Assembly: GCA_903896015.1 (NCBI GenBank)
Contig: CAITWF010000108.1
Span: 1-64,000 of the forward strand
Reading direction: 5' to 3'
Length of the DNA: 64,000 bases
Origin: an uncultured Opitutia bacterium
Lineage (GTDB): Bacteria > Verrucomicrobiota > Verrucomicrobiia > Opitutales > Opitutaceae
Every line of letters starts with the position of its first letter. Within the stretch, counting starts at the first letter, position 1. The notes under the pieces were generated by a model. That model was not told the DNA's origin and searched no databases. It worked only from the letters and a program-made list of their open reading frames with translations. The translations under genes and the position numbers were made by a program. Shown in pieces: positions 1-64,000 of the stretch.

Positions 1-189
1 GGACAGCATGCGTGACCGCCAGCCCCGAAACTCCGCCGTCCGACCAAAAATCCTGCATCGTCTTTTGCCCTTCCGCCGCGCTCTTCCCTCGGGAAAAGCC
101 GCATCGCACCCTTATGCAGTCGCTCTATGGGATGCTACTGATCTGCGTTTTAATTGAAACGCCGACGTGCGGTGGGCGTCGAACTGACA
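1..189. other. left-edge stretch with no recognised gene
   Basis: Open frames here are short and have no recognisable protein features. The first credible gene starts at 190. The stretch probably holds the end of an upstream intergenic region and the promoter of the DUF481-type gene, but I see no convincing -35/-10 pair. Confidence 0.4.
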
Positions 190-1254
190 ATGCTGGAAAT
201 AATGCGCATGCGGCTTGTCTGGGTTGGATTGATCCTGGTTTGGGGTGGGAGCGCGCGGGCGGCGGATGCCACCGCGGGCTCCGTGAGCCTCCGTGACGTG
301 CTCGTCTACAAGGACGGAGACCGCGTGCAGGGACAACTGATCACGCGCACCGGGGATGCGATTGTCTTCAAAGCTGATCGGTTTGGCGAACTGCGCGTGC
401 CAGCAGACCAGGCGGATGTGACGCTCGCGCCGAACCCGCGGACCGCCGCCCCGTCCGCCGTGGCCGGCGCTGCCCCCACCAAGCCGGCCGCGCCCGCCGC
501 AGTGGCGCCGGAGGAGCGCGAGGACGAGGAGCACGCGGTGGGCTGGGAGCGATTCTCTCCGTCGAAATTGACGGCCGATGTCCGGAGATTCTTCGGCCCG
601 TGGCATGGCCGCATCGCGGTCTCCACGGAGACCGTGACCGACACGGCGCGACGTAGCGACGATTCGTTCGACTTGAAACTGCAGCGCAAGTGGACGCAGG
701 ACGACGTGCTCATCACGGCTCACTACGACTATGCAGTGGCCAGCGAGATTAAGACCACGGATTTGCTGCGCGCCACGGGTTCGTGGCGCCACGACTTCAA
801 CCGGCTGGAGTTTGTGCAGTATCGGCCGACGCTGGAGTGGAACCGCGCCGGCATCCTCAATGGCGTGCGGGATGACTACGTCGTGCTCCAGCAGTCAATC
901 GGGGTGGGCTTTAATGTGGTGACCCGGCCGGGCCGCGCGCTGCGCGTCGGCGTCTCGGAAAATCTCTTTGATGCGTGGAATTCGGCGCCGACGCCCAACC
1001 ACGTTTCCCATGGGGCTGCCTCGGCGTTCGAGGAGGTTGAGTGGACGCTGCCATGGCGGATGAAGCTCACGCAGCGGGGCGTGTGGTATCCGATTAAGGA
1101 CCAGCCGGACGGTTGGGAAAACCATCTGGAACTGAGCAAGAAACTCACCGAAACCCTCAGCATCTCCTCGCAGGAGGAAATCCGCCGCAACCTGCCGAAC
1201 GGTTCGGCCACGGACTTGACGCGGCTTAAGCTGCTGCTCGGGCTGGATTTTTGA
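190..1254 (+). CDS. DUF481-like outer-membrane beta-barrel protein
   Basis: A predicted exported protein of about 354 residues. A hydrophobic signal segment follows the start (MRMRLVWVGLILVWGG, then a cleavage-like ARAADA). A short region resembling the N-terminus of YdiY/DUF481 proteins follows ('VYKDGDRVQGQLI', 'IVFKADRFGELRV'), then an Ala/Pro linker. The second half is rich in alternating aromatic and polar residues ending in LLLGLDF, as expected for a barrel with a terminal aromatic. The frame stays open up to a TTG at 154, but ATG at 190, 202 or 208 gives a better signal peptide. The role is unknown; family members are described as salt-induced or as surface barrels. The family call is moderate. 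Confidence 0.65.
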   Translation: MLEIMRMRLVWVGLILVWGGSARAADATAGSVSLRDVLVYKDGDRVQGQLITRTGDAIVFKADRFGELRVPADQADVTLAPNPRTAAPSAVAGAAPTKPAAPAAVAPEEREDEEHAVGWERFSPSKLTADVRRFFGPWHGRIAVSTETVTDTARRSDDSFDLKLQRKWTQDDVLITAHYDYAVASEIKTTDLLRATGSWRHDFNRLEFVQYRPTLEWNRAGILNGVRDDYVVLQQSIGVGFNVVTRPGRALRVGVSENLFDAWNSAPTPNHVSHGAASAFEEVEWTLPWRMKLTQRGVWYPIKDQPDGWENHLELSKKLTETLSISSQEEIRRNLPNGSATDLTRLKLLLGLDF

Positions 1255-1281
1255 GCAGGCCTGGCGAATGTTGAGGTCCCC

Positions 1282-1575
1282 CTAGCCGTGCTCCAATTGC
1301 GCGCGGAGCGCGGCCACTTCGTTCTTCATCTGCCGGGTGAGGCGGCTTCCAATCAAGTAGACCGAGGCGGGGTTGACGCCGGTCTCGCGCGAAACTGCGG
1401 GCTCGCGTAACAACGTGATGTTCGAATACGTGCTCTTCATGCAGCAAGTGAAGACAGGGCTCGTCGGCATCATCGACCCGGAGGCGGCACCGAGCACGCA
1501 CACGACAATCTTCACGTCTGAATCTGCGGCGAGCCGATCACTGTCGGGTTGATGCGCCGCCGCCGCGTGCCGCAC
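1282..1575 (-). CDS. orphan short ORF, unrecognised
   Basis: This frame would start with GTG and give 97 residues. Its middle has a plausible hydrophobic strand (DVKIVVCVLGAASGS) and its end looks like a charged helix (LTRQMKNEVAALRAQLEHG). That reads more like protein than the surrounding frames do. I do not recognise a family. It could be the remnant of a longer gene, because the first 20 residues look like random translation. If it is not real, the stretch 1255-1612 contains no gene. Confidence 0.3.
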   Translation of the reverse strand: MRHAAAAHQPDSDRLAADSDVKIVVCVLGAASGSMMPTSPVFTCCMKSTYSNITLLREPAVSRETGVNPASVYLIGSRLTRQMKNEVAALRAQLEHG

Positions 1576-1612
1576 GAGTGCCAGTGGAAAATTCGCGCCG
1601 GCGCTTCGTCGA

Positions 1613-2626
1613 TCACGCCTCGCACTTCAGCACGTAGACCGCGCCCTTCTCCGAGCCGATCGCGAGAAGGGCGTCGTCAGGTGACCACGCGAGCTGCGTC
1701 GCGGCGACGGGCATCTTCACGGTGGCGCGGAGCGGCTTCGCGCGATCGACGCTCCAGAGTTGGACGACGCCGTCGGCGCTGCCGGTCGCGAGCACGCCAT
1801 GAGTGTTTTGAAATTTCACGGCGCAGATTGGCGCATCGTGAGGGAGCATCACGGGCTCGCGGCCCTCGGGTCCGTCGCCGCTGCAATCCCACACGCAGCC
1901 GTCGCGGCCGCCGCTCGTCGCGAGCCAGCGCGAGGTTTGATCGAAGCAGAGAAATTTCACCTTCCCTTCGTAGCCGCTCATGTGGAGCTCGATGTCTTTT
2001 TCCGGGATCCAGAGGTGCACGCTCGGATCCTGGTTGCCGGAGACAAGCCACCGACTGTCGGGCGACCAGACGAGGGCGTGGATGCCGTTGGCGTAGGGGA
2101 ATTCTTTCTGCGCGAGGAAATCATCCGCGTCCCAGAGCGTCACGCCGCCGTAGCACGCCGCGGCGACGCAGCCGCCGGCAGGATCCCAGGCGAGGGCGGT
2201 GATCGTTTTCGCGGCGTCTTTGAACGTGTGAGCGAGCGCGCCGTCGGGTTTGAGGAAAACTAGTTTGCGTCCCGCCGACGCGGCGAGGAGCGGTGCGGAG
2301 CTTTTCTGCGGCCGCCACGCGACATGCTCGACCCATGCGTTGCCGAGTGGCGCGGTGGCGGTGTGCTGGCCCGCGGCGATGTCCCAGAATTTCACGGCGC
2401 CATCCTGTCCGCCCGTGGCGAGTGCGCCTCCGGTGGGCGACCACGCGAGGCAGTTCGTGCCGTTGTCGTGGCCGGGCAGAGTGTGCAGCCGCGCGCCATT
2501 GCCGGCCGCGAACAGCGACACGGGACCCGCGGCGCTGGCGGCGGCGAGCGTCCCGCCGTCGGGTGACCAAGCGAGATCGATCGCGTAGTCGTCGAGTTGG
2601 GCGGCCCAGTGTTTGGTGAGTTGCAT
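1613..2626 (-). CDS. WD40-repeat beta-propeller protein
   Basis: A 337-residue protein made almost entirely of WD40 repeats. I count about seven or eight blades, each with a 'WSPDG..LA' strand and most ending in W-D or an equivalent, for example VKFWDI, VTLWDA, VHLWIP and VQLWSV. There is no signal peptide or catalytic domain, so it is probably a cytoplasmic protein-interaction scaffold. The start at 2626 (MQLTKHWAAQL) was chosen because the extra upstream residues do not resemble a propeller. The gene is divergent from the DNA glycosylase, with 92 bp between starts. The partner is unknown. Confidence 0.85.
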   Translation of the reverse strand: MQLTKHWAAQLDDYAIDLAWSPDGGTLAAASAAGPVSLFAAGNGARLHTLPGHDNGTNCLAWSPTGGALATGGQDGAVKFWDIAAGQHTATAPLGNAWVEHVAWRPQKSSAPLLAASAGRKLVFLKPDGALAHTFKDAAKTITALAWDPAGGCVAAACYGGVTLWDADDFLAQKEFPYANGIHALVWSPDSRWLVSGNQDPSVHLWIPEKDIELHMSGYEGKVKFLCFDQTSRWLATSGGRDGCVWDCSGDGPEGREPVMLPHDAPICAVKFQNTHGVLATGSADGVVQLWSVDRAKPLRATVKMPVAATQLAWSPDDALLAIGSEKGAVYVLKCEA

Positions 2627-2718
2627 TGGCGGAGCGCAAAGACGCGAAGATGTGCGGAAACGCCAAGCGAAAATTTCTGGGCTTTGCGCCTCGTCAGCTA
2701 TTCGCTTCAACTGAACGC

Positions 2719-3630
2719 ATGCCCGAGCTGCCCGACATCACGGTTTACCTCGAAGCGCTGGAGGCGCGCGTGGTCGGGCAGGTGCTGGAAAAAATTCGGC
2801 TCGAAAATATTTTTGTTCTGCGCACCGCGCTTCCGCCAATCGATTCGCTGCACGACAAGCGTGTCGTCGCGCTGCGGCGGATTGGAAAGCGGTTCGCGTT
2901 TGGCTTCGAGGGCGACCGCTGGCTCGTGCTGCACCTCATGATTGCGGGGCGGCTCCAGTGGGTCGAAGCGGACACGAAACCGAAGAAGGTGAACTCCCTT
3001 GCGCATTTCTTTTTTCCGAACGGCACGCTGACACTGACTGAGGCCGGCACGAAGCGACGCGCGTCGTTGCACGTGCTCGACGGCGAAGTGGCTTTGCGCG
3101 CCCACGATCGCGGCGGGATCGACGTGTTCGCCTGCACGACGGAGGAATTCGGCGCCGCGCTCACGCGGGAGAACCACACGGTGAAGCGATCGCTCACCGA
3201 CCCGCACCTTTTTAGCGGGATCGGGAACGCCTACTCGGACGAGATTCTATACGCGGCGAAGCTTTCGCCCGTCACACTCACACAGCGATTGTCCGCCGCG
3301 GAGATCGCCCGGTTGCACGACGCGGTGCGCACGGTGTTGCGCGCCTGGACGGAACGACTGCGCACGGAAGCCGGTGGGAAGTTTCCGACGAAGGTGACGG
3401 CGTTTCACACGGAGATGGCGGTGCACGGTAAATTCGGGCAGCCGTGCCTCATGTGCGGCGCGACGGTGCAGCGGATTCGCTACGCGGAAAACGAGGTGAA
3501 CTACTGCCCGCGCTGCCAGACGGGCGGAAAGATACTGGCCGATCGATCGCTGTCGCGGCTACTCAAGGGCGACTGGCCGCGCTCGATCGATGAAGCCGAG
3601 GAGCGCGAGAGGTCACGGGCTGCGCAGTGA
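2719..3630 (+). CDS. Fpg/Nei-family DNA glycosylase (formamidopyrimidine-DNA glycosylase-like)
   Basis: A 303-residue base-excision repair enzyme that would remove oxidised bases and cleave the strand by beta-elimination. The start at ATG 2719 gives the required N-terminus M-P-E-L-P, whose proline is the catalytic Schiff-base nucleophile after Met removal and whose glutamate assists. A helix-two-turn-helix region is recognisable (HLFSGIGNAYSDEILY). The C-terminal zinc finger is complete: CLMC, 16 residues, then CPRC. The QTGGKILADRSLSRLL tail does not look like the usual Fpg ending, so substrate preference (Fpg-like or Nei-like) is open. The 3' end overlaps the convergent ThuA gene by 18 bp. 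Confidence 0.9.
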   Translation: MPELPDITVYLEALEARVVGQVLEKIRLENIFVLRTALPPIDSLHDKRVVALRRIGKRFAFGFEGDRWLVLHLMIAGRLQWVEADTKPKKVNSLAHFFFPNGTLTLTEAGTKRRASLHVLDGEVALRAHDRGGIDVFACTTEEFGAALTRENHTVKRSLTDPHLFSGIGNAYSDEILYAAKLSPVTLTQRLSAAEIARLHDAVRTVLRAWTERLRTEAGGKFPTKVTAFHTEMAVHGKFGQPCLMCGATVQRIRYAENEVNYCPRCQTGGKILADRSLSRLLKGDWPRSIDEAEERERSRAAQ

Positions 3631-4545
3631 AATTTTATCCGCCGTCGGAAAATCGGCGGGAATCTTCTGCGTGACGTCGCCGGTCGCGGCCCACTCGGTG
3701 CCGCGTTGGAGCATGGTGATGAAGCCGGCGCACAGGAGCGGTTGAAACGGCGGCACGCTCTTCGGGCCTACGTGGCCGAGCGTCAGGTGAAACACCCGGC
3801 CTTTGCCGAAGTTGACGACCATGATCATCGGTTCGTGTTCGCCGCTGGCCGTCGGATATTTCGTTTTGTCGGCAAGTGCGGTTGCAAGAACGGTCACGTT
3901 TTTCGCTGGGCCGCGGAGTTGGCTGTAAATTTCGTCCATCGGGTGCAGCCACGACGCCGGCAGACCGCGCATGATCGGGTGATCGGGCGTGCGGGTGACG
4001 ACGAGGAAATCGTGCGGCGCGGGGTGGCCGTAGCCGCCGGGCGTGGCGTCGGTCACGGTATGGCCGTCACGCCACCGGATTTTCAGGCCGTCAGTGGGTT
4101 TGCGGGCGTTGACGCCCCCGGTGGGCGTCATGCCCCAGCCGCCGATGCCGATCATTTCGTTGAACTCCGGCCAATTTGGAAACGCGTTGTCGGCGGCGTG
4201 GATAGTGACGAGGCCGCCGCCGCCCTTCATATAATCGACGAATGCCGCCTTCGTCGCGGCTGGCCAATCCATCGTCTCGTAGTCCATCACGACCGCGGTG
4301 TAATCGGAAAACCTGGGTTGAAAATCGGACGTCTCCACGCCCTTCGCGGGCGCGGTGACCACGTCGATTGCAAAGAGCCCGGTCTGCCCCAGGTAGGTTT
4401 TCACGAGTGGACTGCTCTTCCTCCAATCGTGATAACGGTTGGATTCGCCGGTGAGCAGCAGGATGCGCAGGGGTGCGGCGGTGAGTGCGCCGGCGGTGAA
4501 CATCGTGAGCGCGGCGATCGAAACAAGGCGGGCGAAAGCAATCAT
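3613..4545 (-). CDS. secreted ThuA-domain protein
   Basis: A 310-residue ThuA-like protein with a glutamine-amidotransferase-like fold. It has a signal peptide (ALTMFTAGALTAAP), then the typical start LRILLLTGESNRYHDW. Other family motifs are 'VVMDYETMDWP', 'YMKGGGGLVTIHAADNAF' and a C-terminal 'FGKGRVFHLTLGH'. ThuA proteins are linked to disaccharide utilisation and, in this phylum, often sit with Gfo/Idh/MocA oxidoreductases. Here one lies divergently next door (176 bp between starts), which suggests joint periplasmic carbohydrate modification by 3-keto chemistry. The substrate cannot be read from the sequence. It overlaps the glycosylase gene tail to tail. Confidence 0.85.
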   Translation of the reverse strand: MIAFARLVSIAALTMFTAGALTAAPLRILLLTGESNRYHDWRKSSPLVKTYLGQTGLFAIDVVTAPAKGVETSDFQPRFSDYTAVVMDYETMDWPAATKAAFVDYMKGGGGLVTIHAADNAFPNWPEFNEMIGIGGWGMTPTGGVNARKPTDGLKIRWRDGHTVTDATPGGYGHPAPHDFLVVTRTPDHPIMRGLPASWLHPMDEIYSQLRGPAKNVTVLATALADKTKYPTASGEHEPMIMVVNFGKGRVFHLTLGHVGPKSVPPFQPLLCAGFITMLQRGTEWAATGDVTQKIPADFPTADKISLRSP

Positions 4546-4721
4546 GGCGGGGTGGGGAGGATGCGATACGATGCGCGACCTATTCGCATGGCGGCAAGCG
4601 CGCGCTGCAACGTGACCAAAAATGTTGTCTTTTCTCCGGCGGGATTTCTTCGCACGCTGCGAAACCCCTTGAGTCGCGCGAACGTCTCGCGTGCTGGTCC
4701 CAGCTCCTAGCCTTTCACCCC

Positions 4722-6179
4722 ATGTCGAAAAATAACGTTGTCACCCTAAATCGTCGCGAGTTTCTCGCGTTCACTGCCGTCGCCGCCGCCATGCTTGGTC
4801 TGCCGGGCTGCGCGAATCTCCAAACCAATCCTCGCAAGCCGCGCCCAATCGCGGCCGGCGCCAAAATCCGTATCGCGCAGATCGGCTGCGGCGGAAAGGG
4901 GTTCTCCGACATCATGGCGCACAAGGACGAGGAAGTCGTCGCGCTGTGCGACATCGACTGGGTGGGCAAACCCGGCACCACACGCGACAAGGAAGGTAAA
5001 CAGGTTCCGGCGCCGTCGAACGTGCAGAAGCTGATGACTGAGTTTCCGAACGCGAAGCGCTATACCGATTTTAGAAAAATGCTGATCGAGATGGACGATC
5101 AGATCGATGCGGTCGGCGTCGCGACGCCGGATCACATGCATTTTCTCCCGGCCTACATGGCGATCATGATGGGCAAGCATGTCTACGTGCAGAAGCCGCT
5201 CACCCAAACGGTCGGCGAAGCGCGCGAACTACTCCGCCTCGCGCGGCTCAACGGCGTCTGCACGCAGATGGGCAACCAGGGCCATGCCGGCGAGGGCATC
5301 CGCCTCGTCCGCGAGTGGTTCGAGGCCGGTCTGCTCGGCGACGTGAGCGAAGCCCTCATTTGGACGAACCGTCCCGCGACCACGCGCTCGGTTGTCTGGC
5401 CGCAGGGCATCGAGCAGTGGCCCGCGGCCGATCCGGTGCCGAGCAACGTGAACTTCGACTGCTTCCTCGGCCGCGCGCAGGACCGCCCGTTTAGCACCAA
5501 GATTCACCCATTCAACTGGCGCGGTTATTTCGACTACGGCTGCGGTGCGCTGGGTGACATGGCGTGTCACTTGATGGATGCCGCTTTTTGGGGTCTGAAA
5601 CTCGGCGCGCCGGAAAGCGTCGAGGCCACGAAGATCGAGGGCCTGACATCGATCTCGTTTCCGAAGCACGCGATCGTGCAGTTTAACTTTCCGCAGCGCG
5701 GCAACCTGCCGCCCGTGAAACTCACCTGGCACGAAGGCGGCGAGAAGCCGGCAAAGCCCGCGCTGCTCGAGGCGAACCGCGAACTCGCGCAGGGAGGCCA
5801 GCTCATCGTCGGCAGCAAGGGAACCGTCTATGACGGCAACGACTACTGCAACAGTCCGCGCTTCATCCCGGAATCCTTCCACAAGCAGCTCGTCGAAGGT
5901 GGCATGCTCCCGCCGAAGAAATTCGCCCGACCCGATCCGATCGGCAATCCGCATAAGGAATGGACGCAGGCGATTCGCGCCGGCGATCCGAGCCACGCCG
6001 GATCGAACTTCGAATACTCGGTGCCGTTCTCCGAAATGGTGTGCCTCGGCAGTGTCGCGATCCGCGTGGGTAAGAAGTTCACATGGGATGCGGCCGCGCT
6101 GCGCACCAACCTGCCGGAGGCCGACGCGCTGCTCTATCCGAAATATCGCAAAGGCTGGTCGCCGCGCGAAATCGCCTGA
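4722..6179 (+). CDS. Tat-exported Gfo/Idh/MocA-family oxidoreductase
   Basis: A 485-residue NAD(P)-dependent sugar oxidoreductase. The N-terminus has a twin-arginine signal (NRREFLAFTAVAAAMLGLPGC) whose Cys could also be lipidated. The Rossmann start is IAQIGCGGKG, followed by 'VVALCDIDW'. The conserved catalytic-lysine motif reads VYVQKPLTQTV, with Q in place of the more common E before KP, as in several exported members. A C-terminal 'GCGALGDMACHLMDAAFWGL' segment carries the metal/substrate-side His typical of this exported subgroup. It probably works on a glycoside or uronate together with the divergent ThuA protein. Confidence 0.9.
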   Translation: MSKNNVVTLNRREFLAFTAVAAAMLGLPGCANLQTNPRKPRPIAAGAKIRIAQIGCGGKGFSDIMAHKDEEVVALCDIDWVGKPGTTRDKEGKQVPAPSNVQKLMTEFPNAKRYTDFRKMLIEMDDQIDAVGVATPDHMHFLPAYMAIMMGKHVYVQKPLTQTVGEARELLRLARLNGVCTQMGNQGHAGEGIRLVREWFEAGLLGDVSEALIWTNRPATTRSVVWPQGIEQWPAADPVPSNVNFDCFLGRAQDRPFSTKIHPFNWRGYFDYGCGALGDMACHLMDAAFWGLKLGAPESVEATKIEGLTSISFPKHAIVQFNFPQRGNLPPVKLTWHEGGEKPAKPALLEANRELAQGGQLIVGSKGTVYDGNDYCNSPRFIPESFHKQLVEGGMLPPKKFARPDPIGNPHKEWTQAIRAGDPSHAGSNFEYSVPFSEMVCLGSVAIRVGKKFTWDAAALRTNLPEADALLYPKYRKGWSPREIA

Positions 6180-6204
6180 GTCCGGCGCAAGCGCGCTCTT
6201 TTCG

Positions 6205-6243
6205 CCCGGCGACTACGCAGCGCGTTCGCCGGGTTTTTCTTTT
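6205..6243 (+). terminator. Rho-independent terminator after the Gfo/Idh/MocA gene
   Basis: An 8-bp perfect inverted repeat (CCCGGCGA / TCGCCGGG) at 6205-6212 and 6226-6233, with a 13-nt loop, followed at once by TTTTTCTTTT. It lies 25 bp after the stop codon. Confidence 0.75.
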
Positions 6244-6330
6244 CCGGGCAGCGCTGCGTGTTTTTACGCTCAACCGCGCGGCGGTCGCGCCGATAGAGCG
6301 AGGAGCTGTTTCGTTTTATCCCGGCCCGCC

Positions 6331-6873
6331 ATGACGACCCTTCATATTCGTTCCCAATCTGTCACGCTCCTGCTGCTGCTGATCGCTGGCCTCGTGATCG
6401 CGGGCTCGGCGTGGACCATGGAGGTGAAAGCCGGCCGCGGCCTGCGGCTCGTCATCGTCGACTCGCGTAAACCTTCGCCGACGCGCGACGCGCTCCACCG
6501 TGCGTGCGTCGCGACGCTCTCGGAAGCTGCGACCAAACGCGCCGGCAGCCCAATCGAAATTTCCGCGCACGACGTGGTCGCGACTGACGCGCGCTCTCGG
6601 CTCAACGACGGCGCATGCGACGCCGTGCTCATCCTCGGCGACGATCGCCCCGTGGTGCTGCGCCGCATTGATGCCCTCACGCTCTGCGGAGAACTCGATC
6701 CCGAGGCCGGTGCGCGCCCCGCCTTCCTGATCGTCGGCAAGGATGATGCGGCGATGCGCGACCTGTTGTCGGTCGCGTTTGCGAACCTCCTCGCCGATCC
6801 GGCTGCGCTCAAAGCGATCGCCGCCGCCGAGCGCGACGGCGGCGCGATGAAAGTCGCGGCGCTGACGCCGTGA
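6331..6873 (+). CDS. hypothetical single-pass or exported protein
   Basis: A 180-residue protein starting at ATG 6331. An N-terminal hydrophobic helix (VTLLLLLIAGLVIAGSAW) would anchor or export it. The rest alternates beta and alpha in a way that resembles one lobe of a periplasmic solute-binding fold ('LRLVIVDSRKPSP', 'CDAVLILGDDRPVVLRRIDAL', 'PAFLIVGKDDAAMRDLL'). I do not recognise a named family. It follows a terminator and ends 4 bp before the convergent COG0523 gene, so it is probably transcribed alone. Confidence 0.6.
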   Translation: MTTLHIRSQSVTLLLLLIAGLVIAGSAWTMEVKAGRGLRLVIVDSRKPSPTRDALHRACVATLSEAATKRAGSPIEISAHDVVATDARSRLNDGACDAVLILGDDRPVVLRRIDALTLCGELDPEAGARPAFLIVGKDDAAMRDLLSVAFANLLADPAALKAIAAAERDGGAMKVAALTP

Positions 6874-6877
6874 CGCG

Positions 6878-8275
6878 TTAGGCGAGGCAGGCCTTGAAGG
6901 CCTCGGTGAGCTTTGTGCGCTCGAGGTTCTTGCCGATGAAGACGAGCGTATTGGTGCGCGTTTCTCCGGCCTTCCACTCGCGATCGAACTTGGCGTCAAA
7001 CAGCATGTGCACGCCTTGGAAAACGAGGCGCTTGTTGGTGCCCTTCACGGCGAGCACGCCTTTCATCCGGTAGATGTCGCCGCCTTTCGTGCGGAGGAGT
7101 TCGCTGATCCAGTCGTTGAGCTTCTTGCCGTCGAGATCGCCGGGCGTGCTGATGCCGACGCTCGTGACGGCATCGTTGTGGGTGTGCGCGGCGTGGTAGT
7201 CGCGCTGCCAGCCGGGCTTCGCGATTTCGCCCATTACGTGAATGTGCAGCGGATCATGGCCGCAGGATTCGAAGACGAGATAGAAACCGGGCGCGTCGAG
7301 CTTGAGTTTGAATTTGCCTTTGCCGTCGGCGAGGAGCAGGCGGTGGAGCGTCGCACCGGGCGCGATCTTATCGCCGTCTTTGGTGTTTGATTCCCAGTCG
7401 GCAAACACGTGCACGGCCGCCTCGGTCGCGGCGGTGAGATCGTTTTCGTCGAGTGATTTCACCGGCATCACGACGACGTCGAGTTCGTTCGGATTACCGT
7501 GGTGATGGTGTTCGTGCCCTTCGTGATCATGGCCGTGATCGTGGCCTTCGTGACTGTGATCGTGATCGCAGTGGCCGATGACCAGTTCGTGCGTGCCGGT
7601 GGGGAGAGCATAGGCGCCGGCCCACTCGAAGGGATACTCCGGCTCCATGAACTGCGGATCGAGCTCGGTGGCGCGCGAGAGGTTGAAGCCGCCGACGTCG
7701 AGCACGGCGTCGAGGTTCACGTCGCAGTTGTTGGTGCGATAAATTTTAGCGACGGCGTTGATGCGCTTGATGCGGGCCTCAAGCGCGTCGAGCTCAGCCG
7801 GCGTGACGAGATCGATTTTGTTGAGGAGAATCACGTCCGCAAACGCGAGCTGCTTGACGGATTCGTCCTCGGTGTCGAGATGCTGGAGCACGTGCTTCGC
7901 GTCGGCGACGGTGACGATCGCGTCGAGCTTGAAGGCGTTTTTCATCTCGTCGTCGGTGAAAAACGTCTGCGCGACCGGCGCGGGGTTGGCGAGTCCGGTG
8001 GTCTCGATGAGGATGCCGTCGAGCTGGTCCTTGCGCTTGAGGAGGCGGCCGAGGATGCGGATGAGATCGCCGCGCACACTGCAGCAGATGCAGCCGTTGT
8101 TCATCTCGAAGAGTTCCTCTTCGCTCTGAATGACGAGCTGGTTGTCCACGCCGACCTCGCCGAACTCATTTTCGATCACGGCGAGTTTCTTGCCGTGATT
8201 TTCGGAGAGGATGCGGTTGAGGAGAGTGGTCTTGCCGGCGCCGAGGAAGCCTGTGAGGACAGTGACGGGAATCAT
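6878..8275 (-). CDS. COG0523/CobW-family G3E GTPase with His-rich insertion
   Basis: A 465-residue metallochaperone-type GTPase, probably for zinc or another transition metal. The P-loop GFLGAGKTT is at residues 9-17, the family metal-binding motif CICC at 62-65 and the guanine-specificity LNKIDL at 151-156. The CobW C-terminal domain occupies about 370-465 ([20 protein letters not shown]). Unusually, about 150 residues lie between them (213-365): a very His/Asp-rich stretch (236-259) and a beta-rich segment with [19 protein letters not shown] and [11 protein letters not shown]. The start [10 protein letters not shown] at 8275 matches the family. No Zur-like operator was recognised. Confidence 0.92.
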
Positions 8276-8351
8276 CAGATTTTCGATTGTGGATTGCGGA
8301 TTTTCGATTGGGTCCAAGGTGCAGGCCGCGGTGCGAATGGCAAACCGGCGT

Positions 8352-9662
8352 TCATTCTTGGGCGAGGTCGAGCCGGAGATTTTTTTGGATCTGCGTCTGC
8401 CACACTTCGGGCACTTGGGCCGGTTGGGCGAACTCGGGCCAGCGCGCGACGGCGGCGGTCACCTCGTCGAGTATCGTCTCGGCGCGGCCGCGCTTCATGA
8501 GGGCGGTTTTTCCGCAGGCGACGAAATCGGCGACGGTGATGCCGTCGCTTTTGCCGTTGAGGGTCATCTGGTGGCGGTGGGTCCAGGCGCCGGCTGGGTT
8601 GTAGCTGTAGGCGAGATCGAAGGCGGGCGAGAGGGTCCAGTGGCCGGCTTTGTCCATCAGGAAGGCGATATTCTTCACGTGGTCGTCCTGGTTGCGGGCG
8701 ACGATGTTGAACGCCATGCGGCGAAACTGTTCCTCGACGGCCTCCATCGGAAGCTGGAGCTGGCGGATCGCGAGGAGCGCCTGTTCGTAGGCGTAGACGC
8801 GGGCTTGGTTGAAATCGTAGTGCGCGAGTGCGCAGAGCGACTGCATGTGCAGTTTTTCGCCGCCGTCGCGGCGGTCGAAACGGCGCGTCATGAAATGGCG
8901 GCGGCCGTTTTCCTCGAGGAGGCGGCACTCGCTCATCGTGATCCCGGCCGCGCGGGCCATGAGATAGTAGGCGTATTCGATCGCGCCGTAGCCCTTGGGG
9001 TCGGCGAGCTCGTGATCTTTGTTTTCGGTGACGCCGTCAAATTTCAGCAGCCAGTAGCCGAAACCGGGGCTGGCGGCGACCTGGCCCGAGCGCACCTCGT
9101 TGGTCGTCGGATTCCACGCGATCACGGCTTTGGCGCGGGCGCCGCCGGCGGAGGTGCCAACCCGCAGGATGTCGTTAAGCGCGTCCTTGTGTCCGGGATC
9201 GGCGAGGGTGGCGTTGAGTCCGGCGCGCTGGCTCAACACTTCCGAAGCGAGCGAGACGAGGGCGTCGATTTCAATCTTCTGCGCGGTGCGGGCACGCGGA
9301 CCGAGCACGGGCAGAAACTCCAGCGCGCCCATGCCGCGGGTGCCGGTGTAGCAGAGGCGCTCGACCGGATTGAAACTCTCGGGCGTGCGGCCTTGGGTCG
9401 CGAGCCACGCATCGATGAGGGCGTTGCCGAATTTATCGGGCAGGGAATCGGCGAGCAGGCCAGGCAGGCCGTGAAACGTGTTTCGCGGCAGCGCGGGAAA
9501 CGTGTAGACCCGATCGCTCAGCGGCATCGTGAGTGGAGAGACCTCGATTCCGCTTTGGGCAAACGCCGGCTCGTATTGGAACGAAGCGAAGTCTGCGCCG
9601 TCCTCGAGCGAGACGGCGCCGATGGTGCGGCCCCAGAGTCTGACTTCGGCGAGGGTACTCAT
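8352..9662 (-). CDS. HipA-family serine/threonine kinase toxin
   Basis: A 436-residue protein with HipA architecture: an N-terminal subdomain ([12 protein letters not shown]), a glycine-rich nucleotide-binding segment ([16 protein letters not shown]), the catalytic loop NQDDHVKN and a metal-binding [10 protein letters not shown]. In the family these kinases phosphorylate a translation component, for example an aminoacyl-tRNA synthetase, and cause dormancy. The key residues are present, so the kinase looks intact. The start codon follows the antitoxin stop directly (TAA then ATG), which implies translational coupling. The exact target cannot be inferred. Confidence 0.9.
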
Positions 9663-10043
9663 TTAGTTCCACGTCCACGGGCCGGGCGGCTTGGCCGGAG
9701 TGCCATAGGGGACCGGAGGCTCGCCGACGGCAGAAATGATTTTGGTCGAGGCGCGGCGGCGGGTGCGTCCGCGCGACTTTAACTGGGCCATCGGACTCGG
9801 CGCGGTCTCAGGGATCAGATTTTCGAATTGTTCGACCAAGCCGAGTACGCGGCAGACGCGGAACAATGCCGACAACTGCGTGGCCAGCTCGCCTGACTCG
9901 AGTCGCTCCAAAGTGCGCTTCGAAATACCGGCCTCCGTCGCCAGTTGTGCCTGAGTTAGATTCTTCTCCAGCCGCACCTGTTTCAGGCGTCCGCCGAGTT
10001 CGCCCAAGATGGCATCGTCCGTGGCATCGCGCGTGATCTTCAT
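9663..10043 (-). CDS. HipB-like XRE-family antitoxin
   Basis: A 126-residue protein with an XRE helix-turn-helix at about residues 15-70 (LKQVRLEKNLTQAQLATEAG, ISKRTLERLESG). The basic, Pro-rich tail ends GPWTWN. HipB-type proteins neutralise the kinase encoded just downstream and repress their own promoter. It is the first gene of the pair, and the 180 bp upstream is markedly AT-richer than the rest of the window and holds candidate operators. The C-terminal tail has no obvious fold and may be the kinase-contacting part. Confidence 0.88.
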   Translation of the reverse strand: MKITRDATDDAILGELGGRLKQVRLEKNLTQAQLATEAGISKRTLERLESGELATQLSALFRVCRVLGLVEQFENLIPETAPSPMAQLKSRGRTRRRASTKIISAVGEPPVPYGTPAKPPGPWTWN

Positions 10044-10093
10044 GATTCGCCACGGAAGGCGAAAAGAGGGCGTTTGTCAATTTAGTAGACTAA

Positions 10094-10138
10094 TAAGACG
10101 AGTAGAGCGATACTTTTAAAAGTTCTTTTAAGACGAGT
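10094..10138 (-). promoter_or_regulatory. candidate hipBA operator/promoter region
   Basis: Two identical 10-bp copies of TAAGACGAGT lie at 10094-10103 and 10129-10138, 35 bp apart. Between them is a perfect 12-bp palindrome ACTTTTAAAAGT at 10112-10123. The block is 51-95 bp upstream of the antitoxin start, in the most AT-rich stretch of the window. An autorepressing HTH antitoxin would be expected to bind here. No promoter elements can be assigned firmly. Confidence 0.5.
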
Positions 10139-10225
10139 TATAGTAATTTATAGAGATAGTTCGCCAAATCTGACGAATTATTGTTAGTTCTTAGGTTTTC
10201 GACTTAGACGGCTGGAGGTGCAGGA

Positions 10226-10708
10226 TCAGTCCCTGTCGTTGCCCTTCGGAAAATTAAAGGCAACCGCGGCGAACGTCGTGCCCTTGATCTCGATCGCGGT
10301 GACCACGCCGTCGAAGGTGGCGGTGGTTTTCAGCCAGTCGGCGGATGCCTCGAACTGCGAGGTGTTGCCGATGGTTTCGCCGGTCGCGGCGTTGGCGACC
10401 GCATGAAACGTGAGCGTCTGCTTCGCGCCGCCGACGGTCGCGATGATTTCAAAGGTGGCGGCCTTGGCGCGAATGAATTCCTCCATCTCGCCGTCGAGCA
10501 CGTAGGCGGTGAGCTTTCCGGCGTCGGCGTCACGCACGAGTTCAAGATGGTAGACCTCGTCGCCGAGCACGACGGGGGTGCCGCCGTGAGGCGCGTGATG
10601 CTCGTGTTTTGCGATCGGCGCGCCGGCGGCGGGCGTGGCGGGTTGCTTCGAACATCCGGCAAAGGGAAGGAGTGAAGCGACGAGGAAAACAGAGAGGCGG
10701 CGTTTCAT
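10226..10708 (-). CDS. His-rich lipoprotein, probably metal-related
   Basis: A 160-residue predicted lipoprotein: basic N-terminus, hydrophobic core and lipobox LLPFAGC. Just after the lipidated Cys is KHEHHAPHGGTPVVLGDEVYH. An HxPHGG start of this kind also occurs as an added domain on heavy-metal RND adaptors. The rest is a small beta-sandwich-like region (YHLELVRDADAGKLTAYVLD). It is the last gene of a leftward series that begins with the copper efflux genes, so a periplasmic copper/silver-binding role is a reasonable inference. It is 6 bp downstream of the PaiB-like gene. Confidence 0.7.
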   Translation of the reverse strand: MKRRLSVFLVASLLPFAGCSKQPATPAAGAPIAKHEHHAPHGGTPVVLGDEVYHLELVRDADAGKLTAYVLDGEMEEFIRAKAATFEIIATVGGAKQTLTFHAVANAATGETIGNTSQFEASADWLKTTATFDGVVTAIEIKGTTFAAVAFNFPKGNDRD

Positions 10709-10714
10709 GGCGGA

Positions 10715-11365
10715 TTAATGCGGAGCATTGGGCCTGCCGAAGTTGCGCACAAGATCGGCCATCGCGGCGGATTCGGGGGTGCCGCGCTCGCACAGGCCGT
10801 CGACCACCTTGGCTTGATCGGTGCCGGGACGGTTTTGGCTGACCTTCCATTTGCCGAAGATGCGCGCGATGGGAATCTCGATCCCGACGATTGCGGCGAG
10901 TTGCTTGTCGATGAAGTCGGCGGGCGCATCCGTGACAGCGCACGGCGCGGGGCGCGTGGATTCGAAGCGTTGCGTGAGCCGCGTGACCATGCCGCGCAGC
11001 CACTCACGGTCGTCGTGCACGATGAGCGGACCGTGTGCGTGGACGGTGCAATAGTTGTAGGTCGGGACGACTTTGCCTGTTTCCTTTTTAGTCTTATACC
11101 ACGTCGGCGTGATATAGGCGCTCGGGCCTTGGAAAATCACGAGGACGTCGACGTCGCGGGAAAAATCCCTCCACACCGGATTCCCCCGCGCGACGTGACC
11201 GCGCAAAGTGCCGTGCGGGCCGTCGCCCGTCGCGAACTCAAATGGGACGTGATTCGCGTCGAGCCCGGTCGAACCGAGCGTGACGAGCGCACCGAGCGGA
11301 TGCGCGACGATCAGATCGCGAAGGGTTTCAGGGCGCGTTTCCTCGAAATGGGGTGGGTTATACAT
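10715..11365 (-). CDS. PaiB-like FMN-binding protein
   Basis: A 216-residue protein of the PaiB / FMN-binding split-barrel family. The N-terminus MYNPPHFEETRPETLRDLI is diagnostic, followed by LGALVTLGSTGLDANHVPFEF and the conserved VLVIFQGPSAYITPTWY and YNYCTVHAHG. Family members bind flavin; the Bacillus member was described as a negative regulator, but most others are uncharacterised. It sits between the EamA half-transporter and the His-rich lipoprotein, 6 bp from the latter, so it probably shares their transcript. Confidence 0.88.
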   Translation of the reverse strand: MYNPPHFEETRPETLRDLIVAHPLGALVTLGSTGLDANHVPFEFATGDGPHGTLRGHVARGNPVWRDFSRDVDVLVIFQGPSAYITPTWYKTKKETGKVVPTYNYCTVHAHGPLIVHDDREWLRGMVTRLTQRFESTRPAPCAVTDAPADFIDKQLAAIVGIEIPIARIFGKWKVSQNRPGTDQAKVVDGLCERGTPESAAMADLVRNFGRPNAPH

Positions 11366-11386
11366 GGATCGAACGGCGGGGGCGCA

Positions 11387-11806
11387 TCACTTGAGTGCGA
11401 GGACGATAGCGCCTGCGGCGATGAGTGAGCCGCCGAGCCCGGTTTTAAGCGTGAGGGGTTCACCGAGGAAAAGTGCGGCGAGGACGAGCACGAAGACGAC
11501 GCTGAGCTTGTCGATCGGCGCGACTTTTGACGCCTCGCCGAGTTGGAGCGCGCGGAAGTAGCACAGCCACGAGAGCCCGGTGGCGAGTCCGGAGAGCACA
11601 AGGAAGAGCCATGTGCGCCGCGACAGGGTGAACACCGCGCCGGCCGGCCCGGTGACAAGCGCGACACTCCAGGCGAAGACGAGCACGACGGTCGTGCGGA
11701 CCGCCGTGGCGAGATTCGAGTCAATGCCGGTCACGCCGATCTTGGCGAGGATGGCGGTGAGTCCCGCGAACAAAGCGGAGAGCAGCGACCAAGTGAGCCA
11801 GTTCAT
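11387..11806 (-). CDS. EamA-type half-size DMT transporter
   Basis: A 139-residue membrane protein with about five hydrophobic helices and the single-EamA-domain layout: MNWLTWSLLSALFAGLTAIL at the start, 'LCYFRALQLGEASKVAPIDKLS' in the middle and 'GGSLIAAGAIVLALK' at the end. Half-size members usually dimerise. The substrate is unknown. The start at ATG 11806 gives the family N-terminus; the longer upstream frame has no transmembrane character. It lies 71 bp downstream of the copper ATPase gene, on the same strand. Confidence 0.85.
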   Translation of the reverse strand: MNWLTWSLLSALFAGLTAILAKIGVTGIDSNLATAVRTTVVLVFAWSVALVTGPAGAVFTLSRRTWLFLVLSGLATGLSWLCYFRALQLGEASKVAPIDKLSVVFVLVLAALFLGEPLTLKTGLGGSLIAAGAIVLALK

Positions 11807-11877
11807 GGTGGCAGCGTGGCGTGAGTCGACGCGCGAGACAACCGCGCAGCGCGATGGGCCTGCGAATTTTCCGCTTT

Positions 11878-13884
11878 TCAGAGCGGAATGTGGCGCAACC
11901 GGAGAGCATTCGTGACGACGGTAATCGAGCTGAGGCTCATCGCCACGCCGGCGAACATCGGGTTGAGCAGCATGCCGGTGAACGGAAAAAGCACACCCGC
12001 GGCGATCGGGAGGCCGGCGAGATTGTAGGCGAAAGCCCAGAAGAGGTTTTGTTTGATGTTGCGCAGCGTGGCGCGGCTCAGGTGCACGGCCCGCACGAGT
12101 GCCGCGAGATCGCCCTGCACGAGCACCAGGCCCGCGCTGTTGATCGCGACGTCGGTGCCGGTGCCCATCGCGATGCCGACATCGGCGGCGGCGAGGGCGG
12201 GGGCATCGTTCAAGCCGTCGCCGGCAAAAACGACTCCGCCTTCGCGCGTGCGATACTCTTGAACCAGCTCTTGTTTTCTCGCGGGAGACACGGCTGCGTG
12301 AAATCCGTCGAGTCCAAGTTGGGTTGCGATCGCGCTCGCCGTCTGCTCGCGGTCGCCAGTGACCATGACGACGCGGAAACCGAGGCGCTGTAGTTCGCGG
12401 ATCGCCGCGGGTGTGGTGGGCTTGATCTCGTCTGCGAGTGCGAGGGTGCCGGCGGCGCGTCCGTCGATCGCGACTGCGACGATCGTCGCGGTGGCGAGAA
12501 GGCCGAGATTGTTGGGGGCGCGGCCGATCGCGATTTGTTTCCCTTTCACCCGCGCGCGAACGCCGATGCCGGGCTCGGCGGAAAACTCCGTGGCGGCGGG
12601 CAAGGTCAGCGTGCGCTCCTGTGCGGCGGAGACGATCGCGCGGGCGAGGGGATGTTCGCTGAAGGCCTCGGTGGCGGCGGCGAGCGTAAGGAGTTCCGTT
12701 TCGGTGGTTCCTGGGGTGGGCATAATCTGAACGATCTTCGGCCGGCCGACGGTGAGCGTGCCGGTCTTGTCGATCAGCAGCGTGTGGGCGCCCGCGAGGC
12801 GTTCGAGCGCCGCAGCGTCGCGCACGAGCACGCCAGCCTGGGCGCCGCGGCCGATCGCCGTCACCAGCGCGACGGGGGTGGCAAGACCGAGCGCGCACGG
12901 GCACGCAATAATGAGGACGGCGACGGCATTGATGAGGCCGTAGATCCAACCGGGAGGCGGCCCGAAGACGGCCCACGCGCCCAACGTCACGGCCGCGATC
13001 GCGAGGACGACGGGTACAAAAACTGCCGAGACACGATCGGCGACGCGCGCGATCGGTGCTTCGCTGTCCTGCGCCTGTTCGACGAGCCGCACGATTTGCG
13101 CGAGCAATGTGTCACGGCCGATCCTTTCGGCACGAAACGTGAAGGTGCCCGTCGTGTTCACGGTGCCGGCGCTGACCTTGCTGCCGGCGGCTTTTTCGAC
13201 GGGAACGGGCTCCCCGGTGAGCATTGACTCATCGACGTTCGTCGCCCCTTCGAGCACGGCTCCATCCACGGGAATATTTTCCCCGGGTCGAACCCGCAGC
13301 ACGTCGCCGAGTTTCACCTCGTCAACCGGAATATCCTGCTCGCTGCCATCGGCTGCCACGCGGTGCGCCGTCTTGGGCGCAAGGTTCATCAACGCCCGAA
13401 TCGCGAGATCGGTGTGCGCATGGGCGCGTTGCTCCAGGATTTGTCCAAGGAGCACGATCGTGGTCGTGAAGGCCGTGGCTTCGAAATAGAGCGGCACACC
13501 ATGGGGGCCGTGAAAAACCTCAGGAAACCGCGGTGACAGCGTCATTGCTGCGACGCTGTAGAGATAGGCGGCCCCTGTACCCGTGACGGTGAGCGTGAAC
13601 ATGTTGGTGTCACGCTCGACGATCGATTTCCACCAGCGCCGGATGAAGGGAGCGCCACTCCAGAAGAACACCGGAGTGGTCAGTAGAAACTGTAGCCAGC
13701 CTGACAGGTGCGGCGTGATTTGATGGGTCAGATGCGGCCAGACCATTTCGCCCATCGAGAGGACGAGGACGGGCAGCGTGAGTGCGGTGGCGACAAAAAA
13801 TTTTGGTCGCAGCGTGTGCTCATCCGGCAACCCCATGTAGACGGGTGCATCGGCCGATGAATCCGCAAGGGTGGGTGGATGCAT
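11878..13884 (-). CDS. Cu+-translocating P1B-type ATPase lacking an N-terminal metal-binding domain
   Basis: A 668-residue CopA-like inner-membrane pump for cytoplasmic Cu+ or Ag+. Visible motifs are CPC at 328-330, the phosphorylation site DKTGT at 372-376, TGEP at about 223-226 and SEHPLA near 409-414. Near the end come the paired YN (WAFAYNLAG) and MSLSS signatures of Cu+-specific P1B-1 pumps. The N-terminus goes almost directly into the first helices; there is no HMA or Cys-rich YHS-like domain. The start codon overlaps the RND pump stop in an ATGA, so translation is probably coupled. Confidence 0.93.
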
Positions 13885-16800
13885 CAGGTCGTGCCTTTGG
13901 CGAGATAGCGCTCACGCAGCCACGCGAAGATGACCGGCGTGACGACGAGAATGTGGATGAGCGAGGACAACATCCCTCCGACCACCGGCGCGGCCAAAGG
14001 TCTCATAACTTCGGTGCCCGTGCGGGTGCTCCAGAAAATGGGCACCAAACCCGCGATCGCGGTGGCCACCGTCATGACCTTCGGGCGGAGACGGAGACGG
14101 GCGCCTTCCTTGATGGCCGCGATCAGGTCGGTGTGGCCAAACGCGGCGCCGCGTTCGGCGCGCTTTTTTGCCACGGCATCCTCCAGGTAAACGACCATCA
14201 CGACACCGGTCTGAATCGCTGTGCCGAAGAGCGCGATGTAGCCGACCCAGACGGCGACGCTGAAATTGAAGCCCATGAACCACTGCAACAACACGCCGCC
14301 CGTCAGGGCGAAAGGCACGGCAAGAATCACGTGGGCGGCCTCCGCGGCAGATTTAAACGTCAACGTGAGGATTACAAAAATGATCATCAGGACGGCGGGC
14401 ATGATGAGCTGGAGGGTCTGCCGCGCGCGGATTTGATTTTCATACTGGCCGCTCCACTCGATCGTCATGCCGGGGTCGAGATGGACATCCCGGGCGATGC
14501 GGGCTTTCGCCTCGTCGACGAAGCTGCCGAGATCACGGCCGTTGACGTTGGCTTGCACGTAGACGCGCAGCCGGCCGTTTTCACTGGCGATTTCATTGGG
14601 GCCGACGACGCGTTGGATCGTCGCGACCTGGCCAAGTGGGATGTAGCGCATCGGCGCGCTGTTCGCGCCGAGGCCGTGATCGCGCGCGTCGGGGATCGCG
14701 ACGGGGAGCGCGCCAAATTTTTCGAGGTCTTCGCGGTCGATCCGATCGAAGCGGACTTGGACGGGCCAGCGTTCGCGGCCTTGGATCGTCGTGGTGGCGA
14801 CTTTGCCGCCGAGTCCGGTTTCGGCGACGGAGAGCACGTCCTCGACGCTGAGTCCGTAGCGCGCGAGGGCTGCGCGGTCGGCCGTGATTTCGAGGTAGGG
14901 CTTGCCCTGCACGCGCGACGGCGCGACGCCAGTCGCGCCGGGAATCTGGTTCACGACCTGTTCAACCTCGAATGCCTTTTGCTGGAGCGCATCGAGATCG
15001 TTGCCGAAGATTTTGATCCCGAGTTGGGCGCGGATACCGGTGGAAAGCATGAGCACGCGATTCTCGATCGGTTGAAGGAAGCCGGGGACGTAGCCGGGGA
15101 TTTGCGTGAGTTTCGTGGTGAGTTCGGCGACGAGTTTCTCCTTAGTCATGCCCGCCCGCCACTCGGAGGGCGGCTTCAACATGATCGTTGTCTCGATCAT
15201 CTCGACGGGTGCGGGATCGGTGGCGGTATCGAAGCGACCTAGTTTTCCGGCAACACTGGTGACCTCGGGTGTCGCGCGGATCGTCTGATCCTGCCATGCC
15301 ATGATGCGTTTGATCTCCGTGAGCGAGGTGCTCGGGAGCAGCACGGGCATGAAGAGGAGTGATCCCTCTTGCAGGGTGGGCATGAACTCGGAACCGAAGC
15401 CACTGCCGAGTCGCGCAATGCGCGCCGGCAGTTTGTCCGCGATGGCGCTCGGCAGGCCAAAGGCGATGACGATGCAGAACGCGAGCAGCGATGCGGCGAG
15501 GGCGAGGACGGTTTTACGGCAGCGCAGCGCCCAGTCGAGCACGGGGTCGTAGATTGCGAGGAGGGCGCGCATGACCCAGTTTCTGTTTTCGGCATGAAAC
15601 GGTCCGCGCACCAGGAGGGTGCAGAGCACGGGCACCAGCGTGACGGCGAAGATCGTCGCGCCGATCATTGCGAAGGTTTTCGTCCACGCGAGCGGGTGGA
15701 AGAGTTTTCCTTCCTGGCCGGTGAGATTAAAGATCGGGATGAACGCGAGGATGATGATCCCCATCGCGAAGAAGATCGGGCGACCGACTTGTTGCGAGGC
15801 GGCGAGCGTGACGTGCCAGGTTTCATCGCGGGTGATGGGGCGTCCGAGTTTCGCTTCTTCCAACTCGCAGTGGCGGATGACGTTTTCGGTCATCACGATC
15901 GCGGCGTCGACGAGTACCCCGATCGCGATGCAGATGCCAGTTAGCGACATGATGTGCGACTGGATGCCGAACTCCTTCATCAAAATAAACGCGACGAGAA
16001 TCGAGGCCGGCAGCGGCAGCGTGACGATTAGGATGCTGCGGAAGTGGAAGAGGAAGATGACGTGCATCAGCGTCACAAGGATGACCGCCTCCCAGAGCGT
16101 GTGCTTGAGCGTGTCGATCGCGCGATCGATGAGATCGCTGCGATCATAGAATGGCTCGACCGTTACGCCGGGCGGAAGACCGGCGCCGATTTGGGAAAGC
16201 TTGGCTTTCACGTCGCGGATCACCTGCCACGCGTTTTCGCCCGTGCGCATGATGACGGTGCCGCCGACCACCTCGTGGCCGTCGACATCGAGCACGCCCC
16301 GGCGCGAGTCGCCGCCAATCTGCACGGTGGCGACGTCGCGCAAATAGACCGGCACGTCGTCGCGCGTCGTAAGAGCGATGTTTTCAAGATCGCTCGCGGA
16401 GTTGATCAGGCCGCGGCCGCGGACGATGAACTCCATGCCGTTCTCCTCAACGGTGCGGCCGCCAACGTTGAGATTGTTTTTGGCAATCGTGGTCAAGATT
16501 TGGTCGAGCGAGACGCCGTATTGCTTCATCCGCAGCGTGGAAACCTCGACCTGCCACTGGCGCACGAAGCCGCCGATGCCGGCGACTTCGGCGACACCTG
16601 GCACGGCGGCGAGTTGGTAGCGGACAAAATAATCCTGGAGCGCGCGGAGCGACCCGAGATCGTTTTTACCGGAGGTGTCCTTGAGGTAGTATTGGTAAAC
16701 CCAGCCGAGGCCGGTGGCGTCGGGTCCGAGGCGGGGCGTGACGCCAGCGGGCAAGAGGTTGCCGAGGTAGTTGAGGCGCTCGAGCGTGCGCGTGCGGGCG

Positions 16801-17114
16801 AAGTAGTTGTCGAGCTTGTCCTCGAAAATTACCGTGATGAGCGAGAAGCCGAACATCGAGGTCGCGCGCACGCTGCGCACGCCGGCGAGGCCCTGCAGAT
16901 TTACGGAGAGCGGGTAGGTGACCTGATCCTCGAGTTCGCGCGGGCTGCGGCCCTCCCAGTCGGCGAAGACGATTACTTGGTTTTCCGAGAGATCGGGGAT
17001 CGCGTCGATCGGCACGTGACGCACCGCGAACCAGCCCCAAGCGAAAAGCAGCAGCGTGGCGCAGAGAACGATGAACCGGTTCTCCAGCGACCATTTGATG
17101 AGCCAGCTGATCAT
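13884..17114 (-). CDS. CusA/CzcA-family heavy-metal RND efflux pump, copper/silver type
   Basis: A 1076-residue inner-membrane RND transporter. The N-terminus, the porter loops ([13 protein letters not shown]) and the helix-4 segment with charged residues ([17 protein letters not shown]) are typical of the HME subfamily. The copper-coordinating methionine triad of CusA appears conserved: Met589 in LLFMP, Met639 in VEMIETT and Met689 in LMLSTGIR, with almost the same spacing as CusA 573/623/672. This supports Cu(I)/Ag(I) rather than Zn/Co/Cd. It overlaps both neighbours by ATGA. No outer-membrane channel gene is present in the cluster. Confidence 0.94.
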
Positions 17115-18715
17115 GGGACCTCCTCGCCGCAGTCAGGCATCGCGGCGCCAAAGAAGGGGTTTTTCACCGGTTGGCTGCGCTGCACCCAGCGGCCTTTGCC
17201 GAGGACGGGTGCCATCGGGCACTGGAAGATTTTCAGGCCGAGTTGCGTGCGCTGTGGCTTCAAGACATCGGCGACGGCGGTGCTCCACGGCTCGAACGAG
17301 CGGCGTGCGGCTTTGAGCGAATCGCCGAGGGTGAGCTTCGGCAGATTTGGAAACCGATCGGCGGCGGGCGCGAGAGACGGGAAGAGTTTTTGGTAGCGCG
17401 CGAAGTCATCGCTCGCGAGGGCATCGGCGGCATCAAGGGCGGCGACGGCGAGCGCGGAGAATTTGTCCGTCGGTGCGGGAGTGGCAGCCATGCCTTTTGG
17501 CGAGTACGTGGAGGGCATCGTCATCGCGGTTGCTTGGTCGTGCGTGCTGGCTTCGCGCACGAGTTGGGCCTGGGCGTCGAGGAGCAGCGCGCCGGTGGTC
17601 ACGACGTTTTCGTTTTCCTTAAGACCCGAGAGAACTTCGACCAGTGAGTCGCCGCGGCGGCCGAGGGTGAGGACGCGTTGTTCAAACCGGTCGTCGCCGA
17701 GCGCGACGTAAGCGACGGGTCCGCGGCCGCTATCGAGCACGGCGGAGCGTGGCGCGGCGAGCACGGCGGGTGACTCGACGAGCACGGTGCCCTCGGCCAG
17801 CACGCGATGCGGGAGGCGGTGGGGTTCGCCGTTCACGCTGAAGTGCGGATTCGGCAGCGTGGCGCGCACCCGCGTGGTGCGGGTGGTCTCGTTGAAATTC
17901 GGATCGATAAACTCGACGGTGGTGTGGATGATTTCACCGGGAACGGCGCGGGTCGTAACTTCGATTTTCTCGCCGATGTGAATCCACGGGATGTCCTGCT
18001 CGTAGGCCTCGAAGACAAACCACATGCGCGAAAAGTCGCCGATTTCAAAGAGGCGATCGCTGGCTTGGACGTATTGACCTTCGTAGACGGATTTCGAGAC
18101 GACGGTGCCGGCGGAGGGTGCGCGCACTACGACAATCGCGGAGGGCGTGCGCGTTTGATCGAGTTGCGCGAGGTCGTCAGCGGTGAGACCGAGTAACTGA
18201 AGTTGTTCGCGCGCGGCGGAGAGCTCGGCGGACGAGTAGGCGGGAGCGCCGGCTTTTAGGCGCTCAAGGTAGACGCGCTGGGCTGTGAGCATCTCGGGGC
18301 TGTAAATCGTGGCGAGCGGCGCACCGGCGGCGACTTCGGCGCCGACGTAATCGATGCCGAGTTTCTCGACGCGGCCCGGCACGCGCGCGGAGAGGATACG
18401 GTGACGCGTGTCGTCGTCGTCGATGCGGCCATTGACACGCACGGTGCGGAGGAGCGGTTGGCGCGCGACGGTCGTGGTCTCGACGCCGATGGCGGTCAAC
18501 GACGACGCGGGAAGAGCGACGACACCTTCGGGTGTGCGGGCGGTGGGGGCGAGTTCGACGAGTTCCATACCGCAGACGGTGCACGTGCCCGCATGATCGG
18601 ATTTGATCCACGGGTGCATTGGGCATTGGAAGACGTGCGAAGCAGCGGCTCGGGCAAACGCGGTCGCGCCAAGCACAAACAGAAAGAGGGGGAGACGAAG
18701 GGAAAATATTTTCAT
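17111..18715 (-). CDS. CusB-like periplasmic adaptor with two metal-binding modules
   Basis: A 534-residue membrane-fusion protein. A signal peptide is followed by a heavy-metal-binding module: CPMHP at about 31-35 and CTVCGMEL at 45-52. The central barrel-sandwich and beta-barrel regions are recognisable (LSARVPGRVEKL, VRAPSAGTVVSKSVYEGQYV). After a linker, a C-terminal DUF3347-like module ends in FQCPMAPVLGKGRWVQ and MPDCGEE. Such adaptors pass periplasmic Cu(I)/Ag(I) to the RND pump. Its stop overlaps the pump start in an ATGA. It is the first pump-related gene of the operon. Confidence 0.92.
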   Translation of the reverse strand: MKIFSLRLPLFLFVLGATAFARAAASHVFQCPMHPWIKSDHAGTCTVCGMELVELAPTARTPEGVVALPASSLTAIGVETTTVARQPLLRTVRVNGRIDDDDTRHRILSARVPGRVEKLGIDYVGAEVAAGAPLATIYSPEMLTAQRVYLERLKAGAPAYSSAELSAAREQLQLLGLTADDLAQLDQTRTPSAIVVVRAPSAGTVVSKSVYEGQYVQASDRLFEIGDFSRMWFVFEAYEQDIPWIHIGEKIEVTTRAVPGEIIHTTVEFIDPNFNETTRTTRVRATLPNPHFSVNGEPHRLPHRVLAEGTVLVESPAVLAAPRSAVLDSGRGPVAYVALGDDRFEQRVLTLGRRGDSLVEVLSGLKENENVVTTGALLLDAQAQLVREASTHDQATAMTMPSTYSPKGMAATPAPTDKFSALAVAALDAADALASDDFARYQKLFPSLAPAADRFPNLPKLTLGDSLKAARRSFEPWSTAVADVLKPQRTQLGLKIFQCPMAPVLGKGRWVQRSQPVKNPFFGAAMPDCGEEVP

Positions 18716-18825
18716 GACAGGAGGGCACGGGCGAGTGATGGGGACGCGATGCTCTGGGCATCAGCGGATAAAGATGCGAACAGCGATCGATCGCCGGACG
18801 CGGACACAGGAAGGCCGTGCCGGCC

Positions 18826-19185
18826 TCAGATCAGGAATGTGCAGTGCACCCGGTAAAGCGGTGCATTCGCAGCAGCGCCAGCCACGCGGAGCGCGTGTTT
18901 GGCGCGCACAGGCAAAGCGGAATCGTTTCTGAAAATCGAAAACGTCAGGCTCGCCACCGCGTTGCGGGCCGGGCGCACCACGGTGGCGCGGGCCTCGACG
19001 GCACCAACAACCGTAAGCGTCGTCGTCGCGCGCGCTGTCGCGGGCGGTGGGGCGCAGTCGTTGGTGCCGCAGCATTGCTGACAGCAGCCGCATTCGTCGG
19101 ATTTGGCGGCCGTCTCGATCGCTGGTAACGCCGGCGCGAACGCGCAGGCGAGCACGAGGAGAATGGTGCACAGACGACGAAGCAT
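18826..19185 (-). CDS. Cys-rich exported protein at the head of the copper operon
   Basis: A 119-residue protein starting at ATG 19185. The signal peptide is LCTILLVLACAFAPALPA. A compact cluster of six cysteines in 13 residues follows (ECGCCQQCCGTNDC, about 31-44), then an Ala/Thr/Val-rich region without clear domains. I know no named family. The cysteine cluster and the position 110 bp upstream of the adaptor gene, on the same strand, suggest a periplasmic Cu(I)-binding or sensing role. It is divergent from the HupE-like gene, with about 157 bp between starts. Confidence 0.65.
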   Translation of the reverse strand: MLRRLCTILLVLACAFAPALPAIETAAKSDECGCCQQCCGTNDCAPPPATARATTTLTVVGAVEARATVVRPARNAVASLTFSIFRNDSALPVRAKHALRVAGAAANAPLYRVHCTFLI

Positions 19186-19342
19186 GTAGGGACAGTCGTG
19201 CACGCGGGCGTTTCGCGCAAGGCGTTTTCCCGCGCAGGACCTGCGGTTGTCTGGGCGTTTTTTGCCAGAGCAAGGGTGTGGTAGCGGAGCGCTTGGATAA
19301 GTTTCGACTCGGCCGTCCGCGAAACGTAACAAGATCGCTGCG

Positions 19343-20011
19343 ATGATACCTCATCCAAATCCGACGTGGACGCGATCGCGGCTGGCGATTATAGCGATTT
19401 GGCTCGTGAGCGCGCCACTCGCGCTGGCTCACGTCAACGGCGACGCCACCGGCGGATTCGGCAGCGGGTTCAAGCATCCGTGGTCGGGCTTCGATCACAT
19501 CGCGGCGATGGTCGCGGTGGGGTTGTGGGGCGCGCAGCTCGGCGCGCCTGCGATCTGGATGCTGCCGGTGGCGTTTCCGCTCGTCATGGCGGTCGGGGGA
19601 TTTCTCGGGCTCATCGGCGTGCCGCTGCCGGGAACCGAAATCGGGATCGGCGCGTCGGCGCTGCTGCTCGGGATCGCGGTGGCCGCGGAGATCCGGCCGA
19701 AAAATTTGATCTGGGCGGCGGCGCTGGTCGGCGTCTTCGGACTCTTTCACGGTCACGCGCACGGCACGGAACTGCCGCCGGGCGAAAATGGGTTATTCTA
19801 CAGCCTCGGCTTCGTGATCGCGACCGGGGTGCTGCATGGCTGCGGGATTGCGATCGGGGAGATTCGCCGCTGGAGCGGAGGGGCGAAAGTATTGCGCATG
19901 CTGGGGGTGGTCATTGCGCTGGCGGGAGTTTATTTTTTGGTGCAGGCGTTCAGACCGGAGGTCCAATCCGAGCCGGGAGCAGTCTCGACGGGTAGCCTAC
20001 AGCCGCACTGA
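19343..20011 (+). CDS. HupE/UreJ-family membrane protein
   Basis: A 222-residue protein with a signal-like first helix and about six further helices. The family hallmarks are present: SGFKHPWSGFDHIAAMVAVG, where the two His face the membrane, then GLFHGHAHGTELP and a late VLHGCGIAIGE. HupE/UreJ proteins are regarded as secondary Ni or Co permeases. The adjacent copper efflux operon on the other strand also makes copper import possible. It is followed 4 bp later by a second, shorter relative. Confidence 0.88.
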   Translation: MIPHPNPTWTRSRLAIIAIWLVSAPLALAHVNGDATGGFGSGFKHPWSGFDHIAAMVAVGLWGAQLGAPAIWMLPVAFPLVMAVGGFLGLIGVPLPGTEIGIGASALLLGIAVAAEIRPKNLIWAAALVGVFGLFHGHAHGTELPPGENGLFYSLGFVIATGVLHGCGIAIGEIRRWSGGAKVLRMLGVVIALAGVYFLVQAFRPEVQSEPGAVSTGSLQPH

Positions 20012-20015
20012 TCGT

Positions 20016-20633
20016 ATGATGAAATCGCGCCGCGCGTTCCCGTGGATGGTCGGACTGGTGTTTCTGTTGGCGGCCACGCGCGCCGAGGCGCACGCGGTCT
20101 TTTCGACGCGCGGTCCGTTTATCGGCGGGATCAAACATTTTTTTCTCTCGCTCGACGATGTGCTGGCGGCTCTGGCGCTCGGGATCGTGGCGGCGCAGAA
20201 TCTGGCCAAGGCCGGCAACAAAGTATTCTGGGCGTTGCCGACGGCATGGCTGCTGGGCGGCCTGGCCGGTCTGGCATTCAATGAACCGGTGCGTGCGGCG
20301 GAGTTGCTGTCGGCCGCATCGCTCCTGATCGGCGGGCTGCTGGCGGCGCTGAGTCTCGCGCTGCCCGCATCGCTGGTCCTTGCGCTCGCGGTACTGCTGG
20401 GCGGGATGCACGGGTTCCTCAACGGCGTCGCGATGCAGCCGGAGACGTTCGGGGCAGGGCTGTCGCAACTGGGTGGGATTGTGGCGTCGGCGGCGTTTGC
20501 GGCGATCTATCCGTCGACGCTGTTGGAGATTTTCAAACAGCCGTGGACCCGGATCGTGGCGCGCGTGCTCGGCAGTTGGATCGCCGCGACCGGGCTGCTG
20601 CTGATCGGCTGGACGCTACGGGTAAAGAAGTGA
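20016..20633 (+). CDS. second HupE/UreJ-like membrane protein
   Basis: A 205-residue multi-helix protein starting at ATG 20016 (or 20019). It has a cleavable-looking signal (FPWMVGLVFLLAATRAEAHA) and begins like an exported HupE protein. 'GIKHFFLSLDDVLAALALGIVA' corresponds to the HP.GxDH segment but with Asp-Asp in place of Asp-His. 'LLGGMHGFLNGVAM' corresponds to the second His motif. It therefore looks like a divergent HupE paralogue that may pair with the preceding protein. It converges on the TonB-dependent receptor, with only 19 bp between stops. Confidence 0.78.
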   Translation: MMKSRRAFPWMVGLVFLLAATRAEAHAVFSTRGPFIGGIKHFFLSLDDVLAALALGIVAAQNLAKAGNKVFWALPTAWLLGGLAGLAFNEPVRAAELLSAASLLIGGLLAALSLALPASLVLALAVLLGGMHGFLNGVAMQPETFGAGLSQLGGIVASAAFAAIYPSTLLEIFKQPWTRIVARVLGSWIAATGLLLIGWTLRVKK

Positions 20634-20652
20634 TTCGGCGTCGACGCGAGGA

Positions 20653-22953
20653 TCAGAAATTAAATTTCACATCCACCACGAGCGTGCGTTGCAAAAACGG
20701 GTGGAAGAGGAAATATTTTCGGTCGAGGATATTGTCGACGCCGAGCGAGGCGGTCCAATGGTTGGTCGCGCGGAAGTGCGCGCGCACGTCGGCCACGAAC
20801 CACGCGGCGAAGCCTTGGTAGATGTTTGGGTTGACGTCAGTGTTGTCGAGCGTTGTCCAGAGTTTGTCGCTGTAGCGGCCGGCGGCGGTAAACGTCCACC
20901 GATTGCCGATGCGGTAGGTGGCGATTAAGCTCGCGCGCCAGTCGGGGATGTTCGGGAGCTTCTTCCCGACCGCGGCGCCGGGTGCGGCGGTGGCACTGGC
21001 GCGGCCTGAGAGCGCCAGCGTCTTCGCATCGAGCCACGTGAGCGTGCTGGTCAGGCTGAGGTCGCGGATGAAGACGTTGTTTGCTTCAAAAACGAGCTCG
21101 GCACCGCGGGCGCGCACATGATCGACGTTGGAGAGAAAGGAGAAGAGCGTCGCGCTGCCGGGGACGAGGGGGTTGAACTGCGAGATGATCGCGTCGTGGA
21201 TGTCGTCTTGAAAGAGCGAGAGGCGGATGCGGCCAGCGTCTAGCTTGCGTTCGATTTTCAGCTCGGTGGAGGTGACGTTGTCGGGCTTCAGATCGGGATT
21301 TGGCGAGGTGAACGTCGCGCCGGTCGTGACGAGTTGGTAGAGTTCGGCGGCGGTGGCGTATCGGTAGGCCTTGCCGACGGAGAGCGTGGCGCTCCACTGA
21401 GGAGTGATCGTCCACGCGAGCGTTGTTTTGGGCGAGGTGTTCGTGCGGCTGAGCGTGGGCTGGCGGACGGTGGTGGCGCCGTTGATGTTGAGGCCGTCGT
21501 AGGCGCGCCAGTCCTCATAGCGCGCGCCGAGGGTGAGCTTCACGTCGGGCATGAGCGTCCACGCATCCTGCACCCAAAGCGCCTGCGTGAGGGTCTTGCC
21601 GTCGCCTTCGGAGGCGATGGAGGTGTAGTCGCCGCCGGTCCACTCGGCGGTGTTGAAGGTGGGGTTGTAGAGTTTGTAGCGATCGTCGTGTGCGCCGAAC
21701 GTGAGGAGGTGCGGCGAATTTTTGGTGCCGTCGGGCCGCCACGTGCCCTTGAGATCGAGGGTGCTCCAGCCGGTGCCCCCGAGCACGGCGGCTTTGCCCG
21801 CGGCGCCAAAGCTCGTACTCGCGGCGGCGGTCGTGGAGGCGGTGTTGGGCGAGCGCTGCTCATCGCGATCGAAGCGGTAGAGCGAGGCGCTGGCCTCGAA
21901 GTCGAAGGCGCCGCGCGTATCGGAGCGCAGTGTGGCGCTGTGCGCGGAGTGATCCTGGATGAGATTGTAGTAGCCACTGGCGAAACCGGCGAGGCCGGCG
22001 AAGGTGGGCGCGCCGGCGGCGTTGGTGAGATAGCTCTGGACGTCCGAGTGGGCCTCGTTGCGCCACGCACCGAACGTGTAGCTCGCACGCAAGGTCGGCG
22101 TGAAATCGTAGGCGAGCTTCACTTTTGAATTGGTCATCTGCGTGTGCAGGAGGCCCGAAGCACCGACGACGTCAGCGGCGGCGCCGAGCTTGTTGTTCGC
22201 CGCGTAGCCGCCGGTGGTGCCGGTGGGGAAGGTGGCGTTGGTCACGTAGGTGAGCGGCTGCGAGTGGCTGTCTTGGTAGTTCACGTTGACCCAGTAGGAA
22301 AATTTTCCCGCGCGATCACCGATGGTGGCGGCGGTCTGTGACATGAGGTAGTGCTGGTGCGTGCTGTAGAGCGAGAAATCCTGCCACGCGGTCGTCTGCG
22401 TGACGGAGCCTTCGAGGCGCTCGGGCATGCGCGTGGTGATTTCGAGGACGGCGCCCATGGAGTTGCCGGGATACTGCGCGGCAAACGGGCCATACATCAT
22501 GTCCATGCGCTCGATTTCTACGGGTGCGATCAGGCCCCAGCGCGGGGCGCCGATGTTGTTGTTGTTCGCGATGAGCGCGGTGAGAATCACACCGTCGCCG
22601 TAGACGAGCGTGCGGGCGCTGGAGCTCACGCCCCAGACGCGCGAGGCCATCACGGCCTGCGTGTCGCCGTAGTTGCGCTTGCGCAGAAAAATACTCGGCA
22701 TGTATTTCAACACGTCCTCGGTATCGACGACGTTGACGACTTCCACGGCACGGGCCGCAGTGATGCTTTCGGTGACCTGTGGAAGCAGGTATTTGTCGGC
22801 GGCCGAGGGCGCCTCGTTGACGATCAACGGGGCGAGTTTTTCGATGGGCACGGGAGTGGGATCGGCGGCAAACGCGGTGGTGGCCGCGAAGCCGGCGGCG
22901 AAAACGCCGCGGCGAATGAAACGAAGGTGGGAACGAAAGAGAGAAAAGATCAT
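20653..22953 (-). CDS. TonB-dependent outer-membrane receptor, probably for a metal species
   Basis: A 766-residue receptor starting at ATG 22953 with a signal peptide (GFAATTAFAADP). A plug domain follows ('VEVVNVVDTEDVLKYMPSIFLRKR', 'GAVLEITTRMPE'). A 22-stranded barrel then ends in VVDVKFNF with a terminal Phe, as required for assembly. The leader lacks the SPFEV/SGTRL pattern of the two large receptors at the right end, so it belongs to a different subfamily. Its position between the HupE-like pair and a small Cys-containing exported protein suggests uptake of a metal ion or complex. Confidence 0.9.
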   Translation of the reverse strand: MIFSLFRSHLRFIRRGVFAAGFAATTAFAADPTPVPIEKLAPLIVNEAPSAADKYLLPQVTESITAARAVEVVNVVDTEDVLKYMPSIFLRKRNYGDTQAVMASRVWGVSSSARTLVYGDGVILTALIANNNNIGAPRWGLIAPVEIERMDMMYGPFAAQYPGNSMGAVLEITTRMPERLEGSVTQTTAWQDFSLYSTHQHYLMSQTAATIGDRAGKFSYWVNVNYQDSHSQPLTYVTNATFPTGTTGGYAANNKLGAAADVVGASGLLHTQMTNSKVKLAYDFTPTLRASYTFGAWRNEAHSDVQSYLTNAAGAPTFAGLAGFASGYYNLIQDHSAHSATLRSDTRGAFDFEASASLYRFDRDEQRSPNTASTTAAASTSFGAAGKAAVLGGTGWSTLDLKGTWRPDGTKNSPHLLTFGAHDDRYKLYNPTFNTAEWTGGDYTSIASEGDGKTLTQALWVQDAWTLMPDVKLTLGARYEDWRAYDGLNINGATTVRQPTLSRTNTSPKTTLAWTITPQWSATLSVGKAYRYATAAELYQLVTTGATFTSPNPDLKPDNVTSTELKIERKLDAGRIRLSLFQDDIHDAIISQFNPLVPGSATLFSFLSNVDHVRARGAELVFEANNVFIRDLSLTSTLTWLDAKTLALSGRASATAAPGAAVGKKLPNIPDWRASLIATYRIGNRWTFTAAGRYSDKLWTTLDNTDVNPNIYQGFAAWFVADVRAHFRATNHWTASLGVDNILDRKYFLFHPFLQRTLVVDVKFNF

Positions 22954-23093
22954 GGGAAGTGCGTGGGAACGGAAAACACGGCGGCGCGCACGCGGACGCA
23001 CGGTCGTGGATCGCCAATGGGGCGAACGAACGGATCGGTTTTAACCGCGCGCGAAAATCTCGCGTTGCGCGGACACGGCGGTGCGGTGGCGCG

Positions 23094-23477
23094 TTAGGCG
23101 CGCGGCGGGGGCACCGGCGGCGCGGAGCGCGCCAGGCTGGAGACGAGCGGGTCGCTCAGCGAACACGGGGAAAAATCGGGCGCGGCCACGACGGGCAATG
23201 GCGCGGGTTCAAACGCGAGTTGGATTTTTGCGTTGGGTTTGCCGCCGGGGAGTGTGGCTGCGTCTTCTTGTTGCTGCTTCGCCCCAGAGACCGCCTCGCA
23301 GATCGGGCAGCGGCCCTCTGGGCTGAAGGTGCGCTCTGCCGCCTCGGTCAGCGACAGCGTTGCTGAGTTGATCGCGAACATCCTCGCCCAAGCAAACGTC
23401 TGTACCAAATCCCACTGGCTCCCCGTGGCAAGAAGCCACGCGGCGAGCGTGAAGACGAGGGAAACGCGATGACGCAC
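23094..23477 (-). CDS. small exported protein with CPIC motif, upstream of the receptor
   Basis: A 127-residue protein if it starts at GTG 23477, which places a signal peptide or anchor at the N-terminus (VFTLAAWLLATGSQWDLVQ). The upstream frame to 23621 looks like random translation. A motif FSPEGRCPICEAV (Cys 57 and 60) follows, then a Lys/Gln segment and a Pro-rich end (PPVPPPRA). I recall similar small proteins in this family but no assigned function. It lies 140 bp upstream of the TonB-dependent receptor on the same strand, and the CxxC could bind a metal. Confidence 0.62.
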   Translation of the reverse strand: MRHRVSLVFTLAAWLLATGSQWDLVQTFAWARMFAINSATLSLTEAAERTFSPEGRCPICEAVSGAKQQQEDAATLPGGKPNAKIQLAFEPAPLPVVAAPDFSPCSLSDPLVSSLARSAPPVPPPRA

Positions 23478-23636
23478 GGGGCAGAGAGAAAGCCGAAAGC
23501 GGGGAAGAAGAAAGTAGAAACTCTCGGCCGGCGGGTCCGGCGGCGCGGCAGAAGTGAAAATGATATGGGCGAAAACTCGCCCGGCGCGGGACGCGCCGAA
23601 GGTTGGCGGTGAGCGGCGCACGCCGCCGCGCGGGAG

Positions 23637-24062
23637 CTAACCGGCCGAGCTGTCGTGGTGCGGCTCCTCAACTGCAGGCGCGGGGTGATCGAAGACGACG
23701 CCCGCGCGCTCAAGTTGATGCCGCAAGGGCGCGACGAAGCGTTCGGCCAGCTCCTCGATCGGGAAGGTCACATCGAGCGGGCTTTCGCCGATCACAAAGG
23801 CGATCGCGTCGGCGAAATCGGTCAGGTCTTCGTCGGTGAAGTGCTCCTCGATGACCGAGGGATTGCCCTCGAGCGCGACCAGCGGCAGCCAGCCGGTCTC
23901 GGCGTCGGGGGTGGGCTGGCGGAGTTGGATGGCGCCCCGCAGCCGGGCGCGCGTGATGCGCGCGGCGAAATCGCTCAGCTTCGCGAAGGCGAAGGCGAGG
24001 TTGACGAGACGGACGTGACGCAGGAGTGCGTCGCGTTGCTTGAGGAGGAGGGAGAGTTTCAT
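23637..24062 (-). CDS. conserved hypothetical cytoplasmic protein
   Basis: A 141-residue acidic, helix-rich protein starting at ATG 24062. An AAGGA ribosome-binding site lies just upstream and decides the start. The first half is a long basic helix (MKLSLLLKQRDALLRHVRLV, LAFAFAKLSDFAARI). The second half contains VALEGNPSVIEEHFTDEDL and IEELAERFVAPLRHQLERAGV. There is no signal peptide, membrane helix or known catalytic motif, and I cannot name a family. It may be co-transcribed with the small exported protein downstream (159 bp gap). Confidence 0.65.
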   Translation of the reverse strand: MKLSLLLKQRDALLRHVRLVNLAFAFAKLSDFAARITRARLRGAIQLRQPTPDAETGWLPLVALEGNPSVIEEHFTDEDLTDFADAIAFVIGESPLDVTFPIEELAERFVAPLRHQLERAGVVFDHPAPAVEEPHHDSSAG

Positions 24063-24429
24063 GGGAGTTCCTTGGAGCGGTTGATGGTTGAACAACTCGA
24101 CTTTCCTGCGGCTGACTCGCGGACGAAAACACGGCGGAGCATCGCGACCGCCGGGCGGACTGACGCCGGCGATCCCTGAACCTATCACGGACAATCGGTC
24201 ACAGACGACGAACCTGAATCGAAACGCGGACGATTTCGGACTTCGCTGACGACTGGAGGCAATAACGCTGACGACTGTTTCGCTGTCGGACTCAAACCAC
24301 GATCTCAACCGTGCATCTGAACTCTGACGTTACTGAAATTAACTCACAGAAGATTGGAGGAGGGAAGCAAGGCGAATGTTCCCGGTGGGCGGGCCAGAAA
24401 CGCGTGCTAAGGGCAACACTCACTCCGGC
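24063..24429. other. intergenic stretch with no gene seen
   Basis: This 367-bp gap separates two leftward genes. Short frames here give no protein-like sequence. An 11-bp sequence (GCTGACGACTG) occurs twice near 24245-24280 but with no further structure. I found no tRNA, hairpin terminator or mobile-element end. Confidence 0.4.
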
Positions 24430-24951
24430 TCACGGCGTGAATTCCTCGTCATCGGCGGTCCACATTTTTTTGTCGGGGCCGGCCGACCGAATAGACATGT
24501 GCCTGCCAGACTCGGCATGGAAGAAAAACGGGGTGCCCCAGCGATCGCAGAGTTCGCCGTTGCGGTTGATCGCAGCGTGGTCTGGAGGGATCACTGCGTA
24601 GCCGAGTTTGTTTTTACCGGTCAGAGCAGCTGTGATCTCGGCGTTGGATCCGACGGGGTTTCCATCGCGCGGAAAGTTGCTGCGGAAATTCTCAAGCACG
24701 TCGCCGACGATATGAAGATCAGCGGTGATATTGCCCTTCGGTGAATTGAGCTGATCGGCGAGGTGGGAGGTTTCTGTCGCTATGGGTGGCGCGATCTTTT
24801 TATCGGCCGCGAAGCCGCCAGCGCTCGCGGCGCGGGCGGGCCCGCGTGACGACTCCTTCTCTGTGATTTCGTGGCGGGGCCACAAAAACCACATGATGCC
24901 GACGAGCAGCAGCGCGGTCAGCGTCGCGACGATGGCGCGACGGGGGCTCAT
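24430..24951 (-). CDS. membrane-anchored protein with pseudopilin-like C-terminus
   Basis: A 173-residue protein. A single N-terminal helix (IVATLTALLLVGIMWFLW) anchors it. The C-terminus matches the ending of type II secretion pseudopilins of the GspG type: RWGTPFFFHAESGRHM, then SAGPDKKMWTADD. The usual N-terminal prepilin methylation motif is absent, so it is not a processed pilin. Its start overlaps the stop of the upstream DUF1501 gene (ATGA), and proteins of this layout often accompany DUF1800/DUF1501 pairs. It may act as a surface-export or assembly partner; that role is inference. Confidence 0.72.
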   Translation of the reverse strand: MSPRRAIVATLTALLLVGIMWFLWPRHEITEKESSRGPARAASAGGFAADKKIAPPIATETSHLADQLNSPKGNITADLHIVGDVLENFRSNFPRDGNPVGSNAEITAALTGKNKLGYAVIPPDHAAINRNGELCDRWGTPFFFHAESGRHMSIRSAGPDKKMWTADDEEFTP

Positions 24952-26405
24952 CACACGAAGCCGAGGCTCGGATGCGCGAAGCGGCCGATGTTGGGCAGGA
25001 CGGTGGAGAGGTTGGTGGCGCTGACGCCGAACCATGTCGCAAGCGTGGCCGCGTATTCGTCGACGCTCGTCGTCGGAATCCAGCGCCCAAGGCCGGTGTC
25101 GTCGGGTCCCCCGATTGTGAGCGTGGGCATTTTTCCGAAAATGTCGCCGCCTTTGACCGCGCCGCCGACGATGAGCTGGTGATTTCCCCAGCCGTGGTCC
25201 GAACCGTCACCGTTTGATCGGAAAGTCCGGCCGAAATCAGACGCGGTGAACGTCGTCACTTGATTTGCAACGCCGAGTTCAATCGTCGCATTGTAAAAGG
25301 CGTTTACGGCCTGACTGATTTGAGCAAGGAGGAGAGCGTGCGTGCCGGTTGTGGGCGCCGCGTTGATGAGCTGCGCGGCATGCGTGTCCCAGCCGCCGAG
25401 CTGCACGAAGAACACCTGGCGCTTCAATCCGAGCGCTGAGGAAGCACCAATCAGTCGTGCGACCATCTTGAGCTGAGAGGCGGCGGTGGTGAGCGTCTTG
25501 CCGTCAAGTCCGGTCGGAAAGACCGTGTTAAGAGTTGGAGCGGTGGCGAGCGCCGCGTTGAGCACATCCGTGTCATTGAGCGCGGAGCCGGAAATGCCCG
25601 CAAATGCGGTGTCGAAAAGCCCTGGCTGGGACGCGGTGAAAAGGTCCTTTTGGGCTTGGTAGCGGATGCCGTCGTTGGACGTCTTGCTTGAAGTGCTTCC
25701 GGTAAACGTGACGCCGCCATTCGTGGTGACCGCATATTCTGAAACCGTGCTGCCCACTTGAAAATAATTGGTGCCGGCGAGGCTGATCGACATCGAGATC
25801 TGGTTGTTCGAGTTGAACGCATTTACTAGGTCAGCGAGGCGTCCACCCCAACCCGTGGTCGTGGGCTTGTCAGGAACGCTGTTCTGCCATTGGACCTGCT
25901 GGTCGTTGTGCGAGAACAGCTGGGGGGGGAGCGGCACAGAAGAGGCGGTGTATTGTGCCTTGCTGGTCGGGTAGACGAGCGTGCCTACATTCGCCAAGAG
26001 TGCGGCTTTGCCAGCGCCGTAGAGCGACTGAAGTTCAGGCACTGCGGCGTGAAGTGACCAACTGCGGCCATCGGAAGATTTGATCGGCAGCAAGCCCGTT
26101 TGCGGCAGTGCGAGATTGGAGCGAGCGGCTGCGTAGGCAGCGTAGCTTGTTGCGTCGGACGGGATAATGAGGTTGTTGGCGTCGTTTCCGCCCTGAAGGA
26201 AGAGGCAAACGAGGGCCTTGAAATCCGGTGCTATCGCGCCGCCGGTTACAGCGGGCTGCGGGCCATTGCTGGGACTCGCGGCCGCACCAATCAAACGCAG
26301 GCTCGCGAGCGAGGAGAGCAACCCAGTGGCTCCAACCGCGGCACAGCAGGATGAACCAATGAACCGGCGGCGGGATAGATCGGGGACGGAAGATTTTTTG
26401 TTCAT
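24951..26405 (-). CDS. Tat-exported DUF1501 protein
   Basis: A 484-residue protein starting at ATG 26405 (MNKKSSVPDLSRRRFIGSSC), with a twin-arginine signal and hydrophobic core. The family core is present: VCLFLQGGNDANNLIIPSD near the N-terminus, 'VFFVQLGGWDTHAAQ' and 'FTASDFGRTFRSNGDGSDHG' later. The fold is related to sulfatases and alkaline phosphatases, but no activity has been proven for this family. It is translationally coupled to the downstream pseudopilin-like gene and lies 14 bp after the DUF1800 gene, forming a three-gene operon. Confidence 0.9.
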   Translation of the reverse strand: MNKKSSVPDLSRRRFIGSSCCAAVGATGLLSSLASLRLIGAAASPSNGPQPAVTGGAIAPDFKALVCLFLQGGNDANNLIIPSDATSYAAYAAARSNLALPQTGLLPIKSSDGRSWSLHAAVPELQSLYGAGKAALLANVGTLVYPTSKAQYTASSVPLPPQLFSHNDQQVQWQNSVPDKPTTTGWGGRLADLVNAFNSNNQISMSISLAGTNYFQVGSTVSEYAVTTNGGVTFTGSTSSKTSNDGIRYQAQKDLFTASQPGLFDTAFAGISGSALNDTDVLNAALATAPTLNTVFPTGLDGKTLTTAASQLKMVARLIGASSALGLKRQVFFVQLGGWDTHAAQLINAAPTTGTHALLLAQISQAVNAFYNATIELGVANQVTTFTASDFGRTFRSNGDGSDHGWGNHQLIVGGAVKGGDIFGKMPTLTIGGPDDTGLGRWIPTTSVDEYAATLATWFGVSATNLSTVLPNIGRFAHPSLGFV

Positions 26406-26419
26406 GGGGCGCGGAGATT

Positions 26420-29400
26420 TTATTTTTGGGTGGCGGCAGCCGGCGAAGTTAGGGTGAGGAGGACGGCGGTTTGCACCTTTTCGAGCGCCGACGTGGTCGC
26501 TGGCAAGGCGGTGAGTGCAGTCGTGATTCGATCGCGGGTCGCCTGAGGCATGTTGCCTTGGCACAGCACGGCTGCGAGGTGATCAAGAAGTTTGGTGGGG
26601 GGCGCGACCAGCGTCTGTTCGAGCGTGAAATCGGGCGCGATGGTTACAGGCACGCTGCTACTTGTGCCGGTTGCAGTCGCAAACACGAACGTGCGAAGGT
26701 CATTTGGCACGTCGATTGTGAAGGTTGCGTCCGTGATTTCGAACTCAGGGGCGACGAGGCCGGCGGAGGCTAGCGGACCGGCTAGGACATAGCCTGGGTG
26801 GTAAAAATTGAAAACAGTGGGCGAGCGCAGCGCGGCCTGATTGAGTTGCGTCTGCGTAAAGTCGAGCCGGGTCGAAGCGCTGATCGATCCAATTGTCGTG
26901 GCATCCGTGGGCTTTGGGGTGGTGCCGGTGATAACCGTGCCGTTGACGGTCACTTGAAAGCCGACGTAGCGGCCATTGGGGGCGGCGGCGTTGAAGCTGC
27001 GCATCAAATTGGTGAGTCGCAGGACCGGCTCCTTAAGCTTACCGTACGCGACGCCGGCTGCAACGACCGGAGAACGGGCTTCGTAGTCCTCCAGAATGGC
27101 GCGGACGACTGCGCCAAGGTTGCCGCGCACACCGGTTCCGTCGTTCGCAAAAACCTGCGCGACCCGGTAAACGTAAGCCGGACTCGGATTGCTCAACACG
27201 AGGCGCTGAATCAGCTGCTTCGAGACAAACGGCGCCGTGTTGGGGTGATTGGCTAGGGCGTCCAGTGCGAGCTTCAGGTCTGTCGTTCCGCCCTGACTCG
27301 CTGGGATGGTAATGAGACTGGCGAGGTTGAGGTTCTTGGCTGTATCATCGTGGAACGCTGGATAGAGCTGCAGCGGACTAAAATAATTTGTCGAGGCGGT
27401 GCGAAATGCGCTGGCGTTGGTGGAGGGATAAGCCCACCCCGTAAAAACCTTCGCCATTTCTGTGACCGTCGGCTGGGTGTAGGTCGCGATCGGCAGGCCA
27501 TCGGTGCCTAGTTGCAGCGTACCGTCGGGCTGCAGCATATTGAGTCCGATGGTGAACAGCTGCATGACTTCCCGCGCGTAATTTTCATCGGGGGTCTGGC
27601 CGGTGACGGGATCCGCTTTCGCGTTGCGCAGCAGGCTGAGATAATTTGCCATCATTGGGCTGAGCGTGACATTTTCTAGCAGGGTGCGGAAATTGCCGAA
27701 AGCTCCGTTGCCGAGCATATCGTAATAGGCGGCCAGCGGCTCGGTCTGGTTATCGTCGCCGAGCGAAACGTCGGAAACTACGAAGAGTTGGCTGAGCGCG
27801 AACGCCACGCGCTGCCGCAATTGATCCGGCGCGGTTAGAGATACTTTGAACCACGCAGCCTGACGGTTGGAGAGCGTGATCGCGTTCCAGTTGGTGAAGC
27901 TTCCGCTGCCGCCATAGGTTGACTGATCCTGCTGGATGGCGGTGCGGTGCGAGGTGAAGGGCATTGCCATCTGGCTGGCGATCCACGTGTCGATGTTGCC
28001 TCCGGTCAGCGCATCGATCTCGCTTTGCTTTGGGCCGAATGTCGCCTGTGTCAGAAGGCGGGCGGCGTCGGCGGCGGTGACGTTGCCCAAAGTGACGGCT
28101 GGCGGAGCTGCGGGCGGGCTGAATGACAGCGAGCCGGCACCTTGGACAAACGTGCCGCTAGTTTCGCCTGACGGATAGTTCGCGGTATCGATTCGCACGG
28201 AGAGGTTGCCGGATTTGAGCGCGTTTAACAGATCGCTGCTGGCGTAGAGGCCAGTGGGTGCGAAATTCCAGAACGCGCCGTTCACCTGGCCCTGCGGCAG
28301 GTTGAAAACGAAATCTTGGTTGGCTCCCAGCACGAGATGCGCGGTCACTTCAGCGGAACTGAGGTTGGAGAAGGAAACGTTGATGCCGGCAATCGTGCCG
28401 CTCGACGCGACCAGAATGGAGGCGGTGCCGGACGAAGTGGATCCGCTCGCTCCTTTCGCGGGCCGCAGCGTGGCGATGTAAAGCGTCGCCACGCTGTCGG
28501 CGATCGTCACTTTGGCGCTGCTAGCTGAGCCGATTGTATAGGAGGACGAATTTGTGAGCGTGAGTACGACGGGATCGAGGCCTTCGGCCTGAAGATCCGG
28601 GATGACGACGAGCGGCACAATAACCGAGGTCGCGCCAGCGGGGAATGTCACGCTGCCCGGCAGGGTGGCATAGTCGACGCCGTTGACCGCGCTGCCGCCG
28701 GTGGCGTAGGTGACGGTGAGCGGCGCGCGCACGTCGCCCGCGCGCGTGAACGTGAACTCACCGTTGTTGGTGCCGGATTCGTCGGCGTTCGCCTTGGTGG
28801 CCGTGACGTTTATTACCGGCGGAGTCGTCGGTGTGAGATCGTAAACTTCCACGATGCCAAGGCCGCCCGCGCCGGTGCCGGTGACCTGCACCGTGTAAGA
28901 ACCGGCGCCGAGCTCGATGTAGGCCATCGCGTCCTTACTGCCACTGGGAAATGCAAACGCGCCCGCGAACTGCGCGATCGTCGCGAGGTTCGTGGCGTCG
29001 AGCGCAGTCGCACCGACGGGCGTGCCCCAGTTGTCGTTGGTGGCAAAGGTGGTCTTTCCGTCGGCCGAGGTAATCTTGAACTGCGGATCGGCGATCGTGC
29101 CGGGGACGCCGAGCGCGCCTAGGCCGGGGCCGGCGGCGCGAATAAGAAGCTTCCGGATGCTCGTGCCTGGTGCGATCACGAGGCCGGCGATCATATTGCC
29201 GCCGGTCGCGATTTGGCCGGAGGTGGAGATGTTGGTGAGTTTGCCGCCGTTTGAGTCCATTTCGTAGACTTCGACGATACCGAGTCCCGCGGCTCCTGTG
29301 CCCGCGCTCATCTGCGCGGTGTAGTTGCCCGGATCGAGCGCAATTTGCATCGCAGCGTCCTTACTGTTGGCTGGGAGCGCAAATGCGCCGACGGAGGAAA

Positions 29401-29746
29401 ATGTTGCCGCAGTGATCGTCAGCGTTCCGCCGACGGGCGTGCCCCAGTTGTCGTTCGTGGCAATCGCGACGTTACTGGAGTTGAATAGCGTGAGATTTGG
29501 ATCGGCGACCGTGCCGCCGACGCCGAAGGCCGCGAGGCCGGGGCCGACGCCGCGGATGAGCACCGTCTTCTTCGCGGTGCCCGTGATAACGAAACCGACA
29601 GTGAGGACATTGCCGCCTGAGCCGACCTGCGCCGTGGTGGCGAGATCAGCAAGGCGCGCTTCCTGAGCGGGTGCCATTGAGGGAATGGCGGAGGCGAATG
29701 CGGCTAGGCCGGCAATCGCGAGCGTGACACAGCGAGGGGTTTTCAT
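26420..29746 (-). CDS. large exported DUF1800 protein with tandem repeats, Calx-beta and CHRD domains
   Basis: A 1108-residue exported protein. After the signal peptide, two related beta domains of about 139 residues occur in tandem, each with GPGL..G..G...DP and ATNDNWGTPVG and ending GLGIVEVY. A Calx-beta domain follows (ADESGTNNGEFTFTRAG, AVNGVDYATLPGSVTFPAG). Next is a CHRD-like domain (TAHLVLGANQDFVFNLPQG). DUF1800 fills the last half (AARLLTQATFGPKQSEIDAL, DENYAREVMQLFTIGL). The beta domains suggest extracellular binding or adhesion presenting the DUF1800 part. It is the first gene of the operon with DUF1501. Confidence 0.9.
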   Translation of the reverse strand: MKTPRCVTLAIAGLAAFASAIPSMAPAQEARLADLATTAQVGSGGNVLTVGFVITGTAKKTVLIRGVGPGLAAFGVGGTVADPNLTLFNSSNVAIATNDNWGTPVGGTLTITAATFSSVGAFALPANSKDAAMQIALDPGNYTAQMSAGTGAAGLGIVEVYEMDSNGGKLTNISTSGQIATGGNMIAGLVIAPGTSIRKLLIRAAGPGLGALGVPGTIADPQFKITSADGKTTFATNDNWGTPVGATALDATNLATIAQFAGAFAFPSGSKDAMAYIELGAGSYTVQVTGTGAGGLGIVEVYDLTPTTPPVINVTATKANADESGTNNGEFTFTRAGDVRAPLTVTYATGGSAVNGVDYATLPGSVTFPAGATSVIVPLVVIPDLQAEGLDPVVLTLTNSSSYTIGSASSAKVTIADSVATLYIATLRPAKGASGSTSSGTASILVASSGTIAGINVSFSNLSSAEVTAHLVLGANQDFVFNLPQGQVNGAFWNFAPTGLYASSDLLNALKSGNLSVRIDTANYPSGETSGTFVQGAGSLSFSPPAAPPAVTLGNVTAADAARLLTQATFGPKQSEIDALTGGNIDTWIASQMAMPFTSHRTAIQQDQSTYGGSGSFTNWNAITLSNRQAAWFKVSLTAPDQLRQRVAFALSQLFVVSDVSLGDDNQTEPLAAYYDMLGNGAFGNFRTLLENVTLSPMMANYLSLLRNAKADPVTGQTPDENYAREVMQLFTIGLNMLQPDGTLQLGTDGLPIATYTQPTVTEMAKVFTGWAYPSTNASAFRTASTNYFSPLQLYPAFHDDTAKNLNLASLITIPASQGGTTDLKLALDALANHPNTAPFVSKQLIQRLVLSNPSPAYVYRVAQVFANDGTGVRGNLGAVVRAILEDYEARSPVVAAGVAYGKLKEPVLRLTNLMRSFNAAAPNGRYVGFQVTVNGTVITGTTPKPTDATTIGSISASTRLDFTQTQLNQAALRSPTVFNFYHPGYVLAGPLASAGLVAPEFEITDATFTIDVPNDLRTFVFATATGTSSSVPVTIAPDFTLEQTLVAPPTKLLDHLAAVLCQGNMPQATRDRITTALTALPATTSALEKVQTAVLLTLTSPAAATQK
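29013..29455 (-). repeat. in-frame tandem domain duplication in the DUF1800 gene
   Basis: An identical 26-bp stretch at 29013-29038 and 29430-29455, encoding the NDNWGTPVG motif, is offset by 417 bp, exactly 139 codons. The surrounding protein is similar but diverged, so this is an old in-frame domain duplication with one nearly unchanged core. Confidence 0.75.
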
Positions 29747-29962
29747 GAGTCCGGAGAGAGCAGTCAAAAATTCAGTCTACACCACCTTAGACGCCTTATG
29801 GCGGCGTCGGTCACAAAAGCCACCGAGGAGGCGCATGGCTAACGAATAATTCACGAAATGGGCGGGCGGTTGTTACTTAGATGTTACGCCGCCTGACATC
29901 TATTTCTCTCTTCGCCTGTGCGGGAGTGGTCGCCTTCTTGCGGCTTACCCAGCGAATGCGCC

Positions 29963-31408
29963 TCACCGCACCGTGCGCAACTGCACGCTGTCGACAAGGC
30001 GGTCTTGCGAGACGATATCGGTCGCAACGATCAGTTTGTCGCCAGACGAAATGCGTTTTTCGCGACGAAGGACGGTGATCGCATTTTCGATCGTGATGTC
30101 GGGCTCGGAGGCGAGGGGCATTAGGAACGGCTCCACGCCGCGGAGCAGCCGGAGCTGCCGCTGCACCTCGATCGAGGGTGTAAACGCGATGATCGGGGCG
30201 TGCGTTGGGCGGAGCGCGGCGAGGCCCTGCGCCATGAAGCCGTGGCGCGTGAACGTGAGCAGAATCGAGCGGGGAATCTCATTCGCCAGCACGACGGCGG
30301 AGTGGAGGACCTTCATGCGATCTCCGGTGAAGACGGCGGTCTCGCGCGCGCCAACTTCGGCCTCCTCGGCTTCGATGCGTAGGGCAATCTTGTCGAGCAT
30401 CTGCACGCATTCGAGGGGGTATTTGCCGACTGTCGTCTCGCCGGAAAGCATCACACAGTCGGCGAGTTCATAGACGGCGTTGGCGACATCTGTGATTTCG
30501 GCGCGGGTCGGCACGGGCTGAGTGATCATTGACTCGAGCATATGCGTCGCGACGATCACGGCGCGGCCCTGCGCGAGGCATGCGCGGACGGCGCGGCGTT
30601 GGATGACGGGCAGCTCCTCGAACGGACACTCGATGCCGAGATCGCCGCGAGCGACCATCAGACCGTCGCAGGCGGCGACGATTTCGTCGAGGTTGGCGAT
30701 GGCGGACTGGTCCTCGATCTTGGCGATGATGCGGACCTTGGATTTGTGAAGACGGAGAAATTCGCGGAGGCCCTCGATGTCGCGCGCCATGCGCACGAAG
30801 GAGAGCGCGAGAAAATCGATGCCCTCTTCGAGGCCGACGATCGAATCCTTGCGATCTTTCTCGGTGAAGGAAGGGAGGTTTACTTTGACGCCGGGGAGGT
30901 TGATGTGGCGCTTCGATTTGAGTTCTCCCGGGATGAGCACGCGGCAGCGAATGCGCGCCTCGTCCTTCGCCAGGACTTCGAGGCGGAGGAGGCCGTTGTC
31001 GACGAGCACGGTGTCGCCGACCTTGATGTCCTTGACGAGGTCCTGGTAGTTCACGTCGACGGACTTGATCTCGACGTCGCTGCCGCCGCGCTCGGCGGTC
31101 ATGCCGGGTTTGACGGTGAAGTCGAAGATTTCGCCCACCTTCAATTCGATCGGGACGTCGAGATCGCCGGTGCGGATTTCGGGGCCCTTGATGTCCATCA
31201 TGATGGCGACCTCGCGGCCGACTTTCTTCGAGACCGCCCGGATGCGGCGGATGACGGTGCGCGTCCAGTCGTGTTTGGCGTGCGCCATGTTTAGGCGGAC
31301 GATGTCGGCGCCCGCGCGGAACAGTTTTTCCAGCATTTCCTCGCTCTCGGTCGCGGGACCGAGGGTAAAGATGATTTTGGTTCGGCGAAGGGAGGAGTCG
31401 GCGCTCAT
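29963..31408 (-). CDS. pyk: pyruvate kinase
   Basis: A 481-residue glycolytic enzyme converting phosphoenolpyruvate and ADP to pyruvate and ATP. The start at ATG 31408 gives the conserved N-terminus TKIIFTLGPATES. The family signature with the catalytic lysine is IIAKIEDQSA, followed by the metal-ligand region GLMVARGDLGIE, then the MLESMI and 'PTRAEITDVANAV' segments. The C-terminal allosteric domain has normal length. The gene is divergent from the MFS antiporter pair (202 bp between starts). The 216 bp between it and the downstream DUF1800 gene suggests separate transcription. Confidence 0.95.
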   Translation of the reverse strand: MSADSSLRRTKIIFTLGPATESEEMLEKLFRAGADIVRLNMAHAKHDWTRTVIRRIRAVSKKVGREVAIMMDIKGPEIRTGDLDVPIELKVGEIFDFTVKPGMTAERGGSDVEIKSVDVNYQDLVKDIKVGDTVLVDNGLLRLEVLAKDEARIRCRVLIPGELKSKRHINLPGVKVNLPSFTEKDRKDSIVGLEEGIDFLALSFVRMARDIEGLREFLRLHKSKVRIIAKIEDQSAIANLDEIVAACDGLMVARGDLGIECPFEELPVIQRRAVRACLAQGRAVIVATHMLESMITQPVPTRAEITDVANAVYELADCVMLSGETTVGKYPLECVQMLDKIALRIEAEEAEVGARETAVFTGDRMKVLHSAVVLANEIPRSILLTFTRHGFMAQGLAALRPTHAPIIAFTPSIEVQRQLRLLRGVEPFLMPLASEPDITIENAITVLRREKRISSGDKLIVATDIVSQDRLVDSVQLRTVR

Positions 31409-31610
31409 GCGAGGGTCGTTCGTGCAGGAAACGGGCCGCGGGCGCAAGCGCGGCGCTCGTCATGCCGGCGGCGGCGCGATTTTTTGTAACATTGGGCGCG
31501 CGGATTTTCCGTGCAGGCGTGCGCGGTTCTCGCAAACGTCGCGACTTTGCTGGCACCGCCCCTGCTGGCCGGCCGTTCAACTTTCCGCTTTCTCCCTCCC
31601 TCGCGCCCTC

Positions 31611-33110
31611 ATGTCGTCCACTGGAATTGTCGCCCTCTGCCTCGCGGTCGTCATCTTCGTTTATTTTTACAACAACCCGCTCAAACACGGCGCGTGGTTT
31701 TTGAGCCGGCGGTTCATCAACTGGTTTCCGCTCGGGATGACGTATGCGTTCCTCTACATGGGGCGCTACAACCTCTCGGTAGCGAAGAACGCGCTCGGGT
31801 CGCTGATGCCCAACGAGGACTTCGGGCTGATTTCGGGGGCGGGGACGTTCGTCTACGCGCTGTCGTTTTTGGTCAACGGGCCGCTCGTCGACAAAATTGG
31901 CGGCAAGAAGGGCATCATCATCGCGGCGACGGGCGCGGCCGTGGCGAACATCGGGCTCGGCATTGTGACGTGGCTCGTGCTGACCGATCGGTGGCACGTG
32001 CCGCTGCTCGGCGTCTGCGCGACGCTTTACGCGCTCAATATGTATTTCCAAAGCTACGGCGCGGTCTCGATCATCAAGGTGAAGGCGAACTGGTTTCACG
32101 TGCGGGAGCGCGGGCTCTTCGGCGCGATCTTCGGCACGCTGATTTCGTTCGGGGTGTTCTTCGCCTTCGACTGGGGCAAGGCCGTCGCTGACATGACGAC
32201 GCTGAAGACGCCGGCCGGTGTGACCTGGCTGAGCGAGGTCGTGCGCGGGGTGTTCGTCGGCGCCGGCAGCACGCGCGACGCGACGTGGTCGGTCTTCTTC
32301 GTGCCCGCCGCGATTCTGCTCGGCTGGGCGTTATTCGATTGGTGGCTGATCAAGGAAACGCCGGAGGACGCGGGCTTCCCGCACCTCGACACGCACGACG
32401 CTTCGTCGGGCCACATGCACGAGAACTACTCGACGAAGGATCTTTTGAAGAAAGTTTTCCTCAGCCCGCTCATGCTTATGCTCGGCGGCATCGAACTCAC
32501 CGCGGGCGTGATGCGCAACGGCATCTCGAACTGGTATACGATTTTCGCCGCGCAGGAGCCGCAGGTCGGTGCCGAGATCATCGCGAAAAACTGGGGGCTG
32601 CTCCTCTGCGTGTTCGGGATCGTCGGCGGTTTCGCGGGCGGACTGATCTCGGATAAATTTTTCCAGTCGCGGCGCGGTCCGCCGGCGGCGATGCTGTGCT
32701 GCTTCATGGTCATGATGGCGGCGGTGATGGCGATGACGCTGCGGGCGATGCCCTACGTCGTCGGCCTTTCCGCGCTCCTGATCTGGGCATGCGTGACGGG
32801 CGTGCATTCGCTCACGTCCGGCACGGCGGCGGCGGATTTCGGCGGGCGCAAAGCCACCGCCACGTGCTCGGGCCTCGTCGACGGCTGCGTTTACCTCGGA
32901 AGCACCGTGCAGTCGGTGTGCGTCGGCTTTCTCACAAGCGACAAATGGTCCGGCCACAGCTGGCGTTGGTGGCCGGTATTTTTGGTGCCGTTTGCGGTCC
33001 TGGGCGCCTACATCGCTTTTCGGATTTGGAATGAGCTGCCGGAGGCGACGAAGAGATACATTGCAGAGCACGAGGGAAAACCCAAGCCCGAGCCGGCCGG
33101 CGTGGGCTGA
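31611..33110 (+). CDS. MFS transporter, organophosphate:phosphate antiporter type
   Basis: A 499-residue membrane protein of the OPA group (GlpT/UhpT relatives) with about 12 helices. The family-typical FLYMGRYNLSVAKNAL lies after the first helix, and GPLVDKIGGKKG is the loop 2-3 motif. The second half has 'GGRKATATCSGLVDG'. It probably exchanges a phosphorylated metabolite such as glycerol-3-phosphate or a hexose phosphate for phosphate. The start at ATG 31611 puts a short extra helix (IVALCLAVVIFVYFY) before the first canonical segment. The tandem neighbour is a paralogue. Confidence 0.88.
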   Translation: MSSTGIVALCLAVVIFVYFYNNPLKHGAWFLSRRFINWFPLGMTYAFLYMGRYNLSVAKNALGSLMPNEDFGLISGAGTFVYALSFLVNGPLVDKIGGKKGIIIAATGAAVANIGLGIVTWLVLTDRWHVPLLGVCATLYALNMYFQSYGAVSIIKVKANWFHVRERGLFGAIFGTLISFGVFFAFDWGKAVADMTTLKTPAGVTWLSEVVRGVFVGAGSTRDATWSVFFVPAAILLGWALFDWWLIKETPEDAGFPHLDTHDASSGHMHENYSTKDLLKKVFLSPLMLMLGGIELTAGVMRNGISNWYTIFAAQEPQVGAEIIAKNWGLLLCVFGIVGGFAGGLISDKFFQSRRGPPAAMLCCFMVMMAAVMAMTLRAMPYVVGLSALLIWACVTGVHSLTSGTAAADFGGRKATATCSGLVDGCVYLGSTVQSVCVGFLTSDKWSGHSWRWWPVFLVPFAVLGAYIAFRIWNELPEATKRYIAEHEGKPKPEPAGVG

Positions 33111-33200
33111 ACCGGGCGCATGGGGCGCCGCTCGCGCGTCGTGTTACGTTTGGGTGAATTGTTCGTGCAAGACCGCGCGTTTTCCCTAATTCCATGGAGG

Positions 33201-34544
33201 ATGGGAAACCCCAACGTGTCGCCTACCGCGACGTCTCCTCGTCAGTTGCCGGAAGGTTTTCGTCCGCGTCGTGGACTCAACTGGGCGGTGGTCGGCCTGA
33301 CGTATACCAGCTACTATTTGTGCCGGTATAATTTCTCTTACGCGAATAAGGCGATCGCGGACGAGTTTCACTTTTCGAAGTCGGACATGAGCACGATCCT
33401 GTCCGTGAACTTTGTCGCCTACGGTTGCGGTCAGATCATCAACGGCCTGATCACCGACCGCATCGGCGGCAAACGCGCGATGCTGATCGGCGCAGCCGGC
33501 ACGGTGCTGACGAATCTGCTTTTCGGCGCGGCGTCGTTCTGGGGGCTGCTGTCGCTGTTCTCGCTGCTGTGGGGGATAAACGGCTACGTGCAGGCATTTG
33601 GCTCGCCGGGCTTCATCAAAATCAACAGCGCGTGGTTCAGCCAGAGCGAGCGCGGCACGTTTGCCGGCATTTTCGGCTGCATGATCAACCTTGGGCGGCT
33701 TCTCGCGAACAAGCTGCTACCCGCGCTGCTCGCCGGCTTCACCTTTCTCGCGATGTGGAACGTCCCACCGCAGCACTGGCGCTGGCTGTTCTTCATTCCC
33801 GCGGGCGTCGCGACCCTCGTCGCGATCGTGCTGGCGATCGTGGTGAAGGACACGCCGGAGGAGTGCGGCTACAGGGGCATGTTCCGCGGTGAATCCGATC
33901 ACGATGATCAGGATGTGCGCGCGGAACTCTGGCACGTCTTTCGCCAAATCGTGAGCAACCACGTCGTCTGGATCATGGCGATCGCCTATGCGTGCACGGG
34001 CGCTGTGCGCCAGTCGATCGACCAGTGGTTTCCGGTGTATTTTCAGGAAGTGCATCATCTCGCGATGACCGGCCCGCAGTTTCAGTGGCTCGGTTTCGCG
34101 ATCCCCTTCGTCGCTTCGGCCGGTTCACTTCTCTCGGGCTGGGTTTCGGATCGGTTCGCGAATTCGCGCCGCGCGCCCGTGGCCTGCGCCATCTACGTCA
34201 TTGAGGTGATCGTGATTCTCTGCGCGACACAGGTGACTACGCTCGCCTGGGCACTCGCGTTTTTTGTGATGATCGCGTTCACGGTGAACTCCACGCATTC
34301 GCTGCTTGGGCCGGCGGCGGCGATGGACATCGGCGGCCGGAAAATGGCGGCTTTTGCCTCGGGCGTAATCGATTCATTCCAGTATTTCGGCGCGGCCATC
34401 GCAACGAAGGGCCTGGGCTGGGTCCTCGATAACAAGGGCTGGAGCTGGTATTTCCCGTATTTGGTGCCGTTCGGCATCCTCGCCGCGATCATGATGTATT
34501 CGATCGCGCACCGGAAAAGCCTGAAGAAGGGCGCGACGCACTGA
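33201..34544 (+). CDS. second MFS transporter of the organophosphate antiporter type
   Basis: A protein of about 447 residues and 12 helices, with LTYTSYYLCRYNFSYANKAI, 'NGLITDRIGGKRAMLIG' and 'GPAAAMDIGGRKMAAFASG'. It is a closer match to GlpT-type OPA carriers than its upstream neighbour. The start is uncertain: the frame is open from 33120, ATG 33201 abuts a GGAGG, and GTG 33216 would give a family-like N-terminus. It lies 90 bp downstream of its paralogue, probably in the same transcript, and ends before a large inverted repeat. Confidence 0.86.
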   Translation: MGNPNVSPTATSPRQLPEGFRPRRGLNWAVVGLTYTSYYLCRYNFSYANKAIADEFHFSKSDMSTILSVNFVAYGCGQIINGLITDRIGGKRAMLIGAAGTVLTNLLFGAASFWGLLSLFSLLWGINGYVQAFGSPGFIKINSAWFSQSERGTFAGIFGCMINLGRLLANKLLPALLAGFTFLAMWNVPPQHWRWLFFIPAGVATLVAIVLAIVVKDTPEECGYRGMFRGESDHDDQDVRAELWHVFRQIVSNHVVWIMAIAYACTGAVRQSIDQWFPVYFQEVHHLAMTGPQFQWLGFAIPFVASAGSLLSGWVSDRFANSRRAPVACAIYVIEVIVILCATQVTTLAWALAFFVMIAFTVNSTHSLLGPAAAMDIGGRKMAAFASGVIDSFQYFGAAIATKGLGWVLDNKGWSWYFPYLVPFGILAAIMMYSIAHRKSLKKGATH

Positions 34545-34563
34545 TCCGTTAATCGATCCGAAC

Positions 34564-34635
34564 GTAGGGCGTCAGTCTTGCTGACGCCGCGGTGCGTGGT
34601 CGGACGGAGCAGCGTCTGCAAGACAGACACCCTAC
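34564..34635. repeat. REP-like imperfect inverted repeat
   Basis: Two 24-bp arms, 34564-34587 and 34612-34635, match as an inverted repeat at 21 of 24 positions, with a 24-bp spacer. Each outer end reads GTAGGG and each arm contains GTCTTGC. The element fills most of the gap between two convergent genes and has no T-tract. Its form suits a dispersed extragenic palindrome more than a classical terminator, although it could stop transcription from both sides. Confidence 0.75.
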
Positions 34636-34648
34636 AGCCAAACCAGAC

Positions 34649-35452
34649 TCACGCCAGCTCGTAGAAAGGCGTGCCTTCGCCGGGTGCGACTACGGCGAAT
34701 TCGCACGCGGCGAGCGCGGCGCGCACGCTCGAGAGCGCGAGTTCGACCGCGGCGGGTGAATTGCAGTCGCGCGAGAGGTGGGTGAGATAAACGCGTCGCC
34801 AGCGCGGACTCGCGACTGCCGCGAGAAGTTCGCGCGCGGCTTCATTCGAGAGATGACCGTGTCGGCCGCTAATGCGTTGCTTCGTCGACCACGGGCGCTT
34901 CGTGTCGGCCTTTAGCAACTCAGGGCAGTGATTCGCCTCGACGACGACGACCTCGCACTCGCGGATGCGCTCGCGGACGTTTTGCGGCGCGTGCCCGAGG
35001 TCGGTGAGAAACGCCAGCGAACGTCGCGGCGCGAACAGGTCGCCGTCGTGGCCGGTCGTGAAACGAAAGCCCACCGGCTCCTGCGCGTCATGCGGCACCG
35101 GGAAACTCTCGATCTCGAGATCGCGGAAACGGAAGCGCGATCCCGTCTCGAAGACCTGCCAGTCGGCGCGCCACGTCAGACCGCTCTGCACGGCGCGACG
35201 CGTGGGCTCGTTGGCGAACACGCGGATGTGCGGAAATTTTTTGAGCCCGTCGATCCCGGAGGCGTGATCTCCGTGCTCGTGCGTGAGAAAGATCGCGTCG
35301 ATTTTCTCGAAGGATTCGCCCGTAGCGGCGAGCAGCGCGCCGAGTTTCTTCGCGGAAAAGCCGGCGTCGATCAGCACGCGCGCGCTTTCGGTCACGAGCA
35401 ACGCCGCGTTGCCCGAGCTGCCGCTGCCGAGAATGCTAAACCTCATCGCCAT
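34649..35452 (-). CDS. MBL-fold metallo-hydrolase (YycJ/WalJ-like)
   Basis: A 267-residue cytoplasmic metallo-beta-lactamase-fold protein. The N-terminus MRFSILGSGSSGNAALL is that of the YycJ group. The metal-binding motif THEHGDHASG follows, and later ligands occur in 'VVVEANHC' and near HLSRDCN. Group members are exonuclease-like and have been linked to cell-wall control or DNA repair in Firmicutes; the role here is unproven. It follows the large kinase-nucleotidyltransferase gene by 61 bp, with a GC-rich hairpin between them. Confidence 0.88.
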   Translation of the reverse strand: MAMRFSILGSGSSGNAALLVTESARVLIDAGFSAKKLGALLAATGESFEKIDAIFLTHEHGDHASGIDGLKKFPHIRVFANEPTRRAVQSGLTWRADWQVFETGSRFRFRDLEIESFPVPHDAQEPVGFRFTTGHDGDLFAPRRSLAFLTDLGHAPQNVRERIRECEVVVVEANHCPELLKADTKRPWSTKQRISGRHGHLSNEAARELLAAVASPRWRRVYLTHLSRDCNSPAAVELALSSVRAALAACEFAVVAPGEGTPFYELA

Positions 35453-35466
35453 GCGCCGTGCGTTGT

Positions 35467-35485
35467 CCGCCGCGTAGCGCGGCGG
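35467..35485. other. GC-rich hairpin between two leftward genes
   Basis: A perfect 8-bp inverted repeat (CCGCCGCG / CGCGGCGG) with a 3-nt loop lies between the stop of the large fusion gene and the start of the MBL gene. There is no T-tract. It could be an attenuator, an mRNA-stabilising hairpin or chance in GC-rich DNA. Confidence 0.35.
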
Positions 35486-35513
35486 CGCAAGCGGTTTCTC
35501 GCGAGGCGGCGGC

Positions 35514-38834
<3,321 letters not shown>

Positions 38835-38836
38835 GG

Positions 38837-39679
38837 TCAGTCAGCGCGGACGGCAAGCAGTTCGATCAGTTGCGTGAGCACACGGTCGCGATCGCGGCCA
38901 GAGAGCGAGAGCGCGAGTTGGGCGAGCAGCAGGCCGTAGGGCGCGCCGATGTCGTAGCGACGACCGGCGATCGAAAATGCGAGGTAACGCTGCCGCGCGG
39001 CGAGCGCGTGCAGCGCCGGGGAAAGGCCCAGCGGCCGGTCGGGCGCCGTGGCGCGTTGCTCGTCGAGCAACGTGAAAATTTCCGGCCCGAGCACGTGCAG
39101 GCCGAAGAAGCAGAGATAGAATCCAGCGCGCAGCCCCGGCACGATCAACTGTTGCTCGGCGACGGTGGGCGTCGGTTTTTCGAGCACGGTGTCGATTTGG
39201 TAGAGCGGACGATCGCCGCCGACGAGCCGGCCGCCGACCGCGCCATAGGAGGTGAGCAGACTCTCGCGGGTAGGCTGCACCGCGGAGACGGAGGCGTTTT
39301 CCGCAGCGGCGATCTCGATCAGCTGGCGCGCGCAGCTTGTCACGCCTTGCGCGACGTGCAGGTGATCACCCACGAGGTGGAGGAAGGGTTGGTCGCCGAT
39401 AAATTCGCGGGCGCACAGCACCGCGTGGCCGTAGCCGTGGGGCGCCTTTTGCACGACGAAGCGCACGCGCGGGCGCAACGCGCCGCAGGCCTCGGCGTAG
39501 GCGGTTTCATCGCCGGGACACACCACGACGCAAAATTCCTCGATGCCCGCGCCCGCAGCTTCCTCGAGAATGATCTGGAGCGCGGATTTGGTCTCACCGT
39601 GTTGATCGATGAGCGTCTGGAGCGGCAGCGTGCGCTGGCGGGGATTGGCGGCGGTGACAAGCGCTTGGCGGATGGGCAT
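38837..39679 (-). CDS. GalU-like sugar-phosphate nucleotidyltransferase with altered glycine loop
   Basis: A 280-residue protein with the order of a sugar-1-phosphate nucleotidyltransferase: an N-terminal nucleotide loop, 'GYGHAVLCAREFIGDQPFLH', then LVGDHLH for the metal-Asp region, and VLEKP further on. The usual AAGxGTRxxPxTK loop is replaced by TAANPRQRTLPLQTL, so activity may differ or depend on a partner. The start at ATG 39679 gives the family N-terminus. The stop is 2 bp before the kinase-nucleotidyltransferase fusion, which strongly suggests a joint pathway or complex. Confidence 0.8.
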   Translation of the reverse strand: MPIRQALVTAANPRQRTLPLQTLIDQHGETKSALQIILEEAAGAGIEEFCVVVCPGDETAYAEACGALRPRVRFVVQKAPHGYGHAVLCAREFIGDQPFLHLVGDHLHVAQGVTSCARQLIEIAAAENASVSAVQPTRESLLTSYGAVGGRLVGGDRPLYQIDTVLEKPTPTVAEQQLIVPGLRAGFYLCFFGLHVLGPEIFTLLDEQRATAPDRPLGLSPALHALAARQRYLAFSIAGRRYDIGAPYGLLLAQLALSLSGRDRDRVLTQLIELLAVRAD

Positions 39680-39786
39680 GACGGGGCAGGTGGAGCGCCG
39701 ATTCAGCGTAGGTGCAGATGGCGCCGCAATCTGAATCACCGCGCTGGCGTTGACCGAGTGAACTTTTGTGCTACTTCTGACCCTCC

Positions 39787-40269
39787 ATGCCTGCGAAAAC
39801 CGCCCGCCGCCCAACCGCTCCACGACGCCCGCTCGTGCTGTCGGGCACCGTGTTCATCACACGGCAGGTGCATTTCAACTCCGCGCACCGGCTCTTTAAT
39901 CCGACGAAAAGCCTCGCCTGGAACCAGAAACAATACGGCCTTTGCACCAACCCGCATTGGCATGGCCACAACTATGTCCTCGAAGTCACGGTGAAGGGCC
40001 AGCCGGCGACCGACACGGGTTACGTGATCGATCTCGGCGAGTTGAAGCGTATCCTCCAGCGCGCCGTCGTTGATCCCTGCGATCACAAGAATCTGAACAC
40101 CGACGTGCCGTTTCTTCGCGGGCTGATCCCGTCGACGGAAAATCTCGTCATCGCGTTCTGGAGCGAAATCGCGCCGCACTTGCCGCCGGCTGCGCAACTC
40201 CACCGCGTGCGTCTCTTTGAGACGCCGCGCAACTTCGCCGACTACTACGGCACCGGCGGCCCACAATAA
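39787..40269 (+). CDS. 6-pyruvoyl-tetrahydropterin synthase-type enzyme
   Basis: A 160-residue protein of the PTPS/QueD family, which converts dihydroneopterin triphosphate. Zinc ligands are His34 (NSAHRL), His59 and His61 (HGHNY); the catalytic Cys is Cys53. The spacing Cys-x5-HGHNY (CTNPHWHGHNY) matches animal-type PTPS (CNNPNGHGHNY) rather than QueD, which has Cys-x3-HGH. 'DHKNLNTDVPF' and STENL are also PTPS-like. The product is therefore more likely 6-pyruvoyl-tetrahydropterin than the queuosine intermediate. FolE2 and a short-chain reductase follow. Confidence 0.9.
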   Translation: MPAKTARRPTAPRRPLVLSGTVFITRQVHFNSAHRLFNPTKSLAWNQKQYGLCTNPHWHGHNYVLEVTVKGQPATDTGYVIDLGELKRILQRAVVDPCDHKNLNTDVPFLRGLIPSTENLVIAFWSEIAPHLPPAAQLHRVRLFETPRNFADYYGTGGPQ

Positions 40270-40350
40270 ATTTTCTCTTACCAGCCGAACTTGGCCCGGG
40301 CGTTGTTATCGTCCCCAACCGCCCTGCCGATTGCTCCGACTAAAAACGAC

Positions 40351-41325
40351 ATGAAGAAAAAACCCATGTTCCTGCACGAGACCGCCGGCGGAGTGCCGCC
40401 GCTCGTGAACCGCCGCTTCGACGCGAAGTTTAAGTCCGACGCCGCCTACCGCGCTTCACTCCCTGACATGATGGAGGCCGTCAACGCTGCCGAGGGCGCG
40501 CGCGTGCCGATTCAGCAGGTGGGCTGCGCAAATTTCCGTCTGCCGCTCCAGTATCGCACCGCGGCGGGAAAAATCGTGACGCTGGAGACGAGCGTAACCG
40601 GCACGGTGTCGCTCCAAGCCGGCCTCAAAGGCATCAACATGGGCCGTATCATGCGCGCCTTCTACGAGCACGAGGACGAGGTCTTCACCTTCGACTTGCT
40701 CCGCCGTCTGCTGAAAAAATACCAGCGTAAGATCGACTCGTTTCACGCGCGCATCCGCCTCTCGTTTTCTTATCCGATGTTGCAGCCCAGCCTGCGGAGT
40801 GGGCTCGCGGGCTGGCAGTACTACCGCGTGGCGTTCGAGGCGACGATGGATGCCGCGGGAAAATTTCGCCGGATGATCGATTTCGATTTCGTTTATTCGT
40901 CAACGTGTCCGTGCAGTGCTGAACTGGCGGAGCACGCGCGACAGACGCGTGGCGTTTACGCGACGCCGCACGCGCAGCGTTCGAAAGCCCGCGTGCGTGT
41001 CGAACTCTCACCCGGCCGAAACCTCGCGATCGAGGATCTCCAACGACACTGCGCCAACGCGCTCAAAACGGAGACGCAGGTGATGGTGAAGCGCGAGGAC
41101 GAGCAGGCGTTTGCCGAGTTGAACGGCGCCAACATCAAGTTCGTCGAAGACGCCGCGCGCCTGCTCTATCGCGAGCTGGCGGGCGACAAACGCATCGCCG
41201 ACTTTCAGGTCGCGTGCTCGCACCTCGAATCGCTCCACTCGCACGACGCCGTGAGTGTGATCTGCAAGGGTGTGAAAAGCGGGTTCAACGCTGACTTTAT
41301 GGATTTTGGATCGCTGGTCTGCTGA
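40351..41325 (+). CDS. folE2: GTP cyclohydrolase FolE2 (type IB)
   Basis: A 324-residue enzyme making 7,8-dihydroneopterin triphosphate from GTP, the first step of folate, queuosine and biopterin synthesis. The start at ATG 40351 gives [13 protein letters not shown]. FolE2 features are [15 protein letters not shown], '[13 protein letters not shown]' with the active-site Cys, '[17 protein letters not shown]' and the late '[15 protein letters not shown]' with conserved His. FolE2 can use metals other than zinc. It lies 81 bp after the PTPS-type gene and 2 bp before the reductase gene, so its product would feed both enzymes. Confidence 0.93.
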
Positions 41326-41327
41326 AA

Positions 41328-42044
41328 ATGGCCGCGAAACCTCCCATCGTCCTCATCACTGGCGCATCGCAAGGCATCGGTGCTGCGATCGCGAAAGTCT
41401 TTGCGAAGGAAGTTCGCGGCGTGAGGCTTGCTCTCGTGGCACGCAATGCGACGAATCTCGGCGCGGTGGCGCGCGCCTGCGCCAAACTTGGTGCGGTGGT
41501 CGAGATCTTCGCGTGCGATGTGGTCACCGAGGAGGCTGTGATGGCGATGGCGAAGGCGGTCGCGAAAAAATTCGGCACCATCGATGTGTTAGTCAACAAC
41601 GCGGGCGTGTTCGCCAGCGCGCCTTTCGCCCAGACGAAAGTGACCGAGTTCGATCGGATCGTGGCGGCAAATTTGCGGAGCGCGTTTCTGGTATCGCGGG
41701 CGTTTCTCCCGGCGATGTTGAAACGCAAAAGCGGCGACGTGTTTTTTATGAGCTCGATCGCGGGGCTCGGCGCATATCCGGGTGGCGCGGCGTATTGCGC
41801 GGCGAAGTTTGGCGTGACGGGGCTCGCGAAGGTTTTGCGTGCGGAGACAAAAAAATCCGGTGTGCGCGTGTGCTGCGTGCATCCCGGCGCGACTTGGTCG
41901 CCGTCGTGGAGCGGCAGCGGCGTGCAGCCGGAGCGCATCATGCCCGCCGAGGATGTCGCGCGCGCGTTCCTAGACGTTTACCGCCTCGGCCGCCGCACCG
42001 TCATCGAAGAGATCGTGCTGCGGCCGCAACTCGGCGACCTTTAA
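41328..42044 (+). CDS. short-chain dehydrogenase, possible sepiapterin-reductase-like step
   Basis: A 238-residue classical SDR: NADP-binding TGASQGIG at 11-18, NNAG at 90-93, catalytic Ser142/143, Tyr156 and Lys160 (YCAAK). 'CCVHPGATWSP' is the usual nucleotide-binding turn after the active site. The sequence alone does not fix the substrate. The start is 2 bp after the FolE2 stop, in an order that would complete tetrahydrobiopterin synthesis (FolE2, PTPS, SDR), so a sepiapterin-reductase-type role is the best inference. It ends 14 bp before a convergent oxidase gene. Confidence 0.85.
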   Translation: MAAKPPIVLITGASQGIGAAIAKVFAKEVRGVRLALVARNATNLGAVARACAKLGAVVEIFACDVVTEEAVMAMAKAVAKKFGTIDVLVNNAGVFASAPFAQTKVTEFDRIVAANLRSAFLVSRAFLPAMLKRKSGDVFFMSSIAGLGAYPGGAAYCAAKFGVTGLAKVLRAETKKSGVRVCCVHPGATWSPSWSGSGVQPERIMPAEDVARAFLDVYRLGRRTVIEEIVLRPQLGDL

Positions 42045-42058
42045 GTTCACCCGTTTGC

Positions 42059-43144
42059 TCAGCGCCAGAGCACTGACGAGTCGATCGAAGCGATCGTGGG
42101 GCGGCCGCAGTGGGCCATCGTCATTTCGAGTTCGCGCCGCAGCATGCCGACGATGCGCGCGACGCCGCGCGCGCCGTCGACTGCCAGCCCGTAGACGTAG
42201 GGCCGGCCGATGAGCACGGCGTTGGCCCCGAGCGCGAGTGCCTTTAGAACATCGGTGCCATGGCGAATTCCGCCGTCGACGAGCACGGGAATTTTCCCCG
42301 CCACGTTTGCGACGACCCGGGGCAGCGCCTCGATCGTGGCGGGGGCCGTGTCGAGATTGCGGCCGCCGTGGTTCGACACGATAATGCCCGCGGCTCCCGA
42401 TTGCGCGGCCAGTGCGGCGTCGAGCGGGTTGATGATTCCCTTGAGCAAGACCGGCAGCTTGGTGATTGAGCGCAGCCACTCGACATCCTTCCACGTGAGC
42501 GAGGCGTCGAGCGTGGCGCTGAAGATACTGCCCTCGGTCGCCCGGTGACTCCCGGTTGCGCCCACGCGGCCGCGGAAGTTGGCGCGTTCGACGCCGGCGG
42601 GCAGGTTGAAGTTCGCCCGCAACTCACGGTAACGCGGTCCGAGCACGGGCGTGTCGACCGTGAGCACGAGGGCCTCGTAGCCGGCCGCCTCGGCGCGACT
42701 CACGAGTTCGCGCGTGAAACCGCGGTCGGTTTGCACATAGAGCTGAAACCACAGCGGCGATGCCGTCGCGGCGGCGACTTCCTCGATCGAGACGGTGGCG
42801 ACGGTGCTGAGGACGAATGTCGCCTGCGCTTCGGCCGCGCCGCGCGCCGTCGCGAGTTCGCCCTCGGGATGCGCGAGTTTGTGATAGCCGGTGGGCGCGA
42901 GCAGGATGGGATGCGCTAATTCGCGTCCGAGCAAAGTCACACGCGTGTCGAGTTTCGACACATCGACGAGCGCCCGCGGCGCGAGACGCAGCCGGGTGAA
43001 CGCCATCTGGTTTTCGCGCGCCGTGATTTCATCCGCCGCGGCAGCCGCGACGTATTCCCAAGCGACCGTGGACATCACCCGCTGCGCGGCGCGCTCGTAG
43101 TCGGCAAGGTCGAACAGCTGGGCGGGGAGAGCGGATGTGGACAT
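42059..43144 (-). CDS. FMN-dependent alpha-hydroxy-acid oxidase/dehydrogenase
   Basis: A 361-residue enzyme of the glycolate oxidase/lactate oxidase family. The catalytic His259 lies in SNHGGRNLD, with Arg262 binding the substrate carboxylate. Lys235 (LLKGI) and Tyr136 (FQLYVQTD) bind FMN, and the phosphate site is GGIRHGTDVLKAL near 291-303. It oxidises an L-2-hydroxy acid such as lactate or glycolate to the keto acid. There is no membrane segment of the LldD type, so it is probably soluble. It lies 17 bp downstream of the VapC-like toxin gene on the same strand. Confidence 0.9.
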   Translation of the reverse strand: MSTSALPAQLFDLADYERAAQRVMSTVAWEYVAAAAADEITARENQMAFTRLRLAPRALVDVSKLDTRVTLLGRELAHPILLAPTGYHKLAHPEGELATARGAAEAQATFVLSTVATVSIEEVAAATASPLWFQLYVQTDRGFTRELVSRAEAAGYEALVLTVDTPVLGPRYRELRANFNLPAGVERANFRGRVGATGSHRATEGSIFSATLDASLTWKDVEWLRSITKLPVLLKGIINPLDAALAAQSGAAGIIVSNHGGRNLDTAPATIEALPRVVANVAGKIPVLVDGGIRHGTDVLKALALGANAVLIGRPYVYGLAVDGARGVARIVGMLRRELEMTMAHCGRPTIASIDSSVLWR

Positions 43145-43161
43145 GGGAGGAAATCAGGATG

Positions 43162-43557
43162 TCACCACACGACCATCAACCCGCGCACACCGGAGAGGTC
43201 GTGCATTTTTTCATCGATGGTGAGCAGCGGCAGCTTGTGCTCTGCGGCGGTCGCCACGATGTGCCGGTCGCAGGGATCGCGGTGTTTCCATTCAAGCGAA
43301 GCGGCGCGCAGCGCGATGGCAGGCGTCACGGGGAGCACGATGAAATTGGCAATGGCCGCTTCCAGCCAGGTGTCCGAAGCCAGATTGACGCGAATTTTCC
43401 CTGAAACCAAATGCTGGGCCAGTTCGCAGACCGTGGTGTCGGCAATGGCCAGATCGCCCGGCACGGATTCGCTCAGGATGTCACGCACCCGCGGCGAGAG
43501 GCGATGGTCGGCGTTGCGCGCCCAATCCACGAGATGAGTATCGAGCAGATACTTCAC
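43162..43557 (-). CDS. VapC-like PIN-domain toxin
   Basis: A 131-residue PIN-domain endoribonuclease, likely the toxin of a VapBC pair. The acidic metal-binding residues are visible: LLDTHLVDW (Asp6), TTVCELAQ (Glu), then KHRDPCDRHIVATA and LLTIDEKM (Asp). The reading starts at GTG 43557, which overlaps the stop of the upstream antitoxin frame in a GTGA. That confirms both frames and implies coupled translation. The downstream oxidase gene is only 17 bp away and may be read through. Confidence 0.9.
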   Translation of the reverse strand: MKYLLDTHLVDWARNADHRLSPRVRDILSESVPGDLAIADTTVCELAQHLVSGKIRVNLASDTWLEAAIANFIVLPVTPAIALRAASLEWKHRDPCDRHIVATAAEHKLPLLTIDEKMHDLSGVRGLMVVW

Positions 43558-43793
43558 TTGCCGGAGAGATGATCCCAGTCGCTTTCCGCAAACGCAGGCG
43601 CCGCCGGATCGTAGATCGAGGGGTCGACGGAGTATTGCTTCATGCTGCCGAGCAGCCAGCCCTTGCCCTCCCTGGGCAGTTCCTTCTCGACCGCGGCGCG
43701 CACGACCTCCGAGACAGGCAGCTTGCGCTGACGGGCAGTCCGCCTGAGGCGGCGCTGAAACTCGGCGGAGACTTTGAGCGTGAGGGTGGGTAT
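43554..43793 (-). CDS. VapB-like ribbon-helix-helix antitoxin without a canonical start codon
   Basis: The frame directly upstream of the toxin reads PTLTLKVSAEFQRRLRRTA, then RQRKLPVSEVVRAAVEKELP: a typical ribbon-helix-helix DNA-binding domain. An acidic, aromatic tail (SIYDPAAPAFAESDWDHLSGK) suits toxin binding. It ends in a GTGA overlap with the toxin start. The codon where Met belongs is ATA (43791-43793). No ATG, GTG or TTG exists in frame between the preceding in-frame stop and that point. Either ATA is used, or the start was lost by an ATG-to-ATA change. With ATA it encodes 79 residues. Confidence 0.75.
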   Translation of the reverse strand: MPTLTLKVSAEFQRRLRRTARQRKLPVSEVVRAAVEKELPREGKGWLLGSMKQYSVDPSIYDPAAPAFAESDWDHLSGK

Positions 43794-43797
43794 GGTG

Positions 43798-43809
43798 TTA
43801 CCATGGTAA
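43798..43809. promoter_or_regulatory. palindromic candidate operator for the VapBC-like pair
   Basis: A perfect 12-bp palindrome, TTACCATGGTAA, lies 4 bp upstream of the proposed antitoxin start, with near-matching flanks. RHH antitoxins bind such palindromes to repress their own operon. The ATG inside the palindrome is in a different frame from the antitoxin. Confidence 0.5.
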
Positions 43810-43824
43810 TACGCCGGGGTGCGG

Positions 43825-44429
43825 TCAAGCCGGCAGAGGTAGCGTGAAGCGAATGAAGTTTACGCATTCCTCGGCGTGACTCATCGCGATGAGGTGACCT
43901 CCGTCTAGAACCTCATCTACGCCGGACGGCAGTGGGATTACCAAGTCTTTCCGGCCGTGTAAGCGCACGGGTTCGATTCGGCTTTCGTTGAGTCCCTCCC
44001 TAGTGAAAATTGCGTGGCATATTGCGCGCATAAAATCCGCCTGACACGTCTGAATACCGTGGCTAGCTCGTGTGGGACCGTGCCAGAGATTATATGAATG
44101 AACTCGATTGGAGCCAGATCGACCAGCGGATGCAGAGCGGATAACAGTCCGTTAATCTCGGCCTTTTCCTTTGCGCTGCCGACGAGGACCAGTTGAGCCA
44201 ATTGGAGTTGCATCGCTATTTCGCAAGCAACGATACCGCCGAGCGAGGAACCGATGACAATGTCACCGTCGCGAATTCCCGCCTCGCGAACAACCTTTTC
44301 GGCGATGGCGGCGATAGAGGCTTCGCCCGTATATTTCGGCCAGTCGAGGAGGTGGCAATCGGACCACGAATTCTAAGGCCCCGAATACATGGAGTGATCG
44401 GCTCCCATTCCCGGTAGCACGAAGATCAT
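43825..44429 (-). pseudogene. decayed alpha/beta hydrolase gene
   Basis: Starting at ATG 44429 the frame reads MIFVLPGMGADHSMYSGP and then a TAG stop at 44373-44375, where related proteins should have Trp. The same frame continues as a hydrolase, including the nucleophile elbow IVIGSSLGGIVAC and QLAQLVLVGSAKEKAEI. Around 44040-44070 the coding switches frame and resumes as CHAIFTREGLNESRIEPVRL, LDGGHLIAMSHAEECVNFI (catalytic His region), ending at 43825. One nonsense codon plus one frameshift make it a pseudogene; sequencing error is less likely because two independent lesions are present. Confidence 0.8.
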
Positions 44430-44451
44430 GTTTCGTGGCGATTAACGACAT

Positions 44452-45495
44452 TCAGAGCAGCGAACCCTGCTCGGCACTCGTCGGTTTCAGCCCGATCGCC
44501 CCATAGCCTTTCGCGGTGAGCACGCGGCCCTGGGGGGTGCGCTGGAGGTAGCCTTCTTGGATCAGGAACGGCTCGTGGACTTCTTCCAGCGTCTCGGCCT
44601 CCTCGCCGACGGCGACGGCGATCGTGCTCATGCCGACCGGGCCGCCACGATAATTTTCGGCCATCACGCGGAGCATGCGCTTGTCCATTTCATCGAGGCC
44701 GGCAGCGTCGATCTCCAGAAGTTCAAGGGCGGCGGCCGCGACGGTTTGCGTGATTTTTCCTTTTGCGCGTTGCTGGGCGAAGTCGCGGCAGAAATTGATG
44801 AGATTGTTCGCGACGCGCGGCGTGCCGCGGGCGCGCGTGGCGATTTCCTGCGCGCCGCCCGTATCGATCTCAACTTTGAGCAGGCCGCAACTCCGGCGCA
44901 CAATGCCTTCGAGCGTTGCGTGATCGTAGTAGTCGAGGCGGGTCTGGAGCGTGAAGCGTGAGCGAAGCGGCGCGGTGAGCAGGCCGCTGCGCGTCGTCGC
45001 GCCGATCAGCGTGAATCGCGGGATCGTCAGGCGGACACTGCGCGCGTTGGGCCCCTGATCGATCATGATGTCGAGGCGGAAGTCCTCCATCGCGCTGTAG
45101 AGGTACTCCTCGACGGTTTTCGGAATACGGTGGATTTCGTCGATAAAGAGGATGTCGCCCTCCTCGAGATTCGTGAGCAGCCCGGCGAGGTCGCCGGCTT
45201 TTTCGATCACGGGGCCGGACGTGACGCGGACGCTCTTGCCGAGCTCGTTGCCGAGAATAAATGCGAGCGTGGTCTTGCCGAGGCCAGGCGGGCCGGAGAG
45301 CAGAATGTGGTTGAGCGCTTCGCCGCGTTTTTTCGCGGCGCCGACCATGACTTGGAGTCGCTCGACCGTCTTGAGCTGGCCGGTGAAATCGGCGAACGAC
45401 AGCGGGCGGAGCGCGGCCTCCGCCTGCGAGATGGGCGTGGCGAGCGCGCTGCTGATGAAGCCGAGACCTTTCGCTGTTTTTTCGTCGGTGGACAT
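44452..45495 (-). CDS. ruvB: Holliday junction branch-migration helicase RuvB
   Basis: A 347-residue AAA+ ATPase that drives branch migration with RuvA. The N-terminus reads LRPLSFADFTGQ. Walker A is GPPGLGKTT, Walker B DEIHR, and the sensor region GATTRSGLLTAPLRSRF is typical. The winged-helix end has 'EPFLIQEGYLQRTPQGRVLT'. The start at ATG 45495 is 1 bp after the murA stop, so the two genes are read together. ruvA and ruvC are not nearby. Confidence 0.96.
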   Translation of the reverse strand: MSTDEKTAKGLGFISSALATPISQAEAALRPLSFADFTGQLKTVERLQVMVGAAKKRGEALNHILLSGPPGLGKTTLAFILGNELGKSVRVTSGPVIEKAGDLAGLLTNLEEGDILFIDEIHRIPKTVEEYLYSAMEDFRLDIMIDQGPNARSVRLTIPRFTLIGATTRSGLLTAPLRSRFTLQTRLDYYDHATLEGIVRRSCGLLKVEIDTGGAQEIATRARGTPRVANNLINFCRDFAQQRAKGKITQTVAAAALELLEIDAAGLDEMDKRMLRVMAENYRGGPVGMSTIAVAVGEEAETLEEVHEPFLIQEGYLQRTPQGRVLTAKGYGAIGLKPTSAEQGSLL

Positions 45496-45496
45496 G

Positions 45497-46786
45497 TTAT
45501 TTCCAGTCGAGCTCGGCACCGAGGCTGCGGAGATTTTCGACAAAACGGGGATGCGCTCGCTTGATGATCTCGGCGTTGCGGACGATGGATTTTCCCGGAA
45601 TTGAGGCGGCGACCATCGTCAGCGCGACCGCCGCGCGGATGACGTAGGGCGAATCGACCGTCGCGGCATGCAGCGGGCGGTTGCCAAATATCACGATGCG
45701 GTGCGGATCGCTCACGACGGCGTGCGCGCCGAATTTCGCGAGCTCGGGAATCCACGAGAAACCGTTTTCGTAAACCTTGTTCCAGAAATGTATCGTGCCC
45801 GTCGCGCGCGTGCTGAGTGCGATCATGAGCGGCAGCAGATCGACAGAGAAATACGGCCACGGGGCGGCTTCGATCTTCGCGAGGAGATTGCTCGTGTAAG
45901 GCTCCTCGATTTTCAGCGACTGGCCGCGGCGCACGATCGCGGTGTCGCCCTCGTGGGTGATCGTCACACCGAGTTTGGCGAACGCACGGGTGATGAGGTC
46001 GAAATGGTGCGGGAGCGATTTTTCGACGCGGACTTCGCCGCCAGTGATTGCGCCAAGCGCGAGAAAGGTGACAACTTCGTGGTAGTCGGTGTTGATCGTG
46101 ATGGTGGCGCCGTGGAGCTTTTCGACTCCGGTGATTTCGAGGCGGCTCGTGCCGAGGCCTTCGATTTTTGCGCCCATGGCAACGAGTGCGGCGCAGAGAT
46201 CCTGGACGTGCGGCTCGCTCGCGGCGTTGATCAACGTGGATGTGCCCGAAGCAAGGGCGGCGGCCATCGCGAAATTTTCCGTGACCGTCACGCTCATGTA
46301 GTCGAGCCAGTGGCGCGCGCCGCGGAAGCCGTCCGGAATGGCGATCTCGACGTGGCTGTTGTGCGTGACGGTTGCGCCGAGTTTTTCAAGGATGTCGAGG
46401 TGGGGATCGAGTTCGCGGACACCGAGCGTGCAGCCTTTCGTATTGGACTGGATGGAGATTTTTTTCAGGCGGTGGAGCAGGGCAGGGTAGAGGAGCACGG
46501 TAGAGCGCATGTCCTGTGGGAGTTCCCCATCCGCGAGTGCGGGGCGAAACGTGGAGTGATCGACGCGCATTTCACCGCGCGCGTGATCCCATTCGACCTG
46601 CGAGCCCTGCTCGCGGAAGAAGGCGACGAGCTTGTTGAGGTCAGTGATGTCGGGGACATTTTTCAGCGTGACGGGCTCGTCGGTGAGCAGCGTGGCGCAG
46701 AAGATTGGCAGCACCGAATTTTTGTTGCCCGACGGCGTGATGGTGCCGGAGAGCGGCTTGCCGCCGTGGACGATGAGGTCGGACAT
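45497..46786 (-). CDS. murA: UDP-N-acetylglucosamine 1-carboxyvinyltransferase MurA
   Basis: A 429-residue enzyme catalysing the first committed step of peptidoglycan synthesis, transfer of enolpyruvate to UDP-GlcNAc. The start at ATG 46786 gives MSDLIVHGGKPLSGTITPSG with the conserved Lys22 (GNKNS). The fosfomycin-target Cys119 lies in NTKGCTLGVREL. The two inside-out alpha/beta halves are evident, and the length is normal. It is coupled to ruvB. A strong terminator 78 bp upstream isolates it from the RGG-protein gene. Confidence 0.95.
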   Translation of the reverse strand: MSDLIVHGGKPLSGTITPSGNKNSVLPIFCATLLTDEPVTLKNVPDITDLNKLVAFFREQGSQVEWDHARGEMRVDHSTFRPALADGELPQDMRSTVLLYPALLHRLKKISIQSNTKGCTLGVRELDPHLDILEKLGATVTHNSHVEIAIPDGFRGARHWLDYMSVTVTENFAMAAALASGTSTLINAASEPHVQDLCAALVAMGAKIEGLGTSRLEITGVEKLHGATITINTDYHEVVTFLALGAITGGEVRVEKSLPHHFDLITRAFAKLGVTITHEGDTAIVRRGQSLKIEEPYTSNLLAKIEAAPWPYFSVDLLPLMIALSTRATGTIHFWNKVYENGFSWIPELAKFGAHAVVSDPHRIVIFGNRPLHAATVDSPYVIRAAVALTMVAASIPGKSIVRNAEIIKRAHPRFVENLRSLGAELDWK

Positions 46787-46863
46787 TCGGGCGAAGGTGA
46801 AAGGTTTGAGGATGGCGGGAATATCCCCCTTCGCCGATGCGATGGAGGATTTGTGCTGCGCAC

Positions 46864-46893
46864 AAAAAAAGGCGTCCGCGAACGGACGCCTTT
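46864..46893 (-). terminator. Rho-independent terminator after the RGG-rich protein gene
   Basis: A perfect 11-bp inverted repeat at 46868-46878 and 46883-46893 with a 4-nt loop. Read on the minus strand it ends in a run of seven T (46864-46870). It lies 49 bp past the stop of the RGG-rich gene and stops that transcript before murA. Confidence 0.9.
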
Positions 46894-46941
46894 GAACTGC
46901 GCGCAGTGTGGCGCGCGTTGGCAATTTTTTTCGCGCGAACT

Positions 46942-48090
46942 TTAGATCGCGCCGCCGCCCTGCTGGCCTTCAGGGCGCGGACCGCGATCGCCACCGCCTT
47001 CGCCACGGAAGCGTCCGCGACCGCCCCGACGGCGACGACGTCCACCTCCGCCACCTTGGTAGCTGTCACGGTGTTCGCCGTGATGTTCGCCGCGCGGTTC
47101 ATCGTGATGTTGGTCGCCGCCTTGATGCGGAGTGCCCGTCTCATCACGCGGATCGGGGTGCTGGAAGGGCTGGCCACCGCCGCGATTCTGGCCGTCGAAA
47201 CCACCACGGCCGCGTCCGCGACCGCCGCGATGACGGCGACGTCCGCCGTGTTCGCCGTCGCGATCGTTGCGTTGCTCGCCGCCGCCGGTGGCAGGCGTCT
47301 CAGCGGACTTGCCGCCGCCAAAGAGGCCTTTCAGCCAACCGAAGAAGCCGCCGGATTTTTTCGCGGGTGCGGTTGCGGGTGACTCGGCGCGCGGGGCGCG
47401 GTCGGGGCGTTCGTCGCGCGGATCACGGGGTTGGTAGGCTTGCTTGTCGCGGGGCTCGAACTTGCGTTCGTCGCGGCGCGGTTCGCGCGGCTCGAAGGGT
47501 TTTGCTTCCCGACCTTCGCGATTGTCGCGGCGCTCGCGATTGGGCTGAAACGACGGCCGCTCTTCGCGGCGCGGTTGCGCGGCGGGCGCGCCAGCGGAGC
47601 TTTCCCAGCTCACGGCGGGGCGCTTGGCCTCTTGGGGGGGGAGAATGTTGAGCGACGCTTTTTCAGCCGATACGGCGGGCGCATCCAGCGGAAATAGGTC
47701 GGCCTGCGGTGCGGGCGCAGTCGGCGCGGATTCGATTGTCGCGGGTGCGATCGGAGCGACGGCGATGGGAGCGGGAGCGGCCTGCGGTGCTGCCACCGGC
47801 GCGGGCGCGGGGGCGGGCTGAGGCTCGTTGGCACGGGGCGCGTCCACGGCGGTTTCGCCGGTGAACGGGTTTACATACTCGCTCTTCGTCGTAATGACCT
47901 CGAGGGAGCTGGGCTTGTAGCCGCTGGGGGCAGCGGGCGCGGCACTGGCGGCGGCGGCGGGTGCGGGGCGTTTGCCGCGCGCGAGGCCGGAACCACGGTT
48001 GGCGGCGAAAACGCCGAAGCCGGGGTTGTCGCCGGTGTTCGCGGCGCCGGGCGTCGGAGAGGACGCGCCGGGCTGGTTGTTATCTGACAT
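46942..48090 (-). CDS. intrinsically disordered RGG-rich, probably RNA-binding protein
   Basis: A 382-residue protein starting at ATG 48090 (MSDNNQPG). An Ala/Pro-rich first half contains two conserved-looking islands, YKPSSLEVITTKSEYVNPF and ADLFPLDAPAV. A highly charged Arg/Glu/Asp stretch follows (REERPSFQPNRERRDN). A short amphipathic element, GGFFGWLKGLFGGGK, precedes a Gly/Arg-rich tail (GGRRRHRGGRGRGRGGFDG, GGRRRRRGGRGRFRG). The tail resembles RGG boxes and the basic tails of RNase E-type proteins, suggesting RNA binding or condensate formation. No globular domain is visible. It has its own terminator. Confidence 0.8.
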   Translation of the reverse strand: MSDNNQPGASSPTPGAANTGDNPGFGVFAANRGSGLARGKRPAPAAAASAAPAAPSGYKPSSLEVITTKSEYVNPFTGETAVDAPRANEPQPAPAPAPVAAPQAAPAPIAVAPIAPATIESAPTAPAPQADLFPLDAPAVSAEKASLNILPPQEAKRPAVSWESSAGAPAAQPRREERPSFQPNRERRDNREGREAKPFEPREPRRDERKFEPRDKQAYQPRDPRDERPDRAPRAESPATAPAKKSGGFFGWLKGLFGGGKSAETPATGGGEQRNDRDGEHGGRRRHRGGRGRGRGGFDGQNRGGGQPFQHPDPRDETGTPHQGGDQHHDEPRGEHHGEHRDSYQGGGGGRRRRRGGRGRFRGEGGGDRGPRPEGQQGGGAI

Positions 48091-48315
48091 GTGGTGTGTG
48101 TTCTTTGTCGGGCGCTCATCCCGCAGGCGGGAGAACAGCCGGTTTTGTTGGGCACGCACGGAGCACAGAGAGTGCGCTCGACGCGGGCATGAAGCAGGCA
48201 TTGTCGCCCGATGGCGCCCCGGGGGCAACTGCAAATTCCGGCGTGGTGGGCGCCCGCCCGCGTGGTTTACAAGCCGGGCTTGCCAGCGGCCGGGCGGGTT
48301 TGCAGCGTCGCGGGC

Positions 48316-48687
48316 ATGGACAAACTTGAGGAAATTTTCCGTATGCAGGACGCGTTAAACCAGCGCATCGGTGTCAACTTGCCGCCGCCCACCGACGAGG
48401 AGAAGGCCAAGTGGATCCTTAACTATACGCGCGCGATGCAGCAGGAAACCGCCGAGCTGATCGACAGCGTGCCTTGGAAATGGTGGGCGAAATACCAGAA
48501 GTTCGACGAGCAAAACGCCAAGGTCGAGGTCGTGGACCTGTTTCACTTCCTCGTGTCGCTCGCGCAGACGCTCGGCATGACGGCCGATGATGTCTACCAG
48601 GCTTACTTGAAGAAAAATGCGGTGAACCATCAGCGACAGGACAGCGGCTACGTCAAAAAGGACGAGGCCGACTCGAAACACATCTAA
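48316..48687 (+). CDS. dimeric all-alpha dUTPase / MazG-like nucleotide pyrophosphohydrolase
   Basis: A 123-residue all-helical protein of the dimeric dUTPase-like family. The metal-binding pattern is E44-T-A-E47 and E71-V-V-D74, with the typical DSVPWKWW segment between. Such enzymes hydrolyse dUTP (or a related NTP) to the monophosphate and diphosphate, keeping uracil out of DNA. The start at ATG 48316 was chosen because the 35 upstream residues are not protein-like. It is divergent from the RGG-protein gene and 87 bp upstream of secA. Confidence 0.85.
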   Translation: MDKLEEIFRMQDALNQRIGVNLPPPTDEEKAKWILNYTRAMQQETAELIDSVPWKWWAKYQKFDEQNAKVEVVDLFHFLVSLAQTLGMTADDVYQAYLKKNAVNHQRQDSGYVKKDEADSKHI

Positions 48688-48774
48688 GTTTTCCGCCGGA
48701 CAAGGGCGCCTGCCGCCTGTCCCCCATTTGTCGTTTGCCAAGCCCCCTGACGGGCCTATGGTCTTGTCCCTTTC

Positions 48775-51700
48775 ATGCTCTCGTTTATACTCAAACGCTT
48801 TTCCGGCCGGCACTATAAGAAGTTTCTCGAGAAGTGCCGTCCGATCGTCGCGCGCATAAACGAGCTCGAAGTCTCCTATCAGTCGCTGACGGACGATCAG
48901 CTCCGCGCCAAGACGGACGAGTTTCGCGCCCGCATCGCCGCAGCGACCGACAAGAAAGCCGCGCTCAACGAGATTCTCCCCGAGGCCTTCGCCACCGTGA
49001 AAAACGCCGCCCGCCGCATGGTCGGCCGCACGATCATCGTGTGCGATCACGAACTTACGTGGGACATGGTGCATTTCGACGTCCAGCTCATCGGTGGCAT
49101 GGCAATCCACGAAGGCCGCATTGCGGAAATGGCCACCGGCGAAGGCAAGACCCTCGTCTCCACGCTCCCGCTTTACCTCAATTCCCTCACCGGCCGGAAT
49201 ACCCAGCTCGTCACCGTCAACGACTACCTCGCCCGCCGTGACTCCGAGTGGATGGGGCACCTGTATAACTTCCTCGGCGTCACCGTCGGCTGCATCCAGC
49301 AGCAGATGTCGCCCGACGCGCGCCGCGACATGTATGGCCGCGACATCACTTACGGCACCGCAAGCGAATTCGGTTTCGATTACCTCCGCGACAACGGCAT
49401 GGCCACGCGCAAGGAAGACCAAGTCCAGCGCGACTATTGTTTCTGCATCGTGGACGAAATCGACTCCATCCTCGTCGACGAAGCCCGCACGCCGCTGATC
49501 ATTTCCGGCCCCGCGCCGATCGAACGCGAGCAGCCGTTCACGCGCTTGCGCCCGCCGGTCGATCAGCTCGTCAACGACCAGATTCGACTCTGCAACAAAA
49601 TCATTACGGAGGCCAAGGAGCTGCTCGAGAAGCCCGCCGCCACCGACGACGATCGCCTGCTCGCCGCGAACAAGATGCTCCAAGTGAAAATGGGGCATCC
49701 GAAGAACAAGCAGCTTCTCCGCCTCATGGAGAACGGCCAGTGGCGCAAGCTCCTCGACAAGATCGAGACGGAGATGAACTCCGATCTCAACAAGGACGAA
49801 CTCTACAAGATCAAGGAGGAGCTCTTCTTCGTCATCGACGAGCGCCAGCACCAGGCTGACCTCACGCAAATCGGCCGCACGCGGCTCCGTCCGGACAATC
49901 CCGACGCGTTCATGCTCCCCGATCTCGCGACAGAATTTTCCGATCTCGACAAGGACACATCCACTCCGCCCGAGGAACGTGAAGCCAAGAAACTCGCCTC
50001 GCAGCAGCGCTACGCCGAGGTCTCTGAGGACATCCACGCCATCTCGCAGTTGCTCCGAGCCTATTCGCTCTACGAACGCGACGTCGAATACGTGGTCACG
50101 CCGGACGGCAAGGTGATGATCGTCGACGAAAACACCGGCCGCGTGATGCCGGGTCGCCGCTGGTCCGACGGACTGCACCAGGCCGTCGAAGCCAAGGAAG
50201 GCGTCGCGATCGAGCGCGAAACGCGCACCTATGCGACGATCACGATCCAGAATTATTTCCGCATGTATGAAAAGCTCGCCGGCATGACGGGCACCGCGGA
50301 AACCGAAGCGACGGAGTTCAACGACATCTACCGTCTCTCCGTGCAGGTCATCCCGACAAACAAACCCTGCATCCGCGTCGATCGGAACGACTCCATTTTC
50401 AAGACGCGCCGCGACAAATACTCTGCGGTCGTGAAACAGATCGAGGAAGCCAACAAGCGCGGCCAGCCCGTGCTCGTTGGCACGGTAAGCGTCGAATCGT
50501 CGGAGGTTTTGTCGCGCATGCTGAAGCGCACCGGCGTGATCCACACCGTGCTCAACGCGAAGTTTCACCAGCAGGAATCCGAAATCGTTTCCCGCGCTGG
50601 ACAGCGCGGTGCCGTCACGATCGCGACCAACATGGCGGGTCGCGGCACCGACATTAAGCTCGGCGAAGGCGTGCGCGAACTTGGCGGTCTCTTCGTCATC
50701 GGCACCGAGCGCCACGAGTCTCGCCGCATCGACCGCCAGCTCCGTGGCCGTTGCTCGCGCCAAGGTGATCCGGGTCTTACGAAGTTTTTCCTTTCACTTG
50801 AGGACGACCTGATGCGCCTCTTCCTTCAGGGCAACCTCGCGTCGCGCCTGATGGAAGGTTCGATGCAGGAAGGCGAAGAACTCGAGCACCCGTGGCTCAA
50901 TCGCTCGATCGAAAGCGCGCAGAAAAAGGTCGAGCAGCAGAATTATTCCATCCGCAAGCGGCTGCTCCAATACGACGATGTGCTCAACCAGCAGCGCGAA
51001 GTCGTCTACGGCATCCGCAACGCCGCGATCCACGCCGCGCGGCCGAAGGACATCATTTTCGAGCAGATCGAGGAAGAGTTGTTGAATCGGCTCGCGGTCG
51101 CCGGCTTTGGCGAAAAAGGCGGCGCCACTCAGACCGCGATCGAAAGCCTCGTTGGCTGGCTCAACGCCCACTTCCCGATCAGCATTCGCGTCGACGAACT
51201 CACTGGCACGGAGCCCGAACCGCTCGCGAAACTCATCCTTGAACGCATCAAGCAAGCCTATGCGGTGAAAGAATCCGTCGAGGATCCGGAATCGCTCGGC
51301 GGTCTCGAACGTTACGTCGTGATCAACGCGATCGATCACCACTGGCAGGAACATCTCACCGAGATGGAAGATCTCCGGAAATCGATCGGTCTACGTAGCT
51401 ACGGTCAGAAGGATCCGCTCGTGGAATACAAGAGCGAGGCCTACCGCTTCTTCGAGGAGCTGATGAACAACGTGCGGCTGCAAATCTGCACGGGCCTCTT
51501 CCGCAGCGCTTCGAATCTCGAAAGTTTCGAAAACATGCTCGCGCTGCTCAGCCGCACTGCGAAGGCCGTCGGCCCGACCGACGCACCTGCGCCGGCCGCG
51601 CCGCCGCCACAGATTTCAACGACCGTCACGAGCAGCGGTCCGGTGGGCGGCGCACCCGCACCCGAGCCGGAAATTGTTTTGCCCACCGTCACAATCCGTC

Positions 51701-51780
51701 GCGAGACGCCGAAGGTCGGCCGCAACGATCCGTGCCCGTGCGGCAGCGGCAAAAAGTTTAAGCAGTGCCATGGCAAGTGA
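48775..51780 (+). CDS. secA: preprotein translocase ATPase SecA
   Basis: A 1001-residue motor of Sec-dependent export. Walker A GEGKT is at 122-126, the DEAD-type VDEID at 226-230 with DEARTPLI following, and the second helicase domain has [16 protein letters not shown]. The C-terminus ends in the zinc-binding SEC-C motif CPCGSG...CH (Cys987, Cys989, Cys998, His999), used for SecB or ribosome contact. An Ala/Pro-rich linker joins it to the helical scaffold. Length is at the upper end for the family, as is common for this phylum. lnt follows after 32 bp. Confidence 0.97.
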
Positions 51781-51812
51781 GCGACGCGCTCGCTCGTTGA
51801 GCCCGACGCGCC

Positions 51813-53471
51813 ATGTCGCAAGCGACCGCCGTTTCCCCCGATCCCTATGACGTGCCGCCGTCGTTCGTGCAGCGACATGCGCAGTGGGTCGCAGCGGCGG
51901 TGGTGTTCGCGTTGACGGCGGCGCTGGCGGTGCTGGCGTTTCCGCCGTTCAAGGCGCCGGAGTTTGCCTACGCGATGCTCGTGCCGGGAATTTACTGGGC
52001 ATACACGAAGCCGCGGTTGAAGGTTTTCGCCTGGACGATCTTTGCTGCGCAGGCCGTTGCGTGGACGATCATTCTCGGTTGGCTGCATCACGTGACGTGG
52101 GTCGGGTTGATTTTGCTCGGGCCGTTCGTCGGCGCGTGGATCGGCTCGTGGTATCTCGCGACGTGGTGGACGATGCCGCGCATCGTGGGCCAGCCGACCA
52201 TCGTGCGGCTGGTCGCGCTGCTCGCCCTCGCGGCGGCGTGGGTGCTGATCGAGTGGACTCGCACGTGGCTGCTGGGCGGATTTCCGTGGCTGCCGCTCGC
52301 GGCGAGCCAGTGGGAGCGCGTGAGCGTGCTACAGATCGCGGCCTACACCGGATCATATGGCGTGTCGTTTGTGCTGGTTGCGGTGAACGTTGGCTTCGCC
52401 GCATACGCGCACCGGCTTTTTCGCGAAGGCGCGAAGGGTCTCAACAAACGCAGTCAGGAGTTTTTCCTCGCGCTGTTCCTGCTCATCGTGTGCCTGACGA
52501 TTCACGTGCAAGACACGTTCAACCGCGGCCGTTTCCTTGTGTCGTTCGCGCGCGTCGCGATCGTGCAGCCGGACATCCCGCAGGAAATCAAATGGGACCC
52601 CGCGAAGGCGCCAGGGATTTTCGATGCACTCGAAAAAACTACACTCGCCGCCGCGCTCACGAAACCCGATTTGCTGCTTTGGCCGGAGGCGGTCACGCCG
52701 TTTGCAATCAACAGCGACATCAGCGCCAAGGCCTGGATCGAGTCGCTCGTGCAGCGCACAAAAACGCCGCTGCTGCTCGGGTCGCTCGGCTTCGAGCACG
52801 CGGGCCAGCCCGACGAGCGATGGTTCAACGGCGCGTTTCTCGTCACGCCCGCGGGTGGCCTGCAAGCGGATCATTATTTGAAGCGCACGCTAGTGCCGTT
52901 CGGCGAATACGTGCCGCTGCGTCCGCTGCTCGGCTGGATCAAGAAATTCGCGCCGATCGGCGACGATGATCCGTTGCGTGGCGTCGATTCGTCGCCGCTG
53001 GTAGTGCCGCTGCGCGACAAGTCGGCGGTTTTCGGGCCGCTGATTTGTTATGAGGACACGTTTCCCGAACTCGCGCGCCGCAGCGCGATCGCCGGTTCCG
53101 ACGTGCTCGTCGTGCTGACGAACAATGCGTGGTTTGGTGAGGGCGGCGCGGCGATCCAACACGCGGCGCACTCGGTGCTGCGTGCGATCGAGACGCGCCG
53201 GCCCGTGCTGCGCTGCGGCAACGCCGGCTGGTCGGGCTGGATCGATGAGTTTGGCAACGTGCGCTCCGTCCTCACCAACGACGAGGGCAGCATCTATTTT
53301 CGCGGCTCCCGCGTACTCTCGGTCACGCGCGATTCGCGGCTCATCGGTCAGAATAGTTTCTACGTCGAGCACGGCGATTGGTTCGTGGCGGTGTGCGCCG
53401 CAGTGTTGTTGCTCGGCGCGGGAATTTTGAAAAACGCGTCCGCGCCGTCGCCGGAAAAATCCGCGTCATGA
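51813..53471 (+). CDS. lnt: apolipoprotein N-acyltransferase
   Basis: A 552-residue inner-membrane enzyme that adds the third acyl chain to lipoproteins. N-terminal helices (about 25-230) precede the nitrilase-like periplasmic domain. The catalytic triad is in place: Glu292 (WPEA), Lys357 (YLKRTLVPFGEY) and Cys412 (ICYEDTFPE), with a late helix at about 530. 'TNNAWFG' and HAAHSVLRAIETRRP are further family motifs. It follows secA by 32 bp, probably in one transcript. It would act on the lipoproteins predicted elsewhere in the window. Confidence 0.94.
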   Translation: MSQATAVSPDPYDVPPSFVQRHAQWVAAAVVFALTAALAVLAFPPFKAPEFAYAMLVPGIYWAYTKPRLKVFAWTIFAAQAVAWTIILGWLHHVTWVGLILLGPFVGAWIGSWYLATWWTMPRIVGQPTIVRLVALLALAAAWVLIEWTRTWLLGGFPWLPLAASQWERVSVLQIAAYTGSYGVSFVLVAVNVGFAAYAHRLFREGAKGLNKRSQEFFLALFLLIVCLTIHVQDTFNRGRFLVSFARVAIVQPDIPQEIKWDPAKAPGIFDALEKTTLAAALTKPDLLLWPEAVTPFAINSDISAKAWIESLVQRTKTPLLLGSLGFEHAGQPDERWFNGAFLVTPAGGLQADHYLKRTLVPFGEYVPLRPLLGWIKKFAPIGDDDPLRGVDSSPLVVPLRDKSAVFGPLICYEDTFPELARRSAIAGSDVLVVLTNNAWFGEGGAAIQHAAHSVLRAIETRRPVLRCGNAGWSGWIDEFGNVRSVLTNDEGSIYFRGSRVLSVTRDSRLIGQNSFYVEHGDWFVAVCAAVLLLGAGILKNASAPSPEKSAS

Positions 53472-53674
53472 GCGGTCGCCGCGCGGTTGGCGCCGCGCGG
53501 ACTGTCAGACGGATCGCCTTTTGCCCTCGAAGGCGACGATTCTAGCTTTGGGTTGTTACCGCCCCTCCAAGGCTTCGCTTTACCCCCCCGTGATCGGCAC
53601 GGCTGAGCAGTCTGCACCAGCACGCCCGGCCAGCAGTGATCGCGTTCCCACCCCTGCCAACCTGATCGATCCCC

Positions 53675-56600
53675 ATGTCCAACCACCCAACCGCCCCGTG
53701 TCTGCTTCCGCTGCGCCTGTTGCTGGCGCTCGCCTGCTGCGCCCTCGCAGTCGCCCCCGTCCGCGCCCAATCCACCGCCTCCAACGCGACGCCGGACGCC
53801 AAGGCGCTCGCGAAATATGACAAGAATGGAAACGGCAAACTCGATCCCGAGGAACTCGCCGCGATGCAGGCGGACGAGGCGAAAGCCTCCAAGGCGGTCG
53901 CAGCTGCTCCCGCGGGCACACCGACTTCCCTCGGTGACGAGGTCGTCGCGCTCTCGCCGTTTGAAGTCAACGCCGCCGACGACAAGGGTTACGCCGCCTC
54001 CAGCTCGATGTCGGGCACGCGCCTGAACTCCAAGCTCGAGGATATCGCGAGTTCGATTTCCGTAGTCACGAAGCAGCAGCTCCTCGACACCGCAGCGATT
54101 GATATCAACGACATCTTCCAATACGAAGTCGGCACCGAGGGTACCGCGCAGTTCACTGATCCGACGAACGATGGCCGCGGCAACTACGATAACGTCCAGG
54201 GCAACCCCACCGGAGCCAACCGCATCCGCGGCCTCGCGCAGGCGGGCATTCTAATCGGCGGTTTCGCCGCCAGCAGCAGCATCCCGATCGATGCCTACAA
54301 TATCGACTCGGTCGAGATCTCCCGCGGCCCCAACTCGACCACGGCCGGCCTCAGTGACGCCGGCGGCACTGTGAATCTCAATATCAGCAAGGGCAATCTC
54401 TCCCGCAACATCAGCACGATCTCCACTCGCGTCGACAGCTACGACGGCTTCCGCGTGAGCATGGATCTTAACCGCCCGGTCATCCGCGACAAGCTCGCGC
54501 TGCGGTTTTCCGCCGTCTACAACGAGACCGGATATGTGCGGAAACCCTCGGTCGATCGCACGAACCGCCAGCAGTTCGCGCTCACCTACCGTCCGTTTAA
54601 GAAAACGACGTTCAGCGGCTCGTTTGAGATGTTTCACGAATACGCCCAGCGCGCCAACGCCCTCACGCCGCGCGACACGATCTCGAGCTGGCGGGCCGCC
54701 GGCAGCCCAACTTACGACTGGGGTGGGGGGGCGTTCGCGGCGAATGGCACCGCGACCGGCGGACGCTTCACGATCAACGGGGTCGTGCAGGCTCCAATCA
54801 CGACGATGACGAACAACGTGCCGAATGGCATCGCGCTCCTCGGGAGCTCCAACGCGCGCAACGTCCAATACATCGACGGCGGCCAGGTCTTGGCCTTCAT
54901 GCGCGGCGGCCAGCCGAACAACACCGCCTCCGCGATCGATCAGTTCACGGAGAGCGCCGGCGTTTCCGCTGCGGGCCCACTCTACACGCTCCCTGGCACG
55001 ACCGACCGCTCGATCTACGACTGGACCAAATACAACATTGGCGCGCAGAACTACGAACTGCAGAACGCTCGTCTCTACAATCTCAGTCTCGATCAGGAAA
55101 TTTTCCAGACCCAGCGCAGCCGCATGGATCTCAATGCGGCATGGCGGCGTGAGAATCAGTTCGACTACAAGCGCCAGTTCATCGCACAGCAGGACGGCGT
55201 GCCCGCGGTGCTGGAGGTCGACACCAACGCCCGGCTGGTCGACGGTCGGCCGAATCCGTTTTTTCTCCATCCGTTCATTGGCGGCCTGGCGCCGCAGGTT
55301 TATGTGCAGCCGAATTTCACGGATAGCTATCGCGCGCAACTTGCCTACCAGCTCGATTTCTCGCGCGACAGCGGCTGGAAGAAATGGTTCGGCACCCACC
55401 GCTGGACAACCTACGGCGAAACCAGCGAGCGCATCTACGCGCCCACGAGCCTGCGCTACCACGACACGGTTGTCGACAACCCGAATTTCCTCGGTACGGG
55501 CATCCTCAGCCTGACGCCAACGTCCAACTTCACTGCGAACAACGGCGGCTTGTTCTTCCCGCTTTACTATTACGGCAAGACCCCTGGCGGTGGCGTGGAA
55601 TACGCGAACACCGGTCCCGTTAATCCGAACGGCAAGACGACCGTCGGTTCCTATTTCAACGCGACCACCAATCAGTGGGTCACCGGTGAGCCGACGACTC
55701 AGCAGGAGGTCTACTTCTCACAGGGGAAACAAAAGAAAATCGTCCGCACGCTCGGCGCCAGTTTTCAGGACTTCTGGCTCGACGGCCGGCTCGTCACGAC
55801 CTTCGGCCAGCGCGAGGACCGCACCTACATTCAGGACAACCTTCCGCTCAACCTGAGCAACGGATTCTACGATCTGAGCAACCTCGACAATTTCGGCATC
55901 AACAAAAAATACCTGTCGGGCGTGACGCGCGCGAAGGGCGCGGTAATCAAGCCATTCCGCGGCATTCCGTTTCTCGATCGCCAGGCTGCTTCGAACGACG
56001 GCTTCGCGAGTTTCGTCGCCGAGGCGATCCGCGGCTTCAATTTCAACATCAGCCGGTCGAACACCTTCCTGCCCGCCGATCTTGCCTACAACCTCTTCCT
56101 CGCGCCGCTCCCCAATCCGACCTCCGAGGGCAAGGAGTTTGGCTTCACGATCAACATGTATAACAAGTTCTCGCTCCGGCTCACGCACCAGGAGACGACG
56201 CAGATTCACACCCGCGCCGGCACCGGGACGATCGCCACGCGCGTGCTCGGCATGGATTTCCACCCGGGCGGCCAGAACCTCACGTTCAACCTTTTCGACG
56301 CCACAACCGGCTGGCAGCAGCAACTCCATCCGGAATACAGCCTCACACAGGCACAGGATGCCGCCGCGAAGCAGATCGGTTACACGCTCGACTTCATTAA
56401 TAATGCGGGCGGCAAGACCATCGCCGATGCGAGCGACGCAGCGTCCAAAGGCTGGGAACTCGAACTGCAGTTCAATCCCACCCGCTACTGGACGATGAAG
56501 CTCACCGGCAACAAGCAGGCGGCGGTCGACTCCAATATCTCGCTCTTCATCCAGCAATATATCAACCAGCGCCTGCCCATCTGGACCAGCGTCAAGGGGC

Positions 56601-57139
56601 CCGACGGTTCGCTATGGTGGACGACCAGCCAAGGCAGCAACGGCCGCCCCGTCGACTACTACACGCTTAACATCCAGACCCCGCTCAATCTTGCCATCAC
56701 TACCCAGGGAAAGAAGAAGCCGCAGACCCGCGAATATGCTTTCGCCTACGTCTCGAGCTATCAACTCGCCGGATTGGCCGGGTTCACCGACGGCCATCCC
56801 TGGCTCCGCAATGTCACCCTCGGCGGCAGCTACCGCTGGTCCAGCCGCGGCGCAATCGGCTACCTCGCCGGCCCGGCGGATCCCGACGGCGTCGTGCGCA
56901 CGCTCGATCCGAACAAGCCGGTCTACGACAAGGCGCGCGACAGCCTGAGCGTCTTCGGCAAATACCGCACCAAACTCTTTCGCGGGCGCATCGGCACAAC
57001 CTTCCAACTCAACGTCAACAACGTGATGCAGCCCGGCGGCCACCTCCAGCCCACCGCCGTCAATCCCGACGGCTCGCCGTGGCGCTTCCGTATCATCGAT
57101 CCACGGCAGTTTATCGCGTCCGCCACGTTCGATCTCTAA
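53675..57139 (+). CDS. TonB-dependent receptor with N-terminal EF-hand
   Basis: A 1154-residue outer-membrane receptor of the type expanded in Opitutaceae. After the signal peptide comes a canonical calcium-binding EF-hand loop, DKNGNGKLDPEE (49-60), then the TonB-box-like VVALSPFEV (90-98) and SGTRLNSKLEDIASSISVVT leading into the plug (IDINDIFQYEVGTEG). The barrel ends in the aromatic-type IASATFDL. It probably takes up a plant- or algal-derived oligosaccharide or related organic substrate. It is paralogous to the 1086-residue receptor; between them lie an Ldh_2-family dehydrogenase and a LacI regulator. Confidence 0.9.
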   Translation: MSNHPTAPCLLPLRLLLALACCALAVAPVRAQSTASNATPDAKALAKYDKNGNGKLDPEELAAMQADEAKASKAVAAAPAGTPTSLGDEVVALSPFEVNAADDKGYAASSSMSGTRLNSKLEDIASSISVVTKQQLLDTAAIDINDIFQYEVGTEGTAQFTDPTNDGRGNYDNVQGNPTGANRIRGLAQAGILIGGFAASSSIPIDAYNIDSVEISRGPNSTTAGLSDAGGTVNLNISKGNLSRNISTISTRVDSYDGFRVSMDLNRPVIRDKLALRFSAVYNETGYVRKPSVDRTNRQQFALTYRPFKKTTFSGSFEMFHEYAQRANALTPRDTISSWRAAGSPTYDWGGGAFAANGTATGGRFTINGVVQAPITTMTNNVPNGIALLGSSNARNVQYIDGGQVLAFMRGGQPNNTASAIDQFTESAGVSAAGPLYTLPGTTDRSIYDWTKYNIGAQNYELQNARLYNLSLDQEIFQTQRSRMDLNAAWRRENQFDYKRQFIAQQDGVPAVLEVDTNARLVDGRPNPFFLHPFIGGLAPQVYVQPNFTDSYRAQLAYQLDFSRDSGWKKWFGTHRWTTYGETSERIYAPTSLRYHDTVVDNPNFLGTGILSLTPTSNFTANNGGLFFPLYYYGKTPGGGVEYANTGPVNPNGKTTVGSYFNATTNQWVTGEPTTQQEVYFSQGKQKKIVRTLGASFQDFWLDGRLVTTFGQREDRTYIQDNLPLNLSNGFYDLSNLDNFGINKKYLSGVTRAKGAVIKPFRGIPFLDRQAASNDGFASFVAEAIRGFNFNISRSNTFLPADLAYNLFLAPLPNPTSEGKEFGFTINMYNKFSLRLTHQETTQIHTRAGTGTIATRVLGMDFHPGGQNLTFNLFDATTGWQQQLHPEYSLTQAQDAAAKQIGYTLDFINNAGGKTIADASDAASKGWELELQFNPTRYWTMKLTGNKQAAVDSNISLFIQQYINQRLPIWTSVKGPDGSLWWTTSQGSNGRPVDYYTLNIQTPLNLAITTQGKKKPQTREYAFAYVSSYQLAGLAGFTDGHPWLRNVTLGGSYRWSSRGAIGYLAGPADPDGVVRTLDPNKPVYDKARDSLSVFGKYRTKLFRGRIGTTFQLNVNNVMQPGGHLQPTAVNPDGSPWRFRIIDPRQFIASATFDL

Positions 57140-57183
57140 CCGAGGTAGGGTGCGTTGCCCTCAACGCGCTTCCTTCGCTCCCC

Positions 57184-57220
57184 AACTCTCCCGCCGAAAG
57201 GCTGGAGAGTTTTTTGTTTT
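57184..57220 (+). terminator. Rho-independent terminator after the first large TonB receptor
   Basis: Inverted repeat arms at 57184-57195 and 57200-57211 match at 11 of 12 positions around a GAAA loop and run into TTTTTTGTTTT. It separates the receptor from the dehydrogenase gene, which starts at 57237. Confidence 0.85.
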
Positions 57221-57236
57221 TGCTTTTGCTGGCACC

Positions 57237-58289
57237 ATGTCCGCGTGCCTCCCTGCCGATAAGCTCCTCGCCTTCGCCACGACACTCCTGTCTCACGTCG
57301 GACTCGACGACGAGAAAGCACAAGTCGTCGCGGAAATTCTTGTCGAAGCCGATCTGCTTGGCCACACCACGCACGGCCTCGCGCTCCTCCCGCCTTATCT
57401 CACCGAGATCGAAAAAGGCTCGATGACGAAAACCGGTGAGCCGCGCGTGCTCGCCGATCTGCCCGCCGCGATCACGTGGGATGGCCGGCGTCTGCCTGGC
57501 CCGTGGCTCACCGTTCGCGCGCTCGAGCTCGCGATCCCGCGCGCGAAAATCCATGGGACCTGCACCGTCGTCATCCGTCGCAGCCACCACATCGCGTGCC
57601 TCGCCGCCTATTTGAAACGCGTAACTGACGAAGGCCTGATGATGCTGCTCAGTTGCTCGGATCCGAACATCGCGAGCGTCGCACCGCACGGCGGCCGCAC
57701 TGCCGTCTATACTCCCAATCCGATCGCTGCGGCGTGGCCCACCGACGGCGCTCCGGTGATGCTCGATCTCTCTGCATCGATCACGACCAATGCGCTTACG
57801 AACCGCCTGCGCGCCGAAAAGAAAAAATTCCCGGGCCCGTGGGCGATCGATGCGACCGGTCTGCCGACGGATGATCCCAACGCACTCTTCACGACGCCGG
57901 CGGGCACGCTCCTGCCAACCGGCGGCCTCGATCACGGGCACAAAGGCTACGCGCTCGCGCTGCTCGTCGAGGCGCTCACTGGCGGACTCGCCGGTCATGG
58001 CCGCGCTGATCCGAAGGAGGGCTGGGGCGCGAGTGTGTTCATCCAAGTTTTGTCGCCTGCGCTCTTCGCGGGAGAAAAGGATTTCCGGCGCGAGACCGGA
58101 CACACCGCGGCGGCGTGCCGTGCGACGCCACCGCGCGTCGGCTTCGAGCGCGTGCGGCTGCCCGGTGAGAACGGTCTGCGCCGTCGTGCCGATCAACTCG
58201 CACACGGCGTCGAGTTGCATCCGGCCATTCTGCCTGCCTTGGCCGCGTGGGCGGAGAAGCTGCGCGTCAGTCTGCCGCGGACGACGTGA
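57237..58289 (+). CDS. malate/L-lactate dehydrogenase family (Ldh_2) oxidoreductase
   Basis: A 350-residue NAD(P)-dependent dehydrogenase of the Ldh_2 family, which includes malate, ureidoglycolate and 2,3-diketogulonate reductases. Motifs are EADLLGHTTHGLALLPPYL near the N-terminus, RRSHHIACLAAYL with the catalytic His, 'TPNPIAAAWPTDG' for NAD contact, 'MLDLSASITTNA' and 'GHKGYALALLVEALTGGLAG'. It could reduce or oxidise a 2-keto/2-hydroxy acid from sugar-acid breakdown. It starts at ATG 57237. Its end overlaps the convergent LacI gene by 23 bp. Confidence 0.88.
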   Translation: MSACLPADKLLAFATTLLSHVGLDDEKAQVVAEILVEADLLGHTTHGLALLPPYLTEIEKGSMTKTGEPRVLADLPAAITWDGRRLPGPWLTVRALELAIPRAKIHGTCTVVIRRSHHIACLAAYLKRVTDEGLMMLLSCSDPNIASVAPHGGRTAVYTPNPIAAAWPTDGAPVMLDLSASITTNALTNRLRAEKKKFPGPWAIDATGLPTDDPNALFTTPAGTLLPTGGLDHGHKGYALALLVEALTGGLAGHGRADPKEGWGASVFIQVLSPALFAGEKDFRRETGHTAAACRATPPRVGFERVRLPGENGLRRRADQLAHGVELHPAILPALAAWAEKLRVSLPRTT

Positions 58290-59325
58290 GCCGTGCCGCT
58301 GGTGCGGGGCTTAGCGTCGCGCCTTCAAACCAGGTGCCGGGCGTGAGCGTAGTGTGGCGTGGCTTAGGAATGCCGGTGTCGTTGCGCACGATTTTCTCCA
58401 CGATCATGCGCGCGGCGGTGGCACCGATGGCGACGTGGTTTTGAAACACGCCGCTGACGTGGTCGTGGGGATTCACGTTGACGTTAATTAACTGGAGATC
58501 GCGTCCGAGTCGCAGCCGATGATGCGCACACCACGCGGTGAGTTGGGGTAGGAGGGCGTTCGAGGTCACGATCGCTTCCGGGCGGTAGCGCCGGTGCCAC
58601 GCAGCGAACGCGTTGGCGTCCCACTCTTCCAGCACGAGCGGGGGAATCGCGGCGAAGAACCGATCGGACTTTTGCTCCATCCAATAGGCGGCGCCGTTGA
58701 GCCGCTCCGTACGTTCGTGCGCGACCCGCGTGAGGGCGAGTCCGACGCGCCGGATTGCCCGCTGGCGGCATTCGCGCAGGATCATGCGCATGCCGTCATA
58801 ACTGTCATGGACGACCCGATCGAAGGTGGGGGAAACGAAGGTATACTCGATCACCACGGTACAAAACTGCTCCCACGCCAACTCGAACTGGCCCTGTGCC
58901 TCGGGGAGGGCGGCGATGATCACGCCCCGGATGTTGCGGGCGAGGAGGACGGAACTGAGGCGCTTCTCGGTCAGGTTGCCGGCCCCAAGGACGAACAACT
59001 CCACCCGGTAGCCGAGTTGTTCGGCCATCACGCGGGCGCCGTCAAAATGCTGTTGGCCGGAGTCGCCCAGCGCCGAGCGCGCGACAAACGCGATCGCCAA
59101 ATCGATCCTTCGCGGGTGGCGTGTCCGGCGCAACGCGATGAGGGCGGAGACCAGTGGGTGCGGACGGTAGCCGAGCTTCTCCGCGAGGCGTTGGATCCGC
59201 CGGCGCGTGCCCGAGGGCAGCCGCGGATCGTTGCGCAGCGCGCGGGAGACGGTGGTCTGATGGACGCCGGCCGCGCGGGCGACGTCCTGCATGCGGACGG
59301 GTTGGGGCGTGGGGTGGCCGAGCAT
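58267..59325 (-). CDS. LacI-family transcriptional regulator
   Basis: A 352-residue regulator. The N-terminal helix-turn-helix is MQDVARAAGVHQTTVSRALR (12-31), with the hinge region LAEKLGYRPHPLVSAL. A periplasmic-binding-protein-type effector domain follows (IRGVIIAALPEAQGQF, 'PEAIVTSNALLPQL'). The start at ATG 59325 gives the normal short N-terminus. It is divergent from the second large TonB receptor (115 bp between starts) with a candidate operator in the gap. It probably controls that receptor and possibly the dehydrogenase in response to a sugar. Confidence 0.93.
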   Translation of the reverse strand: MLGHPTPQPVRMQDVARAAGVHQTTVSRALRNDPRLPSGTRRRIQRLAEKLGYRPHPLVSALIALRRTRHPRRIDLAIAFVARSALGDSGQQHFDGARVMAEQLGYRVELFVLGAGNLTEKRLSSVLLARNIRGVIIAALPEAQGQFELAWEQFCTVVIEYTFVSPTFDRVVHDSYDGMRMILRECRQRAIRRVGLALTRVAHERTERLNGAAYWMEQKSDRFFAAIPPLVLEEWDANAFAAWHRRYRPEAIVTSNALLPQLTAWCAHHRLRLGRDLQLINVNVNPHDHVSGVFQNHVAIGATAARMIVEKIVRNDTGIPKPRHTTLTPGTWFEGATLSPAPAARLTSSAAD

Positions 59326-59330
59326 CTTTG

Positions 59331-59344
59331 TGCATTGATATGCA
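59331..59344. promoter_or_regulatory. candidate LacI-type operator
   Basis: An inverted repeat TGCAT-TGAT-ATGCA (arms 59331-59335 and 59340-59344) lies 5 bp upstream of the lacI-type start and 97 bp before the receptor start. LacI-family regulators bind 14-20 bp palindromes of this kind. The match is short, so the call is tentative. Confidence 0.4.
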
Positions 59345-59440
59345 TGACAGGCGAGTTGCCGCTCGCGCAAGCCCCGTATCGTTTCGCGGTCGCAAACCTC
59401 GGCGTCGTGGCGGCGCCTGACCTCAAACCCTTACCAAGCC

Positions 59441-62400
59441 ATGAATCCCACTCCGTCCGTCCTCTGGCGGCAGCGCCGTTCGCTGCTCGCCGTTATTCCG
59501 TCCCTCCTGCTCCCCCATCTGGCTCTAGCCCAGCCGGTCCCAGCCAAGCCGCCTGCGACCGTATCGCCAGGCACCGACGAAGTTGTTGAGCTCACTCCCT
59601 TTCAGGTGGATGCCTCTAAGGACAGCGGCTACTTCGGTGCGAACACGATGTCCGGCACCCGCCTCAACTCCCGCGTGCAGGATCTCGGCGGCTCGATCAC
59701 CGTGGTGACCAAGGCGCAACTCGACGACACTGCCTCGATCGACATCAACGACATTTTCAAATACGAGGCGAACACCGAGGGGATCTACGATTTCACCGCG
59801 ATCACGACCTCCTCTCCGACGGCCGACATCATCCAGGGCGGCTCCGCCACCTCGGGTGGCCCACAGCTCGCCACGCGCGTTCGCGGCCTCACGGCGCCGA
59901 ACATCACCATCGACTATTTTACGCACACCGCGCGCATCCCGATCGACAGCTACATCCTCGACTCCGTCGAGATCAGCCGCGGGCCGAATTCGTCGGTCGC
60001 CGGCCTCGGCAGCCCCTCGGGCACGATTAATCAAAACACCGCACCCGCCAACCTCAGGCGCGATTCGAACCAAGCCGTTTTTCGCGCCGACAGCTACGGC
60101 GGCTACCGCGCGAGCCTCAATCTCAACCGCGTCCTCTGGAAGGACAAACTCGCAGTGCGTGTCGCCGCGCTCTACGGCGATCAGGAATACAAGCAAAAGC
60201 CGTCCTACGATCTGACGAAGCGCATCTACGGCACGCTGACCTACAAGCCGTTTAAGTTCACGACCCTTAATCTCAGGGCGGAGCACTACGCCGAAAGCCG
60301 CCAGGCGCCGAACTCGCTCACCCCGCGCGACGGCGTCAGCGAATGGATCGCCGCGGGCAAGCCGACGTGGAATCCGCTCACGTTCACCGCCACGACGAGC
60401 AACGGCGCCAAGACCGTCCTCACCGCCGCGCAGGATAACACCGCTGCGTTTCCCGCCGGCCTCTACGTCAACACCACGACTTATACGCGCCCCAGCTTCT
60501 TCATCGACGGCGGACAGGTGCAGCTCTGGGAAATCAACCGTCTCGGCACATCGAACAATCCGAACAATTCCACGGCGAGCAACGTGCGGTTGCTTGCCTC
60601 CGGCTCCGCTTACATGCGCGGCTTGGTAAACTCTAATACGCTCTACACCACGCCGGGCATCACCAACAAGTCGCTCTACGACTGGACCTCGATCAACGCC
60701 GTCCCGACCAATTGGAATTACGATCACGCCGCGCTCTACACCGCCGAGCTCGAGCAGAAGATCTACGACACGCTTTATTTCCGCGCCGCGTGGCATCTCG
60801 AAGATTCCGTGGAGTATAATCGCAACATCACCTCGCCCACGCTGCAGGTTGATGTTAACCAGTTCCTGCTCGACGGCCGCGCGAATCCCTATTTCCAGCG
60901 ACCGTATATCTCCTCGATTGAGCCGTCGATCTTCCGTCTGCCGGAATACAATGACGCCAAGCAGGCCGCGCTTACCTACAGCCTCGATCTTTCGCAGCGC
61001 CCGGGAGTGCTCGGCTGGCTCGGCCGCCACCAGCTCGGTGCGAACTACGAGAGCCGCTTCGTCACGCAAGGCACGTTCCGTTACCGTGAGGCGGTCTCCG
61101 ATCCGAATCACATCTGGCTGACGCCCGGCGCCATCAATTACACCAACGGCGCCGCGATTGGCCGCCCGGATTATGTTTATTACGTCGGGCCCACCGGCGC
61201 GGTCGGCTACACGCCCGGCTATACGCCGCCGAAGTCTGGCGTCGCTGGAAATTTCAATTTCAACTGGTTCAACGGCGCGACCAACCAGTGGGTGAGCGAG
61301 CCGGCCGCGTTCAATACGCTGCCCTATATCACCAGTCTCACGCGGCAAGAAACCACCACACATTCCGCTACGTGGCAGGGTAGTCTGTTCAAGGATTATC
61401 TGGTCGTGACCGGTGGGCTCCGCAAGGACGCCTACCGCACGCGCAACTCCCTTACCGGCGCGGTGGTGGACGGCAACACCGGCCTCTTCACTTACGACGC
61501 GTTGAAAAACTGGGGTCCTTGGACCTACGCCTCCGGCCCCACGCGCTTCATCAGTGGCGTGCTCTATCCGTTCCACACCCGGGTGCTGGGCCTCACTTAC
61601 AGCCGCTCGAGCTCGTTCCAGCCGCAACCGCAGGCCGTCGATCTTTTCGACAACCTGCTGCCCAACACCTACGGGCACGGCCAGGACGCGGGCGCGTTTG
61701 TCAATCTGCTCGGCAACAAGCTCGTCCTCTCAGTCAAGTTCTACAAAACCACGATCGCCAACGACCGCACCTCGAACTCCACGATCGGCAGTCGCATCGC
61801 GCGCATCGAGGAAGGCGGCGTCCTAGCCGGCACGAGCGCGGACACGTTCAGTCTCTACAACTTCGGCCAGGCAGTCGCGAAGCAACGCCTCGGGAACTCC
61901 GCGAGTCAGGCGCAAATCGACGCCGTGGCCGCCACCGTCACCCAATTTCCGACCGGCATTCAAAACGCGGTCGCAGCCAGCAACTCCGGCGCCGCGATCC
62001 GCGGCACCGCTGACACCGAGGCGAAAGGCGCCGAGCTCGAGCTCACCTACAACCCGACGAACAACTGGGCGATCAAGTTTTCCGGCGCGCAGACCGAATC
62101 GATCAACAAAACTATCGAAAACAATCTCCAGAGCTACATCGATTCGCGACTGACCTTCTGGCAAAACGTCAAAGATGATCAGGGGCTCACGTGGTGGGAT
62201 GGCAAGTCCCCGCTGGCGCCCACGGGCACCTCGTCGGCCCAGAATTTCTACAACGTCAACGTCGTCGTTCCCATTCGCCTCGATCAGGCGCTACTCGGCA
62301 AGTCCAACCCGCAGGTGAAAAAATACACCTGGCGCCTTCTCAGCACCTATCGCTTTTCCGAAGGCAAGTTGAAGAACGTCTCCGTAGGCGGTGCCGTGCG

Positions 62401-62701
62401 CTGGGACGACAAGAGTGTGATCGGCTACCTCGCCGGCGCGCCCGACGCCGATGGCATCGTCCGCACGCTCGACGTAAACAAGGGCGTCTACGACCCCTCG
62501 CGCTACGCGGCCGACTTTTGGGTCAACTACACGATGAAACTTTACCACGACAAAGTCCGCGCGAAGATCCAGTTGAACCTGACTAACGCGTTTGAAAACG
62601 GTGGCTTGCGCACCGTCGGCGTCAACCCAGACGGCTCACCCTTCAACTTCCGCATCATCAACCCGCGGCAGTTCGTGCTCTCCTCGACGTTTGACTTCTA
62701 A
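59441..62701 (+). CDS. TonB-dependent receptor, second large paralogue
   Basis: A 1086-residue outer-membrane receptor. Signal peptide LAVIPSLLLPHLALAQ, then the TonB-box-like VVELTPFQVDASKDSGYFG, SGTRLNSRVQDLGGSITVVT and IDINDIFKYEANTEG. The barrel ends FVLSSTFDF. Overall it is similar to the 1154-residue receptor upstream (for example LTPRDGVSEWIAAG against LTPRDTISSWRAAG), but it lacks the EF-hand. It is probably regulated by the divergent LacI protein, which implies a carbohydrate-type substrate. It is followed by a perfect terminator. Confidence 0.91.
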   Translation: MNPTPSVLWRQRRSLLAVIPSLLLPHLALAQPVPAKPPATVSPGTDEVVELTPFQVDASKDSGYFGANTMSGTRLNSRVQDLGGSITVVTKAQLDDTASIDINDIFKYEANTEGIYDFTAITTSSPTADIIQGGSATSGGPQLATRVRGLTAPNITIDYFTHTARIPIDSYILDSVEISRGPNSSVAGLGSPSGTINQNTAPANLRRDSNQAVFRADSYGGYRASLNLNRVLWKDKLAVRVAALYGDQEYKQKPSYDLTKRIYGTLTYKPFKFTTLNLRAEHYAESRQAPNSLTPRDGVSEWIAAGKPTWNPLTFTATTSNGAKTVLTAAQDNTAAFPAGLYVNTTTYTRPSFFIDGGQVQLWEINRLGTSNNPNNSTASNVRLLASGSAYMRGLVNSNTLYTTPGITNKSLYDWTSINAVPTNWNYDHAALYTAELEQKIYDTLYFRAAWHLEDSVEYNRNITSPTLQVDVNQFLLDGRANPYFQRPYISSIEPSIFRLPEYNDAKQAALTYSLDLSQRPGVLGWLGRHQLGANYESRFVTQGTFRYREAVSDPNHIWLTPGAINYTNGAAIGRPDYVYYVGPTGAVGYTPGYTPPKSGVAGNFNFNWFNGATNQWVSEPAAFNTLPYITSLTRQETTTHSATWQGSLFKDYLVVTGGLRKDAYRTRNSLTGAVVDGNTGLFTYDALKNWGPWTYASGPTRFISGVLYPFHTRVLGLTYSRSSSFQPQPQAVDLFDNLLPNTYGHGQDAGAFVNLLGNKLVLSVKFYKTTIANDRTSNSTIGSRIARIEEGGVLAGTSADTFSLYNFGQAVAKQRLGNSASQAQIDAVAATVTQFPTGIQNAVAASNSGAAIRGTADTEAKGAELELTYNPTNNWAIKFSGAQTESINKTIENNLQSYIDSRLTFWQNVKDDQGLTWWDGKSPLAPTGTSSAQNFYNVNVVVPIRLDQALLGKSNPQVKKYTWRLLSTYRFSEGKLKNVSVGGAVRWDDKSVIGYLAGAPDADGIVRTLDVNKGVYDPSRYAADFWVNYTMKLYHDKVRAKIQLNLTNAFENGGLRTVGVNPDGSPFNFRIINPRQFVLSSTFDF

Positions 62702-62730
62702 CTACGCCGCCCCCGCGGCGCTTACCCTTG

Positions 62731-62760
62731 CTCTCCGGCCGCCCGGCCGGAGAGTTTTTT
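62731..62760 (+). terminator. Rho-independent terminator after the second large TonB receptor
   Basis: A perfect 10-bp inverted repeat (CTCTCCGGCC / GGCCGGAGAG) at 62731-62740 and 62745-62754 with a GCCC loop, followed by six T. Its right arm and tail (GGAGAGTTTTTTGT) are the same as in the terminator after the first large receptor. Confidence 0.9.
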
Positions 62761-62834
62761 GTGTCCGCGCAAACGGCGCAGGGTGATTGCCAAGCGCCGT
62801 CCGCTGCGGAACGCTCTGCCCTCTCCGCCTGCCG

Positions 62835-64000
62835 ATGAAAACCTTCAGCCGCCACGCGCGCGCTCTCCAGTGGCTCGATCACCGCTTCGGCTTGCCGCTG
62901 TGCTGGTTGCTCACCGGTGCGCGGCGCGTGCGAGATGCGTTCGGACCCGGAGCGCCGTCGGGCGCAGGTTGGCGCAGCATCGTGTTCGTCAAGCTGGCCG
63001 AACAGGGCTCGACCGTGCTCGCAGCGGCGACTCTGCGCGCCGCCGTCGATCGCGTCGGCCGCGCCCGTGTCTTCATTCTCGTGTTCGAGGACAACCGTTT
63101 CATCGTTGACGTGCTCGGTCTCCTCCCGCCGGAGAACGTCCTCACCATCCAGACGCGTTCCCCATGGACGATGGCGGTGAGCGCGCTGCGGCAACTGCGC
63201 GCCTTGCGCCGTCGGCGCATCGAGGCCTGCGTGGACCTGGAATTTTTCGCGCGCTCCTCGGCGGCAATCAGTTATCTGACCGGCGCCCGCTGGCGCAGCG
63301 GATTTCACACGTGGTTCGGCGACGGCCCCTACCGCGGCGACCTCCTCACGCACCGCGTGCTCTACAATCCGCATCTGCACACGAGCGCGGCCTTCGCCTC
63401 GCTGCTCGCAGCGCTCAATGCCGATCCGGACAAGATGCCACTGCTGGACGCGCGCATCGCGGTCGCGGCAGAGTTGCCGCGCTTCCACACCACCGACGCC
63501 GAACGCTTAGAGGTCTCTACGCTGCTCGCCGCCGCAGGCATCCCGGCGGACGCACCGCTGATTCTCCTCAACGCCAACGCCGGAGATCTCCTGCCGCTCC
63601 GCCGCTGGGCCGGCGCCAACTACGTCGCGCTCGCGCAACGCCTGCTCCGGGAATTCGATCGCGCCGTGATCGCGTTTACCGGCTCGCCGGAGGAGGCGGC
63701 GGCGACCGCAGAACTGGTCCGAGCGGTGGACTCGCCACGGTGCGTGGACCTGGCCGGCCGCACTTCACTCCGCCAACTCATGGTCGTCTACGAGCGGGCC
63801 GACGTGCTCGTGACCAACGACAGCGGTCCGGCGCATTTCGCGGCGCTCACCGGTATCGATGTCGTTGCGCTCTTCGGGCCGGAGACACCCGCGTTGTTCG
63901 CCGCCCTCGGGCCGCGCAGCCATCCGCTCTGGGCCGGCATCCCGTGCAGCCCGTGCGTCAACGCCTATAACAACCGCCGAACCGCGTGCCGTGACAACAT
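62835..64000 (+). CDS. glycosyltransferase family 9 (heptosyltransferase-like), cut by the right edge
   Basis: An open frame from ATG 62835 to the window end (388 codons visible, no stop). The ADP-heptose:LPS heptosyltransferase family fits: IVFVKLAEQGSTVLAAATL at the start of the N-terminal domain, 'LILLNANAGDLLPLRRW' for the sugar-nucleotide side, then TNDSGPAHFAALTG and VALFGPETP. A late SPCVNAYNNRRTAC has the Cys pattern seen in some members. It would transfer a sugar during lipopolysaccharide or capsule synthesis at the inner membrane. It is separated from the upstream receptor by a terminator. The C-terminus is not in the window. Confidence 0.88.
   Translation, partial: MKTFSRHARALQWLDHRFGLPLCWLLTGARRVRDAFGPGAPSGAGWRSIVFVKLAEQGSTVLAAATLRAAVDRVGRARVFILVFEDNRFIVDVLGLLPPENVLTIQTRSPWTMAVSALRQLRALRRRRIEACVDLEFFARSSAAISYLTGARWRSGFHTWFGDGPYRGDLLTHRVLYNPHLHTSAAFASLLAALNADPDKMPLLDARIAVAAELPRFHTTDAERLEVSTLLAAAGIPADAPLILLNANAGDLLPLRRWAGANYVALAQRLLREFDRAVIAFTGSPEEAAATAELVRAVDSPRCVDLAGRTSLRQLMVVYERADVLVTNDSGPAHFAALTGIDVVALFGPETPALFAALGPRSHPLWAGIPCSPCVNAYNNRRTACRDN

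Follow-up and report, generated by a model that had tools for sequence, protein, structure and literature searches.

A conserved cluster of PTPS, FolE2 and SDR genes

The window analysed here is a 64,000-nucleotide stretch of DNA from an uncultured Opitutia bacterium (contig CAITWF010000108.1, positions 1 to 64,000 of the forward strand). When we inspected its open reading frames, we found three consecutive genes that run in one direction on the plus strand. The first (39787..40269, 160 aa) encodes a PTPS-II-type protein of the 6-pyruvoyl-tetrahydropterin synthase family (PTPS) with a C-x5-HGHNY motif, and it is the sole COG0720/PF01242 gene found in the window's genome (G000). The second (40351..41325, 324 aa from an ATG start) encodes FolE2, GTP cyclohydrolase IB, the sole GTP cyclohydrolase I found in that genome; an alternative, longer ORF begins with a TTG at 40291. 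The third (41328..42044, 238 aa) encodes an SDR reductase whose nearest solved relative is the sepiapterin reductase of Chlorobium tepidum. PTPS and FolE2 are separated by 81 bp and the FolE2 stop lies 2 bp from the SDR start, which confirms the three rightward genes, with the last two 2 bp apart, of an earlier sequence-only reading of this DNA. Pfam and NCBIfam were concordant on all three assignments (PTPS, PF01242, E 1.6e-34; FolE2, PF02649, E 5.4e-69; SDR, PF00106, E 2.5e-52), and FolE2 passed both the NCBIfam equivalog NF010200 (290.9 versus a cut-off of 215 bits) and PF02649 (233.1 versus 25 bits).

The genes that flank the cluster in the scanned region (34649-43557) are on the minus strand: two nucleotidyltransferase-like genes and an MBL-fold gene upstream, an FMN-dependent dehydrogenase and a PIN-domain gene downstream. 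An Rfam scan of positions 38500-43500 (E up to 0.1) returned no RNA element, and around the cluster we counted no promoter-like sites (0.5 in shuffles) and four terminator-like sites (3.6 in shuffles).

We then searched 57 genomes, comprising the window's genome and 56 relatives; 37 of them belong to the family and 20 to other families of the order, and the co-occurrence counts were restricted to the 37 family genomes. Four classes of COG0720 gene occur in the family: class A (the window's type), class B (C-x3-HGHN), class C (C-x3-HGHSR/H) and class D (present in G025, passing the QueD model). Class A PTPS was found in 28/37 family genomes but was not seen in any of the 20 that belong to other families. 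An orthologue of the SDR (E up to 1e-50) was present in 26 of the 28 family genomes with class A PTPS and in 0/9 without it (Fisher p 4e-7, shared descent ignored; two of these nine genomes are <82% complete, and for G006 the scoring covered only 50 of its 66 SDR candidates). Among the genomes of other families, one, G055, has an SDR relative at a lower score (273 bits) but lacks class A PTPS.

FolE2 adjoins class A PTPS in all 30 family loci, the window's included, although in one of them, a second copy in G028, FolE2 is broken. An SDR orthologue lies within 25 of the 30 locus stretches. In contrast, none of the seven FolE2 loci fetched from family genomes without class A PTPS has an SDR orthologue, indicating that the SDR tracks PTPS and not FolE2. 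The same order recurs among 80 named loci, which were taken as the most similar of 587 rather than at random and come mostly from MAGs named Opitutaceae, Opitutae or Verrucomicrobia. PTPS identity to named relatives is 61-82%, which suggests Opitutaceae as the family of the window. FolE2 is next to PTPS in 78 of the 80 and the SDR follows in 61; in these 61 the three genes share one strand, in one case with the SDR 3 kb away. A further 11 loci have PTPS-FolE2 without an SDR of at least 50% identity downstream on that strand, six end too soon past FolE2, one ends before FolE2 and one has the SDR without FolE2. Because relatives have the same order, the PTPS-FolE2-SDR arrangement is not due to chance.

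Viral contigs, scanned with PTPS for close relatives only, gave no relative, and the plasmid matches to PTPS (70 records, mainly rhizobial, several labelled queD) were all <60% identical. A 124-aa ORF that lies between FolE2 and the SDR in G024 encodes a GxxExxY/PDDEXK_3 protein and no pterin enzyme.

FolE2 is the common GTP cyclohydrolase I of these genomes

The sequence-only reading had proposed that FolE2 takes the place of FolE as the first enzyme. FolE (PF01227) was indeed not found in the window's genome, which agrees with that part of the claim; however, this is nothing special to the locus, as FolE2 is present in 49/57 genomes searched and FolE in 3/57.

A separate observation concerns the descent of FolE2. 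FolE2 of the window shares 67% identity with its counterpart in G001, a genome of the same genus, but 88% with that of G026 and 84% with that of G019; the PTPS and SDR of the window are 84% identical to those of G001 and 71-77% to those of G026 and G019. A FolE2 tree that unites G000 with G001 was rejected (log-likelihood 196 lower, p-AU 0.00025). Judging from these sequences, FolE2 was apparently swapped in place between its partner genes, or two old copies were sorted differently.

By profile and fold, the PTPS protein is nearer to animal PTPS than to QueD

The motif of the window's PTPS is C53-TNPHW-HGHNY. In the part of PMC5041015 covered here, the signature of PTPS-II is given as CxxxxxHGH, that of QueD (PTPS-I) as CxxxHGH and that of PTPS-III as ExxHGH. 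The window's PTPS has the PTPS-II signature and lacks the other two, with P at the place of the E of PTPS-III. The animal-type Cys-x5-HGHNY described from the sequence alone, as opposed to the Cys-x3-HGH of QueD, is therefore correct. In an alignment of 20 orthologues, H34, C53, H59, H61, D99, H100 and E145, the presumed counterparts of the metal-binding and catalytic residues of rat PTPS, are invariant, and so is G60.

Next, we compared PTPS with solved structures. The single-sequence search gave 1b66, which we take to be rat PTPS, at E 1e-30, human PTPS at 3e-30 and E. coli QueD at ∼1e-6. A profile of 20 sequences scored 145 bits to 1b66 versus 40 to E. coli QueD, and in a fold search with the AlphaFold model (mean pLDDT 84) human and C. 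elegans PTPS ranked before QueD. The 20 rows of class A joined three animal PTPS with support 95/94 in the best tree, which had 44 rows, but the alternative with class B QueD was not rejected (p-AU 0.20, long branches flagged), so that the tree alone is not decisive. Thus, the proposed comparison with the QueD and PTPS families came out in favour of animal PTPS by profile and fold, whereas the phylogeny is compatible with either grouping.

The window's PTPS scored under both NCBIfam cut-offs (84.5 versus 125.5 and 63.1 versus 89.25 bits). The second of these belongs to the QueD model TIGR03367, and as two local genes that adjoin queC fall short of it as well (58.2 and 58.6 bits), this test is weak here. 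The available text of PMC5041015 also cautions that in Synechococcus the homologue nearest to rat PTPS was not the BH4 enzyme.

Among solved structures, the SDR is nearest to Chlorobium sepiapterin reductase

Among solved structures, 2bd0, the sepiapterin reductase of C. tepidum, was nearest to the SDR by sequence, profile and fold. Its lead was small in the single-sequence search (140 bits, 8e-40; next 133 bits, 9e-38); in the profile search it scored 197 bits and the next structure 156. With the AlphaFold model of the SDR (pLDDT 90), 2bd0 ranked first in the fold search (TM 0.90, 34% identity). FabG structures ranked under 2bd0 by both profile and fold, the best score against the NCBIfam ketoacyl-ACP reductase models was 168.1 versus a cut-off of 286 bits, and no cut-off was reached among the best 25 of 224 NCBIfam models. 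The SDR thus did not group with fatty-acid or sugar reductases, an outcome that had been named in advance as speaking against a pterin role.

In the portion of PMC7520308 covered here, Trp196 and Phe99 of the Chlorobium enzyme are described as binding the substrate. Trp196 aligns to W194 of the SDR, which is invariant in 20 orthologues, and Phe99 aligns to S97, which is not conserved; F95, two residues off, is nearly invariant. The C-terminal stretch VEEIVLRPxxGD is common to the SDR and 2bd0. The triad S143, Y156 and K160 and the TGxxxGxG motif (T11-G18) are also invariant in the 20 orthologues, but since most SDRs have a Ser-Tyr-Lys triad and TGxxxGxG, these features are unspecific for sepiapterin reductase.

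A probable route to a tetrahydrobiopterin-type pterin

We consider the PTPS-FolE2-SDR genes to be an operon-like cluster that probably serves the synthesis of a tetrahydrobiopterin (BH4)-type pterin, with or without a role in queuosine synthesis. From the observed anatomy, homology, linkage and co-occurrence we infer the following reactions and their stereochemistry. FolE2 would convert GTP to 7,8-dihydroneopterin triphosphate. PTPS would then remove the triphosphate and rearrange the product to 6-pyruvoyl-tetrahydropterin, and the SDR, acting as a Chlorobium-type sepiapterin reductase, would reduce the side-chain ketones to give BH4. Plausibly this BH4 would be the L-threo isomer, a guess made by analogy. 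The BH4-like cofactor put forward in the sequence-only reading has thus gained support from the PTPS-II motif, the sepiapterin-reductase-like SDR, the linkage and the co-occurrence; its argument against queuosine was not supported in the form given, as described below.

Could the SDR act on another product and yield a different reduced pterin (lactoyl, monapterin-like or other)? The substitution at Phe99 would fit such an enzyme, and so would the lack of any known BH4-using enzyme among those searched. Three of the 57 genomes have an aromatic amino acid hydroxylase, all of them family members other than G000. In G000 itself none was found, including phenylalanine hydroxylase, for which a search had been suggested, and hence no BH4 user is known in this genome. 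On the other side, the nearest solved relative of the SDR is a sepiapterin reductase and the substrate-binding Trp is kept. Furthermore, FolM and PTR1 have the motif TGxxxRxG, whereas the Gly-rich motif of the SDR is TGxxxGxG. We regard a different reduced pterin as improbable. Other fates of BH4 occur in bacteria: in the parts of PMC5683033 and PMC3546692 covered here, BH4 is described as glycosylated in Chlorobium and cyanobacteria, and according to the second of these texts it is unknown what the pteridine glycosides do in either (PMC3546692).

Folate is an unlikely purpose of the cluster

Neither folB nor folK was found in the window's genome. In most cases FolE2 works in folate synthesis, and together with the lack of folB this would fit a folate cluster in which FolE2 works with a PTPS-III-like protein that bypasses FolB. 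However, folK is missing as well, P replaces the E of the PTPS-III motif ExxHGH, and folB and folK are both absent from 15 of the 28 genomes with class A PTPS. A folate cluster is thus largely refuted for G000 and we assign it next to no likelihood. The PTPS-III role as such, which the missing FolB had suggested, was rejected for G000 on account of the parallel lack of folK. With neither gene found, folate is unlikely to be the purpose of the cluster, and as the FolE2 product has no recognised folate outlet in this genome, queuosine and the BH4-type branch remain as its known uses.

PTPS may also serve queuosine synthesis

The genes queC, queE, queF, tgt and queA are all present in G000, away from the cluster. 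Its queC is on contig C25 and queE follows directly downstream with a 4 bp overlap; this queE was named by its position beside queC and by QueE models that topped its list, all under their cut-offs. None of queC, queE and queF was among the genes scanned at 34649-43557, as the sequence-only reading had noted, but its argument that this speaks against queuosine is not supported, as all three are present elsewhere in the genome. A search for a second COG0720 gene or another QueD in G000 (97.9% complete, 123 contigs) found none, so that the separate queD that had been sought did not turn up. A genome with the remaining queuosine genes and no other QueD had been stated as the finding that would count against BH4, and G000 partly shows this combination.

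A similar situation is seen across the family. Full-length QueC occurs in 34 family genomes, each of which has one or more COG0720 genes; in 11 of them class A is the lone type (these QueC counts omit a weak partial match of G003, E 8e-5). Completeness reaches 90% or more in eight of the 11, and G021 consists of a single contig, although most of the genomes behind the lone-QueD argument are drafts. QueE adjoins QueC in eight of the 11; the contig ends in G002, and QueE is absent from the fetched stretch in G008 and G021. A class B gene was found in 10/43 queC loci examined. For the 27 queC loci that come from class-A genomes, queries of classes A, B and C detected no such gene next to queC. 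A tree of QueC and QueE requires a minimum of eight changes between having and lacking a separate QueD, with 15 of the 27 inner branches weak and the bootstrap unsettled, and the label of having only class A was not more clustered than when shuffled (8 changes versus a mean of 9.1; 125/500 shuffles as low).

One explanation of these data is that PTPS is simply the QueD of this lineage, fed by FolE2 for queuosine, with the SDR an unrelated reductase linked by happenstance. The lone COG0720 gene of G000, found alongside queC, queE, queF, tgt and queA, would fit, as would the COG0720 genes in every family genome with full-length QueC, 11 of which have class A alone. The lack of a class A, B or C gene next to queC in the 27 loci of class-A genomes also favours it. 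In contrast, the C-x3-HGH of QueD is absent from the window's PTPS, and the SDR follows PTPS and not FolE2, as seen in the seven FolE2 loci above. Moreover, all 16 genomes that have both class A PTPS and a separate QueD-type gene retain the SDR, which suggests that PTPS does more than serve queuosine synthesis. We consider it unlikely that PTPS is only a QueD.

Within the BH4 reading there is a sub-case in which the operon serves BH4 only. The queuosine precursor (6-carboxy-tetrahydropterin or preQ0) would then be salvaged, or supplied by an enzyme that has escaped recognition or by a queD that the draft assembly lacks. The PTPS-II signature and the sepiapterin-reductase-like partner agree with this, and so does a genome that is 97.9% complete in 123 contigs. 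However, a separate QueD is likewise missing in eight QueC genomes that are at least 90% complete, among them the single-contig one. A cluster for BH4 alone is conceivable but rather doubtful.

No other gene for the QueD step was found, and for this reason the PTPS of the proposed BH4 cluster may serve both pathways. Where a separate QueD is lacking, it might also make the 6-carboxy-tetrahydropterin that is used by QueE, QueC and QueF and so start queuosine synthesis; we hold this to be a serious possibility, if one with slightly less than even prospects. At a similar tentative level, PTPS could be a branch-point PTPS-I/II hybrid that releases both 6-pyruvoyl-tetrahydropterin, trapped by the SDR on its way to BH4, and 6-carboxy-tetrahydropterin. 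The hybrid PTPS would cover the QueD step, and for that reason lineages of the family would have lost their separate QueD again and again or never acquired one. The distribution of the genes is consistent with this. Only two class-A genomes, G002 and G008, are without the SDR, and neither has a separate QueD. A protein with double duty would be kept as long as either job remains, and this is the pattern seen, as judged from gene distribution in mostly draft genomes.

Comparison with known systems

In the titles and abstract openings of the open-licence literature, we found no paper on this cluster in Verrucomicrobiota. The same titles and abstract openings, together with the covered part of PMC5041015, describe no PTPS that serves both BH4 and queuosine and no PTPS-I/II hybrid. 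The kind of pathway is known, while the arrangement of the genes and the predicted sharing of PTPS are new. Bacterial use of tetrahydrobiopterin is poorly known, and a conserved three-gene cluster in a Verrucomicrobiota family, in which about half of the class-A genomes are without folB and folK, offers a clean test system. Should PTPS feed queuosine synthesis as well, a single COG0720 enzyme would direct one substrate into two pathways. In that case the rule that reads C-x5-HGH as BH4 and C-x3-HGH as queuosine would have to be revised.

Animal BH4 synthesis (GCH1, PTPS, SPR) shares with the cluster the C-x5-HGHNY motif. The best solved PTPS matches are animal proteins, and the best tree places the window's PTPS in a clade with animal PTPS, though not firmly. 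It differs in that FolE2 replaces the GCH1/FolE family here and that no animal sepiapterin reductase is among the best 60 SDR structure chains listed. BH4 synthesis in the green sulfur bacterium C. tepidum is matched in the SDR, which is nearest to the Chlorobium sepiapterin reductase and keeps Trp196. Chlorobium has PTPS-II, and the window's PTPS has the corresponding CxxxxxHGH motif. Here, FolE2 is the sole GTP cyclohydrolase I found and the genes are in the tight order PTPS-FolE2-SDR.

With QueD (PTPS-I), the window's PTPS has in common the family, the fold and the upstream substrate, and it is the lone COG0720 gene found in a genome that carries the rest of the que genes. Unlike QueD, it has five residues instead of three between the Cys and HGH, scores under the QueD cut-off and does not adjoin queC or queE. 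Finally, the PTPS-I/III hybrids described in the covered part of PMC5041015 act in folate and queuosine synthesis, whereas here folB and folK were not found, the motif is that of PTPS-II and the predicted pair is BH4 and queuosine. What the two systems share is a single COG0720 protein that is predicted to feed two pathways.

History of FolE2 and genes around the cluster

When we compared FolE2 genes, the window FolE2 (40351-41325, plus strand) was only 67% identical to that of the same-genus genome G001, as against 88% and 84% to those of the relatives G026 and G019, respectively. Judged by its sequence, the window FolE2 has a history unlike that of its operon partners PTPS and SDR, and an in-place replacement of FolE2 within the cluster is suggested (p-AU 0.00025). 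In G024, FolE2 is directly followed by a GxxExxY/PDDEXK_3 gene that separates it from the SDR; such a gene also comes straight after FolE2 in G002, a genome lacking the SDR. These two genes (L078 10074-10448 and L076 8642-9115 in the fetched stretches) are 83% identical.

On the minus strand of the window, 35514-39766 encodes a 1106-aa protein, weakly similar to fucokinase/fucose-1-phosphate guanylyltransferase and UDPGP, and an adjoining GalU-like ORF, which in its longest form overlaps the PTPS start. The SDR is adjoined by an FMN-dependent, L-lactate dehydrogenase/oxidase-like gene (42059-43144, minus strand), homologues of which were found near the PTPS-FolE2-SDR cluster in G018 and G024.

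Aromatic amino acid hydroxylase and folate genes

An aromatic amino acid hydroxylase gene was present in 3 of the 57 genomes (G016, G027 and G033; stretches L035-L037), all three of which also carried PTPS and SDR. A genome search found neither folB nor folK in the window's own genome. Both genes were jointly absent from 15 of the 28 family genomes with this PTPS while FolE2 was retained, which suggests folate auxotrophy in many of the bacteria with this PTPS despite the presence of FolE2.

Other COG0720 genes

Outside the family, one genome, G055, carries a weaker SDR relative (G055:C1:1265648-1266355, 273 bits), which lies some 4 kb from the FolE2 gene of that genome. G055 also has a second COG0720 gene (G055:C1:3582883-3583326), whose motif resembles ExxHGH. 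A further COG0720 class, with the motif C-x3-HGHSR/H, is represented in G001 (L046 5033-5758), where the adjoining genes, identified by eye, resemble sufU/sufS and nuoC/nuoD, and by similar genes in 10 other genomes. G015 and G017 both have QueC and carry no COG0720 type other than this class, which is therefore probably a QueD, the COG0720 enzyme of the queuosine pathway.
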